Below are positions 1-64,000 of a stretch of DNA of 64,000 nt, piece by piece. The notes under the pieces were generated by a model. That model was not told the origin of the DNA. It did not search any database and saw nothing but the letters and a program-made list of their open reading frames with translations. How positions within the stretch are numbered: the first letter of the stretch is position 1; each line of letters opens with the position of its first letter. The position numbers were made by a program, and so were the translations under genes. The DNA comes from Belliella pelovolcani (GTDB lineage: Bacteria; Bacteroidota; Bacteroidia; Cytophagales; Cyclobacteriaceae). The stretch spans positions 248,001 through 312,000 of the forward strand of contig NZ_FTOP01000002.1 in the NCBI RefSeq assembly GCF_900156785.1, written 5' to 3'.

Positions 1-2
1 TA

Positions 3-218
3 TTTATTTTAGGAGTTGCTCTCCTAAGTTTTGGATCTATAAATCCTGCAATAAGTTCAGATGGAATCAGTCCCTGTACACAGATAGGTAAGTGTGAGTC
101 TAGAGGTGGATATGTTGATGTAGTTAATCCAAGTTCTGGAGGTATGGAAGGTCAAACAGTTCATGTTTGCGGTTTGGCAGAAGGACAAATATGTTGTCAA
201 GATTGTACTCCTCAATAA
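3..218 (+). CDS. C-terminal part of a small Cys-rich exported peptide (5' end outside window)
   Basis: An open frame runs from the window edge to a TAA at 216-218, giving 71 visible residues. A hydrophobic stretch at its beginning (ILGVALLSFG) looks like the end of a signal or leader segment. Six cysteines follow, the last four clustered near the C-terminus (VCG, ICCQDC). The start codon lies outside the window. A strong hairpin follows the stop, which supports a real transcript. In Bacteroidota, short leader-bearing peptides of the NVEALA type often sit just upstream of beta-propeller lipoproteins, and the next gene here is such a lipoprotein. The NVEALA link is by context and general look only; I do not see the NVEALA motif. 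Confidence 0.55.
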   Translation, partial: FILGVALLSFGSINPAISSDGISPCTQIGKCESRGGYVDVVNPSSGGMEGQTVHVCGLAEGQICCQDCTPQ

Positions 219-240
219 ACGTTTAGATGTTATGTATATA

Positions 241-280
241 CTCGTAGAGGCATTTATTTTATATGCTTCTACGAGTTTTA
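241..280 (+). terminator. Hairpin terminator after the Cys-rich peptide gene
   Basis: CTCGTAGA (241-248) pairs with TCTACGAG (268-275), and GCAT (250-253) with ATGC (263-266). A short T-rich run follows. It separates the peptide gene from the lipoprotein gene that begins 38 bp later, so the two are probably separate transcripts. Confidence 0.7.
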
Positions 281-317
281 GTTAATAAAAAAGTCAATAA
301 TTTATTATTTTAGTTGA

Positions 318-1487
318 ATGAAGAATCTAATTTTTGGTATTACAATTATTACTTTCAGTCTGTGCTTTATTTCCTGTAAAAAAAATTCAAGCCAAGTATC
401 CTATGAAGATCAGAAGTCCTTTAGCTTGGTGATAGAAGACTCCATTCTTGTTGAATATTTGGGTGTTTTAGGTGTGATTGATTTTAATAAGGAAAATAAT
501 CGCTACCTCGCCAAAGACTATAATTACGATGGGCAAGTTTTTGTAGTTTTTGATGAACAGGGAACTGTGATCAATACCTTTGATAATAGAATAGCTGGAT
601 CAAATGCTTACAAGGGGAGTTTATATGGCGTCGGATTTCACCTTGATGGCTATATGATAGCTTCAGGAGGAGGTGTATATTACTATAATGAACATTGGGA
701 AGTAGTTGATTTTGTTCCTGATCTGAATACAACAGATACATATTACAATTATTGGCACAAGTTGATGAGAGTGAACGAAAATGGAGGAGACTCTTATTTG
801 TTTTTGTATCGCGGGAATGAAGAAAGTAGGAGTTTGGAAGGAATTGACGTTTATCTAGCTTCTCCAGTTTTTGGGAGGTTTGATGGTGAAATATTTGATC
901 ATGTATTTAAAACTCCCAAAGAGTCTATTTATGTAGATCCAAGATATGATTTCAACCTTTTTGTCAGATGTTTTGCATATAGCAATTATTCAAGGAAGTT
1001 TTATTTTGCATTTGGCAGTGATCCCAATCTTTATAGGTACGATTTGGAAAAAGACCTTATCTATCCTGATACTGTAATCAACATGAACCTTGAATATTAT
1101 GGAATGGAACTTTCCAATTTTGCAGCAGGTAGAAAAGAGGTTTTTGCAGGAGCACTGGATTCTAGGGTAGTAAATCTTCTGGAAGCAGAAGGTAGGGTAT
1201 TCATCGCATACTCAAGTGCTGTTGATCATAAAAAGTTTATAGGAAGAGGATTCTCTTATGACAATAGTCCAGAGTCGATGGAATACATTTCACAGGAAAA
1301 GAAATTTGTATTTACGATTTTTGAAGATGGGCAAAACAAATTAAGAGATGTAGATATAAAAGGCAAACTTGGCATGCCCTGGTATGCTTTTGATAAAAAC
1401 ACCCTACTCTTCAGTCCTTGGATAAGGGATGAGTCGTTGAATGGAGAGGTTTTTTATAAAGTTAAAGTAGTGTTGGATGAGGAATGA
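318..1487 (+). CDS. Beta-propeller-like lipoprotein (6-bladed/TolB-like or DUF4221 type)
   Basis: 389 residues. A short signal peptide ends in the lipobox-like FISC, so the mature protein should be a lipoprotein with the acylated Cys near residue 20. The body is a run of beta-strand-like segments with many aromatic and Gly-Asp turns (for example LYRYDLEKD and QVFVVFDEQGTVINTF), as expected for a propeller. It resembles the Bacteroidota 6-bladed propeller (BF3164-like) and DUF4221 lipoproteins in length and layout, but I cannot decide which family it belongs to. No catalytic motif is visible. Similar genes lie at 16675-17763 and 30016-31146. Function unknown; a cell-surface or periplasmic binding role is inferred. 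Confidence 0.7.
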   Translation: MKNLIFGITIITFSLCFISCKKNSSQVSYEDQKSFSLVIEDSILVEYLGVLGVIDFNKENNRYLAKDYNYDGQVFVVFDEQGTVINTFDNRIAGSNAYKGSLYGVGFHLDGYMIASGGGVYYYNEHWEVVDFVPDLNTTDTYYNYWHKLMRVNENGGDSYLFLYRGNEESRSLEGIDVYLASPVFGRFDGEIFDHVFKTPKESIYVDPRYDFNLFVRCFAYSNYSRKFYFAFGSDPNLYRYDLEKDLIYPDTVINMNLEYYGMELSNFAAGRKEVFAGALDSRVVNLLEAEGRVFIAYSSAVDHKKFIGRGFSYDNSPESMEYISQEKKFVFTIFEDGQNKLRDVDIKGKLGMPWYAFDKNTLLFSPWIRDESLNGEVFYKVKVVLDEE

Positions 1488-1607
1488 ACATGAAATAAAT
1501 CTACCACCCAAACTCCAAAAATCCTTCTAAAAGTAAATCATTACTGCGATTTTCAATATTCTTTTCTATTTTCGCAACATCTCTGCAAGTATTCAGTTTG
1601 AAGATTA

Positions 1608-1979
1608 TTGTATAGCGTGAGTCAATTTAGAAAAATATTACCCCTTTTCAGCCATTTCTGTTTGGCATTGTTGCTAAGTGTTTTAGCCAATGGGGTATTC
1701 TTTTTTCATGCGCACGAACTTGATAATGGGCGTATCATCACCCATGCTCACCCGCTGATTACAGAAGAGCAGCAGGAGCTACCTGATCACGGTCATACGG
1801 AAGAGGAATTGATCTTCTTGGATCTGATTGCCCATGCTGACTATTTTGTTTTTGACTTTGTGTATCAGCTGCCGGTGCTTACCCCACTGATCGCTACTCA
1901 GGACATGTTTGCCTCCGCTGGGGTGGCTGATTATGAGATAGAGTTTGGGTTTGACCACAGAGGCCCGCCAGTAGTTTGA
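1608..1979 (+). CDS. Small His-rich exported protein, probable metal binder
   Basis: Up to 123 residues from a TTG at 1608; a GTG at 1617 is an equally possible start and there is no ATG. The N-terminal hydrophobic segment (CLALLLSVLANGVFFF) looks like a signal peptide or membrane anchor. It is followed at once by His/Glu/Asp clusters (HAHE, THAHP, DHGHTEEE) that look like metal ligands. The gene ends 88 bp before the ATG of a ZnuD-like TonB receptor in the same direction, so the two probably form one operon. A periplasmic zinc (or other divalent metal) chaperone or sensor for that receptor is an inference from composition and position; I do not recognise a named family. Confidence 0.65.
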   Translation: MYSVSQFRKILPLFSHFCLALLLSVLANGVFFFHAHELDNGRIITHAHPLITEEQQELPDHGHTEEELIFLDLIAHADYFVFDFVYQLPVLTPLIATQDMFASAGVADYEIEFGFDHRGPPVV

Positions 1980-2067
1980 TTTTTCTTACTTGATTTTTGC
2001 TGCCGCTCCTCAATGGAGCGAAAGCCTTCTTACTTTATATTCTCACAAAAAATTTATCGTCAATTTT

Positions 2068-4332
2068 ATGCGACTGATTATACTCGTTGCTGCATGTTTC
2101 CTATCATTGGGCGCATGGGCATCTCAAAATATCTCTGTGGATGGCAAAGTCATCGACAAAATCTCCAAACAACCACTACCTGGCGTATCTGTATACATTC
2201 CTGAATTGAGTAGAGGGGTAGTGACCGATTTGGACGGGACTTTTTCCCTAACCTCACTTCCTGAAAGAACCCTGACCGTACAGTTTTCATTTGTGGGTTA
2301 TGGTACCAAAACCCAGACCTTGAGGGTTTCTGATAGAGGGAGTTTGATCATTGAATTGGAAGAGAGCATTTCCAACATCGACGAAGTAGTGATCTCAGGT
2401 GCATACATCATGAGCAAGGAAAGCTCACCCATTGCCATCGAGAAAGTCAGTCGTGATGCGATACTTAAGGTGCCAGCGCCGAGTTTAATGACGACTTTGA
2501 CACGTACACCGGGTGTCAATGAAATCTCGCTGGGTCCTGGCATCAGCAAGCCAGTGATTAGGGGACTTTCATTTAGCAGGGTACTTTCTGTCTATCAGGG
2601 AGGAAGGTTTGAAAACCAACAATGGGGAGCTGACCATGGACTAGGACTATCCGAGACAGGTATCAGCAATATAGAATTGATCAAAGGGCCTGCATCGATC
2701 ATCTATGGCTCTGGGGCTATGGCTGGAGTGGTCAACCTCATAGAGGAGACAGATGCAATAGCTGGTAATATTGAAGGAGATGTCAACCTAAGAGGTTACA
2801 GCAATTCTCTAGGGCTGAGGTCTGAGGCTGGTATAAAAGGCGCTAGCGAGAATGGCTTTGTATGGTCATTGAGAGCAGCAGCGGAATCTCATGCGGATTA
2901 CCTGGATGGGGATGGCAATGCCATTGGTAACTCACGATTCAATACCCAAAATATCAAGACAGGTATCGGAATTAAGAAAAAGTGGGGTGATACCCGATTG
3001 AGGTATACCTATCTCAGACAGCGTCTTGGAATTGTAGAGGAAGATGAAGTGGATGAGTTGGCCACAGGCCGAAATGATAGAGCCATGCAGCTCCCATTCC
3101 AAGATGTGACGGATCATTTTCTCAATTCCGAAACCAATGTATTCATTGGCGAAGACAGGCTGAAAGCGACCTTTGGGCTTCACATGAACAATAGGAAAGA
3201 GATCGAAGAAGACATCAACGAGATTGATCTAGGGTTACGTCAGTCTAATTTCATGTATGATATCAAGTATTTCAAAGAGTTGACTGATGGACTTGAAGCG
3301 ATCGTTGGTGTTCAGGGTTTTTATCTACAAAACACCAACATGCAGGAGGCTGAGGAAATCCTTATTCCGGACGCAACCAAGGATGACCGCTCTGTCTATT
3401 TGCTCTTGAACTACAACAAAGACAAGTGGGTAGCCCAAGGAGGAATTAGGTATGATTACCGAAAAGTAGTGGCCGATGCTAGTGCTCCTAATCTGGTAGA
3501 TTATGGGTTTTTACTTCCTGGAGAGCCAGCAGATAGGACATTGACTAGGACTTTTGATGGGGTAACAGCCAGTGCGGGGACTACTTTTAGACCTAATTCG
3601 GAATGGAGATTCCGATTGAATGTAGCTCAAGGATTCAGAGCCCCTGATTTGGGAGAATTGTTTTCCAATGGGCCACATCCTGGAACCAACCGATTTGAAA
3701 GAGGAAATGCTGATTTTGTCAGAGAACAGAATATTCAATCTGATTTTGGAATCAGGTATAGCAAATCAGACTTTTCAATTTCAGGGGAAGTGTTTTACAA
3801 TCACATAGACAATTACATCTTCTTCTCACCTACTGCGGAGACAAGAGGTGATTTGACGATATGGGAGTTTGAGCAAGCTGATGCGCGCTTATATGGAGGA
3901 GAGATTGAGTTGGATATTCACCCTAGATCGGCTAGATGGATAGCAGGCACTACCTCTTACAGCATGGTGATTGGTCAGCGAAGATCTGATATGAGCTACT
4001 TGCCTTATATTCCAGCGTTCAGATGGAATCAGTCCATTGATTTTAAATTGAATGATATCGGGGTATTATCAAAGCCATACATCAGCTTGACCGGATCTTT
4101 TGTGTTTGACCAAAATAGGGCAGCACCACTTGAGGAGGAGACTCCCGGATATTACTTGCTTGGTTTGAATCTAGGCAGTCAGGTGATGGTAGGAGGCAAG
4201 CCTTTGGATGTCTATGTAAGTGGAACCAATATGCTCAACAAGACTTACCTAGATCACCTTTCCCTATTTAGACCATTTGGTGTCAATCAGATGGGTAGAA
4301 ATGTTGCTTTGAATGTAAGGATTCCGTTTTGA
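2068..4332 (+). CDS. TonB-dependent outer-membrane receptor, ZnuD-like, with carboxypeptidase-regulatory-like N-terminal domain
   Basis: About 754 residues from the ATG at 2068. The open frame extends up to a TTG at 1990, but only the later start gives a proper signal peptide (MRLIILVAACFLSLGAWASQ). Order of parts: signal peptide; a carboxypeptidase-regulatory-like beta domain (GKVIDKISKQPLPGVSVYIP) of about 90 residues, common in Bacteroidota receptors; a plug domain with the typical IELIKGPASIIYGSGAMAGVVN segment; a 22-strand barrel ending in aromatic Phe. The C-terminus (TYLDHLSLFRPFGVNQMGRN) resembles the ZnuD zinc-receptor family. With the His-rich protein upstream, uptake of a divalent metal, most likely zinc, is inferred. 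Confidence is high for a TonB receptor and moderate for the substrate. Confidence 0.9.
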   Translation: MRLIILVAACFLSLGAWASQNISVDGKVIDKISKQPLPGVSVYIPELSRGVVTDLDGTFSLTSLPERTLTVQFSFVGYGTKTQTLRVSDRGSLIIELEESISNIDEVVISGAYIMSKESSPIAIEKVSRDAILKVPAPSLMTTLTRTPGVNEISLGPGISKPVIRGLSFSRVLSVYQGGRFENQQWGADHGLGLSETGISNIELIKGPASIIYGSGAMAGVVNLIEETDAIAGNIEGDVNLRGYSNSLGLRSEAGIKGASENGFVWSLRAAAESHADYLDGDGNAIGNSRFNTQNIKTGIGIKKKWGDTRLRYTYLRQRLGIVEEDEVDELATGRNDRAMQLPFQDVTDHFLNSETNVFIGEDRLKATFGLHMNNRKEIEEDINEIDLGLRQSNFMYDIKYFKELTDGLEAIVGVQGFYLQNTNMQEAEEILIPDATKDDRSVYLLLNYNKDKWVAQGGIRYDYRKVVADASAPNLVDYGFLLPGEPADRTLTRTFDGVTASAGTTFRPNSEWRFRLNVAQGFRAPDLGELFSNGPHPGTNRFERGNADFVREQNIQSDFGIRYSKSDFSISGEVFYNHIDNYIFFSPTAETRGDLTIWEFEQADARLYGGEIELDIHPRSARWIAGTTSYSMVIGQRRSDMSYLPYIPAFRWNQSIDFKLNDIGVLSKPYISLTGSFVFDQNRAAPLEEETPGYYLLGLNLGSQVMVGGKPLDVYVSGTNMLNKTYLDHLSLFRPFGVNQMGRNVALNVRIPF

Positions 4333-4382
4333 GAAGCGAGACTTGAGATATGAGATTTAAGACCTTCGTGTCATGTCATTCA

Positions 4383-4473
4383 TTAACCCCAATGGGGTTA
4401 AACTTTAAATAGCCCCGGGTCGCAACCCGGGGAATAATGATTATACAGGAGACAACAACCCCGAAGTGGGTTG
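4383..4473. repeat. REP-like cluster of three short palindromes
   Basis: Three hairpins follow one another in the gap between convergent genes: TTAACCCC-aat-GGGGTTAA (4383-4401), CCCCGGGT-cgca-ACCCGGGG (4413-4432) and CAACCC-cgaagt-GGGTTG (4456-4473). They are much more GC-rich than their surroundings. Arrays of this kind are typical of dispersed REP elements mobilised by RAYT (IS200-like) transposases. The rest of the gap (4474-4698) shows no gene. I cannot count genome copies from one window. Confidence 0.6.
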
Positions 4474-4698
4474 AACTACTTTAATCAATAGGAAAAAGTG
4501 TTAAGTATTTTTAGGACAAGACAAAGAAAAACCCTTAAGATTAATAGGAGTAGATTGTGAACTATGCTGCGCGAAATATATAGAAATAAGCCTACAGCGA
4601 TGTATTTATACCTTCGTTCCTAGCTCGAATAGTATAAAAAATAACCAGTAATTCAAGGATGTGAAAAATACTGGCTCAAAAGAGTAAATGAAGAAACC

Positions 4699-4733
4699 AA
4701 TAACCCTCCAAACTAATTATTTGGAGGGTTATT
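4699..4733 (-). terminator. Perfect 14-bp hairpin containing the ATPase stop codon
   Basis: AATAACCCTCCAAA (4699-4712) and TTTGGAGGGTTATT (4720-4733) are perfect complements around a 7-nt loop that holds the stop codon of the minus-strand ATPase gene. The T-run on the minus strand after the stem is weak, so it may act as a terminator or as an mRNA 3'-end stabiliser. Confidence 0.6.
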
Positions 4734-5882
4734 TGGTTTTAGAGTTTGGATAAACTCCCAAAGTCCCATTACCAAGATATTTTTTTCTAGAGGATAGCTT
4801 TCTTTTCCCCGATAGATTAGAATTCCTTTTTCAGCTTGGGTATCCTCTAGACTTATCCGGAAACCTTTTCCGACTTTAGGTGAGAGGGTATTTTTGATTT
4901 CAATGGCGAATTTTACTTGTCCAGAATTTACAAGAATCAAATCGCATTCTGCACCTTGATGGGTTCGGTAAAAGTAATATTCATATCTTTTTCCTAAAGC
5001 ATTACAAATTTGTTCGATTACAAATCCTTCCCAAGAGTGACCTACTAATAATTGATTAATAAGGTCTTCATAAGTCCCAATCCCTGCTAAGCTATGCAAA
5101 ATTCCAGAATCTCTGATGTAGACTTTTGGTGAGGCCACCAATCGCTTTTTGACATTAGGAAAATAAGGGTGTAGTAATCGTACCATAAATGAACCCTTTA
5201 GAAACTCGAGGTATTTGTTCACAGAAGGACGAGAAATTCCAAGAGCTTTTGCAAAATTTTCAGAAACCAACAAACCACCCTGCGCGTGAGCAAGCATTCT
5301 CCAAAAGCGCTCTACCAAATATGGGTCGGTATTAAGTCCCAATAACCCTAGATCTCTCTCGATATAGGTTTTGATAAAATTTTCTCTCCAAAGTTGGCTA
5401 GCTCTTTCTGAATTGGCTAAAAATGAAAGCGGAAAACCTCCTCTGATCCATAATTGATCTAAATTTTCTTCTTCTATTTCTGCTATGTGAAATGGCGTAA
5501 GCTCTAAATAGCCTATCCTCCCTGCAAGAGAATCTGCTGAACTTCTAATCAATTCGGGAGAGGCAGAACCAAGAATAATGAACCTTCCTGCCTCTCTTTT
5601 TTCATCAATGAGACTTCTAAGTTCAGTGAATAGCTCAGGCATCATTTGAATCTCATCCAAAATGATTGTTTTATCTACATGCGCTTTAAGAAATAATTCA
5701 GCATCATTGAGTTTAGCTCTATCACTTGCTTTTTCAAGATCAAGGTATATTCTTTCTTTGTTTAGATTGATATTTTTGACCAAGGTGGTTTTACCTACCT
5801 GCCTTGGGCCTATGATTCCCACGGCTGGGAAAAGCGCTAAATATTCCTCGAGCAGTGTCCATATGTGTCGATTTTTTACCAT
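4713..5882 (-). CDS. AAA-family ATPase with DUF4143 C-terminal domain
   Basis: 389 residues. Walker A is GPRQVGKTTL near residue 25 and Walker B is IILDEIQ near residue 75; both belong to the AAA_14 domain. The second half carries the DUF4143 features (GISRPSVNKYLEFLKGSF, a winged-helix-like stretch, and AECDLILVNSG...FAIEIKN, which looks like a PD-(D/E)xK nuclease-like core). These stand-alone ATPases are widespread, variable between strains and functionally uncharacterised; links to mobile elements or defence have been suggested but I cannot show either here. The ATG at 5880-5882 lies inside one arm of a duplicated inverted repeat, which suggests autoregulation. Convergent with the TonB receptor. 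Confidence 0.85.
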   Translation of the reverse strand: MVKNRHIWTLLEEYLALFPAVGIIGPRQVGKTTLVKNINLNKERIYLDLEKASDRAKLNDAELFLKAHVDKTIILDEIQMMPELFTELRSLIDEKREAGRFIILGSASPELIRSSADSLAGRIGYLELTPFHIAEIEEENLDQLWIRGGFPLSFLANSERASQLWRENFIKTYIERDLGLLGLNTDPYLVERFWRMLAHAQGGLLVSENFAKALGISRPSVNKYLEFLKGSFMVRLLHPYFPNVKKRLVASPKVYIRDSGILHSLAGIGTYEDLINQLLVGHSWEGFVIEQICNALGKRYEYYFYRTHQGAECDLILVNSGQVKFAIEIKNTLSPKVGKGFRISLEDTQAEKGILIYRGKESYPLEKNILVMGLWEFIQTLKPNNPPNN

Positions 5883-5994
5883 GAAAAATGAAACTTTAAC
5901 TTACGAATTTCATGGTAAAAGTATGAAATTATTAATAGACAAGAAATAATTTACCATGAAAAACGTAATTTTGACTTACGATTTTCATGGTAAA
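5875..5994. promoter_or_regulatory. Duplicated inverted-repeat operator candidate at the ATPase start
   Basis: TTTACCATGAAA and TTTCATGGTAAA occur as an inverted pair twice: 5875-5886/5908-5919 and 5950-5961/5983-5994. Both pairs have a spacer of exactly 21 bp and share CTTACGA inside it. The copies are 75 bp apart. The first copy covers the ATPase start codon. Two equal dimer-type sites over a promoter and start are what a repressor operator looks like. The binding protein is unknown; the ATPase's own winged-helix-like region is one candidate (inference). Confidence 0.6.
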
Positions 5995-6036
5995 AAGAAA
6001 TTTATTAGCACCAATTCACCTCTTGGAGAAATCTTT

Positions 6037-6183
6037 TTAACCAATTTTTATCCTCACAAAACCCATTTCATCTTCTAGGTTTTCAAACAGCCAAATAACA
6101 CCATTTTTAACGAAGTAAGATCCGGTATCTATTAATTTCGACTAATATCCACCTGTATCAAAATTTTTAACAACTGTAAATAG
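6037..6183 (-). pseudogene. Decayed 3' end of a DUF4221 lipoprotein gene
   Basis: Read on the minus strand, this region ends in SYFVKNGVIWLFENLEDEM, then GFVRIKIG and a stop at 6037-6039. That matches the C-terminus of the intact DUF4221 protein at 30016-31146 (KYFVKDGKLWVFANLDDEM, then GFVRVSLGN) almost residue for residue. Upstream, FTVVKNFDTGGY also lines up with its FLTVFDDDFNLVLEG, but a TAG interrupts the frame between the two parts, and another stop follows further upstream. No start or signal peptide remains. It is a gene remnant sitting between the ATPase operator and the glyA promoter, perhaps cut off when the ATPase gene arrived. Confidence 0.8.
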
Positions 6184-6241
6184 TTTCACTGATCATTCAT
6201 CTTGTGAAACACTTCCGTGGCTCACATAAGTATATATTGAA

Positions 6242-6272
6242 TTGGATTATCCATTGATTAAAACTAATTTTG
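6242..6272 (+). promoter_or_regulatory. glyA promoter, Bacteroidota sigma-A type
   Basis: TTG at 6242-6244 and TAATTTTG at 6265-6272, 20 bp apart, fit the Bacteroidota -33/-7 pattern. Transcription would begin near 6279, leaving a leader of about 18 nt before the glyA ATG at 6297. Confidence 0.6.
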
Positions 6273-6296
6273 GGCAACCTATTAAAAATCATATCC

Positions 6297-7565
6297 ATGA
6301 AAAGAGATCAGGCAATCTTTGACCTCATTGCAAAAGAAGAAAACCGTCAGAAGACGGGTATTGAATTGATCGCATCTGAAAACTTCACCAGCAAGCAGGT
6401 GATGGAAGCGGCAGGAAGTGTGTTGACCAACAAATACGCAGAGGGTCTTCCCAACAAGCGGTATTATGGTGGCTGTGAAGTAGTAGATCAGATTGAGCAA
6501 TTGGCCATAGATCGTGCCAAGGAACTTTTCGGAGCGACCTGGGCCAACGTGCAGCCTCACTCTGGTGCCCAAGCCAATGCAGCTGTATTTTTGGCAGTAT
6601 TGAATGCAGGAGATTCCATTTTGGGTTTTGATTTGGCACATGGAGGACATTTGACGCATGGTTCGCCAGTGAATTTTTCTGGAAAATTATACAAGCCACA
6701 TTTCTACGGTGTAGAAGAAGAGACAGGCTTGATTGATTATGATAAAGTAGAGACAACAGCGCTTGAAGTGAAGCCTAAGTTATTGATCTGTGGTGCTTCA
6801 GCATACAGTAGAGACTGGGATTATGAGCGCTTGAGAGACATCGCTGACCAAGTGGGGGCAATACTTTTGGCTGATATCTCGCATCCTTCTGGCTTGATCG
6901 CAAGAGGCTTGCTCAATGATCCATTAGAATATTGTCATATCGTGACTACGACTACGCACAAGACCTTGAGAGGTCCAAGAGGTGGATTGATCTTGATGAG
7001 AGAAGATTTTGATAATCCATTTGGGATCAAGACGCCTAAGGGTGAGTTGAGAAAAATGTCTTCTCTACTAGATTCAGGTGTATTTCCAGGTACTCAAGGT
7101 GGTCCATTGGAGCATATCATCGCGGCCAAAGCAGTGGCTTTTCAAGAAGCACTCTCTGATGAATATATGGAGTATGTCGTGCAGGTAAAGAAAAATGCAG
7201 CTGTGATGGCTGATGAATTTGTCAAGTTAGGCTACAAGATTATTTCTGGAGGTACAGATAATCACCTGATGTTGATCGACCTTGGCAATAAAGAGCTTAC
7301 AGGAAAAATAGCGGAAGAGACCTTAGGCAAAGTAGATATCACGATCAATAAAAACATGGTGCCTTTTGACAAGCGTTCTCCATTTGTGACTTCTGGTATG
7401 CGTGTAGGTACAGCAGCTGTGACTACGAGAGGACTAAAAGAATCAGATATGATCCGTATCGTATCATTGATTGACAATGCACTGACCAATCACGACAATG
7501 ATGTAGCATTAGCTAAGATTAAGTCAGAAGTCAATGAGTGGATGGTTCAATTCCCATTATATTAA
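6297..7565 (+). CDS. glyA: Serine hydroxymethyltransferase
   Basis: 422 residues from the ATG at 6297, normal for the family. A TTG at 6270 would add nine residues but falls inside the promoter, so I reject it. It is a PLP enzyme that interconverts serine and glycine with tetrahydrofolate and feeds one-carbon metabolism. Visible hallmarks: [10 protein letters not shown] near the N-terminus, the [15 protein letters not shown] substrate region, and the PLP lysine in [14 protein letters not shown] at about residue 222. Followed by tatC after 15 bp and rpiB, all in the same direction, so probably co-transcribed. Confidence 0.97.
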
Positions 7566-7580
7566 TTACCCAAATTTCAA

Positions 7581-8429
7581 GTGGCATTAGATCAGTATAG
7601 AGACGAGGAGGAAGACGAAGGCATGTCCTTTTTGGATCATTTGGAGCAATTGCGTTGGCACTTGCTCAGATCCGTCGCGGCAGTTTTGATTTTCACAGTG
7701 GCAGCATTTCTTGCCAAGAGCATTGTATTTGGAAAAGTAATCCTAGGCCCGTCCAAGGTTTCTTTTGTGACCTATCAAGTGCTCTGCAAGATCTCAGACG
7801 CACTCAATATTCCAGCGCTCTGTATCGATACGCTTCCTTTCACTATCCAAAGCCGTCAGATGACGGGACAGTTTTCCATGCACATCACCTCAAGTTTGGT
7901 AGTGGGCTTGATAGTGGCATTTCCCTATCTGTTTTGGGAAATCTGGAGGTTCATCAGTCCAGGGCTATATAGTAAGGAGCGTCAAGCTGCACGAGGGGCA
8001 GTGTTCTTTGTAAGTTTGCTTTTCTTCATGGGTGCTGGCTTTGGTTATTTTATCCTTTCACCTCTGTCGATCAACTTCCTAGCTAATTATCAGCTAGACC
8101 CTTCCATACTCAACGAATTTGATATCACTTCTTATGTGACTACAGTGGTCATGTTGGTATTGGCTTCTGCATTGATGTTTCAGTTGCCAGTAGTGATTTA
8201 TTTCTTGTCGATGTCTGGACTGGTTTCTGCAGCCATGCTCAGGTCATATAGAAGACATTCGATCGTGGTGATATTGGTGATTTCAGCGATCATTACCCCA
8301 CCAGACGTGATCAGTCAGATCATCATCGCGATGCCGATCATGGTGCTCTATGAGACTGGAATCATGATTGCCAAGAGATTGGAAAAGAAAAGAGCATTAG
8401 AAGAACAAAAACTCAGCGAAAATCAATAA
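7581..8429 (+). CDS. tatC: Sec-independent protein translocase subunit TatC
   Basis: 282 residues, GTG start at 7581; an ATG at 7623 (MSFLDHLEQLRWHLLRS) is a possible alternative and matches the usual TatC beginning. Six hydrophobic segments are visible, with the family signature FLDHLEQLR at the N-terminus and the conserved FWEIWRFISPGLYSKER loop after the second segment. It is the core receptor of the twin-arginine translocon, exporting folded proteins across the inner membrane. No tatA/tatB lies in this window. Sits between glyA and rpiB. Confidence 0.96.
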   Translation: MALDQYRDEEEDEGMSFLDHLEQLRWHLLRSVAAVLIFTVAAFLAKSIVFGKVILGPSKVSFVTYQVLCKISDALNIPALCIDTLPFTIQSRQMTGQFSMHITSSLVVGLIVAFPYLFWEIWRFISPGLYSKERQAARGAVFFVSLLFFMGAGFGYFILSPLSINFLANYQLDPSILNEFDITSYVTTVVMLVLASALMFQLPVVIYFLSMSGLVSAAMLRSYRRHSIVVILVISAIITPPDVISQIIIAMPIMVLYETGIMIAKRLEKKRALEEQKLSENQ

Positions 8430-8433
8430 TAAC

Positions 8434-8871
8434 ATGTCTAAGAAAATTGCCATAGGAGGAGACCATGCAGGTTTTGCATACAAGAAAGACCTTATCATCA
8501 AATTAGAAGAAGCTGGTTATGAAGTAAAGGACTTTGGGCCTTACTCGGATGCTTCGGCAGATTACCCAGATTTCGTACATCCACTTGCAGTAGCGGTAGA
8601 GTCATGTGAGTACGAGCAGGGGATTCTAATCTGCGGCAGTGGTAATGGTGTAGCCATCACGGCCAACAAGCATCAGGGAATCCGAGCGGCTTTGTGTTGG
8701 AATCAGGATTTAGCAGCTTTAGCGAGGCAACATAACGATGCCAATGTATTGGCACTACCAGCGAGGTTTATATCCTTTGAACTAGCCACCGAGCTGGCGA
8801 TGATTTTTCTAGAGACGGCATTTGAAGGAGGAAGGCATGCCACGAGAGTCAATAAGATAGCTTGTAAATAA
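8434..8871 (+). CDS. rpiB: Ribose-5-phosphate isomerase B
   Basis: 145 residues. It interconverts ribose 5-phosphate and ribulose 5-phosphate in the pentose phosphate pathway. Family motifs are all present: GGDHAGF at the N-terminus, CGSGNGVAITANKHQGIRA (phosphate/active-site loop with the catalytic Cys), and ARQHNDANVLALPARF. The length is typical. It begins 4 bp after tatC and ends just before a hairpin terminator, so it closes the glyA-tatC-rpiB unit. Confidence 0.96.
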   Translation: MSKKIAIGGDHAGFAYKKDLIIKLEEAGYEVKDFGPYSDASADYPDFVHPLAVAVESCEYEQGILICGSGNGVAITANKHQGIRAALCWNQDLAALARQHNDANVLALPARFISFELATELAMIFLETAFEGGRHATRVNKIACK

Positions 8872-8876
8872 TGCAT

Positions 8877-8901
8877 AAGCGAGGTGAAAATCTCGCTTTT
8901 T
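8877..8901 (+). terminator. Rho-independent terminator after rpiB
   Basis: AAGCGAG (8877-8883) pairs with CTCGCTT (8892-8898), followed by a T-run. It ends the glyA-tatC-rpiB transcript. Confidence 0.8.
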
Positions 8902-8924
8902 GTGTTAAAAATCAGTTGATTACC

Positions 8925-8955
8925 TTGCATTTTCTTTATTATAGTTGTAATTTTT
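8925..8955 (+). promoter_or_regulatory. Candidate promoter of the M15 peptidase gene
   Basis: TTG (8925-8927), 20 bp, then TAATTTTT (8948-8955): a fair fit to the Bacteroidota -33/-7 pattern with a less than perfect last base. It lies 48 bp before the ATG at 9004. Confidence 0.45.
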
Positions 8956-9003
8956 TTGAATAGTTTTTTAAAAAGTAATTTTTAATGAAAAAGCAAGAAT
9001 GAT

Positions 9004-9795
9004 ATGAACACTAAGGAAGTTGCAATTTTTGTACAAACTTGGTTACAAAAACAGGGGCTATACAAGGGAAGAATCGATGGTATCCCAGGGCCGATGACTC
9101 AAAGTGCCATTGATGCTACAGGACAGATCCCAAGAAATTGGTCGGCTAGAAGAAAACTGGTAGGAATGTTACAATACATTACCCTACAATATGGTCAGCA
9201 ACCAGGGCCGATAGATGGATATTATGGGCCTAATACCCAGCATGCATTTGAAAATACCCGCTTTATTATAGCGCAAGACAGTCCCCCGCCTATATGGAGA
9301 CCTGAAGAGCTAGGCTTACAAGAAAGTAAGTGGCCAAAACAATATACGCCTGCTTTTGAGCAGTTTTATGGCCCAAAAGGCTCAAGTCTGACTTATGCAG
9401 AATGTCCATATGAATTGAAAATAGCCTGGAATCCTAATCAAAAAGTTTGGAGGTTTTTATGCCATGAAAAGGTCAAATCAAGTATTGAGAAGGTCATGCG
9501 GGCAGTTTTGGATCACTATGGACTTGAGCAAGTGCAGGAGTTAAGGCTAGATTACTTCGGGGGCTGCTACAATGACAGGAGCATCAGAGGCGGTACACTG
9601 CCAAGTATGCATAGCTGGGGCATAGCTATAGACTTTGACCCTGCCAATAATCAACTGAGATGGGGAAGAGACCGAGCTACATTTGCCAGACCAGCGTACC
9701 AAGCTTGGTGGGAAATCTGGGAAGCAGAGGGCTGGGTAAGCCTAGGTAGACAGCGTAATTTTGACTGGATGCATGTGCAGGCGGCGAGTTTGTGA
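9004..9795 (+). CDS. M15-type D-Ala-D-Ala peptidase with two peptidoglycan-binding repeats (endolysin-like)
   Basis: 263 residues. Two peptidoglycan-binding repeats lie at about residues 5-45 (DGIPGPMTQSAI) and 52-90 (DGYYGPNTQHAF). The catalytic domain carries the M15 zinc and active-site residues: H203 and D210 in SMHSWGIAIDFDP, and H257 in FDWMHVQ. These peptidases cut the peptide cross-bridge of peptidoglycan. There is no signal peptide, as in phage endolysins, which reach the wall through a holin; no holin or other phage gene lies nearby. It could be a domesticated endolysin or be exported by an unrecognised route. It has its own promoter and is convergent with murF-alr. Confidence 0.85.
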   Translation: MNTKEVAIFVQTWLQKQGLYKGRIDGIPGPMTQSAIDATGQIPRNWSARRKLVGMLQYITLQYGQQPGPIDGYYGPNTQHAFENTRFIIAQDSPPPIWRPEELGLQESKWPKQYTPAFEQFYGPKGSSLTYAECPYELKIAWNPNQKVWRFLCHEKVKSSIEKVMRAVLDHYGLEQVQELRLDYFGGCYNDRSIRGGTLPSMHSWGIAIDFDPANNQLRWGRDRATFARPAYQAWWEIWEAEGWVSLGRQRNFDWMHVQAASL

Positions 9796-9830
9796 TAAAT
9801 ATTAAAATCCACACTCAAATATTTTAATAA

Positions 9831-12299
9831 TTAATCCAAATAATACACCCTCTTGACTCTGCTGCTAATATTAGTTAGCAATTCATAAGGAATAGTACCT
9901 ATTTGGGTGGCCAGCTCTTTGAGAGAGATACCAGGGCCATAGATCAGTACTTCGTCCCCTTCTTTGGCATCTATGCCTGTAATATCTACCATGCACATAT
10001 CCATGCAGACATTGCCGATGATAGGTGCTTTTTGACCTTGGATGAGAACATAACCTTTTCCATTGCTGAATCTACGGTCATAGCCATCTGCATAGCCTAT
10101 GGCAATGGTGGCGATTTTGCCAGAGTTCTTCATTTTACCTTTTCGGCTGTAGCCGATCGTTTCTCCCGCTTCGATTGTTTTGATCTGTGATATCGTCGTT
10201 TTCAAAGAAGAAATTGGTCTGAGAGCAGTATCGAATAGTCCATTTACTTCTACACCATACAAGCCAATGCCTAAGCGAACCATGTCAAATTGGTAGGCAG
10301 GGTATCGTATAATACCCGCAGAATTGAGTGCATGACGGAGAGGCATAAAACCCAAAAAGTTCGAAACCTGTGAGCACATTTTTGAGAAAAGCTCCAGCTG
10401 CTTGATCGAAAAGTCTTCGTGAGTAGCTTCATCCGCACCGACCAAGTGCGTATACAAACTAGCGACTATTAATTCTGGAAACTGCTGAATCAGCTCCTTC
10501 AGTTCAGCCAATTGGCTGATATCGAACCCAAGACGGTGCATCCCTGTATCCAAGTCTAGATGAATCTTCATACTGGCATGCTGTGTCCTACAATATTTGC
10601 CCAATTGTCTGAAAAAGGAAGGACTATAGACCACGGGCTCTAGTTCATGTTTCTGTAATAGATGAAAAGCATCTTGAGAAGGGTTGAGTACCATGATGGG
10701 AAGTTTGATCCCCTGTTCTCTCAGCGCTACCCCTTCATCTGTGTAGGCTACAGCCAAGTAATCAGCTTTGAGCTGTTGGAGGTGATTGGCTATCTCAGTA
10801 GCCCCTCCTCCATAAGCAAAAGCTTTGACCATAACCATGATCTTGGTACTTGGATTTACTTTGGTCTTGTAGAAATTATAATTGTGCGTCAGCGCATTGA
10901 GGTTGATCTCCAAAGTAGTTCCGTGAATTCTTTGCTGTAGCTTGTTGACAATCCGCTCAAATCCGAAAGTCCTCGCCCCAGTGACTAAGATCAGGTCATT
11001 TTCAAAAGTATCTTCTCGTAAATCCACTAATAGCTCTTCAGTATTAGAATAGAATCGTTGCTCACAGGACAAGATACCTCGCAAACGCGCGATATCTAGT
11101 CCAACTCCTATCAACAAATCTATCTGGTAGAAATGGATTAAGTTTCCCACTTCCTGATAGACTTCATCTGCTTTCCCTACCTGCATTAGGTCAGATAGGA
11201 TCAGTACTTTTCTATTCTTTGGCCTTTGGGCTGCCATAAAGTCCAGTGCCAGTTTGAGTCCTGCTAGGTCATTGTTGTAGGTGTCATCGATGATGATGCT
11301 TTCATTATAGCCAGACTTGAGAGTCAAGCGCATATCCACTGCCTTTAGGTGGTTGATGCCTTCTTGGATTTGTGGCTCTGACATTCCTAAGCTGAGCGCT
11401 GCAACGATGACATGTCGAATATTTTCCAGAGAAGCTTCATCAGCGAAAGCCACTTGAAAGGTAAACATGCCTAAGTCTGGTTTGAGCAGGATGATTTTGG
11501 TTCTTTCTGAATCTTTTTTGATAGATAGTGTATAGTCTGCACCGGGATGTTCGGACCATGAAATCAATCTACTTGATTCAAATTTTTGTTCAAGATAGGC
11601 AGCAACAGCAGCTTGATCCTTTCTGTAAATAAGGTACCGAGCATCCTTGAAAAGCAACACTTTTTCTTGTAGCTTTTGCTGCATGGATTCAAAACCTTCT
11701 TCATGAGCTGTACCGATATTACTGAATATTCCAATGTCTGGCTTGATGATCTCAGCTAGTGCCTGCATTTCATTGGGTTTGGAAATACCAGCCTCTAGGA
11801 CAGCTACTTGATGATAGGCCTCTATGCCAAACACCGATAGCGGCACACCGACTTGACTATTGTAGCTTTTGGGGCTTTTGGCTACTGCAAATTGTTGAGA
11901 CAAGATCTGCCCAAGCCATTCTTTGATGATGGTTTTTCCATTGCTGCCAGTGATCGCGACTACAGGCTTGTCAAAAAGTCCTCTTTGGTATGCAGCTAGC
12001 TGCTGAAGTGCTTTTCTGGTGTCTTTGACATGGATTAGGTTTACTTCATGGCTAATGCCGCTCGGTACTTGATAACCATTCTTGACCAGAAAATTTCTCA
12101 CTCCCAAATCATAAAGCTCGGTAATAAAATCATGACCATCAAACTTCGCACCCTTCAAAGCCACAAAAAGTGATTGATCAGGTTGAATGACAGCTCGGGA
12201 ATCGATGATGATGTGGAGCACTTCAGGCACTTCCACAAGGGTTTCTTGGGCATTGCCTACGATTTCACTGATCTCTTGTAGGTTGAGTCTTCTGATCAT
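9831..12299 (-). CDS. murF-alr: Fused MurF (UDP-MurNAc-tripeptide:D-Ala-D-Ala ligase) and alanine racemase
   Basis: 822 residues in two enzymes. Residues 1 to about 450 are MurF, with the ATP loop AITGSNGKT near residue 120; it adds D-Ala-D-Ala to the UDP-MurNAc tripeptide. Residues from about 455 on are a PLP alanine racemase, with the cofactor lysine K492 in MVMVKAFAYGGG and a late GNVCMDMCMVDIT segment. The fusion makes D-Ala in the same polypeptide that consumes it (through Ddl) and is known in Bacteroidota. The MurF loop reads GKTI rather than the more usual GKTT. The ATG overlaps the stop of the upstream membrane-protein gene by one base (TAATG), so they are translationally coupled. Confidence 0.96.
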   Translation of the reverse strand: MIRRLNLQEISEIVGNAQETLVEVPEVLHIIIDSRAVIQPDQSLFVALKGAKFDGHDFITELYDLGVRNFLVKNGYQVPSGISHEVNLIHVKDTRKALQQLAAYQRGLFDKPVVAITGSNGKTIIKEWLGQILSQQFAVAKSPKSYNSQVGVPLSVFGIEAYHQVAVLEAGISKPNEMQALAEIIKPDIGIFSNIGTAHEEGFESMQQKLQEKVLLFKDARYLIYRKDQAAVAAYLEQKFESSRLISWSEHPGADYTLSIKKDSERTKIILLKPDLGMFTFQVAFADEASLENIRHVIVAALSLGMSEPQIQEGINHLKAVDMRLTLKSGYNESIIIDDTYNNDLAGLKLALDFMAAQRPKNRKVLILSDLMQVGKADEVYQEVGNLIHFYQIDLLIGVGLDIARLRGILSCEQRFYSNTEELLVDLREDTFENDLILVTGARTFGFERIVNKLQQRIHGTTLEINLNALTHNYNFYKTKVNPSTKIMVMVKAFAYGGGATEIANHLQQLKADYLAVAYTDEGVALREQGIKLPIMVLNPSQDAFHLLQKHELEPVVYSPSFFRQLGKYCRTQHASMKIHLDLDTGMHRLGFDISQLAELKELIQQFPELIVASLYTHLVGADEATHEDFSIKQLELFSKMCSQVSNFLGFMPLRHALNSAGIIRYPAYQFDMVRLGIGLYGVEVNGLFDTALRPISSLKTTISQIKTIEAGETIGYSRKGKMKNSGKIATIAIGYADGYDRRFSNGKGYVLIQGQKAPIIGNVCMDMCMVDITGIDAKEGDEVLIYGPGISLKELATQIGTIPYELLTNISSRVKRVYYLD

Positions 12300-13348
12300 T
12301 ATTTTTTCTTAAAGAAAACATGACGGATCCACTTAGGGAGGAAAATCGCTCCTAAGATCAAATATGGATAATACGAAAGCATTCTCCATAAGATACTCGT
12401 CACAAATGTGTAGCCAGAGAGGAATTCTCGGAAGAATTGGCTGAAGAAAAACTCAGCAGTACCGCTACTACCAGGAGTAGGAGAGATCATCATCACGATC
12501 CACATGATCACCTGTCTAGCGAATATAATGATATGCTCTGTCCAAGACAAAGATTCATAAGCTGAGATCAGTGCGTTGAGCATCAAATATCTCGAACTCC
12601 AGATAAATATTGTCGCCCCGATAATAGGCAGCCAGTAGTCTTTTTTCTTCCCTTTGAGTTCTTTGGAAGCTTCTATGATCTGATTGCCATATTCATGTGC
12701 GGCATGTTTCCACTTGACGAGCCATTTGATGGAGGAGATTTTCAACAGCACCCATTTGAACACCCGAGGCCTGTAGAATAGAGCCGCAGCCATCACCACA
12801 GAATAGAGCGTGTACAGGCCATAGCTACTCCAAAAGAGGATTTCTAAGCTATTGCCTAAGCGCATTTCCATGACTCTGCTGGCAGGGAATATTTCTCCTT
12901 TTGCTAGAAAGAGTATGATTGGTGCACCAATTACAAAGAACAAGTTGTCTAAGATAGCAGTCACCATTACATAAGCGATGGCCTTACCTAATTTGATTCC
13001 TTCTTTGTTAAGAATAAATATCGCTACAGCGGTACCTCCCACAATGGATGGGGTCACAGCAGAGGCAAATTCCCATAAGATGATCACATAGATAGCCCTG
13101 ACCCAAGTTAGTTTTTTGTCAGTGATGGTTCTAATCCGGTAGACATAGCCAACATCACGAAACAAAATAAAAATCACAGCAAGGAAAATTCCCAAAAATG
13201 AAGCGTCAAAAACACCTCTGAGTGTTTTAGCATTCACATTCGGATCTAGGTAAAACATCAAAAAGACAATGCCAAGCCCTATCAGCACGGGAACCCAGAC
13301 CTTATTGGGATTAAGTGTCTCAAAAATCTTCTTATTGTCTAACTTCAT
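12299..13348 (-). CDS. Lysylphosphatidylglycerol synthase-like transmembrane (flippase-like) protein
   Basis: 349 residues with about eight hydrophobic segments. It matches the UPF0104/LPG_synthase_TM family: a conserved SAVTPSIVGGTAVAIFILNKEG segment in the middle and SPTPGSSGTAEFFF near the C-terminus. Relatives are the membrane halves of MprF-type proteins and stand-alone YbhN-like proteins thought to move lipids across the inner membrane. The catalytic aminoacyl-transfer domain of MprF is missing, so a synthase role is unlikely. Lies between scpA (3 bp upstream) and murF-alr (1-bp overlap). Confidence 0.85.
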   Translation of the reverse strand: MKLDNKKIFETLNPNKVWVPVLIGLGIVFLMFYLDPNVNAKTLRGVFDASFLGIFLAVIFILFRDVGYVYRIRTITDKKLTWVRAIYVIILWEFASAVTPSIVGGTAVAIFILNKEGIKLGKAIAYVMVTAILDNLFFVIGAPIILFLAKGEIFPASRVMEMRLGNSLEILFWSSYGLYTLYSVVMAAALFYRPRVFKWVLLKISSIKWLVKWKHAAHEYGNQIIEASKELKGKKKDYWLPIIGATIFIWSSRYLMLNALISAYESLSWTEHIIIFARQVIMWIVMMISPTPGSSGTAEFFFSQFFREFLSGYTFVTSILWRMLSYYPYLILGAIFLPKWIRHVFFKKK

Positions 13349-13351
13349 ACA

Positions 13352-14101
13352 CTAAGCCGTGGTGACTGGCTCCGTTTTTTCTACCCAGAAATTATTAAAA
13401 CCTTCTCCTATCTTGATGGTAACCATAGAAAGCTGAAGGAGTTCCAAAATGGCCAAAAAAGTATAGATGACAAATATTTTATCGGGCTTGTATTCGATGA
13501 ATTCAGTAAAGGGAACCTGGGCTCTGAAACTTACTTTTTCCAAGACGAAATCTTTTTGTTGTTCGATGGTATAAGGGTATTGGATCACCGTATGCTTGGT
13601 TTCATCAGTTCTAGCGGCAAACTTTGCCATGACTTTCTGGTACACCTTGAGCATTTTATAAAGATCCAAATCCTGTATCTCTGCCTCTACGTCATCTACT
13701 TTTGAAAGTTGCTTGAGTTCTGAGGCGATGTTGCCACGCTTTTCTTTGGAGAATTGGGTTTCCTCCATAGTAGCAAGTTCACCGATGACAGACTTGTACT
13801 TTTTGTATTCTAGCAGGTGTCTGACCAATTCTTCTCTAGGATCGATTTCCTCCCCCTCTTCATTGAGCTGAGGTCTTGGAATGAGCATTTTGGATTTGAT
13901 TTTCATCAGGGTGGCCGCAAACAAGATAAAATCACTAGCCACTTCAATCTCCATTTTCTCTAATTGATGGATATATTCCAAAAAGTCATTGGTAATCTTG
14001 GATATAGGAATATCATAGATGTCCAGCTCGTCTCTTTCGATAAAGAAGAGCATCAGATCGAAGGGACCTTCGAAAAGAGGCAATTTGATCTCAAAACTCA
14101 C
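13352..14101 (-). CDS. scpA: Segregation and condensation protein A
   Basis: 249 residues from a GTG start; an in-frame TAG lies just upstream and no ATG is near. ScpA is the kleisin that bridges SMC and ScpB in the chromosome condensin. The N-terminal FEGPFDLMLFFIERDELDIYDIPI segment is the family hallmark, and the C-terminal winged-helix region (TFLAILELLQLSMVTI) is present. It is first in a minus-strand unit with the flippase-like gene and murF-alr, and divergent from dxs. Confidence 0.95.
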   Translation of the reverse strand: MSFEIKLPLFEGPFDLMLFFIERDELDIYDIPISKITNDFLEYIHQLEKMEIEVASDFILFAATLMKIKSKMLIPRPQLNEEGEEIDPREELVRHLLEYKKYKSVIGELATMEETQFSKEKRGNIASELKQLSKVDDVEAEIQDLDLYKMLKVYQKVMAKFAARTDETKHTVIQYPYTIEQQKDFVLEKVSFRAQVPFTEFIEYKPDKIFVIYTFLAILELLQLSMVTIKIGEGFNNFWVEKTEPVTTA

Positions 14102-14288
14102 TGGATACTATTTTATTTATCTTAATTTTGCACTTCTCAAGCATTCAAAGATATCTAAATAAATGCTAAATTATATCTCTGTAAAGATAATTATGCGCTT
14201 TCTGACAGATATGGCTTGAATATTGGAAAGTGCAAAAACAATCATAACTTGAAAGAGTTTATTACTTTTAAAAGTCAAAAGCTTCAAA

Positions 14289-16199
14289 ATGATCATAACA
14301 CCAGGCAAATTACTCGCTCAGATCGACTCCCCAGCCGATCTAAAAAAATTCTCTAAGGATCAATTGGTTCAAATCTGTGATGAACTTCGTCAGTTCATCA
14401 TAGACAATGTGTCCATTTATGGAGGTCACTTTGGAGCGAGTTTAGGTGTGGTTGAATTGACCGTTGCCTTACACTATGTATTGAATACGCCAGAGGATCA
14501 ATTGGTATGGGATGTAGGGCATCAAGCTTATGGTCACAAAATCCTCACAGGAAGAAAAAATCAATTCCACACCAATAGAATCTATGGAGGACTATCTGGT
14601 TTTCCGAAAAGAAAAGAAAGTGAATATGATACTTTTGGCGTAGGCCACTCTAGTACTTCGATTTCAGCAGCCTTGGGGATGGCTGTAGCTTCTAAGTATA
14701 AAGGACAAAAGCATAAGCAACACGTAGCCGTAATTGGTGATGGTTCGATGACCGGGGGGATGGCATTTGAAGCGATGAATCATGCTGGTGTCTCTGATAC
14801 CAATCTGCTGATTATTTTGAATGACAACTGTATGTCTATTGACCCCAATGTAGGTGCGCTCAAGGACTACCTCACAGATATTACAACTTCTCAAACTTAC
14901 AATAAGGTAAAAGATGAAGTTTGGAATTTGCTTGGGAAATTCAGCAAGTTTGGTACTTCTGCTCAGGAAGTGATCTCCAAAGTAGAAGGAGCGATCAAGT
15001 CTACCTTGCTTAAACAAAGCAACCTTTTCGAATCGCTTAACCTCAGGTACTTTGGCCCTGTAGATGGACATGATGTCAATCACCTAGCAGAGATCCTTGA
15101 GGACATGAAAAATATACCAGGGCCAAAAATCCTACACTGTGTGACTGTCAAAGGGAAGGGCTACGCTCCAGCCGAAAACGGTAACAAGACCACCTGGCAT
15201 GCACCAGGACTGTTTGATAAAGTCACTGGCGAAATATATAAAAAGACACCAACGGCACCTCAAGCACCAAAGTATCAAGATGTATTTGGTCATACACTTG
15301 TAGAGCTAGCCAAGGAAAATGATAAAATTATGGGGATCACCCCAGCGATGCCTTCGGGTTCTTCTCTGAACATCATGATGAAGGAAATGCCCGATAGAGC
15401 ATTTGATGTGGGGATAGCAGAACAGCATGCTGTGACTTTCTCAGCGGGTTTAGCTACCCAAGGCATGATTCCTTTCTGTAATATCTACAGCTCTTTTATG
15501 CAGCGAGCCTATGATCAAGTGGTTCACGATGTAGCCTTACAAAATTTGCAGGTAGTGTTCTGTTTAGATAGAGCGGGGTTTGCAGGAGCGGATGGCCCGA
15601 CACACCATGGTGCCTATGACATCCCTTATTTCAGATGTATCCCAAATATGGTAGTGACTGCTCCGATGAATGAAGAAGAGCTGAGAAATCTGATGTACAC
15701 CGCTACTCAATATCAAGGTCCATTCTCCATTCGCTACCCTAGAGGTCAAGGAGTGATGCCAGAGTGGAGAACAGCCATGCGCGAGATTCCAATCGGTCAG
15801 GGTAGAGTTGTAAAGGAAGGTGAAGAAGTAGCCATCTTGACAATCGGCCACATAGGAAACTATGCGGTGGAGGCGTCTGAAAAACTTGCTGAAGCAGGCT
15901 TGAATCCTGCGCACTATGATATGCGATTTGTCAAGCCTTTGGACGAAGAGCTACTTCATGAAATATTTGGAAAATTCAAAAAAGTGATCACCGTGGAAGA
16001 TGGAGCGCTGATGGGAGGCTTTGGCTCTGCTGTAGTAGAATGGATGACTGACAACGGTTATTCTGCTCAAGTAAAGAGATTAGGAATTCCTGATAGAATA
16101 GTAGAACACGGAGAACAAATTGAGCTTCACAGAGAATGTGGCTTCGATCCAGAAGGAATTGCAGATGCTGTAAGGGAAATGATAGAGGTTCAGGTTTAA
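14289..16199 (+). CDS. dxs: 1-deoxy-D-xylulose-5-phosphate synthase
   Basis: 636 residues, typical length. It condenses pyruvate and glyceraldehyde 3-phosphate with thiamine diphosphate, the first step of the MEP isoprenoid pathway. Visible: the DVGHQAYGHKILTGR region, the thiamine-diphosphate motif GDGSMTGGMAFEAMNHAG ending in LNDN, and the transketolase-like second half with RAFDVGIAEQHAVTFSAG and DRAGFAGADGPTHHG. The 187-bp gap to scpA holds the divergent promoters. Confidence 0.97.
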   Translation: MIITPGKLLAQIDSPADLKKFSKDQLVQICDELRQFIIDNVSIYGGHFGASLGVVELTVALHYVLNTPEDQLVWDVGHQAYGHKILTGRKNQFHTNRIYGGLSGFPKRKESEYDTFGVGHSSTSISAALGMAVASKYKGQKHKQHVAVIGDGSMTGGMAFEAMNHAGVSDTNLLIILNDNCMSIDPNVGALKDYLTDITTSQTYNKVKDEVWNLLGKFSKFGTSAQEVISKVEGAIKSTLLKQSNLFESLNLRYFGPVDGHDVNHLAEILEDMKNIPGPKILHCVTVKGKGYAPAENGNKTTWHAPGLFDKVTGEIYKKTPTAPQAPKYQDVFGHTLVELAKENDKIMGITPAMPSGSSLNIMMKEMPDRAFDVGIAEQHAVTFSAGLATQGMIPFCNIYSSFMQRAYDQVVHDVALQNLQVVFCLDRAGFAGADGPTHHGAYDIPYFRCIPNMVVTAPMNEEELRNLMYTATQYQGPFSIRYPRGQGVMPEWRTAMREIPIGQGRVVKEGEEVAILTIGHIGNYAVEASEKLAEAGLNPAHYDMRFVKPLDEELLHEIFGKFKKVITVEDGALMGGFGSAVVEWMTDNGYSAQVKRLGIPDRIVEHGEQIELHRECGFDPEGIADAVREMIEVQV

Positions 16200-16209
16200 G
16201 ATTTGATTT

Positions 16210-16446
16210 ATGCCAACGGTTTTGAAAATTAGAAGTTTAAGATTCTTCTTTTATTCTAATGATCATGAACCAATTCATATTCATGTTGAATCTAGAGATT
16301 CAACGGCAAAATTTAACCTTAAACCAATTCAAGTCGTAAAATCAAATGGTTTTAATTCAAAAGAATTAAAAGAAATTACTAAATTAATTGAAATAAATAT
16401 TGAGCTCCTAATTGATTCTTGGCATGAATATTTCGGTAATACATAA
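16210..16446 (+). CDS. DUF4160 protein
   Basis: 78 residues with the DUF4160 signature: RFFFYSNDHEPIHIHVE, in which the HxPxHxHV run is conserved and looks like a possible metal or catalytic site. It starts 10 bp after dxs and overlaps the following DUF2442 gene by 23 bp. DUF4160/DUF2442 pairs are common in genomes and look like small toxin-antitoxin or accessory modules, but no function is proven to my knowledge. The pair is more AT-rich than dxs, which suggests acquisition. Confidence 0.85.
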   Translation: MPTVLKIRSLRFFFYSNDHEPIHIHVESRDSTAKFNLKPIQVVKSNGFNSKELKEITKLIEINIELLIDSWHEYFGNT

Positions 16447-16657
16447 ATCTCCATTAGCAAAAAAAGTCTGGTTTGACAAAACCAGATTCTATGTTTTACT
16501 GGACGATGAAAGAGAAATAGGTATACCTTTAGAATGGTTTAGAAAACTTAAATCAGCTAGCTTAGAAGAATTAAATCAATATAGACTAATCGGGAATGGA
16601 GAAGGAATTCATTGGGAAGTTTTAGACGAAGATATTTTAGTAGAAGCCTTGCTGTAA
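16424..16657 (+). CDS. DUF2442 protein
   Basis: 77 residues from the ATG at 16424; a TTG at 16412 would lengthen it by four residues. The family segment is DEREIGIPLEWFRKLKSASLEELNQYRLIGNGEGIHWEVLDEDI, seen here at about residues 30-72 (quoted in pieces: IGIPLEWF, YRLIGNGEGIHW, LDEDI). It overlaps the DUF4160 gene, so the two are translationally coupled. Its stop codon sits in the loop of a strong terminator. In the paired arrangement it would be the likely antitoxin-like or partner component (inference). Confidence 0.85.
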   Translation: MNISVIHKSPLAKKVWFDKTRFYVLLDDEREIGIPLEWFRKLKSASLEELNQYRLIGNGEGIHWEVLDEDILVEALL

Positions 16658-16677
16658 TTTCAGCAAGGCTTTTTTTA
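16646..16677 (+). terminator. Terminator holding the DUF2442 stop codon in its loop
   Basis: GCCTTGCTG (16646-16654) and CAGCAAGGC (16661-16669) pair perfectly, followed by TTTTTTT. The stop TAA (16655-16657) opens the 6-nt loop, so the last three codons form the stem. It also abuts the end of the convergent lipoprotein gene. Confidence 0.85.
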
Positions 16678-17763
16678 TTTCTTTAAAATATCTGGAATAT
16701 CAAAATATGTAACATTTGGATCTTTGTCTGTTGTCACACCAAATATTTTCCCTGCTGTTTCATCTACAGTTATAGCTCTCAATGATCTATCTAAATTAAG
16801 AACTATCACAGGCTCTCCAATTAATGAAAATACAAAAATTTTCCTTGCTAAGATCCCTGTCTCTCTAAATTCATCTTCTTTAATTCCTCCATAAAGTGCA
16901 TATATATAATTTTTTGTTATACTTACATCCCTATAGCGGTATGGGTTACTTTTAATATCTAGGATTAATTCCGATTTATTAGCAGGACCAACAATATCAA
17001 ATGGTGGAATGTCTAAATCAGGCCCATCTATGACAACAAATTTTTTGGTATGGTAGTCAAAAATTTCTAGTCTATCTCTATGTATACATGCAGAAATGAA
17101 GTATCTCTTGGATTCATCACCTATAAACCAACTTGAATTGATAGAACTATATAAATAATTATCCATTTCCTGTTTGGTTTTTATTGGTTCCCATTCACCA
17201 TATCCTGCTATTTTTCTTCCATCTTTGTGATATTCTACCAATCTATTAGGTTCATCTATTGACACACCTAGATATGTCGAATCAGTTGAACTAATCATTC
17301 TAATCATTTTGAAAAAGCTCTCAGGCTGTCTGAATTGCTCAACAGAGTAAGGGGATTGATCAAGTAAATTGAACCTTGATATCTTTTTGTCCACTGCGCT
17401 GTACGCCCAGAAATTGTCATCATCAAAACCAACATCAATTAAAGAAACATATGGGATTTCGTTGGGTCCAAAACCGATTACACCTTTTTCATTAATATGT
17501 TCAAGAGTAATAGGATTATAGATGTGAATAAATTTATTTTCTTCTGGAATCTTACTGTCTTCAATTACAAAAATATATTTACCTTCTTTTCCAGAAATAT
17601 TATAAGGATATATTAATTCGGCTAATTCTCTTTTAGCTGAAAAAACATTTATTTCAGGGATATTTTCAGGGTTAAAAATCACATACTTATCAAAGTAGGG
17701 ATTATCTTTCTGATTAGAACAACCCAACAATGATAATATAATAAAAAGGAATAGTTGTTTCAT
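16675..17763 (-). CDS. BF3164/TolB-like beta-propeller lipoprotein
   Basis: 362 residues. The signal peptide ends in the lipobox LLGC (Cys near residue 15). The body has repeated propeller-like strands (GPNEIPYVSLIDVGFDDDNF, YIYALYGGIKEDEF), and the segment GVIGFGPNEI is like the GxGPxE turn found in BF3164-type 6-bladed propeller lipoproteins of Bacteroidota. The C-terminal AGKIFGVTTDKDPNV also fits that family. Its role is unknown; such proteins are predicted to bind ligands in the periplasm or on the surface. Its 5' flank contains the MITE-like element at 17891. Confidence 0.75.
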   Translation of the reverse strand: MKQLFLFIILSLLGCSNQKDNPYFDKYVIFNPENIPEINVFSAKRELAELIYPYNISGKEGKYIFVIEDSKIPEENKFIHIYNPITLEHINEKGVIGFGPNEIPYVSLIDVGFDDDNFWAYSAVDKKISRFNLLDQSPYSVEQFRQPESFFKMIRMISSTDSTYLGVSIDEPNRLVEYHKDGRKIAGYGEWEPIKTKQEMDNYLYSSINSSWFIGDESKRYFISACIHRDRLEIFDYHTKKFVVIDGPDLDIPPFDIVGPANKSELILDIKSNPYRYRDVSITKNYIYALYGGIKEDEFRETGILARKIFVFSLIGEPVIVLNLDRSLRAITVDETAGKIFGVTTDKDPNVTYFDIPDILKK

Positions 17764-17890
17764 AAATTTTCTAAATATGCCTCAATTACTGCATCCCATC
17801 TTTATTTTTGATAGCACTTACAATCTATTTCCAATAAAACTAAAAATTATTTGAATAAACTCAAGCACTATTTACTAATATTTTAAATTA

Positions 17891-18065
17891 TATGTATATC
17901 CGCTTTCTTACCAGTAGAACCTATAAAGTGGTATAAGCCTATGATTTCAAGCCAATATCAATGAATAACTTGTCCGCCATGGCGGATCTAATCCCGAAGC
18001 CTCGGGATCGGATTAATCTAGGAACTTATTTAATTTGGTTAGTGGTATAAAAGCGGATATACATA
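17891..18065. mobile_element. 175-bp MITE-like element with 16-bp terminal inverted repeats and 8-bp target duplication
   Basis: The ends are perfect inverted repeats: TATGTATATCCGCTTT at 17891-17906 and its complement at 18050-18065; the match continues imperfectly to about 26 bp. TTAAATTA flanks both sides (17883-17890 and 18066-18073), as expected of an 8-bp target-site duplication. No protein is encoded. Inside are two palindromes, TCCGCCATGGCGGA (17973-17986) and ATCCCGA-agcc-TCGGGAT (17991-18008). It sits right before the hydrolase start codon; the last base of the right duplication is the A of that ATG. Confidence 0.75.
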
Positions 18066-18072
18066 TTAAATT

Positions 18073-18834
18073 ATGATCTCTTTTACAAAACAAGGAAAAG
18101 GTAATCCTCTGATTTTATTACATGGGTTTTGCGAATCTAAGGAAATGTGGCAAGACATATCTCGAGAGCTTGCTCAGGAGCATAGGGTTTATTGTCTTGA
18201 TTTGCCAGGTTTTGGCGATTCACAAGGGAAAAGTCTTCCACAGAACCTAGAAGAAGTAGCGGTCATCCTTCAAGAATGGATGGAGGAACAAAGTGTCTAT
18301 AATCCAATAATCATTGGCCATTCTTTGGGTGGCTATGTAGCTTTAGCCCTAGCCGAACTGATGGGCTCAGAGCTTCGTGGTATTGGATTATTCCATTCTA
18401 GCGCTTTTGCCGATGATGAAGCAAAGCAGCATACACGAAATAAAACCATCAGCTTTGTCAAAAAGCATGGTGTGGATAAGTTTATAGCATCATTCGTACC
18501 TCCATTATTTGCAGAATTACATAAATCGGAAAATCAGGAAGCTATAGACCTACTTATTGAAATAGGGAAAAAAACACCAAAGGAAACTGTGCTCAATTAT
18601 ATCAAGGCGATGCGAGATAGAAAAGATAGATTTGAAGTTTGGAAAACTTTTCAAGGACCCAAACTCCTAATTGCAGGTGAATTGGATCAAGCTGTAAAAA
18701 TTGATTCTAGTAGAGCCCATCAAGATTTCACTACTGCATACCATGAATTAGCAGATGTCGGACACATGGGAATGTTTGAGGCAAAGGAAAAGTGTTTAGA
18801 AATACTGAAAGCTTTCTTGGAGCAACGCGGATGA
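18073..18834 (+). CDS. Alpha/beta hydrolase
   Basis: 253 residues, alpha/beta-hydrolase fold. HGF after strand 3 gives the oxyanion region, the nucleophile is S84 in GHSLGG, and a late His is in DVGHMGMFEA. The acid is probably the Asp in AGELDQAV. The substrate cannot be told; the family includes carboxylesterases and MEP/menaquinone-type hydrolases. Its ATG directly touches the target duplication of a MITE-like element, so its native promoter and leader have been displaced or replaced. Its stop codon falls inside the first unit of a 184-bp repeat, so the last residue or two come from repeat sequence. Confidence 0.88.
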   Translation: MISFTKQGKGNPLILLHGFCESKEMWQDISRELAQEHRVYCLDLPGFGDSQGKSLPQNLEEVAVILQEWMEEQSVYNPIIIGHSLGGYVALALAELMGSELRGIGLFHSSAFADDEAKQHTRNKTISFVKKHGVDKFIASFVPPLFAELHKSENQEAIDLLIEIGKKTPKETVLNYIKAMRDRKDRFEVWKTFQGPKLLIAGELDQAVKIDSSRAHQDFTTAYHELADVGHMGMFEAKEKCLEILKAFLEQRG

Positions 18835-19363
18835 CGCTGATTTTACAGATTAGCGCAGATAATTTTTTGATCTGTTCTTCCGAGTATTCTCTGTGTCCTC
18901 TGTGGTTAAAAAAAGATAAGCCGCAGAGGGCGCAATGGTTCACAGAGAATTTTTAAAATCCGTGCCTATCCGCTCAATCCGTGTCATCTGCGTTCTATGG
19001 TTAATGGAACGGGGATGACGCTGATTTTGCAGATTACCGCGGATAATTTTTTGATCTGTTCTTCCGTGTATTCTCTGTGTACTCTGTGGTTAAAAAAGGA
19101 TAAGCCGCAGAGAGCGCAATGGTTCACAGAGATTTATTAAATCCGTGCCTATCCGCTCAATCCGTGTCATCTGCGTTCTATGGTTAATGGAACGGGGATG
19201 ACGCTGATTTTGCAGATTACCGCGGATAATTTTTTGATCTGTTCTTCCGAGTATTCTCTGTGTCTTCTGTGGTAAAAAAAAGATAAGCCGCAGAGGGCGC
19301 AATGGTTCACAGAGAATTTTTAAAATCCGTGCCTATCCCTCAATCCGTATCATCTGCGTTCTA
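18829..19363. repeat. Three tandem copies of a 184-bp non-coding repeat
   Basis: Units begin at 18829, 19013 and 19196 with GGATGACGCTGATTTT; the period is 184 and then 183 bp, and the last copy is slightly short (to about 19363). Copies differ at only a few positions (for example ACAGATTAGCGCAGAT versus GCAGATTACCGCGGAT). Each unit contains the phrases TCTCTGTG and TCCGTG common to dispersed ATCCGCG/GTGTCATCTGCG-type repeats of several bacterial phyla. ORFs across it are repeat artefacts. It fills the whole gap between the hydrolase and the cryptochrome gene. Confidence 0.85.
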
Positions 19364-19365
19364 TT

Positions 19366-20790
19366 CTAAAGGAATGACTTGGGTAGCTTTACCATGGGGT
19401 GTGGATAAGTGCTACCTAAGGAGACTCCAAATTCTTTGAGTTCCTTTGTGGATAAGTCGAATGGTTGATGAATATCAAAACCAGGTATTTCAGCTAATTC
19501 TGGTATCCAATGCCTGATATACGCTCCCTTTCTATCATAATTATTGGCCTGCTTGAGAATATTGAAGTACCTATTTTCTCGCGGGTCATTACCCACTCCT
19601 GCTACGTACATCCAATTTCCCCAATTGGAGCAGACATCATAATCTATCAATAAACTTTCAAAATATTCCGCACCCCATCTCCAGTCAATATTCAGGTCAT
19701 TTACTAGAAATGAAGCTACATTTTGTCGACCCCGATTGGACATGAATCCAGTTGCATTAAGTTCCCGCATATTGGCATCTATGAAAGGAATCCCTGTATT
19801 ACCCTCTGCCCATTTTTGGAATAGTTTTTCATTTCTAACCCAGTTATCCACATAATTTTTGATCCCTGATAGCTTGAAAACATTATTGCCATGTTTCTTT
19901 GCAATAAACCTAAAGTAATCCCTCCATATCAATTCAAAGATTAGCCAATAAGTAGATTGGTTCTTCTTCCGCTCTTTTTCGTAAAGCTTCACTTCCTCAT
20001 AGATATATCTAGGGGAAAGGCATCCCAAAGACAACCATGCCGAAAATTTACTGCTGTAATCTTCTCCAAGTAAACCATTTCTGGTTTCTTTATAAATTTT
20101 AAGCTGATCTCTTTCCCAAAAATAAGTCTTTAACCTATGCATTCCAGCACTTTCACCTCCCTCAAATTTGATGGCTGCTCGATCATCAGTGACCTTTTCC
20201 ACTTGCATCCAACTGGGTAATTTGAAATGGAGGTCATTACTTAAATCAGGTGTATTAATTTTTTTAGGTTGTGGATAAGTCTTCCTTACTTTGGAAAGTT
20301 TTTCACATTCTTTTCTGAACTGAGTAAAAACCTCAGGTGTCTGGCTAACTGGAAATGGTAAATCATCAATATGGAAAAGTGTGCTTTGCCAAAATGCCTC
20401 TGTCCCTATTCTGTCTTTATAAAGTGAATGCTCCAAGGCGGCTTCCACAGATTTTTCCTCAGAAGTCACTTCTTCTGTGAAGTAAACCGCATCAACTTTA
20501 TATTTTTTAGCAAGAATTGGTATCACATTTTCAGGAAGTCCCGAGCTAATTATCAAATTAGAACCCAAAGATTTTAGGTTATCTTGTAAGTTAAGAACAG
20601 ATTCAAGTAGAAATTGAGCTCTAAATCCTGCAGTTTTTTTCTGACCTATAGATAAAGAGTCAAATTGTCTTGGGTCAAAACAATATACTGGAATTACTTC
20701 TTCTGCTTTTTCTACAGCTGAAAATAAGGCTGCATGATCATGCAGCCTTAAATCATTCCTAAACCAAACTAATAATCGCTTATATTTCAT
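19366..20790 (-). CDS. DASH-type cryptochrome
   Basis: 474 residues from the ATG at 20790. The N-terminal photolyase domain begins LLVWFRNDLRLHDHAAL; the C-terminal FAD-binding domain carries WRDYFRFIAKKHGNN, TGIPFIDANMRELNATGFMSNRGRQNVASF and DYDVCSNWGNWMYVAGVG, all characteristic of the cry-DASH subfamily. Known members bind FAD and methenyl-tetrahydrofolate and repair cyclobutane dimers mainly in single-stranded DNA; some act in light signalling. Stands alone on the minus strand. Its stop lies 2 bp from the last 184-bp repeat unit. Confidence 0.95.
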   Translation of the reverse strand: MKYKRLLVWFRNDLRLHDHAALFSAVEKAEEVIPVYCFDPRQFDSLSIGQKKTAGFRAQFLLESVLNLQDNLKSLGSNLIISSGLPENVIPILAKKYKVDAVYFTEEVTSEEKSVEAALEHSLYKDRIGTEAFWQSTLFHIDDLPFPVSQTPEVFTQFRKECEKLSKVRKTYPQPKKINTPDLSNDLHFKLPSWMQVEKVTDDRAAIKFEGGESAGMHRLKTYFWERDQLKIYKETRNGLLGEDYSSKFSAWLSLGCLSPRYIYEEVKLYEKERKKNQSTYWLIFELIWRDYFRFIAKKHGNNVFKLSGIKNYVDNWVRNEKLFQKWAEGNTGIPFIDANMRELNATGFMSNRGRQNVASFLVNDLNIDWRWGAEYFESLLIDYDVCSNWGNWMYVAGVGNDPRENRYFNILKQANNYDRKGAYIRHWIPELAEIPGFDIHQPFDLSTKELKEFGVSLGSTYPHPMVKLPKSFL

Positions 20791-20919
20791 TATCAATAAA
20801 ACCGACTGTTTATATAAAGTGTTTGTGCTTTCTATATAATATTCCCTTTATTGCCAATCCATTGAAACATGCTTTCTTTAAAGCTGCACACAAATCAATT
20901 GCAAACAATCAAAAACACC

Positions 20920-21507
20920 ATGAATAAGTTAACAACAGTCCTTATCACCCTACTTTTCCTTTCATTTCATGCCTATCCTCAGAGAGATCAAGCACCTCAA
21001 GGTCCAGGTTCACTGGCTTTTTGGGAAAATCTCTCCAAATTATGTGGAAAATCATTTGAAGGAGAAATGCTCAATGCCTCAGAAAATGATCAATTCTATG
21101 GTAAAAAATTAGTGATGCATGTCAGAACTTGTGAAGATGGAAAGATCACCATTCCTTTTCATGTGGGTGATGATCATTCTAGGACTTGGGTACTGACTAT
21201 GGAAGAGGGGAATGTCATCAAGCTAAAACATGATCATAGGCATGAAGATGGATCAGAAGATAGAGTGACTCAATATGGTGGAATTAGCAGCAATACTGGA
21301 ATGGCAAGGTTACAGTTTTTCCCCGCAGATCAAGAAACTACGGATTTGATTCCTTATGCTGCCACTAATATTTGGTGGATTACTTTGGACGATACTACAT
21401 TTTCTTATAATCTAAGAAGGATCAACAATGATTCGTCTATTAATGTGAAGTTTGATTTGACCAGAGAGGTGGAAACTCCTCCTACTCCTTGGGGTTGGGA
21501 AGACTAA
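20920..21507 (+). CDS. Exported protein of unknown function
   Basis: 195 residues from the ATG at 20920, chosen because it opens a clear signal peptide (MNKLTTVLITLLFLSFHAYP); the frame itself extends to an earlier ATG at 20869. The mature part is beta-rich, with a His/Asp run HVGDDHSRTWVLTMEEGN and HDHRHEDGSEDRVTQYGG in the middle and a Trp-rich end (TPWGWED). I do not recognise a named family; a lipocalin-like or calycin-like beta barrel is possible. Single gene divergent from the cryptochrome, convergent with the Fic gene and sharing a terminator with it. Confidence 0.75.
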   Translation: MNKLTTVLITLLFLSFHAYPQRDQAPQGPGSLAFWENLSKLCGKSFEGEMLNASENDQFYGKKLVMHVRTCEDGKITIPFHVGDDHSRTWVLTMEEGNVIKLKHDHRHEDGSEDRVTQYGGISSNTGMARLQFFPADQETTDLIPYAATNIWWITLDDTTFSYNLRRINNDSSINVKFDLTREVETPPTPWGWED

Positions 21508-21510
21508 TTA

Positions 21511-21545
21511 AAAAAAGGGAAGATTTAAGATTTCTTCCCTTTTTT
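21511..21545. terminator. Bidirectional terminator containing the Fic stop codon
   Basis: AAAAAAGGGAAGA (21511-21523) and TCTTCCCTTTTTT (21533-21545) are perfect complements with T-runs in both directions. The Fic stop (21525-21527) is in the loop. Confidence 0.85.
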
Positions 21546-22481
21546 GTTTTTTAGGTAGTTCTCAATTGATTTTTTGGAGGTGTACCATACTCGACCCTCT
21601 TTGTAAGCTTCTATTTTCCCTTGACGCGCCAGCAAACTGATGTATTCTTGACCATAAGGAACATCTGGCTCTTGGACAATATTGGAAATTGCATCAAAAT
21701 CACCAGTTGTATCTTCCAAACTATTTAAATAAATCGTCAGCGACCTATCGACAGCTTGTACAATAAGAAACAGTAATTTATCAAAATTACCATTGTTGGC
21801 TAGATTCAGGGCTTGGTAGTAGCGCTTTCTGTCCACACCTAAGATCACTGCTGGAGGAAATCCTTCTTTCATAAGCAGCAAATTCATCAACAACCTTACT
21901 GTACGTCCATTGCCATCAAAAAAAGGATGGATCCAGACAAAGCGATGATGAAACAAAGTGACTTTTTGAAGAATATCCATCTTGCTCGTATTCTCCCATT
22001 CAATCAGTTCAGTGATATAGTCGGGGACCCTAAGGGCATTTGGGGGTATGAAATTAGCCCCTCCAATACGAACACCTGCTGTGCGGAACCTTCCAGCAAA
22101 GTCTTTTTGGATTTTATTGAGGACTATTTCGTGCACATCTAGGACGTCTCTTTCTGTCAATTTATAATCTGCCGATGCCAGAGACTGTACATAGGTGATG
22201 GCCTCTCTGTGGTTTACAATTTCCAGATGCTCGTTCAAAGATTTGCCACCTACGGTAATTCCATCTTCAAGTACCATTCTGGTCTCTTGCAAGGTTAGCG
22301 TATTTCCTTCAATGTGATTGGAATTATAAGTCCATTCAACATTCAAGTTTTCTCTAATATTGGCAAGTACTGCATAAGGAATTGGACGGAATTCATCCAG
22401 TCTTTGCTTTTTCTTATGCACAGATTGCATCAATTGCAAAGTGATCTCACTCAGTTGCCCTATATTAAATACATATTTCAC
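21525..22481 (-). CDS. Fic-domain AMPylase-type protein with built-in inhibitory motif
   Basis: 318 residues, GTG start. The Fic motif is HPFFDGNGRT with catalytic H185. The N-terminal inhibitory motif S54-xxx-E58-G (SNHIEGN) marks a class II enzyme whose activity is held in check by its own helix. A flap-like segment (NFIPPNALRV) lies between. The C-terminal 60 residues look like a winged helix (YISLLARQGKIEAYKEGRVWYTSKKSIENYL), a common DNA-binding add-on of Fic/DOC-like chromosomal proteins. Such enzymes transfer AMP to target proteins; the target here is unknown. Single gene. Confidence 0.93.
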   Translation of the reverse strand: MKYVFNIGQLSEITLQLMQSVHKKKQRLDEFRPIPYAVLANIRENLNVEWTYNSNHIEGNTLTLQETRMVLEDGITVGGKSLNEHLEIVNHREAITYVQSLASADYKLTERDVLDVHEIVLNKIQKDFAGRFRTAGVRIGGANFIPPNALRVPDYITELIEWENTSKMDILQKVTLFHHRFVWIHPFFDGNGRTVRLLMNLLLMKEGFPPAVILGVDRKRYYQALNLANNGNFDKLLFLIVQAVDRSLTIYLNSLEDTTGDFDAISNIVQEPDVPYGQEYISLLARQGKIEAYKEGRVWYTSKKSIENYLKNKKGKKS

Positions 22482-22777
22482 ACACTAAAGGTACGATTTT
22501 TAAATGAATATCGGTAAGATCTCAGAATATTTTATCCGATATTATAGCCTCTCTAAAGTTTAAATCAACAATATCTATTGATTCCTCAGTAAATTAATCA
22601 TGTTTGCTATGATTGTATAAATGGTAGGTTTTAGAAGTGGAGCTTTTCTTTTGACTTTGTGAAGCATATATACCACTTGTTCTTTTATTCATAGTCGGTG
22701 AACTTGTTTCCCAAATCATAGCTGTGAAAATTAAGATATAAGACTTAAATTTAATTTTCAGTCTTATATATTTCCCT

Positions 22778-25183
22778 ATGAATAAGTTCGCCCAAAACAA
22801 CCTCTACTTTCTTTTTTCAACTCTTCTACTTATTGGATGTAAATCTGAATCTCCGAAATTAAGTTTTCAAAACCTTGTAGCTGACAGCCAACAGTTGATT
22901 GGGAAAAAAGAATACCTCAATTCACCTTATGTCACAGCTGGGGATCGGGTCTATATGGTGGGCCACCAGGATGGGACTTTCCCTGATTTGGGTTGGCATG
23001 TAGCAGGAGAGATGGGTGGAATTTGGAATCATCCGATCAAGCTAATGGATGGGTTTACGGCTAGTGTTGGGGCTAATGGCTCTCAATTTTGCTTAAATCA
23101 AGCCAGCTCATTTGTCAATTTTCCTTTTGCAAATAAACATCAATTTGAAATTCCAGAACTCAATTTACTGATAGATCGCTTTCAGTTTGTGCCCGAGGGG
23201 CAACAAGGTTTGATAGTCGAGTTTTTGATTCGAAATCAAGGAGATACTGTCCTGGACACCAATTTCGATTTTTCTGGGCATACTGACTTGATGCCTGTTT
23301 GGCTGGGTGAAGAAGTAGGAATGATTGACTACGAAGATGAGCTGACATTCGATGACAGTAGACAAGCTTGGAGAGGTAAAGACAAAGGTAATGAGTGGTT
23401 TGTACTCTTTGGTTCTGACAGGAAAGTGTCAGCAACTGAGTCCCCTGAAGTAGGATGTGATTATCAGCCACAGGGAAAGGGAAAATCTGCAAATCTTCAA
23501 TATCAGCTACGCATCAAGCCAGGTAAAGAAACTACAATCCGATTTTACATTGCTGGGTCTTATACTAGTCAACAGGATGTTGAGCAGACTTTTGATTTGA
23601 TAAAATCTAGGCCTGAGGACTTGCTTAAGGAAAAAATCAAACATTACGAAGAGATTGCATCCTTATCAAAACTAACCATACCTGATAAAGCATTGGAGCA
23701 GGCATTCGAATGGGTAAAGTACAATACGGAATGGTTGGTTCGCGATGTGCCTGAGCAAGGCAGGGGCCTTGGCGCAGGCATGCCGGATTATCCATGGTGG
23801 TTTGGTGTGGACAACGAGTATACGCTCAAGGGTGCAATTGCGACAGGTAGGAAGGATTTGGTTTATAGTACGATTGAACTTATCCACAAACTTTCCAAGT
23901 TCAATGGCAATGGACAAGTTATTCATGAAGTCAGTACGAATGGGGTAATCTTCAATCCTGGTAATATCAATGAAACACCTCAGTTTGCTTCTCTGATTTG
24001 GTGGGTATATCAGTGGACTGGAGATAAGGCATTTTTGGGGAAATACTATCCCTTTATCAAACAAGGTCTGGTTTGGTTGATGGAGGAAAATGATGAAGAT
24101 GGGAATCTTTTCCCTGATGGATATGGCATGATGGAAATCCATGGCTTGGAATCAGAAATGATTGATGTGGCGGTTTACACCCAAAGGGCTTTCTCAGATG
24201 CTGCTAAGATGGCGATCATCATGGGAGAGAATGATCAAGCTGAAAGTTATCAACAAACCGCTGATTTGCTGAGGGAGAAAATAAACGAAGAATTTTGGGT
24301 GGAAGAATTCAATTCCTATGCTGATTTTATTGGTACTACAGCCGAGGCGCTTCACTTGATAGATGCAGCTATCGTGAGAGCAGATACACTCAATAAGCCG
24401 TGGGCTGTGGAAGAATTGAGAGCAACGAAGAAAAAGTTATCCACCTATCCAAGAAACCAAAAACAAGGTTTTGTACTATTTCACAACTGGGTGGTCAATA
24501 CGCCTATGGAAATGGGAATAGCAGATCATGAAAAGGCAATCAAAGCACTAGACAAAGGGAGTAAATTTGTCAATCCTTTTGGGGTTTTTGTGACGGGTAT
24601 TGATCGTGATGAAAGTTCAGAGTTAGCCGATGGGAAGTTTGAAGGAAGTAAGGTATTCTCTTACACAGGAGCGGTGATGACTTTACCAACAGGTGTGCAA
24701 GCAATATCAGAAAACAATTATGGCAGACCAGACCAAGCACTTGATTATTTGAAGCGTATGACAAGATCATTCGGTTTTGCGCTTCCAGGGTCCATCTATG
24801 AAGTCTCTCCTGACTATGGGATGATGGCTCAAGCTTGGAATCTATACAGTTATGCAGTTCCTATAGTGACACAGTTTTTTGGGATACAGCCAGATGCTCA
24901 AAACAAAGTTATCCTCATCAAGCCTCAGATGCCTAGCAGTTGGGACAATGCTAAAATCGATAATGTCATCATCGGAGATAATCGTATTTCTATGGAATTC
25001 AAGAAGCAGGGTGATGAAATACAAGTCTTGGTCACTCAGGAGAAAGATGACTGGGAAGTCCATTTGGATCCATCATTTTATCCCGCACAATCAATTAAAA
25101 TGAACGAAACAATCTTTGATTCCGTAATAAAGGGAACCTACTCAAGTACTGGCAATTTAGTTTCCTACATTTTAAAATTTTAA
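22778..25183 (+). CDS. Lipoprotein glycoside hydrolase-like protein with (alpha/alpha)6 barrel
   Basis: 801 residues. The signal peptide ends in LLLIGC, so it is probably a lipoprotein. A beta-sandwich N-terminal half (to about residue 290) is followed by a six-hairpin barrel rich in the usual Trp/Asp motifs (MPDYPWWFGVDNEYTLKGAI, FASLIWWVYQWTGD, DEDGNLFPDGYGMMEIHG, GVQAISENNYGRPDQALDYL) and a small C-terminal beta domain. This layout is that of glycogen-debranching, GH63- or GH78-like six-hairpin glycosidases. Probable acids are Asp/Glu in DNEYT and MEIHGLESE, but I cannot assign a CAZy family or substrate. Followed after 3 bp by a thioredoxin-like gene. Confidence 0.8.
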   Translation: MNKFAQNNLYFLFSTLLLIGCKSESPKLSFQNLVADSQQLIGKKEYLNSPYVTAGDRVYMVGHQDGTFPDLGWHVAGEMGGIWNHPIKLMDGFTASVGANGSQFCLNQASSFVNFPFANKHQFEIPELNLLIDRFQFVPEGQQGLIVEFLIRNQGDTVLDTNFDFSGHTDLMPVWLGEEVGMIDYEDELTFDDSRQAWRGKDKGNEWFVLFGSDRKVSATESPEVGCDYQPQGKGKSANLQYQLRIKPGKETTIRFYIAGSYTSQQDVEQTFDLIKSRPEDLLKEKIKHYEEIASLSKLTIPDKALEQAFEWVKYNTEWLVRDVPEQGRGLGAGMPDYPWWFGVDNEYTLKGAIATGRKDLVYSTIELIHKLSKFNGNGQVIHEVSTNGVIFNPGNINETPQFASLIWWVYQWTGDKAFLGKYYPFIKQGLVWLMEENDEDGNLFPDGYGMMEIHGLESEMIDVAVYTQRAFSDAAKMAIIMGENDQAESYQQTADLLREKINEEFWVEEFNSYADFIGTTAEALHLIDAAIVRADTLNKPWAVEELRATKKKLSTYPRNQKQGFVLFHNWVVNTPMEMGIADHEKAIKALDKGSKFVNPFGVFVTGIDRDESSELADGKFEGSKVFSYTGAVMTLPTGVQAISENNYGRPDQALDYLKRMTRSFGFALPGSIYEVSPDYGMMAQAWNLYSYAVPIVTQFFGIQPDAQNKVILIKPQMPSSWDNAKIDNVIIGDNRISMEFKKQGDEIQVLVTQEKDDWEVHLDPSFYPAQSIKMNETIFDSVIKGTYSSTGNLVSYILKF

Positions 25184-25186
25184 ATT

Positions 25187-26191
25187 ATGAAGTCTATTCT
25201 TTCTTTAATTTTGATCTTTTTAATCAGTTCAAATTTATTTTCTCAAAACGCATCTCTCAACTTTCAAATGGAGGGAAAGTTGAAAAAAAATGAAACATGT
25301 CTATTCTATATTGGTGGTCAACAATATTCTCCAAGAGATTTGAGTAAAGAAAGAATTGATTTTAAAGCTGGTACTGTTGAGCAAATCTCTTTAATGAAAT
25401 TAACAAAGAGAGGAAGAGTATTAGGTATCAAAGATTTTTGGATTGTACCGGGAGAATCTACTTTTACAGGTACATTGGATCCATTTCATGTCGAGTTGGA
25501 TCCAATTAATGAATATCAAAGTTTTCAAAATGAAATCAATAATGCGATTTCCCTGTCTACTAAATTAGAAATTATTGAATCAAATTTGGAAAATATAGTT
25601 TCATTGTCAAACCTGATTACAATCAGTAGTAAACTAGAATCAGAAAAGTTAGAAGCACTAATTGAGCAAATACCTCCTTCCATGCATCAAAATCAAATTT
25701 ACTTACAGTTAGAAGATGAGCTTCTTAAAAATAAACTTTTGGAAAATGAAGAGGTCCTCACAAAATCAAAGAAGGGAGAGGTTTTTACGGCATTCGAATT
25801 AGAAAACAAAGATGGCGAAATTGTCACCCTTGAAGACTTAAAAGGGAAGCCTACCTTAATAGAATTTACATTTACGGGTTGTGCTGGATGTGTAAAAATT
25901 CTTCCAGAGCTAAGAGAAGTTTACGATCAATATGAAGGAAAATTGAATATTGTTAGCATCTACAGTGACAAAACAAGAAAGTCATTTGAAAACAATAACC
26001 CAGTTTATAAAAAAGAATTAGTTATCTGGACTTCACTTTGGGATCCAACTGATTTTGTTTCAAGGGTAAATCAAGTCAATACTTACCCAACTTTTATACT
26101 ATTGAATGAACATGGTGAGATGATAGATAAATTCTTGATAATTGGTAATGGAAAAGTCAAACGTAAAATCGCTGCCTTAAACCTAGATTAA
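25187..26191 (+). CDS. TlpA-like thioredoxin-fold protein, exported
   Basis: 334 residues. N-terminal signal peptide (ILSLILIFLISSNLFS). The first 200 residues resemble the DUF4369-type beta region that precedes TlpA domains in Bacteroidota. The last 130 form a TlpA/AhpC-TSA-like thioredoxin domain with redox pair C232-A-G-C235 (TFTGCAGCVK) and a YPTFILLNEHG cis-Pro segment. A periplasmic disulfide reductase or carrier is likely. It starts 3 bp after the glycosidase gene, so both are in one operon; whether it serves that enzyme is not clear. Convergent with yjbQ with no gap. Confidence 0.85.
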   Translation: MKSILSLILIFLISSNLFSQNASLNFQMEGKLKKNETCLFYIGGQQYSPRDLSKERIDFKAGTVEQISLMKLTKRGRVLGIKDFWIVPGESTFTGTLDPFHVELDPINEYQSFQNEINNAISLSTKLEIIESNLENIVSLSNLITISSKLESEKLEALIEQIPPSMHQNQIYLQLEDELLKNKLLENEEVLTKSKKGEVFTAFELENKDGEIVTLEDLKGKPTLIEFTFTGCAGCVKILPELREVYDQYEGKLNIVSIYSDKTRKSFENNNPVYKKELVIWTSLWDPTDFVSRVNQVNTYPTFILLNEHGEMIDKFLIIGNGKVKRKIAALNLD

Positions 26192-26614
26192 TCAAACTCC
26201 CATGACTGTAAGAACTAGGTTTCTGGGGCCTCCATAATCTCTAAATTCGCATAGATAAATTCCTTGCCAAGTTCCAAGGTTAAGTTTTCCACCAGTAATA
26301 GGTATTTGGAGACTATTTCCTAAAATACTGCTTTTAAGATGCGCAGGCATATCGTCTGCACCTTCGTAAGTGTGGACAAATCGTGGATAAGTTTCTGGAA
26401 TAAGCTCATTGACAAAGGATTCAAAATCTTTTCTTACAGTTGGGTCGGCATTTTCATTAATGGTCAATCCTGCTGAGGTATGTTTGATAAATACCTGCAA
26501 CATGCCCATTTGTACCTGCTTGATTTCAGGTAGCATTTCTTCAATAATTGCAGAGACCAAATGATACCCTCTTGGATAGCTTTTTAGCTGAATTTCTTTT
26601 TGGTAAAGTTTCAT
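26192..26614 (-). CDS. YjbQ (UPF0047) family protein
   Basis: 140 residues, typical. The signature HTSAGLTINENADPTVRKD and the C-terminal LGTWQGIYLCEFRDYGGPRN are both present, with the conserved H and E/D residues that bind metal. Members show weak thiamine-phosphate synthase activity in vitro; the physiological role is unsettled. The stop codon directly abuts the stop of the thioredoxin-like gene. Single minus-strand gene. Confidence 0.93.
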   Translation of the reverse strand: MKLYQKEIQLKSYPRGYHLVSAIIEEMLPEIKQVQMGMLQVFIKHTSAGLTINENADPTVRKDFESFVNELIPETYPRFVHTYEGADDMPAHLKSSILGNSLQIPITGGKLNLGTWQGIYLCEFRDYGGPRNLVLTVMGV

Positions 26615-26745
26615 TGAATTATATTATTTGAAAAGCTTGTTTTCTATTTTAGTTAGCGCCTAAAGACACAATTAAGATAAAAGTAATCCAAATTAAAAAA
26701 GAACAGACTAATCCAACATATAAAAGTAGTTTAAAATTTTGCGTC

Positions 26746-27768
26746 TTAATCCACCAAATCCACCAACTCCGCTCCAATCCCATTTCCTTCTGGAAAAATC
26801 ACAGATTCAGCTGTGATGATAACCCCTCTTGCAATATCCTTTTTCAATAACATTGCTCCATCCATATCTACATAATCTAAAAGCGGAGCAATATGTGCAA
26901 TTGCCGTGATGCCTACTGAAGACTCTGTCATGCACCCTACCATGGTTTTCATGCCAAGCTTTTTCGCTTCTTTAATCATTCTAAGCCCAGGAGTAATACC
27001 TCCAGCTTTGACCAACTTCACATTGATTCCATGAAATAGCCCATGACATTTTTTTACATCTGACTCCACAATACAACTCTCGTCAGCGATGACTGGTAGC
27101 TTGCTGTATTTGAACACTTCCTTCATCCCTGCTAAGTCATCTTTTCCTAGTGGTTGCTCCATAAACTCTACATTCAATTTCTTTAGTTCTACCGCGTATT
27201 CAATAGCTTGTTCCGCAGTCCATGCACAATTGGCGTCGATACGAAATGGGGCATCTGTATGCTTCCTCAATTCACGGATAATTTCTAAGTCATGATCTGT
27301 GCCCAGCTTGATTTTATAAAGGGGCCAATCTACCTCCTTCATCTTTGCAATCATCTTATCCACATTGTCTATCCCTATCGTAAAGTTCGTTAGTGGAATA
27401 GCTTTAGGGTTTAGATTCAGGTATTCGTAGAGTTTCTTTCCTCTTTTTTTGGTGTATAAGTCCCATGCTGCCATATCCAAAGCACATTGGGCAAATGGGT
27501 TATCCACAAAAATCTCCTTACAAATTTCCCAAAGTTGCTCAGGAGTCTCCCATGGCTCAGTTTCTACCACTCTTCTAGAGGCTTCCAGCGACATACAAAT
27601 GTTTTCTTGCGTCATTCCGTAAAATGGATTGGTAGTCGTCTCACCCAAGCCATAGAAACCCTTGTCTTCTAATTTGACAATCACCGTGTCTTGGATATCC
27701 CTACTCTGATGAGCGATAGTAAAGGTGTGCTTTAATGCTAAGTCGCGAACAAAAAAGGTGAGCTTCAT
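26746..27768 (-). CDS. Dipeptide epimerase (L-Ala-D/L-Glu epimerase type, enolase superfamily)
   Basis: 340 residues. Enolase-superfamily barrel with the KxK catalytic pair in YKIKLG, metal ligands D (RIDANCAW), E (FMEQPLG) and D (IADESC), and the second catalytic Lys in VKLVKAGG. The DxD-type specificity loop of dipeptide epimerases (CMTESSVGITAIAHIAPLLDYVDMDG) is present. It would epimerise L-Ala-D-Glu from recycled murein peptides. Divergent from an M14 carboxypeptidase gene 77 bp away, which fits shared work on murein peptides (inference). Confidence 0.9.
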   Translation of the reverse strand: MKLTFFVRDLALKHTFTIAHQSRDIQDTVIVKLEDKGFYGLGETTTNPFYGMTQENICMSLEASRRVVETEPWETPEQLWEICKEIFVDNPFAQCALDMAAWDLYTKKRGKKLYEYLNLNPKAIPLTNFTIGIDNVDKMIAKMKEVDWPLYKIKLGTDHDLEIIRELRKHTDAPFRIDANCAWTAEQAIEYAVELKKLNVEFMEQPLGKDDLAGMKEVFKYSKLPVIADESCIVESDVKKCHGLFHGINVKLVKAGGITPGLRMIKEAKKLGMKTMVGCMTESSVGITAIAHIAPLLDYVDMDGAMLLKKDIARGVIITAESVIFPEGNGIGAELVDLVD

Positions 27769-27845
27769 ATCTGTAAATGTTTAAAACAAAAGTAAATGTA
27801 AATTTTTGGCTAAGTTTACATTATTGGTAAAAACTTTCTATTTCA

Positions 27846-29315
27846 ATGAAGAAGCACACCCTAGTTTTCCTTTCTTTAATGTGGATAACGTTAATCAGCT
27901 GTGATCGTCAAAACCAAACTTTTGACAGTGTAGAACTGGATTTATTGGAAGCAGCCTTTGAAACCTATCAAGAAAAAAGTGTTCAAAATAGAAGGTTTAA
28001 ATATGCAGACGTGATCCATTTGATCACTGATCGTGTGGGATTGTTTGAAGTGGAAAAACTGGGTGAATCAGTCCATAATAAGGCGATTTATCAGCTTAGC
28101 GTAGGAGAGGGAAAGGTTAAAGTCATGCTCTGGTCACAAATGCATGGGAATGAAAGCACCGCTACAATGGCACTTTTTGATTTGATGAATTTCCTAGAGG
28201 CAGATGATCAGCAGTTTCAATCCCTTAGAAACACCATACTGCAAAATCTTCAAATCCGAATTATTCCTATGGTGAATCCAGATGGTATGGATATGTGGAT
28301 TAGAAGAAATGCTTTAGAAATCGACCTCAACAGGGATGCTGTTGCGTTGGTCTCTCCAGAAGCTAAAATCCTGAAAGAAGCCAGAGACACTTTTGAGCCT
28401 GAGTTTGGATTTAACCTACACGATCAGCAGATTTATTATAATGTAAGTGGGACAGCAAAACCTGCTACTATTTCTGTACTAGCTCCAGCATATAACTATG
28501 AAACAGAGGTCAATGAAGTACGAAAAAGAGCCATGCAAGTGATCATAGGTATGAATCAGATGCTCCAACAGACCATTCCAGGACAAGTTGGAAAATATGA
28601 TGACGCCTTTGAGCCAAGAGCATTTGGGGATAATTTTCAAAAGTGGGGGACGAGTACAATTTTAATTGAATCAGGAGGTTATGTACAGGATCCAGAGAAG
28701 CAATATATTAGAAAGCTCAACTTTATGATGATGCTTCATGCTTTGATTCAAATCGCCGAACAGACTTATCCAGAACAAAATCTGGATGATTATTATGCGA
28801 TTCCTGACAATGATTTGAAAATGATGGATTTACTGATCAAGAATCTTAGTTTGGAGAGCTCAGGCTATACCTATCAGGCTGATTTAGGAATCAGAAGAAG
28901 GGAAGGAGATACGCAAGAAGGGTATTATGTCAACGGCAGCATCGAAGATATAGGGGATCTTTCTGTATTTTATGGTTATGAAACATTGGATGCATCAGGA
29001 CTCCAAATCCGTGAGGGAAAGGTTTACGATATACCGTTTGAACAAATCACAGATATTACCGAAGAAAGGGCTTATGAGCTTTTGCAAAAGGGCTATTTAG
29101 CTGTAAGTTTGAAAGATACAAAAGGAGCTGAAGTTCATAGTTTACCAATATTGACCTTATCCAAAAATGACAAAATTCCTTTTAGTATCAGAGTTGGAGG
29201 CAGTCCCAATTTCTACTTGGCAAAGGGTGAGGACATGAAATTTGCCATTGTGAATGGCTATTTGATAGATCTTCAAAACAAAAACCCTCAAGAGTACCGA
29301 ATGAAAGTTCAATAA
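27846..29315 (+). CDS. M14-family zinc carboxypeptidase, lipoprotein
   Basis: 489 residues. Lipobox-like LISC near residue 19. The zinc ligands are H100 and E103 (SQMHGNESTA) and H192 (NLHDQ); substrate residues N162-R163 (IDLNRDA) are in place, and a catalytic Glu probably lies in ILIESGGYVQ. The C-terminal 150 residues form a separate beta-rich part. M14 enzymes remove C-terminal residues from peptides, including murein peptides. Opposite the dipeptide epimerase; a peptide-recycling pair is plausible. Confidence 0.88.
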   Translation: MKKHTLVFLSLMWITLISCDRQNQTFDSVELDLLEAAFETYQEKSVQNRRFKYADVIHLITDRVGLFEVEKLGESVHNKAIYQLSVGEGKVKVMLWSQMHGNESTATMALFDLMNFLEADDQQFQSLRNTILQNLQIRIIPMVNPDGMDMWIRRNALEIDLNRDAVALVSPEAKILKEARDTFEPEFGFNLHDQQIYYNVSGTAKPATISVLAPAYNYETEVNEVRKRAMQVIIGMNQMLQQTIPGQVGKYDDAFEPRAFGDNFQKWGTSTILIESGGYVQDPEKQYIRKLNFMMMLHALIQIAEQTYPEQNLDDYYAIPDNDLKMMDLLIKNLSLESSGYTYQADLGIRRREGDTQEGYYVNGSIEDIGDLSVFYGYETLDASGLQIREGKVYDIPFEQITDITEERAYELLQKGYLAVSLKDTKGAEVHSLPILTLSKNDKIPFSIRVGGSPNFYLAKGEDMKFAIVNGYLIDLQNKNPQEYRMKVQ

Positions 29316-29358
29316 TTTCTCTCAATGTTTTTACATTTGAAACACAAATGCCCATTTT

Positions 29359-29541
29359 ATGAAAAAACACCTCACCGCAGCTATTTTTGCCTTGGCAATC
29401 ATCATTTCTGCAAACATGGGAATTTTCCAAATCACGGGACAAAATTCCACAGAGGACTATTCTTGGGGCGGAACTTTCAATACAAGTTCAAAGGAGAAAA
29501 CAGCTTCAATCACGATGAGACTTAGCTATAGTGTAAAATAA
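29359..29541 (+). CDS. Small exported peptide, unknown
   Basis: 60 residues: a signal-like N-terminus (MKKHLTAAIFALAIIISANM) and a short polar tail with Ser/Thr-rich SSKEKTASITM and LSYSVK. It lies between the M14 gene and the DUF1456 gene in the same direction, ending 7 bp before the latter. A competing frame (29325-29525) has no signal-like start. No family recognised; moderate confidence that it is real. Confidence 0.45.
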   Translation: MKKHLTAAIFALAIIISANMGIFQITGQNSTEDYSWGGTFNTSSKEKTASITMRLSYSVK

Positions 29542-29548
29542 AGAATAA

Positions 29549-30019
29549 ATGAATAACAACGATATACTCAGAAGTCTCCGCTACACATTTGATTTCAATG
29601 ATGAACAGATGATCTCCATTTTCAAGAAGGGCACACTTGAAGTCAATAGAGAAACGGTGAGCAATTGGCTCAAGAGAGATGATGATCCGGGTTTTAGCGC
29701 CATTTATGATGTGGATTTAGCAGCATTTCTAAATGGCCTGATTGTCAAAAACCGCGGCAAAAAGGATGGAGAAGATCCCAAGCCTGAGAAGAGTCTAAAC
29801 AATAACATGGTATTCAGGAAGCTCAAAATTGCCCTTAACATGAAGGATGAAGATATTTTGGATGCCTTGGATTTGATAGGCTTTAGATTTAGCAAGCATG
29901 AACTCAGCGCACTTTTCCGCAAGCCCACCCAAAGCCAATACCGTCCCTGCAAAGACCAAGTATTGAGGTATTTTTTGAAAAGCTTACAAGAGAAATTTAG
30001 GCCTGCTAGTGGAGGTTAA
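29549..30019 (+). CDS. DUF1456 (YehS-like) protein
   Basis: 156 residues made of two copies of the DUF1456 domain, about residues 1-65 and 84-150. Each begins with a similar N-terminal pattern (NNDILRSLRYTFDFNDEQMI and NNMVFRKLKIALNMKDEDIL) and ends in a segment LKRDDDPGF or FRKPTQSQYRPC. YehS-type proteins are conserved but uncharacterised, and likely cytoplasmic. The last codons overlap the convergent DUF4221 gene by 4 bp. Confidence 0.9.
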   Translation: MNNNDILRSLRYTFDFNDEQMISIFKKGTLEVNRETVSNWLKRDDDPGFSAIYDVDLAAFLNGLIVKNRGKKDGEDPKPEKSLNNNMVFRKLKIALNMKDEDILDALDLIGFRFSKHELSALFRKPTQSQYRPCKDQVLRYFLKSLQEKFRPASGG

Positions 30020-31146
30020 TTCCCCAAGCTTACCCTTACAAACCCCATTTCATCATCCAAATTAGCAAACACCCAAAGCTTACCATCTTTGACGAAATAC
30101 TTGGTGCTTTCTGTGACCAGTTCAGGAATTTCTCCTTCTAGGACTAGATTGAAGTCATCATCAAACACTGTCAAGAAGACTTTGGTCTCTTTAATTTGTG
30201 GAAGAAAGGCATTTTCAGGCTTTATATCGGTATACTCCCTTTGGGCAGATAAGCGTAAGTATCTTTTATTTTCCTGATCCCAAACGGGAGGGCTGAACTT
30301 TACCTGTTCTAGAAACCCCTGATATGTTTTTTCTAAAATAGCTACCGACACAATCTCTTTTTTATCTATTTGTTTGACACTTTTGGGAGTCAAGGTTGGT
30401 TCATAAGAGACCTTTTTTACTTGTTCCCCTGCTGCATTGAAAATATATATTTCATTGGAAAAATCATGACTTACCATGGCATAGCCATTTTCTGATGTCA
30501 AGTACACCATTGGGTCTAAAAAGAAATACCGGCCATCATCATCAAATTCCAAAATGTTATTTTGATATGCTTTTTCTGAATCAATCTCAATAGTCTCCTT
30601 TGTATGGGTATTTACAGACAATATGTCTAAGCTAATGCTTCTATCGAAATTAAATGGCAAACCAAAAACTTTCATAGAATCGGAATATTCCAAGGTTAAT
30701 TCATTTCTAATCATTTGAAAATCATCACCATCATTGACCTTTGACCAATCAGCACTTTTGAGTAGCTTGGCGTCCTTGTCGTATACACCTGATTTGACTG
30801 ATCCTTTGATGAAAAACAGGTCATCTTCCAACGCGTAGATATAATTGATATGACTTGTACCATTAGGTCCTTCCTTATCAAAAGGAATACTTTGTACATA
30901 CTCCAGTTTTTCTAGGTTGATCTCATCTATTGAATGATCAAACTTATTGAATAGATAAATGGTGTTTTTCTCCATGTTTAAACTCGCATTGGTGATATTT
31001 CTAGATAGATCGAGATTTCTATCTTTAGAGTCAATCACCAAAGTATCTAAACTATAGGAGAACACTTCCCCAAAATCATCTGTAGCCTTTTGACTACAAG
31101 AGAAGAGTAAACCAAATACAAAGAAGAAAATCGTTTGCTTTTTCAT
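30016..31146 (-). CDS. DUF4221 lipoprotein
   Basis: 376 residues. The signal peptide ends in the lipobox LLFSC. The body is a propeller-like series of beta segments; the family start FSYSLDTLVIDSKDRNLDL and the end KYFVKDGKLWVFANLDDE match DUF4221, a Bacteroidota-specific lipoprotein family without known function. The same C-terminus survives in the remnant at 6037-6183. It stands alone on the minus strand, with a palindrome about 110 bp upstream of its start. Confidence 0.88.
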   Translation of the reverse strand: MKKQTIFFFVFGLLFSCSQKATDDFGEVFSYSLDTLVIDSKDRNLDLSRNITNASLNMEKNTIYLFNKFDHSIDEINLEKLEYVQSIPFDKEGPNGTSHINYIYALEDDLFFIKGSVKSGVYDKDAKLLKSADWSKVNDGDDFQMIRNELTLEYSDSMKVFGLPFNFDRSISLDILSVNTHTKETIEIDSEKAYQNNILEFDDDGRYFFLDPMVYLTSENGYAMVSHDFSNEIYIFNAAGEQVKKVSYEPTLTPKSVKQIDKKEIVSVAILEKTYQGFLEQVKFSPPVWDQENKRYLRLSAQREYTDIKPENAFLPQIKETKVFLTVFDDDFNLVLEGEIPELVTESTKYFVKDGKLWVFANLDDEMGFVRVSLGN

Positions 31147-31253
31147 AAGTTTTTTGAAGAACAGTGTAAACTAAAAAATTAACATTTATAAAACAAAGTT
31201 TAGTGCTAGAGAATTCTAATCTACTAAAAATCAGACTACTTTAACTCGTGTTT

Positions 31254-31286
31254 AACTTTTCCAAAGTTCCAAACTTTGGAAAAGTT
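31254..31286. repeat. 33-bp perfect palindrome (REP-like)
   Basis: AACTTTTCCAAAGTT (31254-31268), 3-nt spacer, AACTTTGGAAAAGTT (31272-31286): fifteen paired bases without mismatch. It lies in the gap between the DUF4221 gene start and the rng 3' end. It could be a REP element or a regulatory site; no T-run follows. Confidence 0.6.
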
Positions 31287-31314
31287 CTTATCTAAACTGG
31301 GCTATTACCAAAAA

Positions 31315-31344
31315 AAAAAGCGAGACTATTCAGTCTCGCTTTTT
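31315..31344 (-). terminator. Terminator overlapping the end of rng
   Basis: AAAAAGCGAGACT (31315-31327), 4-nt loop, AGTCTCGCTTTTT (31332-31344). On the minus strand the stem encodes the last codons of rng, the stop (31326-31328) lies at the loop, and a long T-run follows. Confidence 0.85.
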
Positions 31345-32897
31345 ACTTGTAGTTCTATTTCTTCTCCTGAATCGTCCAGGAATCTGTACTCCGTCACAGG
31401 TAGTGAGGAATCTTTGATCAGTTTTACCCACTTGAAATATTTGAAAAACCATCTCACCCGCTGTGAAATGATGCCATTCGTAAAGTAGGCATGCAAGTAG
31501 GGGTGCAATCCGATGTGGATTTTCGATACGTTTTGGATGGTAGCAATATGTTCTAGATCCTTTTCTAGCTTATCTGCTACTAAGATTGAAGCTTGTATTT
31601 TGCCTGTACCGTTACAAGACGGACAAGTTTCTTTAGTGACAATGTTTACTTCAGGTCGCACGCGTTGCCTTGTGATTTGCATAAGACCAAATTTGGTCAA
31701 TGGTAGCACGGTGTTCTTGGACCTATCTGATTTCATCTCTTCTTTCATCGCATCATAGATGGCCTTTTTGTTGTCAGCCTTCTTCATGTCGATGAAGTCA
31801 ATGACGATGATACCTCCCATATCTCGGAGGCGCAATTGTCTTGCAATTTCTTTTACAGCGACCAGGTTAGTTTTAAGTGCTGTTGTTTCCTGATCACTTT
31901 CTTGATTGGACTTATTGCCACTGTTCACATCGATGACGTGCAGGGCTTCTGTATGTTCTATGATGACATAGCCACCTTGAGGGAGACTGACTGTCTGTCC
32001 AAACAAGCTTTTGATTTGCTTCTCTATTCCAAAACTTTCAAAGAGCTTTGCTTTACCACTGTAAAGCTTAACAATTTTTTCCTTTTCAGGGGCGATCGAT
32101 CGGATATAAGATCGGATCTGATCGTAGATCAATTCATCCTCTACTGTGATTGCATCGAATGATTCGTTGAGCAGGTCTCTAATGATAGAGGAAGCCATGC
32201 TCATTTCTCCTATTATCTTGTCTTTAGGCTTGGCTTTTGGAAGCTTTTTCATTCCATCTTCCCAAGTGCTCACCAAGTTCCTCAAGTCTTTGTCTAGTTC
32301 TGTGACTGACTGACCTTCGGCTACTGTTCTGATGATAACGCCAAAATTGGCAGGTTTGATAGAAGTGATAAGCCTCACGAGCCTGCGCCTTTCATCTGCA
32401 CTGCGTATTTTCTTCGACACATTGACTGTGTTGGAAAAAGGTACGAGTACAAGATAGCGACCGGCAATGGAGAGCTCACAGGATAGTCGAGGACCTTTCG
32501 TTGAGATCGGTTCTTTGACTACTTGTACCAGGATTTGGTTGTTTTTAGGAAGGACATTGGAAATTTTTCCAAGCTTTTCTATATCCTGTTCAAGGTCTAG
32601 TCCTTTCAAATTGTAAGCGGAGAGATTTCCATTCTTGGCTAGTTTGGTAAACTTGTTGAGGCTATTGACCTGGGGGCCAAGATCCTGATAATGCAGGAAG
32701 GCATCCTTTTCATAGCCAACATCAATGAAAGCTGCATTGAGCCCATTGACTATTTTCCTTACTGTGCCGAGATAGATATCTCCCACCTTGAACTTGTTGT
32801 CATCTCCATCAGAATGAAGTTCCACCAAGCCCTTGTCCTTCAAAAGGGCGATACGACTACCGCTTTGAGCAGAATCGATTATTAATTCTGTGCTCAA
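31326..32897 (-). CDS. rng: Ribonuclease E/G family endoribonuclease
   Basis: 523 residues from a TTG start; a TAG lies in frame just upstream and the family normally begins like MSTELIIDS, so TTG is very likely the real start. An S1 domain (KVGDIYLGTVRKIVNGLNAAFIDVGYEKDAFLHY) near residues 40-125 is followed by the RNase H-like/DNase-I-like catalytic part with HVIDVNSG (metal-binding Asp) and GGIIVIDFIDM, and the zinc-link CPSCNGTG. The length is that of RNase G; the long scaffold tail of RNase E is absent. It processes rRNA and decays mRNA. Confidence 0.96.
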   Translation of the reverse strand: MSTELIIDSAQSGSRIALLKDKGLVELHSDGDDNKFKVGDIYLGTVRKIVNGLNAAFIDVGYEKDAFLHYQDLGPQVNSLNKFTKLAKNGNLSAYNLKGLDLEQDIEKLGKISNVLPKNNQILVQVVKEPISTKGPRLSCELSIAGRYLVLVPFSNTVNVSKKIRSADERRRLVRLITSIKPANFGVIIRTVAEGQSVTELDKDLRNLVSTWEDGMKKLPKAKPKDKIIGEMSMASSIIRDLLNESFDAITVEDELIYDQIRSYIRSIAPEKEKIVKLYSGKAKLFESFGIEKQIKSLFGQTVSLPQGGYVIIEHTEALHVIDVNSGNKSNQESDQETTALKTNLVAVKEIARQLRLRDMGGIIVIDFIDMKKADNKKAIYDAMKEEMKSDRSKNTVLPLTKFGLMQITRQRVRPEVNIVTKETCPSCNGTGKIQASILVADKLEKDLEHIATIQNVSKIHIGLHPYLHAYFTNGIISQRVRWFFKYFKWVKLIKDSSLPVTEYRFLDDSGEEIELQVKSETE

Positions 32898-32944
32898 ATC
32901 GTGTCTCTATTTATGTGAATGAACGTTTACTGTAAAAACTCAAA

Positions 32945-32972
32945 AAGAAGAAGTAATTAATTACTTCTTCTT
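32945..32972 (-). terminator. Perfect 28-bp palindrome at the end of the mS38-like gene
   Basis: The stretch 32945-32972 is a perfect palindrome (AAGAAGAAGTAATT and its complement). On the minus strand it encodes the last three Lys codons and the stop, then ends in TTTTT. It is a likely terminator with the stop inside the stem-loop. Confidence 0.7.
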
Positions 32973-33050
32973 ATGTCTGTTTTTTCTAAGTCTCTTCTTA
33001 CGCTTGTGCGTAGCGATCTTATGTCTTTTTCTTTTTTTACCGCAAGGCAT
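32961..33050 (-). CDS. AURKAIP1/COX24 (mS38-like) very small basic protein
   Basis: 29 residues, starting MPCGKKRKRHKIATHKRKKR and ending KKK; more than half is Lys, Arg or His. This is the short form of the AURKAIP1/COX24 domain common in Bacteroidota, related to mitochondrial small-subunit protein mS38. A role as a small ribosomal protein bound at the decoding-side helix of 16S rRNA is inferred from that kinship. It lies between rng and a TPR gene, all on the minus strand. Too short for ordinary ORF finding; the sequence match to the family pattern is strong. Confidence 0.88.
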   Translation of the reverse strand: MPCGKKRKRHKIATHKRKKRLRKNRHKKK

Positions 33051-33081
33051 AGTTTTAAAGATTTAAAGTTGAACAATTATT

Positions 33082-33900
33082 TTACAGCCTTTCCAGATAG
33101 CTATCTACACTTGACAAGACCATAGGATCTGTCGTCATGTCCTTTACTTGCTCGAACTGCTTTTTTGCTTTGTTATTTTGCTTGGATTCAAAGTAACTCA
33201 CTGCCAGATAGAATTGCCCTTGAAGATTATTAGGATGGTATTTGACCAATTCTTCGAATCTATCAGCGGCTCTTTTGTACTGACCTGACTGCATGGAGAG
33301 TATCCCCATATTGAATAGGGCATCTTCATTGGTAGGCTCGGCTTCCAATACTTCCCTGAGCATGGTGATTCCCTGCATTGGGTTGGAAGAAGAGACATAA
33401 GTCATAGCTACTTTCGTTTTCAAGTCTAACCGTTTTGGATCTTTCTCCAAAACTTGATTGAGGTAGCTTCTAGTTTTTTCTGCTAAGAAAGCTATTTTTT
33501 GCTCATTGAGTGCAAATGTATATGCCTCGTAATAAGCAGTACCTGTTTTTTCCAATCGCTCTAGGCTATTGATCTTTTCTGCTGCCAATTCAAAGAAGTA
33601 AGCCGCACTATCAAATTTACCTATCTCTAAATAGAGTTCGGCGATGGAGTCAGCAAAGGTAGCGAAATTTTCCTGATTATCTTCTGCCTCCATTTTGCCC
33701 TTGAGGGATGCAATCTCAGCTGCCATAGACTCATCTACAGTACCAAGATGCATATCAGCTGGGTTGGATGAGGTAGGTTCCTCCGAATCGGTGATTTGAG
33801 CAGCTCCCTCGTCATTGTCCACGACTACCCGTGGCAAAGAAAACAAAATCGCAATGGCTGCGACTCCGATGACTATAGCTATGATTTGGGATTTCTTCAT
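33082..33900 (-). CDS. Tetratricopeptide-repeat protein with N-terminal membrane anchor
   Basis: 272 residues. One membrane segment at residues 5-25 (IIAIVIGVAAIAILFSL), then an acidic linker and about four TPR units from residue 75 (for example PTNEDALFNMGILSMQSGQYKRAADRFEEL and NNLQGQFYLAVSYFESKQNNKAKKQFEQV, each quoted in part). It should face the periplasm as a protein-interaction scaffold. It sits directly downstream of the HU gene in the same direction (22 bp), as commonly seen in this phylum; the partner is unknown. Confidence 0.88.
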   Translation of the reverse strand: MKKSQIIAIVIGVAAIAILFSLPRVVVDNDEGAAQITDSEEPTSSNPADMHLGTVDESMAAEIASLKGKMEAEDNQENFATFADSIAELYLEIGKFDSAAYFFELAAEKINSLERLEKTGTAYYEAYTFALNEQKIAFLAEKTRSYLNQVLEKDPKRLDLKTKVAMTYVSSSNPMQGITMLREVLEAEPTNEDALFNMGILSMQSGQYKRAADRFEELVKYHPNNLQGQFYLAVSYFESKQNNKAKKQFEQVKDMTTDPMVLSSVDSYLERL

Positions 33901-33910
33901 CAGGAAAAAA

Positions 33911-33938
33911 AGCTCTCAGGAATTAATCCTGAGGAGCT
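33911..33938 (-). terminator. Hairpin containing the HU stop codon
   Basis: AGCTCTCAGGA (33911-33921) and TCCTGAGGAGCT (33927-33938) pair with one bulged base; the HU stop is in the 5-nt loop, and on the minus strand a run of seven T follows. It would separate or attenuate HU from the TPR gene, whose ATG is only 11 bp further on. Confidence 0.75.
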
Positions 33939-34231
33939 AGTTCTTTAATTTTTTTGCTGTTCTTAATTTTCTCGATAAATACCTTCGAAGGTTTGAAGGC
34001 TGGCACATAATGCTCATCGATCACAATTGCAGTGTTTTTAGAGATATTTCGGGCGATTTTTTTAGCTCTCTTCTTATTAATGAAGCTGCCAAATCCTCTC
34101 ACATAAATATTGTCTCCTTCTGCCATGGAATCTTTTACAACTTTGAAGAACGCCTCAATAGTCTGAGTCACATCGTCTTTCTGGATTCCAGTTTTGTCCG
34201 AAATCTTGTTAATTACTTCTGCTTTAGTCAC
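33923..34231 (-). CDS. HU/IHF-family DNA-binding protein
   Basis: 102 residues, GTG start (VTKAEVINKISDKTGI). The family pattern GFGSFINKKRAKKIARN and PAFKPSKVF, the two arms of the DNA-bending beta ribbon, is present. It is a little longer than classic HU (90 residues) through a Lys-rich C-terminus. Dimeric nucleoid protein that bends DNA. Divergent from mutY; HU, mutY, ssb and gldE in this order is a conserved Bacteroidota neighbourhood. Confidence 0.95.
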   Translation of the reverse strand: MTKAEVINKISDKTGIQKDDVTQTIEAFFKVVKDSMAEGDNIYVRGFGSFINKKRAKKIARNISKNTAIVIDEHYVPAFKPSKVFIEKIKNSKKIKELAPQD

Positions 34232-34391
34232 TGTTAGTTTAATTTAAATTATTATCGAATAAGCTTAACGACCTATTAACCAACTAATTTTGGGACTGCA
34301 AATTTACAAGAAGCATTTCAATATAAAAACATATTGCCCAAAATTAGCTTCATTTGTTTAACGAATATTACTAAATAAAAATTTCAACATT

Positions 34392-35465
34392 TTGAATAAC
34401 AAGTATTTCGCATCTACTTTATTGGAATGGTATAGTCTTCACAAAAGGGATTTGCCATGGAGAAACACGAAAGACCCTTATATAATTTGGCTATCTGAAA
34501 TTATTCTTCAGCAAACACGTGTAGCACAGGGCCTCCCATATTTTGAAAAATTTATTCAGAATTATCCCAAAGTGGAAGACCTAGCAGTAGCACCTGCTGA
34601 TGAAGTCATGAGATTGTGGCAAGGTCTCGGTTATTATAGTCGTGCTCGCAATCTACATTATTGTGCAAAAGAAGTAGTTTCCATATATGGAGGTCGGTTC
34701 CCTGATTCCTATCATGGGCTTCTTCGACTCAGAGGTGTCGGCAGCTATACAGCAGCTGCAATTGCCTCATTTGCATTCGATCAGGCAGTCGCAGTGGTAG
34801 ATGGCAATGTGTTTAGAGTATTGGCAAGATATTTTGGAATTTCCACTGACATTGCCAGTAGTAAAGGCAAAATGGAGTTTGAAGCAATTGCAAATCAAAA
34901 CATCTCCAAAGACCACCCAGCCGAATACAATCAAGCTATCATGGAGTTTGGCTCTTTACAATGTACTCCCAAAAATCCTGATTGCACGCATTGTCCACTA
35001 AAAGCTAATTGCTTTGCTTTCAAAGAAGGAATGGTTGAGCAACTCCCCGTCAAAATCAATAAATTGAAGGTTAAGACCAGGTATTTCAATTACCTATATA
35101 TTAGGTGTGGATTAAATGTAATTGTCAAGCAACGTGGTGCAGGTGATATATGGCAGGGTTTGTATGATTTTCCGCTACACGAGTCAAAGAGAGAATTGAT
35201 CAGTAATATTGAAGACCTAGATATGTTTTCAAATATTGAGTCAATTACTGACAAAGTTAAGTTTAATCCACAAAGTACATTCAAGCATATACTCACTCAT
35301 CAAAGAATTTTCGCCAACTTTGTGGAGTTTACGATTAATGAAAAAAGTCAAGAGCAATTGCGCGAATGGGTTAAGCAGCGTGGGTTTGAGATGGTGGATA
35401 TGGAAACGCTAGAAAATCTTCCTAAACCTAGGTTGCTTTTGCGGTTTTTGAACGAAGAAAAATAA
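34392..35465 (+). CDS. mutY: A/G-specific adenine DNA glycosylase
   Basis: 357 residues from a TTG start; no ATG or GTG lies near and the family N-terminus (LLEWYSLHKRDLPWRNTKDPYIIWLSEIILQQTRV, here in part) begins within ten residues, so TTG is well supported. The helix-hairpin-helix with catalytic Asp is LLRLRGVGSYTAAAIASFAF...VDGNVFRV. The [4Fe-4S] cysteines are in CTPKNPDCTHCPLKANC. The C-terminal NUDIX-like domain recognises 8-oxoG. It removes A mispaired with 8-oxoG. Confidence 0.96.
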   Translation: MNNKYFASTLLEWYSLHKRDLPWRNTKDPYIIWLSEIILQQTRVAQGLPYFEKFIQNYPKVEDLAVAPADEVMRLWQGLGYYSRARNLHYCAKEVVSIYGGRFPDSYHGLLRLRGVGSYTAAAIASFAFDQAVAVVDGNVFRVLARYFGISTDIASSKGKMEFEAIANQNISKDHPAEYNQAIMEFGSLQCTPKNPDCTHCPLKANCFAFKEGMVEQLPVKINKLKVKTRYFNYLYIRCGLNVIVKQRGAGDIWQGLYDFPLHESKRELISNIEDLDMFSNIESITDKVKFNPQSTFKHILTHQRIFANFVEFTINEKSQEQLREWVKQRGFEMVDMETLENLPKPRLLLRFLNEEK

Positions 35466-35516
35466 TGCTTAAATTTAATCGCAAACTTTTTGTTAAACAT
35501 TTAAACCAATACAATT

Positions 35517-35972
35517 ATGGCCGGAGTAAATAAAGTAATTTTGATCGGTAACCTTGGTGCAGATCCTGAGGTAAAGCACCTAGAAGGTGACAAGGTAGTA
35601 GCAAATTTAAGGTTGGCTACCACAGAGGCGTACAAAGATAGAAGTGGCAACAGGGTAGAAAATACCGAATGGCACGATTTGGAAGTATGGGATGGACTGG
35701 CTCGAGTAGCAGAACAGTACATGAAAAAAGGCAGTAAGCTCTATGTAGAAGGAAAAATCAAAAGTGATACCTGGCAAGACGAGCAAGGGAATAATAGAAA
35801 AAGAACAAAAATTAGAGTAATCAACCTGACAATGTTAGACGGTAGACCTGATGGCCAAAATACTGGCTCTTCAAGTGCCTCTAACCAAGGCTACAACAAT
35901 GCTCCGACACAGCAGATGCCTTCACCTACAGTTTCTGAAGGTCCAGGGGAAGAAGATGATCTTCCTTTCTAA
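35517..35972 (+). CDS. ssb: Single-stranded DNA-binding protein
   Basis: 151 residues. OB fold in the first 105 residues (VNKVILIGNLGADPEVKHL, WHDLEVWDGLARVAEQYMKKG, SDTWQDEQGNNRKRTKI), then a Gln/Ser/Pro-rich linker and the acidic partner-binding tip GEEDDLPF at the very C-terminus. Tetramer that coats single-stranded DNA in replication and repair. 51 bp after mutY and probably co-transcribed. Confidence 0.97.
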   Translation: MAGVNKVILIGNLGADPEVKHLEGDKVVANLRLATTEAYKDRSGNRVENTEWHDLEVWDGLARVAEQYMKKGSKLYVEGKIKSDTWQDEQGNNRKRTKIRVINLTMLDGRPDGQNTGSSSASNQGYNNAPTQQMPSPTVSEGPGEEDDLPF

Positions 35973-36077
35973 AAAGGCTCCTGCCTTGCTTTATCGACCA
36001 ATTACAATCAAACAAGATTGCAAAAACTTGATACAAATAAGATAATTTCTCATCTTTAGCTTAGTTATCAATGACAT

Positions 36078-36110
36078 TTTGAGCTTCTTGTTCAGAATTG
36101 GTTAATTTTG
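36078..36110 (+). promoter_or_regulatory. gldE promoter, Bacteroidota sigma-A type
   Basis: TTTG (36078-36081) and TAATTTTG (36103-36110), 21 bp apart, 20 bp before the gldE ATG. gldE can therefore be transcribed apart from mutY-ssb. Confidence 0.5.
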
Positions 36111-36130
36111 CAAAAACAATTTAGACATTA

Positions 36131-37480
36131 ATGGACGACCCTTATCCGAGTATAATGTTGCTGGCTGAGATCTCAGAGGTCTCAGTCAGCTATCTTTTGA
36201 TCAATGGATTGATATTTATTCTTTTATTGATTGCATCAGGATTGATTTCAGGCTCAGAAGTCGCATTTTTTTCCTTGACTACCGAAGACCTTATAGAATT
36301 GAATGATCAGGCAGAAAAAAACACGCCTAAAGTAGTTCATCTTGTAGAAAATCCTCAGCGGCTGCTGAGTACCATTCTTATACTTAATAATTTGATTAAT
36401 ATTGGAATTGTCACCTTAACTACTTTTGTCACATGGAGTATATTTGGTTTCAATGCTACTAGTATTGTGATTATATTGATTCAAACCATAGGAGTCACCT
36501 TTGCTATTGTGTTTTTTGGGGAGATTGTGCCCAAAGTTTATGCGACCAAAGCCAAGCGAGAGTTCTCTCTGATGATGGCACCTTTTATTCATTTTTTTTC
36601 AGTTATACTCAAGCCACTTTCTTTATTCTTGATGGGAATCAGCAATGTCATTGAGCGAAGAATTGAGAAAAAAGGGTACTCGCTATCAGTTGACGAGTTG
36701 CATCAAGCCATAGAGATTACGACCGAAGATACATCAGAAGAAGAAAAGGACATTTTAAGAGGAATTGTAAACTTTGGCACTTTGTCAGTCAAGCAGGTCA
36801 TGAAATCTCGTATGGAAATCACAGCTGTTGATTTGGATACAGATTTTCATGAATTGATGGACAAAATCAATAAAAGTGGTTACTCTAGAATTCCTGTTTA
36901 CAACGAAACCATAGATAATATTGAAGGGATTCTTTATATCAAGGATTTACTCCCGCATATAGAAAAAGAGGAAGATTTTCAATGGCAGACACTGATAAGA
37001 AAGGGCTTCTTTGTCCCAGAAAATAAAAAAGTTGATGCCTTGCTCAAGGATTTCCAACAAAAACGAGTCCACATGGCCATTGTCGTAGATGAATATGGTG
37101 GTACTTCAGGCTTGGTTACTTTGGAAGATTTGATCGAAGAGATCATTGGTGAGATCAATGATGAATTTGATGACGTAGAAGACTTTTATTTTAAAGAAAT
37201 CGATCCCCAGACTTTTGTTTTTGAAGGCAAGGTCTCACTCAATGATTTCTGCAAAAAGCTTGACCTAGACACTGGGATTTTTGATGATGTCAAAGGAGAA
37301 AGTGAATCACTGGGCGGGCTGCTGCTTGAGTTGAATTCCAATCTTCCAAAGAATGGAGTAAAGATTCATTTTGAGGACTTTGAATTCACCATCCTTGCTG
37401 TAGATACCCGCAAGATTAAAAAGGTCAAAGTAAGGATTATTACAGGCGAAGAGAAGGACCTTGGACAATACGAGGATTAA
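36131..37480 (+). CDS. gldE: CBS/CorC-domain membrane protein, GldE-like
   Basis: 449 residues. A DUF21 membrane domain of four segments (residues about 15-190: LIASGLISGSEVAFFSL), two CBS domains (about 215-340: VKQVMKSRMEITAVD, IVVDEYGGTSGLVTLEDLIEEIIGEI) and a CorC_HlyC domain at the end. The place after mutY-ssb is the standard place of gldE, whose product supports gliding and type IX secretion lipoprotein GldD in Flavobacterium. gldD, normally next, is not present: gltB follows. The protein may therefore act only as a general CNNM/CorC-type transporter (inference). Confidence 0.88.
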   Translation: MDDPYPSIMLLAEISEVSVSYLLINGLIFILLLIASGLISGSEVAFFSLTTEDLIELNDQAEKNTPKVVHLVENPQRLLSTILILNNLINIGIVTLTTFVTWSIFGFNATSIVIILIQTIGVTFAIVFFGEIVPKVYATKAKREFSLMMAPFIHFFSVILKPLSLFLMGISNVIERRIEKKGYSLSVDELHQAIEITTEDTSEEEKDILRGIVNFGTLSVKQVMKSRMEITAVDLDTDFHELMDKINKSGYSRIPVYNETIDNIEGILYIKDLLPHIEKEEDFQWQTLIRKGFFVPENKKVDALLKDFQQKRVHMAIVVDEYGGTSGLVTLEDLIEEIIGEINDEFDDVEDFYFKEIDPQTFVFEGKVSLNDFCKKLDLDTGIFDDVKGESESLGGLLLELNSNLPKNGVKIHFEDFEFTILAVDTRKIKKVKVRIITGEEKDLGQYED

Positions 37481-37591
37481 AAATCCTTTGAAATAAACCA
37501 AATAATAATTCGTGTTTTTGCTCACCTACAATAGATTAAGAAGTGGAGATGAGTAACAAAAGCTTTTGGTAATTGTGAATTTTTTATTGTT

Positions 37592-37621
37592 AAGTGAAAA
37601 ATTTTTAAATTTTTTTCACTT
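37592..37621 (+). terminator. AT-rich hairpin downstream of gldE
   Basis: AAGTGAAAAA (37592-37601) and TTTTTCACTT (37612-37621) form a stem in a strongly AT-rich gap. It could end the gldE transcript. The rest of the 408-bp gap (37481-37888) holds no gene; its right part is the gltB promoter region. Confidence 0.5.
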
Positions 37622-37806
37622 GAAATTATTAAGACTAATATTGATCGTTTTAACACAAAAAGTAAAAAATGTGGTTAAATTATAAACCAATTTTTGAACT
37701 TATTGTATAAAAAACTATATATGTGTTGTTTTTATAAACCGGATTTTATTTTTTATTTATGGTAATTAAAGTCATTTTACGATACAAACTATGTACATAA
37801 ACGGCT

Positions 37807-37863
37807 ATTTGGTTGCTTAAATTTTAATAAAAAGAATATTTTTTGTAAATTCAGCAACCAAAT
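37807..37863 (+). promoter_or_regulatory. gltB: gltB promoter bracketed by an inverted repeat
   Basis: ATTTGGTTGCT (37807-37817) and AGCAACCAAAT (37853-37863) are perfect 11-bp inverted arms. The left arm covers a possible -33 TTG (37813-37815); a TATTTTTTG -7-like box lies at 37837-37845; the right arm falls on the expected start of transcription, 26 bp before the ATG at 37889. This suits a repressor or looping regulator of glutamate synthesis, or a leader hairpin. Confidence 0.5.
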
Positions 37864-37888
37864 TGAAAACCTATTAAACTTATTGATA

Positions 37889-40800
37889 ATGAATAAAGGA
37901 TTGTACCGTTCAGCATTTGAACATGATTCTTGTGGTATAGGTGCGGTCGTCAACGTCAAAGGAGTGAAGACTCACGAGACCATTAGCGATGCACTCTATA
38001 TGTTGAGTAACATGGAGCACAGAGGAGGAAGAGGAAGTGACCCAAAGACTGGCGATGGGGCAGGAATTTTGATTCAAATACCCCATTCATTTTTGAAAGA
38101 AGTCACCAGTAGGGCTGGCTTTGATATTCCTGGAGAAGGAAGTTATGGAGTGGGGATGACATTTTTTCCCAAAAATAAACAGCTTTATAAAAAGTCGAAA
38201 GAAAGGCTCAATGAGATTATCAAAGAACTTGGGTTCAAGTTGCTCGGATACAGACAAGTGCCAGTAGATGAAACAGTACCAGGTTCAGGTGCACTGGATG
38301 TGATGCCGATCATTGAGCAGGTTTTTGTTAGGCATAGAGATGGGCTACAGGATATAGACTTGGAGCGAAAGCTATATGTATTGAGAAACTTTGCTACGCG
38401 TGAGATCAACAAAGAAATTGCTGGTGTCAATAATGCTTTTTACTTTGCTAGTTTCAGTTCTAATACCATTATATATAAAGGTCAGCTTAGAACAGATCAG
38501 GTATTGCCATTTTACAAAGACCTGCAAAACAACAAAATCACCTCAGGGCTGGCTATTGTCCATTCAAGGTTTTCGACCAATACTTTCCCTAACTGGAGGT
38601 TAGCGCAGCCATTTAGGTACCTTTCACACAACGGGGAGATCAATACCATCAGAGGAAATTTGAATAAAATGAAGTCAAAAATGTCTCTGATGCGCTCTGT
38701 GAACTTCACTGATGAGGAGCTAGCTAAGGTCATGCCTGTGACCAATAAGCAATATTCAGATTCTGCTAACTTGGATGCATTGGTAGAGCTGCTGACTTTG
38801 AGTGGTCGCTCCCTACCACATGTGATGATGATGCTTGTGCCAGAAGCTTGGCAAGACAACCAAATGATGGACAAAGAGCGCAAGGCATTCTATAAGTTCC
38901 ATGCTGCCTTGATGGAGCCTTGGGATGGTCCTGCCGCCTTACTTTTTACAGATGGCAAATCAATCGGAGCTACATTGGATAGAAACGGGCTGAGACCTTT
39001 GAGGTATTTCATCACCAATGACGATCGAGTTATCCTTTCTTCAGAGGCAGGCGCACTACCTATCAGAGAAGCTACCGTCAAAGAAAAGGGTAGAATAAGC
39101 CCAGGAAGAATGCTTTGGATAGATTTAGAGAAGGGTAAAATATCATTCGATGATGAAGTTAAATCAACAGTATGTGACAACAAGCCTTACGACAAGTGGG
39201 TAAGAGAAGAGCGGTTAAAATTGAGGTTAATGCCTGACCCTAAGACGCTCAGCAACCCTTATGACACAGCAGAGATCAAGAAGAGGCAAACCATTTTTGG
39301 CTATACCTCAGAAGAGATCAAGGTGATTCTTTCTCCTATGGGTGATACTTCCTACGAGCCCATCGGTTCAATGGGAGCAGATACGCCTTTAGCTGTTCTA
39401 TCTAAGCAAAGTCAACACATTTCAAATTACTTTAAGCAGCTTTTTGCACAGGTCAGCAATCCTCCGATTGATCCGATCAGAGAAAAGCTGGTGATGTCTC
39501 TATTTACCCGAATCGGAGAAAGCCATAATATATTGGATGAAAGCCCTAGACACACAAGGCAGATCCATATCTCTCAGCCAGTCTTACTTAATGAAGACTT
39601 AGAAAAACTAAAACATTTAGAAGATCAAGGCTATAGGGCTGTGACTTTATATGCACATTTTGATGCCACAAGCAGACCGGGTAGTTTGCTCGAGGCACTG
39701 AATGAACTCGGAAAGCAAGCTGAAGGAGCCATCTATGCAGGCAAGAACATCATCATCATCTCTGATAGAGGCACGGATGAATCCAAAGCACCAATTCCTA
39801 GTTTGCTAGCTATAGGCGCTGTACACCATCATTTGGTGAAGAAAAAACTCCGTACCAGAGCAGGCCTTGTAGTAGAGGCAGGTGACATTAGAGAGACGCA
39901 TCACTTTGCTACTGTTATTGGCTATGGAGCTTCTGCGATCAACCCATACTTAGCCCTCGAGACGCTTCTAGATCTCAACGAAAAAGAACAACTTAGTAAG
40001 AAGCTGCCTTCCAAGCAACTTTTTGCCAATTATCAAGCCGCTGTAGGCAAAGGGTTGCTCAAGGTACTTTCTAAGATGGGAATCAGTACGCTTCAATCTT
40101 ATCAAGGTGCTCAGATTTTTGAAGCCATTGGCTTGGGACCAGAGGTGATTGACCGTTGTTTCAAGGGTACAGTAAGTAGGATTTCGGGAATTTCATTTGA
40201 TGAATTGGCTGAGGAAGTCCTGATCAGACATCAGGCAGCCTACCAAGCGGAGCGTCAAGTGCTAGAGACTGGTGGCGTATACCAATGGAAAAGAAGGGGA
40301 GAAAAACACCTTTTCAATCCTGAAACCATTCATTTACTTCAGAAATCTACCAAGCTCAATGATTATGCACTTTACAAAAAGTTTGCTGAAAAAATCAATG
40401 TACAGACCAAAGATGCCCTGACCTTACGTGGATTATTTGAATTCAAAAAAAGAATATCCATTCCAATAGAAGAGGTAGAACCTGTAGAATCTATCATGAA
40501 GAGATTTGCCACAGGAGCGATGTCTTTTGGCTCGATATCTCATGAAGCGCATACTACATTGGCAATAGCCATGAATAGAATTGGCGCTAAAAGTAACAGT
40601 GGAGAAGGAGGAGAAGATGAAATCAGATTCGAAAGAAAAGAGAATGGGGATTGGGAGAGATCTGCAATCAAGCAGGTAGCCTCTGGAAGATTTGGTGTGA
40701 CGTCCAACTACCTCAGTAATGCCGAAGAAATTCAAATCAAGATGGCTCAGGGTGCTAAGCCTGGGGAAGGTGGTCAGCTGCCTGGCCACAAAGTGGATGA

Positions 40801-42379
40801 TTGGATCGGTAGGGTGAGACACTCTACACCAGGAGTAGGCCTGATCTCTCCACCACCTCACCACGATATCTATTCAATAGAGGACTTAGCTCAATTGATC
40901 TATGATCTCAAAAATGCCAATAGAAAAGCCAGAATCAATGTCAAGTTGGTATCGCAAGCTGGTGTCGGCACAGTGGCAGCAGGTGTAGCCAAAGCACAAT
41001 CTGATGTCATCCTGATATCTGGTGCAGATGGTGGTACTGGTGCATCTCCACTCAGCTCGATTCGTCATGCAGGCTTGCCTTGGGAGCTTGGACTCTCAGA
41101 AGCTCACCAGACCTTGGTCAAAAACAACCTCAGAAGCCGCGTGGTCTTACAGACTGATGGACAGCTGAGAACAGGTAGAGATATCGCCATCGCTACGCTA
41201 CTTGGTGCTGAAGAGTGGGGAATATCCACAGGCGCCCTAGTAGTAGAAGGCTGTATCATGATGCGTAAATGCCATCTCAATACCTGTCCAGTAGGAATCG
41301 CCACACAGAATCCAGACCTGAGAAAGCTTTTCACAGGAGATCCAGACCATGTGGTCAATTATTTCACTTTCCTAGCCCAAGATCTAAGAGAAATCATGGC
41401 TTCCTTAGGTTTTGCAACTATTGATGAAATGGTGGGTCAAAGTGATGTGTTGAAAGCTACTGGGAATATGAATCATTGGAAATGGGACAAGGTAGATCTC
41501 ACACCAATATTCCATAAGGTAGAGGTACCAGATCATGTTGGTATCCACAAGCAGATCGATCAGGAGTTTGAGTTGAAAAAAGTACTGGATAGGAAGCTGA
41601 TCAAATCAGCACTTCCAGCGCTAGAGCAAGCCAACCCTGTAAATGGGAAATTTGAAATTAAAAATACAGATCGATCAGTAGGAGCCATGCTATCTAATGA
41701 GATCTCAAAAATATATGGTAGCCCTGGACTTCCAGAAGACACCATCAGGTACAAATTTATCGGTTCGGCCGGTCAGACTTTTGCTGGCTTCCTGACCAAA
41801 GGCGTGACTTTTGAACTAGAAGGAGAAGCTAATGACTACTTTGGAAAAGGGCTATCAGGGGGAAAACTCATTGTCTACCCTAGTCGCAACGCCAGCTTCA
41901 AGGCTGAGGATAATATCATAATCGGTAACGTAGCTTTTTATGGAGCGACATCGGGAGAAGCTTATATCAATGGCAAAGGAGGTGAGCGATTCTGTGTTCG
42001 TAACTCAGGGGTGAGCACAGTGGTAGAAGGGATAGGAGATCACGGGTGTGAGTACATGACAGGAGGTCTTGTGGTCAATTTGGGTGAGATCGGACGCAAC
42101 TTTGCTGCGGGGATGAGTGGCGGTATTGCTTATATTCTCAAAGACTACCTTCATTTGATCAATCCAGAGATGGTCGATATAGACCCGCTCAATGAGGATG
42201 ATTTCGTCACGATCAAGGGGATGATAGTAAGGCATCAGGAACTTACCAATAGCCCGCTTGCTACATATTACTTGGATCACTGGGAAGATTATAAAGGGCA
42301 TTTTGCTAAAGTAATACCGAGAGATTACAAAGAAGTGCTGAGAAAAAGAGCTTTGGAACAATCAAAAACATTAGTGTAA
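37889..42379 (+). CDS. gltB: Glutamate synthase large (alpha) subunit
   Basis: 1496 residues from the ATG at 37889; a TTG six bases earlier is less likely. The N-terminal class II amidotransferase has the nucleophile C15 after the pro-sequence (FEHDSCGIGAVVN). The central and FMN domains follow, with PPPHHDIYSIEDLAQLIYDL and ISGADGGTGASPLSSIRHAG. The 3Fe-4S cysteines lie in CIMMRKCHLNTCPVG. The C-terminal GXGXG repeat domain (GLSGGKLIVYP, AGMSGGIAYI) closes it. It makes two glutamates from glutamine and 2-oxoglutarate using electrons from GltD. Confidence 0.98.
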   Translation: MNKGLYRSAFEHDSCGIGAVVNVKGVKTHETISDALYMLSNMEHRGGRGSDPKTGDGAGILIQIPHSFLKEVTSRAGFDIPGEGSYGVGMTFFPKNKQLYKKSKERLNEIIKELGFKLLGYRQVPVDETVPGSGALDVMPIIEQVFVRHRDGLQDIDLERKLYVLRNFATREINKEIAGVNNAFYFASFSSNTIIYKGQLRTDQVLPFYKDLQNNKITSGLAIVHSRFSTNTFPNWRLAQPFRYLSHNGEINTIRGNLNKMKSKMSLMRSVNFTDEELAKVMPVTNKQYSDSANLDALVELLTLSGRSLPHVMMMLVPEAWQDNQMMDKERKAFYKFHAALMEPWDGPAALLFTDGKSIGATLDRNGLRPLRYFITNDDRVILSSEAGALPIREATVKEKGRISPGRMLWIDLEKGKISFDDEVKSTVCDNKPYDKWVREERLKLRLMPDPKTLSNPYDTAEIKKRQTIFGYTSEEIKVILSPMGDTSYEPIGSMGADTPLAVLSKQSQHISNYFKQLFAQVSNPPIDPIREKLVMSLFTRIGESHNILDESPRHTRQIHISQPVLLNEDLEKLKHLEDQGYRAVTLYAHFDATSRPGSLLEALNELGKQAEGAIYAGKNIIIISDRGTDESKAPIPSLLAIGAVHHHLVKKKLRTRAGLVVEAGDIRETHHFATVIGYGASAINPYLALETLLDLNEKEQLSKKLPSKQLFANYQAAVGKGLLKVLSKMGISTLQSYQGAQIFEAIGLGPEVIDRCFKGTVSRISGISFDELAEEVLIRHQAAYQAERQVLETGGVYQWKRRGEKHLFNPETIHLLQKSTKLNDYALYKKFAEKINVQTKDALTLRGLFEFKKRISIPIEEVEPVESIMKRFATGAMSFGSISHEAHTTLAIAMNRIGAKSNSGEGGEDEIRFERKENGDWERSAIKQVASGRFGVTSNYLSNAEEIQIKMAQGAKPGEGGQLPGHKVDDWIGRVRHSTPGVGLISPPPHHDIYSIEDLAQLIYDLKNANRKARINVKLVSQAGVGTVAAGVAKAQSDVILISGADGGTGASPLSSIRHAGLPWELGLSEAHQTLVKNNLRSRVVLQTDGQLRTGRDIAIATLLGAEEWGISTGALVVEGCIMMRKCHLNTCPVGIATQNPDLRKLFTGDPDHVVNYFTFLAQDLREIMASLGFATIDEMVGQSDVLKATGNMNHWKWDKVDLTPIFHKVEVPDHVGIHKQIDQEFELKKVLDRKLIKSALPALEQANPVNGKFEIKNTDRSVGAMLSNEISKIYGSPGLPEDTIRYKFIGSAGQTFAGFLTKGVTFELEGEANDYFGKGLSGGKLIVYPSRNASFKAEDNIIIGNVAFYGATSGEAYINGKGGERFCVRNSGVSTVVEGIGDHGCEYMTGGLVVNLGEIGRNFAAGMSGGIAYILKDYLHLINPEMVDIDPLNEDDFVTIKGMIVRHQELTNSPLATYYLDHWEDYKGHFAKVIPRDYKEVLRKRALEQSKTLV

Positions 42380-42380
42380 C

Positions 42381-43853
42381 ATGGGAGCGAAAGAAGGATT
42401 TATCCAATACAAGAGAGAGCTACCAGAATCACGCTCTCCAGAAGAAAGAATCAACGATTACAAAGAAATATACAAGCCATTTGATGCCAAAAAGTTGAAT
42501 GAACAATCAGCTCGATGCATGGATTGTGGCATACCATTTTGCCATCAGGGATGCCCGCTGGGCAATGTAATACCCGAGTTTAACGATGCTGTGTACCATA
42601 ATGAATGGGAGGAAGCTTTTCATATTTTACGAAGCACTAACAATTTCCCAGAATTTACCGGTAGGATTTGCCCAGCGCCCTGTGAGGCATCATGTGTATT
42701 GGGGATCAACAAAGATCCTGTAGCCATAGAATTAATTGAGAAAAATATCGCTGAGAAAGCATATGAGCTTGGATTTGTGAAACCAAAACTACCTAAAGGT
42801 AGAACTGGCAAAACTGTAGCTGTGATAGGTTCTGGACCAGCTGGCTTGGCTGCTGCCGATCAATTGAATCAAGCAGGGCATGAAGTGACAGTATTCGAGA
42901 AGGATAAAAAAGTCGGTGGATTGTTGCGCTATGGAATTCCAGATTTCAAACTTGAGAAGTGGGTGATTGACCGTCGTGTGGAAGTGATGGAGCAAGAAGG
43001 TGTGATTTTCTCAACCGAGACGGAAATTGGCTTCAATATCAAAGCGGAAAATATCCTTTCTAATTATGATGCAGTAGTATTGGCAACAGGAGCTGCACAA
43101 CCTAGATCTCTAAACATCAAGGGTTCAGATCTAAAAGGGGTTCATTTTGCCATGGATTTCTTAGGCAAACAAAATCAGGTAATCGCAGGTGAAATCAAAG
43201 AAAACCCGATTTCGGCCAAAGGTAAAGATGTAATTGTCATAGGTGGGGGAGATACAGGCTCAGATTGTATCGGAACGTCTAACCGCCACGGAGCCAAAAG
43301 TATCACCCAGCTAGAGTTGCTTCCAAAGCCACCACAGCAACGGACTATACTTAATCCTTGGCCTGAGTGGCCTATGACGCTCAAGACTTCAAGTTCACAC
43401 GAAGAAGGAGCTGAGCGTGTATTCTCAATACTCACCAAGGAGTTTGTTGGAAATAAAAAAGGGGAAGTCACAGGACTAGTATTGGTCGATCTGGAGTGGA
43501 AAGAAGAAAATGGCAGGATGCTGTTTGTGGAAGTTCCAGGTACAGAGCGTACAGTTCCTTGCGATTTAGCATTCATAGCTATAGGGTATATAGGTCCTGC
43601 TGAGAATGGATTATTGGAAGCTTTTAAGGTTGAGAAGATGGAAAACAGCCTTCCTAAATCAAAGAATTACCAATCTACTTCTAAAAAAGTCTTTTTGGCG
43701 GGGGATATGCGTAGAGGCCAATCTTTGGTAGTGTGGGCCATCTCCGAAGGTAGAGAAGCTGCTGTGAGAGTGGATGAATTCCTAATGGGAAGCTCATCCC
43801 TACCTAGAAAAGATGAAGGCTTCTATCAAGTAGAGGAAGAAGTCACTTTATGA
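42381..43853 (+). CDS. gltD: Glutamate synthase small (beta) subunit
   Basis: 490 residues, one base after gltB, so coupled. N-terminal [4Fe-4S] cysteines (CMDCGIPFCHQGCPLGNVIPEF; CPAPCEASCVLGI), an FAD GXGXXG site (VIGSGPAGLAAADQLNQAGHE in part) near residue 150, and an NADPH site (VIVIGGGDTGSDCIGTS). It passes electrons from NADPH through FAD and Fe-S clusters to GltB. The length and order are typical. Confidence 0.97.
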   Translation: MGAKEGFIQYKRELPESRSPEERINDYKEIYKPFDAKKLNEQSARCMDCGIPFCHQGCPLGNVIPEFNDAVYHNEWEEAFHILRSTNNFPEFTGRICPAPCEASCVLGINKDPVAIELIEKNIAEKAYELGFVKPKLPKGRTGKTVAVIGSGPAGLAAADQLNQAGHEVTVFEKDKKVGGLLRYGIPDFKLEKWVIDRRVEVMEQEGVIFSTETEIGFNIKAENILSNYDAVVLATGAAQPRSLNIKGSDLKGVHFAMDFLGKQNQVIAGEIKENPISAKGKDVIVIGGGDTGSDCIGTSNRHGAKSITQLELLPKPPQQRTILNPWPEWPMTLKTSSSHEEGAERVFSILTKEFVGNKKGEVTGLVLVDLEWKEENGRMLFVEVPGTERTVPCDLAFIAIGYIGPAENGLLEAFKVEKMENSLPKSKNYQSTSKKVFLAGDMRRGQSLVVWAISEGREAAVRVDEFLMGSSSLPRKDEGFYQVEEEVTL

Positions 43854-43891
43854 TTTTACGATAAACCACTAGTTCAACCTAAACCGATCTG

Positions 43892-43920
43892 GGATTTCTC
43901 GGGTCGGTTTTTTTATTAAA
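43892..43920 (+). terminator. gltD: Terminator after gltD
   Basis: AAACCGATC and GGGTCGGTTT pair (with wobble) around a loop, followed by TTTTTT, ending about 65 bp after the gltD stop. Confidence 0.7.
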
Positions 43921-43945
43921 AAAGCAGGCCACAAGCCTGCTCTTT
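43918..43945 (-). terminator. Terminator of the DUF4890 gene
   Basis: AGCAGGC-cacaa-GCCTGCT with an A-run on its left (T-run on the minus strand). It serves the minus-strand gene that ends at 43997 and stands back to back with the gltD terminator. Confidence 0.65.
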
Positions 43946-43996
43946 ACTTTTCATCTGATTACTCAGACTTTCAATTAACCAACCTTTTATGAAAAT

Positions 43997-44473
43997 TTAT
44001 CTTTGGCCTCTTGGGCGTATATTTCCTCTTCTTCGCTGTTGAAGTTTTTCAGAATCTGGATTATTTCTTGCGTCGCGAATCGTGTTCATTCTTTCTCTGT
44101 TTTCATCCCTTAGCTCGACAAATTTCTCTCTTTGTTCGGGAGTCAAAACAGCTTCAATTTTAGCTTGCTGCTCTTTTTGCTTGGCCTGCATCTCTTCTCT
44201 TTTGGCTTTCATTTCGGCTCTTCTAGCTTCCATTTCTGCTTGGCGCTTGCTGGCATTTTCCAAATGTATGGCATATACTTCTTGCTTTTGTGCTTCATTG
44301 AGCTCAAGTTTTTCTGCCATCCTGTTTGTCATCATCTCAGCCCTTTTTTCTGGACTTGCCATTTCGGCTCTTTTTTCTGCATTCATTCCACTTCTCTGCA
44401 TTGGACCTCTTTGGGCATGGGCGGATAAGATTCCAAAGGAAAATACTGCGGCAATTATCAATAACTTTTTCAT
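43997..44473 (-). CDS. DUF4890-type exported coiled-coil protein (Spy/CpxP-like look)
   Basis: 158 residues. Signal peptide MKKLLIIAAVFSFGILSAHA; then a highly charged helical stretch (AEKRAEM repeated twice, AEMEARRAEMKAKREEMQAK) with LELNEAQKQEVYAI and LTPEQREKFVELRDEN, the LTxxQ-like pattern seen in Spy/CpxP-type periplasmic chaperones and DUF4890. The C-terminus is Arg-rich. A periplasmic stress or assembly role is inferred. A single gene with its own terminator. Confidence 0.82.
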   Translation of the reverse strand: MKKLLIIAAVFSFGILSAHAQRGPMQRSGMNAEKRAEMASPEKRAEMMTNRMAEKLELNEAQKQEVYAIHLENASKRQAEMEARRAEMKAKREEMQAKQKEQQAKIEAVLTPEQREKFVELRDENRERMNTIRDARNNPDSEKLQQRRRGNIRPRGQR

Positions 44474-44667
44474 GATTTCTCTGATTTAGTAGTTTTGTTT
44501 TTTGTTGTAATCCATCACTAACCCGGGTGTGATGGTATGTTGGCTTAGTTTCCATTCATTTGTGAAACTTGTCTATTAGACCAGATATTAGCTCGTAGGT
44601 TTAAATAGACTATCTAAGAAAAATGTTAACAAATCTTAAAAGCTTTCTACGTGAGGGGTAGGGCATA

Positions 44668-44700
44668 AAAAAAAGCTACTCCGTCACCAGAGTAGCTTGC
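44668..44700 (-). terminator. Terminator of the symporter gene
   Basis: AAGCTACTC (around 44672-44680) and GAGTAGCTT pair around a 7-nt loop, with a run of eight A on the left (T-run on the minus strand), about 20 bp past the symporter stop. Confidence 0.75.
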
Positions 44701-44718
44701 TTTAGGGTTATTATTGGG

Positions 44719-46068
44719 TTATTGATTATTTTCTAATTCTTCTACATTGGGCGTGAAAGGGTTAGAGTCTCTGATGAGTCCAGCAGGGAGTTCCCCTTCT
44801 GTGGAGGCTACCGTCACACAAACTGCAGCATCACCTGTGATATTCACCACCGTTCTGAACATGTCCAAAATTCTATCCGGAGCAATGATCAAAGCCACAC
44901 CAGCTCCAGGTACGCCAATGGCTTCCAGAACAATAATCAACATAATCAAACCAGCTCCTGGTACTCCAGCAGAGCCGATAGCTGCTAATGTAGCGGTCAA
45001 TACAATGGTCAATTGCTGAGATAATGTCAAGTCCATCCCCAATGCCTGCGCGATAAAAACGGCAGCAACTGCTTGATAAAGACTCGTACCATTCATGTTG
45101 ATCGTTGCACCGAGGGGCAATACAAAGCTGCTCACTTCTTCAGATACACCGATCTCCTCTTCAACCAGTTTCATAGTCACAGGTAGTGTCGCAGAGCTGG
45201 ATGATGTTGAGAACCCTAGTAACATAGCTGGTCTGAGGGATTTGATAAAATCAAGAAAAGAGATTTTTGTAAATGCTTTCAGCATGGTAGAATACACACC
45301 TACTATGATCAAAAGCAAGCCACCCATTACGACTAGTGTATATTTCAATAGCGCTAAAAGTAACTCTACAGCCGAATCAGGATTATCACCTGCGATCTCG
45401 ACTATCAGTGAGGCCATCAGGGCAAACACCCCGTAAGGAGCAATCATCATGATGTATTCTACAATTTTGATGATCACATCATTGAGTGCATCAAAGAAAT
45501 CTGTGAATGTTTTTGCCTTGTCTTTGGGAATCTGAAGTAATGCGATCCCTGCAATGATGGCAAAAAACACCACCTGCAACATACTTCCATTATCAGCTGC
45601 TGCGGCAATTAAGTTCTCAGGTACAATGTCAACTAATGGCTGAAGGGGCCCTTGGTCTTTGATAGCCGAGGCAGTTTCTGCTTTGGATCCTGCTTGGGAA
45701 TCAAACTGCGCCATCAACTTATCTCTAGTGTCCTGAGGCAGCTGCTCACCTGGTTCAAAAATATTTACTAGTAGTAAGCCGAGTGTGATCGCAATTACGG
45801 TGGTGATCAAATAAGCCAAAATGGTCTTACCACCAATTCTAGAAAGCTTAGAAATATCTCCAAGATTAGCAACACCTACAATCAAAGATGCCAGTACTAA
45901 GGGCACTGCAATCATTTTTAGGGCATTGATAAAGATAGTCCCAATGGGCTTGATGTAGTTTACCGTAAATTCCGGTGAGATTCCAAATTGGATGATTACC
46001 AAACCGAAAATCAAACCTAGTACCAATCCAGCTATAATCTGGGTGTGTAAAGGTATCTTTTTGAACAT
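44719..46068 (-). CDS. Dicarboxylate/amino acid:cation symporter (DAACS family)
   Basis: 449 residues with about eight membrane segments and two hairpins. Family motifs: the Ser-rich LLGFSTSSSSATLPVTMK loop of hairpin 1, NMNGTSLYQAVAAVFIAQ in segment 7 (the NMxGT sodium site), and VPGAGLIMLIIVLEAIGVP (hairpin 2). The last segment has RILDMFRTVVNITGDAAVC, with the Asp/Arg region that sets substrate; RT(V)xN..D suggests acidic amino acids or C4-dicarboxylates. Exact substrate unknown. A periplasmic insert at about 110-145 is rich in Gln and Ala. Confidence 0.94.
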   Translation of the reverse strand: MFKKIPLHTQIIAGLVLGLIFGLVIIQFGISPEFTVNYIKPIGTIFINALKMIAVPLVLASLIVGVANLGDISKLSRIGGKTILAYLITTVIAITLGLLLVNIFEPGEQLPQDTRDKLMAQFDSQAGSKAETASAIKDQGPLQPLVDIVPENLIAAAADNGSMLQVVFFAIIAGIALLQIPKDKAKTFTDFFDALNDVIIKIVEYIMMIAPYGVFALMASLIVEIAGDNPDSAVELLLALLKYTLVVMGGLLLIIVGVYSTMLKAFTKISFLDFIKSLRPAMLLGFSTSSSSATLPVTMKLVEEEIGVSEEVSSFVLPLGATINMNGTSLYQAVAAVFIAQALGMDLTLSQQLTIVLTATLAAIGSAGVPGAGLIMLIIVLEAIGVPGAGVALIIAPDRILDMFRTVVNITGDAAVCVTVASTEGELPAGLIRDSNPFTPNVEELENNQ

Positions 46069-46087
46069 AATATTTGGGTTAAATGTA

Positions 46088-47167
46088 TTACAGTTTGTTT
46101 GTACGACTGATCAGGAGATAGTCTGCAAGAACCAATGCAGCCATAGCTTCCACGATTGGAACAGCTCTTGGAACTACGCAAGGATCATGTCTTCCTTTTC
46201 CTGATACGGTCACTGACTCGCCTGCTTCGTTGACAGAGTCTTGATCTATCATAATTGTAGCTACAGGTTTGAAAGCCACATTGAAATAGATATCCTCTCC
46301 GTTGGAAATACCTCCTTGAATGCCTCCGCTATGGTTAGTTTTAGTCCTAACTTTGCCCGCTTCATCTGTGTAGAAGCTGTCATTATGCTCAGAGCCTCGC
46401 ATTTTGATCCCTTCAAATCCACTTCCGTATTCAAAACCTTTGACAGCATTGATACTCAGCATGGCTTTGCCTAATTCAGCATGGAGCCTATCGAATACTG
46501 GTTCACCTATCCCTGCTGGTACCCCCTTGGCTACACAGGAAACAACTCCACCGATTGTATCTCTAGATTTTCTGACGCTATCTATAAGTTCGATCATCTG
46601 CTCAGCCATTTCTGCATCTGGACATCTAAGGATATTATCTTCTGTCTTAGATAGGTCTAGCTCTTGATAAGGCTTATTCAGCTTAAACTCTCCAACCTGA
46701 CTCACATAAGCGTCTACACTGATGCCGTAGTGCTTGAGAAACATCTTGGCTATAGCTCCTGCAGCTACTCTAGCAGCTGTCTCCCTAGCGCTACTTCTTC
46801 CTCCTCCTCTGTAGTCACGGATTCCGTATTTTTCGAAATAGGTAAAGTCAGCGTGTGAAGGTCTGAATTTATCTGAGATATGCCCATAATCTTTACTTTT
46901 CTGGTCAGTATTCATGATGACCATACCGATAGGTGTACCAGTACTCTTTCCTTCAAATACGCCAGATAGGATTTGGAACTCGTCTTCTTCTTTTCTCTGG
47001 GTGGTAATTTTGGATTGGCCAGGCTTCCTGCGCTGCATTTCATTTCTGATGAAATCTTCATCTATTGCCAATCCTGCTGGACAGCCTTCAAGGACTACTC
47101 CAAGCCCCTTACCGTGGGACTCACCAAAGGTGCTTATTTTAAATATCTTTCCGAATGAATTACCCAT
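46088..47167 (-). CDS. aroC: Chorismate synthase
   Basis: 359 residues. It eliminates phosphate from EPSP to give chorismate, with reduced FMN. Family motifs are clear: [24 protein letters not shown] at the start, [29 protein letters not shown], and [25 protein letters not shown] near the end (each quoted in part). Overlaps the end of batD by 8 bp, so batD and aroC are coupled. No other aromatic-pathway gene is near. Confidence 0.97.
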
Positions 47168-48611
47168 TACTCTTTTTCACGATCAGGACAGCTATCAGAA
47201 TCACCGATGCCGCCAATAGTATATTGATAAAGATGGAAAAATAAGACTTATATCGCTGGTTTGAAAGTTTATTGCTTTCTACTTCGATCAAATCATAAAT
47301 CCCCCCCAGCCTTTGATTGGAAATGGCTTGGTTGACCTTAGATTCTCCTGTGATATTCAAGACTGCTTGCGGACGAAGTGTGTCATACTTGGCAAGCCTT
47401 GGATTGAAATATATCCACTCAAAATGGTCAGAAAGCTTTACTTCTCCAGGCTCATTGATCGTGAGGTAATAGCTGAATTCTTTGATTCCAGTGACTCTAC
47501 TCATTCCTCTATTGACTTGCTGTCTTACATTGGGGTCGTATGTATTGAGTTTTTGGATTTGTCGTGTTCGTGGTTTGGATATAGAATTTACATTGCCTAC
47601 ACCAGAAATACCAAAGTTGTAGGTGATACCCTCACCTGTTTCTGCATTTTTTTCTTTGAAGTTTTCTCTAAGCTGGAATTCTCCCACGCTGATTTCATTT
47701 TTCAGTGGATGTGGGGGGAGTGGTTTTACTTTGATAGATTTGGCCGCTGAATAGAATGTCTTGTAATCTTCTAGTCTATTGGCACCAAAGAATGTAGGGT
47801 TTTTAGCGACTCGGTATTTGATCATTTCCCAAGATATGGATGGAATAGTAATCTCTCCATCTGAAAAAGGGAAAAAACTGGCTTCATATACTTTATACTT
47901 GATCCAGTTTTTGCCGTTAATACTGACTCTTTCTGGTTGGATACTGGTAATGTTGAAGTTCTCCTCCCAAGCATTACTTGGTTTCAGTTTTTTGAGAATA
48001 TTATCTAGCTGTCGGCCTGGTTCATAAAATTGGAAAGGTGCTTGGTTCTCTTCTGACATGTAAAATGCCAAGCTGACATTTACCCCCTCACCCACGAAAA
48101 CCTCTGATTTGTCTACGGAAGCTGCAAAAAATGCTTCATCATCTATTTCTATAAATTCTGGTTCTTCCCTACTCCCTCTTCCAAAAAGTTCATCAAATGG
48201 ATCTAAAACATTGGACTGTCTTTGGGAAGCACGGGCGTCTACTACGGTGATGGTCTTTCCAGGTGAGGAATAGTCATTCCCATTGATTTTCAATGTAAAC
48301 CTGTCAAGTTGGAACTCCCCTTTTCTACTTGGCTTGTAATATTGTATGATGCTATTGGTAGAGCTCATCTGCCCATTGATGATATTCATGGAGGAGGACT
48401 GCTGAATTCCCTGCTTTTGAAAACCTAATATCTCAGGAAATTGGTCATAAGACTTTATTTTATCATCAGAAATAGTTACTTTAATGGTGAAGGTTTCATT
48501 GAGGGCAATCTCACTCGGGCCAAGTTCAATTTTCACCTCTTGTGCCAAAACATTTAAGGAGATAATGCTTAAAATCAATACCAGAACCCAATAGGCCTTC
48601 GTTCTAATCAT
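47160..48611 (-). CDS. BatD-like oxygen-tolerance protein
   Basis: 483 residues. Signal peptide ([16 protein letters not shown]), several beta-sandwich units with the family start [21 protein letters not shown] and a middle [13 protein letters not shown], and a C-terminal membrane segment ([19 protein letters not shown]). BatD belongs to the Bacteroidota aerotolerance operon, but no batA/B/C/E neighbours are here; it stands with aroC. It could be a BatD paralogue with a separate task. Confidence 0.88.
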
Positions 48612-48691
48612 AGTGTTTGTTTATTATGACCGCAAATTAACTTTATATTCTATATGCAACAAACGATATGGACTATCGTATGGATATAAAG

Positions 48692-48721
48692 TTGTTTCTG
48701 TTTAACCAATAATTAATTTTG
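48692..48721 (+). promoter_or_regulatory. Strong sigma-A-type promoter next to a start codon
   Basis: TTG (48692-48694), 19 bp, TAATTTTG (48714-48721): an excellent match. The ATG of the 63-residue protein is at 48726, only 5 bp after the -7 box, so transcription would begin at or near the start codon itself. Confidence 0.6.
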
Positions 48722-48725
48722 AGCC

Positions 48726-48917
48726 ATGCTAGAATATGTTAAGACTGTCTTGATGAAAGTGAGTTTTGACAAAGCGCTCTTCGAAAAAGAGCTGAGAAAA
48801 AGCCTTAACTTGATACTGCCTGCAGAGATCAAGGAATTTAAGGCCTGGTGTTACAGAACATTCGCAAATATGTACGAATCTGTATTGAATAAATATTTTG
48901 TCAAGCTCGCTGGCTGA
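48726..48917 (+). CDS. Conserved small protein of unknown function
   Basis: 63 residues, mostly helical: MLEYVKTVLMKVSFDKALFE, then KELRKSLNLILPAEIKEFKAW, then a Cys/Tyr region. An ATG at 48756 (MKVSFDK) is an alternative start. No signal peptide or membrane segment. I think similar short proteins occur in related Cytophagales, but I cannot name a family. It has its own strong promoter and its own terminator, which favours a real gene. Divergent from batD and convergent with queG. Confidence 0.7.
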   Translation: MLEYVKTVLMKVSFDKALFEKELRKSLNLILPAEIKEFKAWCYRTFANMYESVLNKYFVKLAG

Positions 48918-48923
48918 ACATCT

Positions 48924-48956
48924 AAGGCTCCCCAAAAAGGAGCCTTTTACTTTTTC
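48924..48956 (+). terminator. Terminator between the small gene and queG
   Basis: AAGGCTCC (48924-48931) and GGAGCCTT (48939-48946) pair, followed by TTACTTTTT. The stem ends one base before the queG stop codon on the other strand. Confidence 0.75.
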
Positions 48957-49888
48957 ACAAATGAAATATTTCTTCTCAAACCTTCCAATTTAGTTCGCTT
49001 TAGAGCAGATTTTTGAAATACCTTATTGAAAGTTTCTTGCGTGATTTCTTCCCAATCTTTTTTTGAAAATGCCATCAATTCAGGATGGAGATTGAATTCA
49101 GGCTCTTGATGTGGTTTAGAAAATCTATTCCAAGGGCAAACATCCTGACAGATATCACAACCAAATATCCAATTTTCGAATTTACCCTTGACTTCGCTAG
49201 GTATAGATTCTTTGAGTTCTATAGTGAAATAGGAAATGCATTGAGCACCATTGACCACGCCAGGCTCTATGATGGCATCGGTAGGACAAGCATCAATGCA
49301 CTTGGTGCAAGTGCCACAATAGTCTTGGGTCATGGCATGATCGGGAGCGACTTCTAAATCAATGATCAGTTCTGCCAAGAAGAAAAAACTCCCCATTTTT
49401 CTATTGAGCAACAGGCTGTTTTTTCCTAACCAACCCAACCCAGCCTTCTGAGCCCACTGACGCTCCATTACAGGCGCTGAGTCAACAAAAGCCCTTCCAT
49501 TGATTTCTCCGATTTCTTCCTGAAGTGACTGGAGCAAACTTTTGAGTTTGTCCTTGATTACAAAATGATAATCCTTACCATAAGCATACTTCGCTAACTT
49601 ATAGTCTTCCGTATTTTCTGGAAGTTTGGATTCTGGGTAATAACTGTAGATCAGACTCACCACCGTTTTAGCACCATCTACTAATCTTCTAGGGTCTAGT
49701 CTCTTATCAAAGTGATTGGCCAGATAAGCCATTTCACCATGATAATTTTGGTTGAGCCAATTTTCAAGTTTTGGTGCTTCCTCTTCCAAAAAATCAGCTT
49801 TGGCAATGCCACAAAAGTCAAAGCCCAGACGATTAGCCTGGGATTTTATAATTTGGGCATATTTTTCTTTGGAAATGGTTAAGCTCAT
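48947..49888 (-). CDS. queG: Epoxyqueuosine reductase
   Basis: 313 residues. Cobalamin-dependent iron-sulfur enzyme of the last step of tRNA queuosine synthesis. Two [4Fe-4S] sites: [16 protein letters not shown] and [10 protein letters not shown]. The N-terminal DUF1730 part carries [15 protein letters not shown] and the catalytic Asp region [28 protein letters not shown] (in part). It is short of the HEAT-repeat domain found in longer homologues, like many Bacteroidota forms. An 11-bp phased repeat lies 42 bp upstream of its start. Confidence 0.95.
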
Positions 49889-49929
49889 TTAGTATCAATA
49901 CAATGGTTGATTTTTTCGATATCTTGATA

Positions 49930-50005
49930 GAAATTCAGTAGAAATAGGGTTGAAATACTTAGAAATATAGTAGAAATAAGGTTGAAATATTATAGAAATA
50001 TTTGG
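49930..50005 (-). repeat. 11-bp phased GAAAT array upstream of queG
   Basis: On the plus strand the word GAAAT begins at 49930, 49941, 49952, 49962, 49973, 49984 and 49995: seven units at steps of 11, 11, 10, 11, 11 and 11 bp. Units alternate in their ends (GTA, GTT, TTA). On the queG coding strand it reads ATTTC. The pattern is the same as at 62775-62827. The three-A tracts recur close to the helical repeat and may bend the DNA, or the array may bind a protein. Confidence 0.7.
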
Positions 50006-50045
50006 ATTACTAGGTTTGACTCTATCTGGCTGATTCCTTTTTATT

Positions 50046-51080
50046 TCATGAAAACAAACTTCCCGTTTCTCCCCCAAAGTTGGGTTTGATCTTGAGGTGC
50101 TTGTAAGCCAGCTCTGTAGCCATTCTGCCTCTAGCAGTTCTTTTGAGATAACCTTCTTGAATCAAAAATGGCTCATAGACTTCTTCAATGGTTTCGGCTT
50201 CCTCACCACATGCCGTAGCAATGGTGCTCAACCCCACTGGTCCTCCTTTGAACTTCTCGATGATCGTCATCAGGATTCTATTGTCCATTTCATCAAGCCC
50301 ATTTTCATCTACATCCAAAGCATCTAGAGCGATTTTGGAGATTTCTAGGTTGATTTTTCCATTTCCTTTGATTTCAGCAAAGTCACGAGTTCTTCGGAGC
50401 AGCATATTAGCTATCCTTGGAGTACCTCTACTTCTCCTTGCGATTTCAAAGGCGGCCACTTCGTCTATGGGTGTTTGAAGAATTCCCGCCGAGCGAGTCA
50501 CGATATCTGTCAGTAATTTAGCATCGTAGTACTCTAACCTTGAATTAATACCAAACCTTGCCCTCAGTGGAGAAGTCAATAATCCCGACCTGGTCGTCGC
50601 CCCAATCAATGTAAATGGACTGAGTGAAATCTGAACAGTACGCGCATTAGGCCCTGAATCTAGCATAATGTCTATCCTAAAATCCTCCATGGCAGAATAT
50701 AAATATTCTTCAACGATGGGGTTTAGCCTGTGGATTTCGTCTATAAATAATACATCACCTTCTTCCAAATTGGTAAGTAGCCCTGCCAAATCTGAAGGCT
50801 TATCTAACACAGGACCTGAAGTGATTTTGATACCAGCCTGTAATTCATTGGCGATGATGTTGGAAAGGGTAGTTTTGCCTAATCCTGGAGGGCCATGAAG
50901 CAATACGTGGTCAAGTGGTTCCTGTCTTCGCTTTGCTGCAGCCACAAAAATTTTGAGATTTTCTACGATTTTATATTGTCCTGTAAAATCATCAAAACTC
51001 AAAGGCCTCAATGCTTTTTCGATTTCCTTGTCTGAAGAACTCAGATGCTCCGAATCTCCGCTCAAATAATCTTCTCTCAT
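50046..51080 (-). CDS. ruvB: Holliday junction branch-migration helicase subunit RuvB
   Basis: 344 residues from the ATG at 51080. The frame runs on to 51167, but RuvB proteins normally begin just before LSGDSEHL...[12 protein letters not shown], so the ATG is chosen. Walker [11 protein letters not shown], Walker [16 protein letters not shown], sensor [18 protein letters not shown], and the C-terminal winged helix ([20 protein letters not shown]). Hexameric motor that drives branch migration with RuvA. No ruvA or ruvC nearby. Confidence 0.97.
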
Positions 51081-51230
51081 ACTTCCTGCTTGTCTTGTTA
51101 CAAATATAGAAAAATCAATGAAGGCATGAACCTTTGTTTTGTGTTGACGCCTGCAATAGGATTGCAATTCAGTGACCTTTGTCGCCCATGATTTTGAAAA
51201 ATAGCGTTAACTTTCGCAAAAATTTGAGAT

Positions 51231-52292
51231 ATGCGTAGTAATGCCAATAAAAATATCATCTATTCCATCATATTACTGCTCTTAGTGGCGATTGTATATC
51301 TATATAGAGAAAATCAAAAAAAGCCCACAGAGCAAGTTGTAGAGTTATCTACTGGTAAAATTTCTTTCTCGGGAAATACTATGGGGACGAGTTACCGGGT
51401 AGTCTATTTGGATTCTGAGGAGCGAAACTTCAAAACGCAAATAGACTCTATATTGATTATTGTCAATGAATCCCTCTCTACATATATTCCAAGTTCCGAA
51501 ATCAGTCGCTTCAATCAGAACGATACTTTATATTTTGATTTGCCCTATTTTTTACCAGTTTTAGAAGAAAGCAAGAATACCTATGAAATGACTGCTGGAG
51601 CTTTCGACCCTACAGTAGGTCCTTTAGTCAATCTCTGGGGCTTTGGACCTGGAGGCCCACAATTGAAAGACAGCGTCAATGTCGACGCAATGGTCTCTTT
51701 GGTCAATTTTGCAGCGATTCAATTTGATGATCAAAAAGTCTGGAAGCCAAGATCAGAAATGTATTTGGATTTTTCTGCGATTGCAAAAGGCTATGGCGTA
51801 GATGTTTTGGTGGATTACTTATCGAATCAGGGTATTGAGCATATGCTGATAGAAATAGGAGGGGAATTGGTAGCTCGAGGGCTCAATGAATCAGGGGAGT
51901 TGTGGAAAGTAGGGATCAGCACACCAGATGAAGAAAGTCCCAACGATGAACTGTTTGGCATCATAGCTCTCAATAATCAAGGACTCGCAACCTCTGGTAA
52001 TTATAGGAACTTCTATGAAGTAGATGGGGTGAAGATTTCTCATACCATCAACCCTAAAACAGGTAGGCCTGTACGACATGGATTGCTTAGCGCAACAGTA
52101 GTGGCTGAAAACTGTATGAAAGCCGATGCCATTGCTACGGCATTGATGGTAATGGGAACTGAAGCAGCTATTGCCTTGCAAAATCAAAAGGGTGGATTTG
52201 AAATCTACCTGATTTATAATGACGAAAATGGACAAATTAAGTCTTATGCCAGTGAAGGTATGAAGCCTTATTTGTCTTTTACTGTGAATTGA
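51231..52292 (+). CDS. apbE: FAD:protein FMN transferase
   Basis: 353 residues. N-terminal membrane anchor (IIYSIILLLLVAIVYLY). The ApbE fold is marked by GNTMGTSYRVVY, the FAD/Mg region GAFDPTVGPLVNLWGFG, MYLDFSAIAKGYGVDVLVDYL, IEIGGELVARG and SHTINPKTGRPVRHGLLSATVVA (in part), plus the Mg-binding DAIATALMVMG. It attaches FMN to Thr in targets such as NqrB/NqrC or RnfG. No Nqr/Rnf genes lie in the window. Followed by a ZIP transporter gene in the same direction. Confidence 0.95.
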   Translation: MRSNANKNIIYSIILLLLVAIVYLYRENQKKPTEQVVELSTGKISFSGNTMGTSYRVVYLDSEERNFKTQIDSILIIVNESLSTYIPSSEISRFNQNDTLYFDLPYFLPVLEESKNTYEMTAGAFDPTVGPLVNLWGFGPGGPQLKDSVNVDAMVSLVNFAAIQFDDQKVWKPRSEMYLDFSAIAKGYGVDVLVDYLSNQGIEHMLIEIGGELVARGLNESGELWKVGISTPDEESPNDELFGIIALNNQGLATSGNYRNFYEVDGVKISHTINPKTGRPVRHGLLSATVVAENCMKADAIATALMVMGTEAAIALQNQKGGFEIYLIYNDENGQIKSYASEGMKPYLSFTVN

Positions 52293-52323
52293 GACATTGC
52301 CTAAATTATTTAAGACACCTTTC

Positions 52324-53097
52324 ATGCTAACAAACTTTCTTTTACTCTTTTTCACAGCCATGATCGCAGGCGGTCTGGCTTATTTTATTCCCAATTGGCA
52401 AGAGCGTTATTTTAAATTAGTATTGGTTTTTGCAGGGTCCTATCTATTTGCCATCACGGTATTACATATTCTTCCTGAGCTATTTGTAGGGACTGAAGAT
52501 GCCACCAAGATGGGTCTGTATATACTTCTTGGTTTTCTTCTACAACAAGTATTAGAGTTGCTTTCATCTGGAGTGGAGCATGGGCATATTCATCATCATG
52601 GTCATCATCATGGCATAGAGTCAGGGGTATGGACCTTGATGATTGGATTGTTTTTACACGCATTCTTGGAAGGTACCTTACTTTCTCACGATGGAGTGTT
52701 GGTAGCTCACGATCACAGTAATCATGGGCATGACCATCACCACCATCATGGAAGCGGAAATTTACTTTTCGGTATCATGTTGCACAAAGGGCCGGAGGCA
52801 TTTGCGCTGGTTGCTGTACTGATGACGGCTTTGAAAAAAAGATGGGTTTTTGTGCTTTTAATCATTTTTGCTTTGGCCTCTCCACTAGGGATGATTTTGA
52901 GTTCTTTCCTATTCGACACAGAATTTATTGGGAGAGGGGCTCTCAATGTCTTCTATGGTATGGTAGCAGGTGGATTTCTACATATCTCTACTACCATTTT
53001 CTTTGAAAGTAGTCCTGACCATAGGTTTCATTTGAACAAAGTAATCATAAGTATCATTGCCTTTGCCTTGGCTATATCGTTTGAAATGCTTGCTTGA
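52324..53097 (+). CDS. ZIP-family metal permease
   Basis: 257 residues from the ATG at 52324; a TTG at 52297 extends the frame by nine residues. About eight membrane segments. The large cytoplasmic loop is very His-rich (HGHIHHHGHHHGIE and HDHSNHGHDHHHHHG). Core motifs HAFLEGTLLSHDG in segment 4 and HKGPEAFALVAVL in segment 5 hold the His/Glu/Asp metal site of ZIP transporters (the usual order in segment 5 is HxxPE). It moves Zn2+ or a similar ion into the cytosol. Thematically linked to the ZnuD-like receptor at 2068, but far from it. Confidence 0.92.
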   Translation: MLTNFLLLFFTAMIAGGLAYFIPNWQERYFKLVLVFAGSYLFAITVLHILPELFVGTEDATKMGLYILLGFLLQQVLELLSSGVEHGHIHHHGHHHGIESGVWTLMIGLFLHAFLEGTLLSHDGVLVAHDHSNHGHDHHHHHGSGNLLFGIMLHKGPEAFALVAVLMTALKKRWVFVLLIIFALASPLGMILSSFLFDTEFIGRGALNVFYGMVAGGFLHISTTIFFESSPDHRFHLNKVIISIIAFALAISFEMLA

Positions 53098-53233
53098 TCT
53101 TTTAATGTCTGAATTAAGCTCAAAATTCAGTATTATATTTGGTTTCAGGCTTTTGAATATCGAAACTTAGCTATATATTGCTAATAAGTTATACATTCGC
53201 TAAATTGATATATCAAACCCTAAATAACCGGAT

Positions 53234-53656
53234 ATGGAAAAGCCAATCTGTCCAAAATGTGAGCATACAAAAATTGTCAAAAGTGGTATAGTAGGAGGAA
53301 GGCAGCGGTTTAAATGCAAGAAGTGTGGGTATCATTTTACAGTAAATAAACTCGGGAAAGCCATCGACAAATACTATGTAGTCAAGGCGCTTCAGCTGTA
53401 TATCGAAGGAATCTCTTATCGAGAAATCGAAAGAATATTAGGTGTCAGTCACGTATCGGTCATGAATTGGGTGAAGCAATACAAGATCAAAGCACCAGAA
53501 AGCTATGATTACCGGCCTACTTATAAAGTACTCAATCATACTGAATTGGTCAAATTTATGGCGATAAAGGAGAATCTTTTGGATACCGGGATGTTGATCA
53601 CCGAGCTTGGGGACAAATTCATGATTATCAAATGGGAGCGGTTTAAAAACCGATAA
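53234..53656 (+). CDS. Zn-ribbon/HTH protein resembling IS1 InsA, without a transposase domain
   Basis: 140 residues. A zinc ribbon with C6/C9 and C28/C31 (CPKC...CKKC) begins it, as in the N-terminal part of IS1-type transposases (InsA). Residues about 52-84 form a helix-turn-helix (LQLYIEGISYREIERILGVS, followed by HVSVMNWVKQYK). The remaining 55 residues do not carry a DDE catalytic core, and no InsB-like frame or terminal inverted repeats flank it. It lies 136 bp upstream of the porin gene that starts the acetate-type locus, in the same direction. I infer a domesticated DNA-binding protein, possibly the regulator of that locus. It could also be an IS remnant, but the frame is intact. Confidence 0.8.
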   Translation: MEKPICPKCEHTKIVKSGIVGGRQRFKCKKCGYHFTVNKLGKAIDKYYVVKALQLYIEGISYREIERILGVSHVSVMNWVKQYKIKAPESYDYRPTYKVLNHTELVKFMAIKENLLDTGMLITELGDKFMIIKWERFKNR

Positions 53657-53691
53657 GCCAAATAATATTTTTTTTCCTATAGTAACTTAAC

Positions 53692-53731
53692 GCATATGTA
53701 TGCTTGACTTTTCTTTTGTTGGGTAACTTTT
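53692..53731 (+). promoter_or_regulatory. Candidate porin promoter with an upstream palindrome
   Basis: TTG (53704-53706) and TAACTTTT (53724-53731) are 17 bp apart, shorter than the usual 19-20. Directly upstream lies the palindrome GCATATGTATGC (53692-53703), where an activator would sit. A further pair GGTAAC/GTTACC (about 53722 and 53749) could form a leader hairpin before the ATG at 53793. Confidence 0.4.
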
Positions 53732-53792
53732 CAATTTAGACTTCACTTGTTACCGGGCCTGGGCAAGAAAGACAACAATAACCCAAAAAACA

Positions 53793-55244
53793 ATGAAACA
53801 TCATTTCGCATGGCTATTAGGCATGTCTTTGATGATCTCTACTTTCACATTTAGCCAAGCACAGGATACCATTCCTGAGACTATCTTATCTAAACAAAAA
53901 GCTGGAGATTTCATAGACCATACTTATAAGCCACTCACCCTCAAGCTCAGTGATGATGGTTCCAAATATATCAGGTTCCTTTTTTGGAATCAGATGTGGG
54001 CCAGAGTGACAGAAAATAACCCAGGCACAATTGATGTATCTGGCAATCCTCAAGCGACTTCTACTGACATAGGAATCAGGAGAGCAAGGGTCTTAGCTTA
54101 TGCTGAGATTTCTCCAAGATTTCTTATTCTATCCCACTGGGGGATCAACAATCAAACCTTCACCAATGGTGGAGCCCCTGGAGGTGGCTTTACAGGAAAC
54201 CCAGGAGCAATTCCAGTGTCTGTGGATCCATCTACAGGTCAAGGTACTGCATCTGGTATGTCAGCCAAGAAGCCCCAACTCTTCTTCCACGATATCTGGA
54301 CTGAATTTAAGGTGGTTCCAGAGCTTTATGTAGGGATGGGGTTACATTATTGGAATGGTATCTCGAGAATGACCAGCCATAGTACCTTAAACTTTATGGC
54401 TATAGATGCCCCGATTTTCAACTGGCCTCTGATTGAACTTACCGATCAGTTTGCTCGACAGTTTGGTTTTTATGCCAAAGGTCAAGTTGGAAAATGGGAT
54501 TATCGGCTGGCATTGAACAAGCCCTTTTCTATCGGGTCTGGCGGTAGATTTGACGAGGCCAACAATAGGCCTGTGGCGGCCAATGTAGTCAATGATCACT
54601 GGGCTACACAAGGGTATATAGCTTATCAGTTTTTGGAGAAAGAAAATAACAAGCTTCCATTCTTTGTAGGCTCTTATTTGGGTACTAAAAAGGTATTTAA
54701 TATAGGCGGTGGTTGGCATTATCACCCTGAAGCTACAAATTCAAGAAATGCATCTGGGGCAATTCAAAACCATGATATCAAGCTTTTTGGATTGGATACT
54801 TTCTTAGACCTTCCTCTAAACAAAGCTTCAGGCACTGCCCTGACTACTTATGCAGTATTTTACCATTATGACTTTGGACCAAATTACATGCGTAATGTAG
54901 GTATTATGAACGTAGGCTTTGGCGCTGGAACCACGCAAAATGGCCCTGGCAATGCACAGCCCACCATAGGAACTGGGAATATCTTTTACACCCAAAGTGG
55001 ATTTTTACTTCCAAAGGATATTTTGGGGGATAAGGGAAGACTGCAGCCTTTTGGGGCTTTGACTCACAAAAACTTCGAATTCTTCAATGACAGCAGTTGG
55101 CAGTATGATTTGGGGATGAATTATTACATCAATGCCCACCAAGCCAAAGTCACCTTGCAGTATAGCCAAAGACCACTGTTTGAAAACTTCATTAGATCAG
55201 GTTCAGCCGGCGAGTTCATATTACAAACACATATCTTCTTGTAG
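53793..55244 (+). CDS. Outer-membrane porin
   Basis: 483 residues. Signal peptide (LLGMSLMISTFTFSQAQ), then a barrel of amphipathic strands ending in the aromatic QTHIFL typical of outer-membrane insertion. A Gly/Pro-rich loop is at about residues 120-160 (NGGAPGGGFTGNPG). It looks like the phosphate-selective porin/OprP-type or general Bacteroidota porins, but the exact family is not clear. Its place at the head of the DUF4212-symporter operon points to carboxylate passage across the outer membrane (inference). Confidence 0.8.
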   Translation: MKHHFAWLLGMSLMISTFTFSQAQDTIPETILSKQKAGDFIDHTYKPLTLKLSDDGSKYIRFLFWNQMWARVTENNPGTIDVSGNPQATSTDIGIRRARVLAYAEISPRFLILSHWGINNQTFTNGGAPGGGFTGNPGAIPVSVDPSTGQGTASGMSAKKPQLFFHDIWTEFKVVPELYVGMGLHYWNGISRMTSHSTLNFMAIDAPIFNWPLIELTDQFARQFGFYAKGQVGKWDYRLALNKPFSIGSGGRFDEANNRPVAANVVNDHWATQGYIAYQFLEKENNKLPFFVGSYLGTKKVFNIGGGWHYHPEATNSRNASGAIQNHDIKLFGLDTFLDLPLNKASGTALTTYAVFYHYDFGPNYMRNVGIMNVGFGAGTTQNGPGNAQPTIGTGNIFYTQSGFLLPKDILGDKGRLQPFGALTHKNFEFFNDSSWQYDLGMNYYINAHQAKVTLQYSQRPLFENFIRSGSAGEFILQTHIFL

Positions 55245-55266
55245 AAACATTTAAAACCCAATAACC

Positions 55267-55530
55267 ATGTCAGAAAATAAATTCAGTAAAGAAGCCTATT
55301 GGAAAAAGAACCTGAAAATACTCAGTGTACTTCTAGTCATCTGGTTTGTCGTATCCTTCGGATTCGGGATATTACTTGTAGAACCCCTCAATGCCATCCG
55401 CTTGGGAGGCTTTAAGTTAGGATTTTGGTTTGCTCAGCAGGGCTCCATCTACGCATTTGTCGTGTTGATTTTTGTCTATGTAGTTCGCATGAACATGCTC
55501 GACAAGGAATTTGATGTAAATGAAGAATAG
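55267..55530 (+). CDS. DUF4212 small symporter subunit
   Basis: 87 residues with two membrane segments (LSVLLVIWFVVSFGFGILL, IYAFVVLIFVYVVRM) and the family phrase LGGFKLGFWFAQQGS. DUF4212 proteins are always next to a large sodium:solute symporter of the VC_2705 type and are taken to be its small subunit. Lies 22 bp after the porin and 20 bp before the symporter, in one operon. Confidence 0.94.
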   Translation: MSENKFSKEAYWKKNLKILSVLLVIWFVVSFGFGILLVEPLNAIRLGGFKLGFWFAQQGSIYAFVVLIFVYVVRMNMLDKEFDVNEE

Positions 55531-55550
55531 GCCTCTAAACAATAAAAATA

Positions 55551-57254
55551 ATGGATATTTTAACTTGGACATATATTTTAGTGGGCTTATCATTTGCCCT
55601 CTACATAGGAATTGCGATCTACACGAGAGCAGGCTCTACAAAAGAGTTTTATACAGCAGGTGGAGGTGTTTCTCCTCTGGCCAATGGAATGGCTACAGCA
55701 GCAGATTGGATGTCGGCGGCTTCTTTTATCTCCATGGCGGGAATCATTGCTTTCTCTGGATATGATGGCTCTGTTTATCTTATGGGCTGGACTGGTGGTT
55801 ATGTTTTACTTGCCTTATTGCTTGCACCTTATTTGAGGAAATTTGGGAAGTTTACTGTGCCTGACTTCGTTGGAGATCGCTATTATTCCAACAAGGCTCG
55901 TGTAGTCGCTGTAGTTTGTGCGCTATTTATTTCTTTTACTTATGTGGCAGGTCAGATGCGTGGTGTTGGGATCGTATTTTCCAGATACCTTGAAGTAGAT
56001 ATCAATACAGGTGTGATTATCGGGATGTGTATTGTCTTTTTCTATGCAGTACTCGGTGGCATGAAAGGGATCACCTACACCCAAGTAGCACAGTATTGTG
56101 TACTGATCTTTGCTTTTATGGTGCCAGCGATTTTCGTTTCTATGCAGCTTACAGGAAATCCAGTTCCACAAATGGGCCTAGGGAGCACTGTTGCAGATGG
56201 TTCCTACCTTTTAGATAAATTGGATGGTGTATTGGGCGAAATGGGCTTTGCAGCATACACTTCAGGAAGAAAAAGTATGGGAGATATTTTTGCCATTACT
56301 CTGGCACTGATGGTAGGTACGGCTGGATTACCTCATGTGATCGTGAGGTTTTTCACTGTACCAAGGGTAAAAGATGCAAGGTTGTCAGCAGGATATGCTT
56401 TGGTGTTTATTGCCATTCTTTATACCACAGCGCCAGCTGTAGCGGCTTTTGGAATTTACAATGCCATCGAAACAGTAGCAGACAAACCTGTCAATGACCT
56501 ACCAGAATGGGTGAATAATTGGCAAAAAACAAACCTAATCACCGTCAATGACAAAAATCAAGATGGTATTGTTCAGTATACCGCTAACTCAGAAACAAAT
56601 GAATTGAACATAGATAAAGACATCATGGTGCTTGCGAGCCCTGAGATTGCCAAGTTACCAAATTGGGTAATTGGACTTGTAGCAGCAGGCGGGATGGCGG
56701 CAGCGCTTTCCACAGCAGCAGGGTTACTTTTGGTGATTTCTACCTCAGTTTCTAGAGACTTGTTCAGGACTTTTAAGCCTAATATGACTGAGAAAAGAGA
56801 ATTGCTGATCGCTCGAATTTCCGCTGCTGGAGCAGTGGGATTAGCAGGTTACTTTGGTGTAAACCCTCCAGGATTTGTGGCGGAAGTAGTTGCTTTTGCT
56901 TTTGGTTTAGCCGCAGCATCTTTCTTTCCAGTGATCATCATGGGGATTTTTTCGACTAGGATGAACAAAGAAGGGGCTATAGCAGGTATGGTGTCCGGCT
57001 TGGTGTTCACCTTGGCTTACATTACCTTCTTCAAATTTGGTGTAACTTTATTTGGGTTGGCACCTGAGATGGTTTCTTCGGATAATTGGCTCTTTGGAAT
57101 CTCGCCAGAAGGAATTGGAAGTGTTGGGATGTTGGTGAATTTCATAGTTTGTTATTTCGTCTCCAAAGCTACACCTGCACCACCTAAGCAAGTACAGGAT
57201 ATGATTCAAGAGATCAGAATTCCTAGAGGTGCTGGTGCAGCACATGATCATTAA
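55551..57254 (+). CDS. Sodium:solute symporter, acetate/carboxylate type (VC_2705-like)
   Basis: 567 residues, about 13 membrane segments. SSS-family motifs: EFYTAGGGVSPLANGMATAADWMSAASFISMAG in segment 1-2 (in part), GTAGLPHVIVRFFTVP in the middle, and SRDLFRTFKPNM after segment 9. The insert at about 320-360 is hydrophilic. The C-terminus ends in a His-containing tail. It shares its family with ActP (acetate) transporters. Acetate or a similar small monocarboxylate is inferred from the acs and sensor kinase downstream. A hairpin terminator follows. Confidence 0.92.
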   Translation: MDILTWTYILVGLSFALYIGIAIYTRAGSTKEFYTAGGGVSPLANGMATAADWMSAASFISMAGIIAFSGYDGSVYLMGWTGGYVLLALLLAPYLRKFGKFTVPDFVGDRYYSNKARVVAVVCALFISFTYVAGQMRGVGIVFSRYLEVDINTGVIIGMCIVFFYAVLGGMKGITYTQVAQYCVLIFAFMVPAIFVSMQLTGNPVPQMGLGSTVADGSYLLDKLDGVLGEMGFAAYTSGRKSMGDIFAITLALMVGTAGLPHVIVRFFTVPRVKDARLSAGYALVFIAILYTTAPAVAAFGIYNAIETVADKPVNDLPEWVNNWQKTNLITVNDKNQDGIVQYTANSETNELNIDKDIMVLASPEIAKLPNWVIGLVAAGGMAAALSTAAGLLLVISTSVSRDLFRTFKPNMTEKRELLIARISAAGAVGLAGYFGVNPPGFVAEVVAFAFGLAAASFFPVIIMGIFSTRMNKEGAIAGMVSGLVFTLAYITFFKFGVTLFGLAPEMVSSDNWLFGISPEGIGSVGMLVNFIVCYFVSKATPAPPKQVQDMIQEIRIPRGAGAAHDH

Positions 57255-57278
57255 AGTAAATATCGAGGATAATCATTC

Positions 57279-57314
57279 GGGAAGCTCAGACAAGATTGTC
57301 CGGGTTTCCCTTTT
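57279..57314 (+). terminator. Terminator after the symporter gene
   Basis: GGGAAGCTCAGACA and TGTCCGGGTTTCCC form a stem with a few mismatches, followed by TTTT. It separates the transport genes from the sensor genes. Confidence 0.55.
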
Positions 57315-57365
57315 ATCCATCAGACAAATGCCGTAATTTGAAAAGATAAAATCGAGGATATTTAG

Positions 57366-57575
57366 ATGAAGGAAGGATTAAAGAAGCAATATTTATGGGC
57401 AGTGTTTTTTTTAGGAATGTTTTTGCTAAACTATCCTGTGCTGTCAATTTATGATATTCCAGAGGTTTGGTTTGGAATTCCTGTGCTTTACTTCTTTGTG
57501 TTTGCTTTTTGGGTGCTATTGATTGTATTGACTTTCTGGGCAGTAAGAAAATCTGAACGAGATAAGCATGTTTAG
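57366..57575 (+). CDS. Small two-segment membrane protein
   Basis: 69 residues with two membrane segments (WAVFFLGMFLLNYPVL and FFVFAFWVLLIVLTFW) and a basic C-terminus (RKSERDKHV). It overlaps the kinase-fusion gene by 8 bp, so the two are translationally coupled. It is like the small subunits that accompany SSS-type proteins, and may be the companion of the symporter domain in the kinase. No named family recognised with certainty. Confidence 0.75.
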   Translation: MKEGLKKQYLWAVFFLGMFLLNYPVLSIYDIPEVWFGIPVLYFFVFAFWVLLIVLTFWAVRKSERDKHV

Positions 57576-60306
57576 TAATCTGCTGATCATATCGTTTACT
57601 TTTGGCTATTTGGCATTGCTTTTTGCAATCGCTTGGTTTTCTGAGCGTACTGCAAAAAAAGGGCGTAAACTTTCTAATCACCCTGCCATTTATGCTATGA
57701 CCTTGGCGGTCTATTGTACTGCATGGACGTATTATGGTTCAGTTGGGAGAGCAGCTACCAATGGGCTAGAGTTTTTGACAATCTATATCGGACCTAGCTT
57801 GATTGCACCACTTTGGTGGGTCATCATGCGGAAGATTATTCGGATTTCTAAAGTTCAGCGCATATCCTCCATAGCAGATTTCATTTCAAGTAGGTATGGG
57901 AAAAATGTGACCCTTGGAGGAGTGGTGACCATCTTCTGTTTACTTGGGATTTTACCTTATACTTCCATTCAGATAAAGGGCGTAGCTTCCTCTTTTCAGA
58001 TTTTGCAGGAATCTAATGCCACGGAAATTTTGGCGAATATTCCTTTCTATCAAGACACAGCATTTTATCTAGCCATTGGATTGGCATTATTTACTGTACT
58101 CTTTGGTACTAGGGATATAGAAGCTACGGCCCAGCACGAAGGTATGGTGATGGCAGTTGCTTTTGAATCCATCTTTAAGTTGATTGCTTTTTTGGTAGTT
58201 GGGGTATTTGTCAGCTTCATCGTTTTTGATGGTTTTGCGGATATTTTTAGTCAGGCTACGAGCTCTGGCTTGGAACACCTTTTCGTTATGCAAGGGGATA
58301 ATGGCATTTCGGAGTGGTTCTGGATGTCAGTATTATCCATGATGGCAATTTTGTTCCTCCCAAGACAGTTTCAGATGGGAGTGATCGAAAACACCAACGA
58401 GAAACACATAGATACAGCTATGTGGCTATTTCCATTGTACCTTCTTCTGATCAATGTCTTTGTGCTGCCGATTGCCTTGGGAGGGTTAGTTTATTTCCCA
58501 TCTGGAAGTTTTGAAGCAGATACCTTTGTCTTGGCATTTCCTATTGTATTCAATCAAGAGTGGTTGGCTATATTGGTGTATTTGGGTGGATTTTCTGCTG
58601 CCACGGGGATGATCATTGTATCTACCATAGCGCTTAGCACCATGGTAAGTAATAACCTTGTCATGCCTATACTGCTGATCAACGAAAGCTTTCAAAAAAG
58701 ATATCAGCATAGGCTAGGCTATATTTTGATTTGGTCTAGAAGAATTTCAATTTTCCTGATCATTCTAGCTGCGTATTTATACTACAAGCAAGTTGCTGGT
58801 CAATTCACGCTAGTTTCCATTGGTTTGATTTCCTTTGTAGCTATTGCTCAATTTACGCCCGCCATTATCGGTGGTATATTTTGGAAAAAGGGTGCTCGAC
58901 CTGGCGCTTTGGCAGGAATCATCGCTGGTTTTTTAATCTGGTTTTATACCCTAGTGGTGCCTACTATGGTGACGGCAGGATATATTTCTGAGGAATTATT
59001 GACTGAGGGTTTGTTTGGATTAGGTTTTCTCAGACCACAATCTCTATTGGGATTCGATGAAATGAGTTATATCACTCACGGTTTGTTCTTTTCCCTTTCT
59101 ATAAATGCCTTACTTTATGTACTGATCAGCTTATTCACAGTGCAGACCTCCAAGGAACATAATCAAGCGGTGATTTTTGTGGATATTTTCAGATTCAGTA
59201 CTTCGTTGGATGCATCAGTGATTTGGAAAGGGCAGGCATATCTCCCAGACCTAAAAGCTTTATTAGTGAATTTCCTTGGAAGTGAAAAGACCGAAGAGGC
59301 TCTCAATCAATTTATGGCTCAGACGGGGAAGGCATTGAGTCAAAAGAATTTTGCGGATCCTGAATTGGTAAATTATTCGGAGCGTCTACTGTCCGGGATT
59401 ATTGGATCTGCTTCTGCCAGAATTTTAGTATCCTCAGTAGTCAAGGAAGAGGAGATCAGTATGGAGGAAGTATTGGACATTCTCAGGGAGACACAAGAAC
59501 TCAAGTCACTCTATGAAGAACTTAGAGGTAAAAGTGAAGAGTTGAAGCAGGCTTCTGAAAAGTTGCAAGCCATGAATGAGGCACTGCGACTCAACGACAT
59601 GCTCAAGGATGAATTTATCTCTACGGTAACGCACGAAATGAAAACACCGATCACTTCGATCAGAGCATTCTCAGAAATCCTGCTCGATGATGATTTGCCA
59701 GAGTCAGAGCGAAAGAGGTTCCTAGATATTATCATACAGGAAGCCAATCGTATGAGTAGGTTGATAGATCAGGTCTTGGATCTGGAGCGTTTTGATTCTG
59801 GTAGGCAAGAGTTGAACATAGAGCCTACAGATGTAAAAATCTTGATTCTAGAAGCGACAGATTCCATGTATCAGGTGATGAAGGAAAAAGGCTTGGATTT
59901 CACCATTGAGCTGAATTTTGAAGACCTGACGCTTGATCTTGATGAAGATAGAATCAAGCAGGTCATCTTAAATCTGCTTTCTAATGCCTCCAAGTTTGCA
60001 AAATCCAGCGTATCGTTAATAGCCGATGTCAAAGATGGTTTTTTGAGAGTTGTGGTCAAAGATGATGGGAAGGGCATTCCTCAGGAGGAGATTCCGTATA
60101 TATTTGATAAGTTCTTCCAAGCGAAAAATCAAACAAGCAAAAAACCAATCGGCTCAGGTCTTGGCTTGGCGATTTCGAAGAAAATCATCACTTATCACCA
60201 AGGAGAAATAATAGTCAATATAGTGAAAGGAGAAACTTGCTTTGAGTTCTCTTTGCCTGTCAATAAAGATGTTTTGAAATTAAATCAACTAAGTAATCAT
60301 GAGTAA
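57568..60306 (+). CDS. Sodium:solute symporter-histidine kinase fusion (CrbS/CbrA-like sensor)
   Basis: 912 residues. Residues 1 to about 500 form a symporter domain of some 12-13 membrane segments (ISSIADFISSRYGKN, DIEATAQHEGMVMAVAFESI). A linker and coiled coil (about 600-680) lead to a histidine kinase: H689 in FISTVTHEMKTPITSIRAFSE, N box QVILNLLSNASKFA, G1 VKDDGKGIPQEEI, G2 GSGLGLAISKKI. There is no visible PAS domain, which CbrA has. CrbS/CbrA proteins sense (and may move) acetate or histidine-like substrates, and control acs in Vibrio and Pseudomonas. The receiver gene overlaps by 8 bp. Confidence 0.93.
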   Translation: MFSNLLIISFTFGYLALLFAIAWFSERTAKKGRKLSNHPAIYAMTLAVYCTAWTYYGSVGRAATNGLEFLTIYIGPSLIAPLWWVIMRKIIRISKVQRISSIADFISSRYGKNVTLGGVVTIFCLLGILPYTSIQIKGVASSFQILQESNATEILANIPFYQDTAFYLAIGLALFTVLFGTRDIEATAQHEGMVMAVAFESIFKLIAFLVVGVFVSFIVFDGFADIFSQATSSGLEHLFVMQGDNGISEWFWMSVLSMMAILFLPRQFQMGVIENTNEKHIDTAMWLFPLYLLLINVFVLPIALGGLVYFPSGSFEADTFVLAFPIVFNQEWLAILVYLGGFSAATGMIIVSTIALSTMVSNNLVMPILLINESFQKRYQHRLGYILIWSRRISIFLIILAAYLYYKQVAGQFTLVSIGLISFVAIAQFTPAIIGGIFWKKGARPGALAGIIAGFLIWFYTLVVPTMVTAGYISEELLTEGLFGLGFLRPQSLLGFDEMSYITHGLFFSLSINALLYVLISLFTVQTSKEHNQAVIFVDIFRFSTSLDASVIWKGQAYLPDLKALLVNFLGSEKTEEALNQFMAQTGKALSQKNFADPELVNYSERLLSGIIGSASARILVSSVVKEEEISMEEVLDILRETQELKSLYEELRGKSEELKQASEKLQAMNEALRLNDMLKDEFISTVTHEMKTPITSIRAFSEILLDDDLPESERKRFLDIIIQEANRMSRLIDQVLDLERFDSGRQELNIEPTDVKILILEATDSMYQVMKEKGLDFTIELNFEDLTLDLDEDRIKQVILNLLSNASKFAKSSVSLIADVKDGFLRVVVKDDGKGIPQEEIPYIFDKFFQAKNQTSKKPIGSGLGLAISKKIITYHQGEIIVNIVKGETCFEFSLPVNKDVLKLNQLSNHE

Positions 60307-60655
60307 AATATTGATCGTAGACGATGAACCCAATATCCTCTTGTCCTTAGAATACCTTTTCAAGAAAGAGGGTTTTCAGGTCTTTATAGCAAGAGATGGA
60401 GAGGAAGCGTTGGGGATTGTGGAGGAAGATCTTCCTGAATTGGTGATCTTGGATATCATGATGCCCAAGGTAGATGGCTATGAAGTATGCAAATACATCA
60501 GGCAAAAAAGTGATGCAGTGAAGGTCGTCTTTCTCACAGCCAAAAGTAAGCAGAAGGATATTGAAAAAGGACTAGGGCTTGGTGCCGACCTATACCTGAC
60601 CAAGCCATTTGGCAACAAAGACCTAGTAAGTAAAGTCAAGGGACTTCTAGACTAA
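60299..60655 (+). CDS. Receiver-only response regulator
   Basis: 118 residues, a single REC domain: acidic D8/D9 (LIVDDEP), phospho-acceptor D52 (LDIMMPK), T80 and K102 (TKPFG). There is no DNA-binding or enzymatic output domain; the gene ends at a clear stop after LLD. It overlaps the kinase gene by 8 bp and is therefore its partner. Other CrbR regulators carry a LuxR-type helix-turn-helix; this one must act through another protein (inference). Confidence 0.95.
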   Translation: MSKILIVDDEPNILLSLEYLFKKEGFQVFIARDGEEALGIVEEDLPELVILDIMMPKVDGYEVCKYIRQKSDAVKVVFLTAKSKQKDIEKGLGLGADLYLTKPFGNKDLVSKVKGLLD

Positions 60656-60681
60656 TCATTCAGATTCTAAAATCTTAATTC

Positions 60682-60697
60682 ACCCCGACACCTCGGG
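60682..60697. repeat. CCCCGA palindrome before acs
   Basis: CCCCGA-cacc-TCGGGG is a short GC-rich hairpin in an AT-rich gap. Around it ATCTTAA and AATCTTAAAT-like words recur several times up to the acs start. This looks like a small dispersed repeat and not a T-run terminator. Confidence 0.45.
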
Positions 60698-60756
60698 GCA
60701 AAAATCAATAATCTAAAATCTTAAATCATAAATCTTAAATTCAAAATAACCATACC

Positions 60757-62649
60757 ATGAGTGATAGAATACATACCCTCAGCGGGTACTTCCATGAATA
60801 CCAGAAATCAGTGACACAGCCTGAAGAGTTTTGGGCGAGAATCGCGGACTCTTTCCATTGGAGAAAAAGATGGGATAAGGTGCTCGATTGGAATTTTGAA
60901 GAGCCTAATGTGAATTGGTTTGTCAATGGCAAATTGAATATTACCGAAAATATACTCGAGCGACACCTGTTCACCATTGGAGACAGACCTGCGATTATCT
61001 GGGAGCCAAACGATCCCAACGAAGCCGGAAGGACGATTACTTACAAAGATCTTTACCATGAAGTTTGTAAATTTTCCAATGCCCTCAAAGCAAAAGGTAT
61101 AGGCAAAGGAGATAAGGTGATCATCTACATGCCGATGGTTCCTGAAGCTGCAGTAGCGATGTTAGCTTGTGCTAGGATTGGTGCTATTCATTCTGTTGTT
61201 TTTGCAGGATTTAGCTCTTCGGCTTTGTCTGACAGAATCATCGATTGTGGTGCAAAAGCTGTCTTGACATCTGACGGGAATTTCCGAGGGAATAAAAAAA
61301 TACCTGTCAAAGCTGTGGTAGACGAAGCCATGGAAAAAGCTCCTGTAGAAACGGTCATCGTCTATCAGCGAACCAATCAGGAAGTGAATATGAAAGCTGG
61401 GAGAGACCATTGGTGGCATGATGTCATCGAAGGTGTAGCGGATACGAATAAAGCTGAGGAGATGGATAGTGAGGATATGCTATTTATTCTTTACACCTCG
61501 GGCTCCACGGGTAAGCCAAAAGGTGTAGTCCATACCACTGGAGGTTATATGGTTTACTCCAAATATTCATTTGAAAATGTATTTCAGTATTCTCCCGGTG
61601 ATGTCTATTGGTGTACTGCCGACATAGGTTGGATCACAGGTCACTCTTACATTGTATATGGACCTCTTTTGGCAGGAGGGACTTCCCTGATGTTTGAAGG
61701 TGTGCCTACATTCCCTGATGCGGGTAGATTTTGGGCTGTGGTAGAGAAGTACAAGGTGAATATTTTCTACACTGCACCTACAGCTATTCGTGCGCTACAA
61801 GCATATGGTACCGACCCGATCGAGCCTTATGACTTGAGTTCGCTGAAGGTCCTTGGATCCGTAGGAGAACCTATCAACGAAGAAGCTTGGCATTGGTATC
61901 ATACACACATTGGCAAGTCAAGATGTCCTATCGTTGATACTTGGTGGCAGACTGAAACAGGTGGGATGATGGTTTCACCATTAGCAGGTATCACACCTAC
62001 CAAGCCTGCTTATGCGACTTTGCCACTTCCAGGAATTCAGCTGTGTATTGTAGATGCAGAAGGGAAGGAATTGACAGGGAATTCAGTGGAGGGGAATCTT
62101 TGCATCAAATTTCCATGGCCTGGGATGATCCGAACTACCTATGGTGATCACGAACGCTGCAAGCAAACGTATTTCTCTACCTACAAAAACATGTATTTTA
62201 CAGGTGATGGCGTCAAGCGCGATCATGATGGCTATTATCGAATTCTCGGTAGAGTAGATGATGTGATCAATGTGTCAGGCCATAGAATGGGCACCGCAGA
62301 AGTAGAAAACGCCATCAACGAGCATCCACTGGTAATCGAGTCTGCAGTAGTTGGCTATCCTCACGAAGTCAAAGGTCAGGGAATCTATGCCTATGTCATC
62401 TGTGATATGAAAAATAGAACAGCTGAGAACCTTACCAATGAAATCAAGGATACCGTGTCCAAGATCATTGGGCCAATTGCCAAACCAGATAAGATTCAGA
62501 TTGTATCAGGCCTTCCTAAAACCAGATCAGGCAAAATCATGCGTAGAATTCTGAGAAAAGTCGCAGAAGGAACTGTCGACAACCTCGGAGATACTTCTAC
62601 CCTCCTCGATCCTGAAGTGGTGAAGGAGATTATCGAAGGCAGACTATAA
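60757..62649 (+). CDS. acsA: Acetyl-CoA synthetase
   Basis: 630 residues. It activates acetate with ATP to acetyl-AMP and then to acetyl-CoA. Motifs: the phosphate loop YTSGSTGKPKG, TADIGWITGHSYIVYGPL, VDTWWQTETGGMMVSP (acetate pocket with Trp), and the A10 lysine K593 in RSGKIMRRILRK, the usual site of regulatory acetylation. Length and N-terminus (FHEYQKSVTQPEEFWARIA) are typical. Downstream of the CrbS-like pair, which controls acs in other phyla. Confidence 0.97.
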   Translation: MSDRIHTLSGYFHEYQKSVTQPEEFWARIADSFHWRKRWDKVLDWNFEEPNVNWFVNGKLNITENILERHLFTIGDRPAIIWEPNDPNEAGRTITYKDLYHEVCKFSNALKAKGIGKGDKVIIYMPMVPEAAVAMLACARIGAIHSVVFAGFSSSALSDRIIDCGAKAVLTSDGNFRGNKKIPVKAVVDEAMEKAPVETVIVYQRTNQEVNMKAGRDHWWHDVIEGVADTNKAEEMDSEDMLFILYTSGSTGKPKGVVHTTGGYMVYSKYSFENVFQYSPGDVYWCTADIGWITGHSYIVYGPLLAGGTSLMFEGVPTFPDAGRFWAVVEKYKVNIFYTAPTAIRALQAYGTDPIEPYDLSSLKVLGSVGEPINEEAWHWYHTHIGKSRCPIVDTWWQTETGGMMVSPLAGITPTKPAYATLPLPGIQLCIVDAEGKELTGNSVEGNLCIKFPWPGMIRTTYGDHERCKQTYFSTYKNMYFTGDGVKRDHDGYYRILGRVDDVINVSGHRMGTAEVENAINEHPLVIESAVVGYPHEVKGQGIYAYVICDMKNRTAENLTNEIKDTVSKIIGPIAKPDKIQIVSGLPKTRSGKIMRRILRKVAEGTVDNLGDTSTLLDPEVVKEIIEGRL

Positions 62650-62656
62650 ATATTTT

Positions 62657-62833
62657 GAAATAAGCTTCGCGAAATAAAGTTGATATATGCCTTCGTCGAA
62701 ATATTTTATGCGAAATAGATAAAATTGAAAAATATTTCTTCTTGTGTATAAAAGTGAGGTTATAGTTATGCTTTATTTCGTCGAGGCATATTTCTATAAT
62801 ATTTCCACCTTATTTCAACCATATTTCCATCAC
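62657..62833. repeat. Composite repeat: inverted arms plus an 11-bp phased ATTTC array
   Basis: ATTTC begins at 62775, 62790, 62801, 62812 and 62823 (steps 15, 11, 11, 11). About 32 bp of this matches the queG-upstream array with three differences (ATATTTCTATAATATTTC, then A/C, ACCTTATTTC). To the left, GAAAT words occur on the other strand (62657, 62671, 62698, 62712), and ATATGCCTTCGTCGAAATA (62684-62702) pairs with TATTTCGTCGAGGCATAT (62774-62791). It fills the acs to DUF294 gap. Confidence 0.65.
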
Positions 62834-62858
62834 ATATCAAGTTCAAACTTCAATGTCT

Positions 62859-62866
62859 TAATTTTG
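62859..62866 (+). promoter_or_regulatory. -7 promoter box of the DUF294 gene
   Basis: TAATTTTG lies 24 bp before the ATG at 62891. No good TTG is found 19-21 bp upstream, which suggests that the promoter needs an activator; the phased array ends 25 bp before the box. Confidence 0.4.
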
Positions 62867-62890
62867 GATTTCTCACATACCAAATAAAAC

Positions 62891-64000
62891 ATGTCAAACG
62901 TCATCGTCAACCGAGTCAAGGAATTCCTCAACAGATTTCCTCCTTTTCATTTTTTGGATGAAAAGACACTTATGGCTGTGGCAAAGGCTGTTGAGGTCAG
63001 GTATTTTGGAGCAGGCGAATACTTGTTTCAAAAAGGAGATCCAGCACAGGACTTCTTTTTCGTGCTCCGAGAGGGCTCCATTCACCTGATAGATCAGGAA
63101 GATAAAGGAGAGAAAATCGTGGAAATCTGTGACGAGGGGGATGTTTTTGGGGTATTGGCCTTATTAGGTAAGCGACCTTATATTCTCAATGCTTTGGTGA
63201 AGGAGGATAGCTTAGTCTATGCCATTCCAGTGGCCATTTTCGAAAAAGTGCTTCAAGAAAATAGCCGAGTGAGTCTCTATTTTGCCGCAGGATTTGCTTC
63301 AGGACAGGTGGTAGTAAGAAGGGATCTTTCACAGGGCCAGAAGGCCAGAAGTGAGCTGAAGGAGAGCTCTCAGGATAACGGTTTGTTGATTTTCACGGGG
63401 CAGTCTGATATGAATTTCTCGAAGGATGTCCTCTGTGTTTGTCAAGGTACAAGTATCGGAGATGCCGCAAAGGCCATGGCCGAAAAGGGAGTAGGTTCGG
63501 TGGTGATAACAGACGATCGCAAATTCCCTGTTGGCATCATTACGGATAAAGACCTCCGCAATCGGGTGATGGCAAAAGGACTTTCCTATGAAGTCAAAGT
63601 GGAGGAGGTTATGACCTCGCCAGTTATTACCAAGCGGAAGGATGCTGGTTTTGCCCATCTCTATTTGACGATGATTAAAAACAGGCTGCATCACCTGATT
63701 TTCACCGAAGATGGAACTGTACAAAGTCCTGTCACGGGGATTTTATCGGATCATGATATCCTGCTTTCTCAAGGAAATAGCCCGGCGGTATTGATCAATG
63801 CGCTGATGAACACATGGGAGGTTAGCGAGATGGCCAAGGTAAGAGATAGAGCCGAATTGCTGCTCAAATATTATTTGGAGAATGAAGTAGCGATGGACTT
63901 TGTCGCCAATATCATCTCAGAAATCAATGACATCATCATACAGCGCGCTGTCCAGTTAGCAAAGCAAAAGCATGATGCTGATCACCCAGAAGCGGCTAAT
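62891..64000 (+). CDS. DUF294-type nucleotidyltransferase-like protein with cNMP and CBS domains (cut by window end)
   Basis: 370 residues are visible and the frame is open at 64000. A cyclic-nucleotide-binding-like domain fills about residues 15-135 (GEYLFQKGDPAQDFFFVLREG, GDVFGVLALLGKRPY). A CBS pair follows at about 180-300 (IGDAAKAMAEKGVGSVVI, PVGIITDKDLRNRVMAKGL, VEEVMTSPV). After residue 310 a helical DUF294 region begins. The nucleotidyltransferase motif expected later lies outside the window. Such proteins frequently sit next to acs and CrbS-type genes, and may control acetyl-CoA synthetase or the transporter by sensing adenylates (inference). Confidence 0.9.
   Translation, partial: MSNVIVNRVKEFLNRFPPFHFLDEKTLMAVAKAVEVRYFGAGEYLFQKGDPAQDFFFVLREGSIHLIDQEDKGEKIVEICDEGDVFGVLALLGKRPYILNALVKEDSLVYAIPVAIFEKVLQENSRVSLYFAAGFASGQVVVRRDLSQGQKARSELKESSQDNGLLIFTGQSDMNFSKDVLCVCQGTSIGDAAKAMAEKGVGSVVITDDRKFPVGIITDKDLRNRVMAKGLSYEVKVEEVMTSPVITKRKDAGFAHLYLTMIKNRLHHLIFTEDGTVQSPVTGILSDHDILLSQGNSPAVLINALMNTWEVSEMAKVRDRAELLLKYYLENEVAMDFVANIISEINDIIIQRAVQLAKQKHDADHPEAAN

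Follow-up and report, generated by a model that had tools for sequence, protein, structure and literature searches.

The window, a 64,000-nucleotide stretch of the 4.1-Mb Belliella genome, contains a run of eight plus-strand genes. In order, they encode a ZIP-family metal transporter, an InsA-like protein, a porin, a DUF4212 protein, a VC_2705-type symporter, a histidine kinase, a stand-alone receiver, and acetate--CoA ligase (acs). The spacings from the InsA-like gene to acs are 136, 22, 20, 313, -8, and 101 bp. The preliminary description had reported, within one acetate-type locus, an intact 140-aa protein of the IS1 InsA type, a CrbS-like symporter-kinase, and a receiver lacking an output domain, and all three were found where it had placed them (Table 1). 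The ZIP gene, located at positions 52297-53097, precedes the InsA-like gene; a ZIP match lies near the InsA-like gene in 19 of the best 80 loci among at least 583 matches.

Table 1. Genes and candidate regulatory sites of the acetate locus (positions in the window)
Feature	Position	Strand	Remarks
Tandem operator candidate, TTGCTAATAAGTTATAC / TCGCTAAATTGATATAT	53178..53213	+	Period of 19 bp; 20 bp upstream of the start codon of the InsA-like gene
InsA-like Zn-ribbon/HTH protein, 140 aa, without InsB half	53234..53656	+	Profile matches, ortholog comparison
Operator candidate before porin, reverse-oriented	53677..53693	-	Weak: PWM 3.6, below threshold
Candidate promoter -7 element, TAACTTTT	53724..53731	+	Distance to the inner edge of the porin-side site, 31 bp; suggestive only
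Porin, ExtI-like	53793..55244	+	Below NCBIfam cut-off; no Pfam match
DUF4212 small symporter subunit	55267..55530	+	TIGR03647
VC_2705-family sodium/solute symporter	55551..57254	+	TIGR03648
SLC5-type histidine kinase, CrbS/CbrA-like, 912 aa	57568..60306	+	No fused receiver found
Stand-alone receiver, 118 aa	60299..60655	+	Overlaps the kinase stop by 8 bp
acs, acetate--CoA ligase	60757..62649	+	TIGR02188

The InsA-like protein passed the Pfam cut-off for HTH_23, HTH_28, and, barely, Terminase_5, and the Pfam Zn-ribbon models were below it. Among NCBIfam models, the IS1/IS1595 and IS256 Zn-binding domains were over the cut-off. The longest NCBIfam match, to IS1 transposase over residues 6-114, was below the cut-off, and because of it the gene could be mistaken for an IS1 transposase. 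The catalytic InsB/DDE half is absent, since the reading frame stops at residue 140 and the next gene encodes the porin. The missing InsB half, the single copy of the gene in the Belliella genome, and the conserved synteny speak against a mobile IS1 element at this locus. Residues 88-140 form a conserved segment, and the longest of the 20 plasmid IS1-type matches listed extend to residue 134 of the InsA-like protein. Phage records contained no match to it. Its AlphaFold model (pLDDT 82.8, pTM 0.57) yielded only weak AsnC/Lrp-type matches in Foldseek, and a profile search of the PDB was also weak (best E 0.011). Across families, the InsA-like proteins share 57-100% identity in a conserved gene order; in six pairs dN was 0.03-0.07, and dS was 2.5 in one pair and not computable in five. 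Judged by these comparisons, the gene has the properties of a domesticated regulator, namely purifying selection and inheritance without mobility.

The N-terminal part of the kinase (residues 5-467) matches the PDB entry 10ed_A, named "histidine kinase" (E 4e-70), which in our reading is an SLC5-type kinase such as CbrA; the Pfam SSF model gave no match to the kinase at E 0.01. The receiver contains the acid pair D8-D9, D52, T80, and K102. The locus is similar to the CrbS/CrbR (MxtR/ErdR) system in that an SLC5-type kinase adjoins acetate genes and acs, and control of acs is predicted from this adjacency. It differs in that the kinase has no fused receiver and the receiver lacks a LuxR output. 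Control of acs could instead lie with a full-length CrbR-type response regulator encoded elsewhere, leaving the InsA-like protein an accessory; according to the preliminary description, such a regulator would have spoken against its proposal. The 67 receiver-domain matches across the Belliella genome, many of them in long frames, speak for such a regulator, but at the locus itself a receiver-only protein is found instead of a LuxR-type response regulator, and we consider this arrangement improbable.

The distribution of the InsA-like protein was analyzed in 146 related genomes, including that of Belliella. A single strong ortholog (E below 1e-50, 57-100% identity) is present in each of 44 genomes; the next matches had E values of 3e-29 or weaker, and we treat them as IS1 relatives. 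The kinase N-terminus was found in 42 genomes, all of them among the 44, and the remaining two (G116 and G120) have the InsA-like gene and acs and lack the kinase. The surroundings of the other InsA-like orthologs were covered by 43 stretches, each of 11-18 kb, and 35 of these contain the kinase. In five genomes (G077, G101, G111, G117, and G140) it lies either on a different contig from the InsA-like gene or at a distance of some 18 kb or more, and in a sixth (G009) the two are split between contigs. Since unlinked kinases still co-occur with the InsA-like protein, linkage alone does not explain the association.

The same pattern was observed in wider samples, in which the best 10 or 3 candidates were scored per genome, so that absences are slightly soft. 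In the 385 genomes of the host order, the InsA-like protein was found in 134 (including G137, a weak IS-like match), the kinase in 116, and both in 114; the only two kinases without an InsA-like protein, in G616 (a genome 86% complete) and G618, share 38-41% identity with the query. Fisher p values for the co-occurrence, with kinship ignored, were 1e-34 and 1e-73. A phylum sample of 395 comprised 28 genomes with both genes and 13 with the kinase only. All 13 are outside the host class, and inside it 28 of 28 kinase genomes have the InsA-like protein. Strong InsA-like matches without a kinase match occurred in G116 and G428, the latter outside the host class and represented by a 4-kb contig with the porin, DUF4212, and symporter genes. 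A kinase lies within 10 kb in 65 of the best 80 InsA-like loci among at least 583 confirmed matches, several of them on short contigs. Counts for these 80 loci include weak cross-hits (a kinase of 43 bits, discounted here, a few receivers of 29-35% identity, and acyl-CoA ligases of 38-41% identity). acs was found in 33 of 34 genomes searched that lack the InsA-like protein. According to the preliminary description, a protein scattered away from these genes or residing in intact IS elements would have spoken against its proposal; the protein was tied to the locus, and no intact IS was found around it. Taken together, the genome comparison shows synteny and co-occurrence and supports an association of the InsA-like protein with the acetate locus far beyond chance.

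A motif, TTGCTAA-N5-TATA, usually repeated at 19 bp, is located upstream of the InsA-like gene. First spotted by eye and counted afterwards, it was present before the gene in 105 of 123 loci (93 of 111 without duplicates) versus 0.35 in shuffles. A 17-bp matrix trained on the InsA-side sites was then applied to 54 representatives of the 123 loci, with the 95% shuffle level as the threshold. Upstream of the InsA-like gene 50 of 54 regions exceeded it, all on the plus strand, although this is the training set and therefore not independent. The threshold was also exceeded at 19 of 38 porins and 12 of 41 acs genes, in both cases on the minus strand only, and at 3 of 23 DUF4212 and 1 of 37 kinase genes; six of the 12 acs sites fall in a region common to acs and a divergent insA. 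Inverted copies of the motif thus often flank the InsA-like gene, in tandem before it and reversed before porin or acs. In the window, the tandem copies (PWM 15.4 and 22.3 with the matrix derived from the relatives' sites) are the two best matches in 64 kb, and they form the sole tandem match at up to 2 mismatches in the Belliella genome; no site was found by the matrix upstream of acs in the window. In a comparison by eye, the motif, a direct repeat, differs from the ACTU motif of PMC5715377, which is an inverted repeat.

Genomes were searched with the tandem form only because the single-site pattern was at chance (18 matches, 19 in the control). The tandem site with 0-1 mismatch was found in 35 of 44 genomes with the InsA-like gene versus none of 36 without it, and stray tandem matches with 2 mismatches numbered 10 versus 8 in a reversed-pattern control (80 genomes). 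At the 13 kinase loci outside the host class the best motif score was 10.3. In G111 and G140, the InsA-like gene lies away from the locus and the 250 bp upstream of it are free of the motif, and the tandem motif is retained before the porin of the kinase-receiver-acs locus; this separates the candidate operator from the gene.

The acs gene is divergent and about 100-200 bp from the InsA-like gene in L102, L105, L110, L117, L122, and similar loci, of the Chitinophagaceae type and some others, so that a single candidate operator pair sits in the interval separating the two; at all 11 of the 11 loci with divergent insA and acs, the site is common to both. Where acs heads its own unit, a site was found in 6 of 21 distinct loci versus 4 of 47 for acs following the receiver (Fisher p 0.058), which weakly favors a site at acs as the head of its own unit. 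A cruder first count (17 of 33 versus 4 of 56), which put 17 low-identity acs matches aside, did not separate the shared insA regions. The sequence TAnnTTT, which we take to be the -7 promoter consensus, occurs at a distance of 31-33 or 41-43 bp from the site upstream of acs in 9 of 21 regions and upstream of the porin in 8 of 56, compared with shuffle means of 1.1 and 1.7 and maxima of 4 and 5, respectively. These distances had first been spotted by eye and were tested afterwards, and a number of the acs regions also belong to insA. Overall, the matrix and pattern searches support candidate operator sites before the InsA-like gene and, in part of the genomes, before porin or acs.

The motif could also be a fossil transposon end or a part of the insA promoter, with the InsA-like protein at most regulating itself and the locus inherited as a block. 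The motif is strongest before insA, few acs sites lie outside the shared regions (6 of 21), and IS1 InsA is a known autorepressor (PMC12428005). Against this, the porin motif persists in the two genomes from which insA has moved away, sites at 19 of 38 porins are on one strand, the co-occurrence also holds for unlinked kinases, and upstream of acs in 30 genomes without the InsA-like gene only 2 sites scored above 4.8 and none above 15. We regard this reading as improbable.

The origin of the sites was sought in 15 loci of IS1 relatives. In three of them, from the host order or phylum (L206, L209, and L217), an InsA frame is accompanied by a shifted InsB-like frame, as read by eye, and the InsA frame of L206 contains a stop. 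A search for inverted repeats around the gene revealed candidates in seven loci. Those of L206 (GGCATTGTTAATTTAATATAG), L217 (GGCATTGTTAATTAGTTATAG), and L209 (GGTGTTGTTACTTAAGTATAG) resemble the operator, with the motif starting at base 5 in all six ends; letter permutation matched the observed end scores in 1-97 of 50,000 trials. The candidate repeats of L210, L212, L214, and L215 have no likeness to the operator. In a plain matrix scan of the 15 loci, five (L204, L206, L210, L217, and L218) beat at least 95 of 100 shuffles; L209 reached 89, and the other nine were also short of 95. Target duplications of 8 bp were read by eye at L206 and L209.

Twelve further plasmid records were taken from the 20 matches listed, two of them near-identical Tenacibaculum copies. 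The annotated Tenacibaculum IS1 end GGCATTGCTAATTTAATATAG is operator-like, with a score of 22.5, and the other end scored 9.7. The ends scored 14.6 and 2.8 in Methylobacter and 5.5 and 3.7 in Microcystis; in the remaining records of the 12 the scores were 0.4 or lower, or no repeat was found. The E. coli IS1 ends were rejected as a match to the operator, none being present within the first 24 bases. The inverted copies around the InsA-like gene match the inner parts of the nearest IS1 ends but lack the outer GGCA, and in the window the right-hand copy is weak. The E. coli InsA repressor binds both IS1 ends, and the promoter overlaps the left end (IRL), according to PMC12428005. Given the motif and its likeness to IS ends seen in this comparison, it is likely that a regulator and the ends of its IS were retained together.

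At L210 (1320-1810, G069:C14), in a genome that lacks the ortholog of the acetate locus, a divergent 129-aa InsA-like ORF has strong motif copies on both sides (21.8 and 18.8, on opposite strands) and precedes a gene resembling by eye a PD40-type protein. It is perhaps a second, independent domestication.

The preliminary description had suggested the InsA-like protein as the missing output of the receiver. Its part as a regulator of the locus is supported by the co-occurrence and the sites, and its part as the receiver's output is less secure. Besides the near absence of kinases without the InsA-like protein inside the class, the latter draws on genomes without the kinase. In the order, 19 genomes with the InsA-like protein lack it (G137 left out). 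A receiver query picked out a short receiver-only type, with E values up to 5e-29 and frames of 119-150 aa, which a modest E-value gap and its frame length set apart from the next receivers (E at least 4e-27, in long frames except for one weak 137-aa case); this type is present in 4 of these genomes and absent from 15. In three of the four the receiver is near the InsA-like gene, together with DUF4212, symporter, and acs genes in G660, with an MFS-like transporter (identified by eye) and acs in G711, and in G657 with an MFS-like transporter plus a ligase that resembles acs at only 39% identity.

The C-terminal tail of the InsA-like protein changes with the receiver. Residue 137 was recounted on 111 distinct loci because the first count took some genomes twice; in the kinase-positive loci whose tail could be read, it is F or L in 95 of 95. 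All four genomes that have the receiver but no kinase show F or Y at this position, whereas of the 15 receiver-less genomes only 1 shows F, L, or Y and the other 14 have an altered tail. At the 54 alignment columns that are at least 95% conserved in kinase-positive loci (the first count omitted 15 loci with the kinase outside the stretch), the share of changed cells in the receiver-less genomes was 23% within residues 88-140, compared with 2.4% for the Zn ribbon and 4.8% across the HTH part; the effective sample is small because these 15 genomes fall into about four groups by family and genus codes. A mirror-tree analysis of 29 of the 54 representatives gave no special InsA-receiver signal (partial 0.13).

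The two partners also occur separately. One genus of nine genomes has the InsA-like gene and acs with neither kinase nor receiver, and all nine, including G120, have sites on both sides of the InsA-like gene; this minimal arrangement says that the predicted regulator can do without the receiver. Outside the host class, a receiver match (42-53% identity) was found at the locus in 12 of 13 genomes with the kinase, in nine of them as a short gene after the kinase. The kinase-receiver pair is therefore not bound to the InsA-like protein and, as these gene contents say, can do without it. Both observations fit recruitment of one by the other, and they also fit two partly independent inputs. The genes near the outside-class receivers differ: L154 and L156 have one for a PAS-domain protein, L161 has one for a protein of 717 aa containing an exonuclease domain, and those of L159 and L166 have no Pfam family. 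They may represent alternative outputs of this kinase-receiver pair. The kinase genes G794:C10:123140-125056 and G805:C1:1789177-1791119 have an in-frame stop or split frames, and the InsA-like match in both genomes has no stop.

It is conceivable that the InsA-like protein regulates the acetate genes alone, through its amount or a small molecule, and that the receiver is the detached receiver of a hybrid CrbS-type kinase, a phosphate sink, or a relay to another regulator. The InsA-acs units, which retain their sites without kinase or receiver, and the outside-class receivers next to kinases are in line with this, as is the fused C-terminal receiver of unknown role in gammaproteobacterial CrbS/MxtR (PMC7918813). 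Such independence nevertheless appears rather unlikely, considering that inside the class the kinase almost never occurs without the InsA-like protein, that three kinase-less genomes keep the receiver close to it, and that its tail changes upon receiver loss. For an action of the receiver on the InsA-like protein, the co-occurrence and the tail change suggest a chance of even or slightly better.

The best explanation, which we hold to be reasonably probable, is that a domesticated IS1 InsA with both IS ends regulates the acetate locus and the kinase and receiver set its activity; its likelihood was put slightly lower than it might have been because much of the evidence for acs sites is common with insA. 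An IS would have lost its catalytic InsB half and retained InsA and both transposon ends, the left end becoming the operator before insA and the right end that before the porin or, in some lineages, acs. We infer that the InsA-like protein binds these sites; like IS1 InsA at the left end of its element, it is probably an autorepressor. Activation on the porin/acs side is a guess, drawn from the candidate -7 element that follows the site at a distance of about 31 or 42 bp on its downstream side, and is a weak indication. The SLC5 kinase and the loose receiver would probably set the activity of the InsA-like protein, with the receiver probably touching its C-terminal segment (residues 88-140, tail WERF). 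In such a system the response regulator would be divided between two proteins, the free receiver and a DNA-binding partner of transposase origin. The complete sequence of events, in which an IS became a circuit with InsA as the kinase-receiver output and the ends as operators, the left for autorepression and the right for activation, has nearly an even chance.

Like the IS1 family (InsA / InsAB'), the locus encodes a Zn-ribbon and HTH protein, the inverted repeats of the nearest IS1 resemble the operators, and InsA-type autoregulation is expected. Unlike IS1 elements, it has no InsB half, is present in a single copy with synteny conserved across families, and has sites in tandem before insA and beside porin or acs. 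TldR, which derives from TnpB, is a mobile-element DNA-binding protein reused as a regulator. Host transcription factors derived from mobile elements also include SfsB, related to Mu Ner (PMC8987985). The InsA-like protein would resemble both as a mobile-element DNA-binding protein turned regulator, and the locus differs from them in keeping the protein together with both transposon ends, beside a kinase-receiver pair. In the titles and abstract openings listed from the open-licence literature we found no description of an InsA-like regulator of acetate genes, and nothing was found in this literature on DUF4212 with acetate and symporter.

One half of a jumping gene and its two DNA ends appear, from the genome comparison, to have been kept as a dedicated switch of acetate genes in a large bacterial group, and the InsA-like protein is a candidate for the control of acetate use across a large part of the host class. 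If true, this would be a traceable bacterial case of a transposon protein and its binding sites co-opted together, explaining how a new regulator gains its operators at once, and it would offer a concrete answer to what an output-less receiver may act on.
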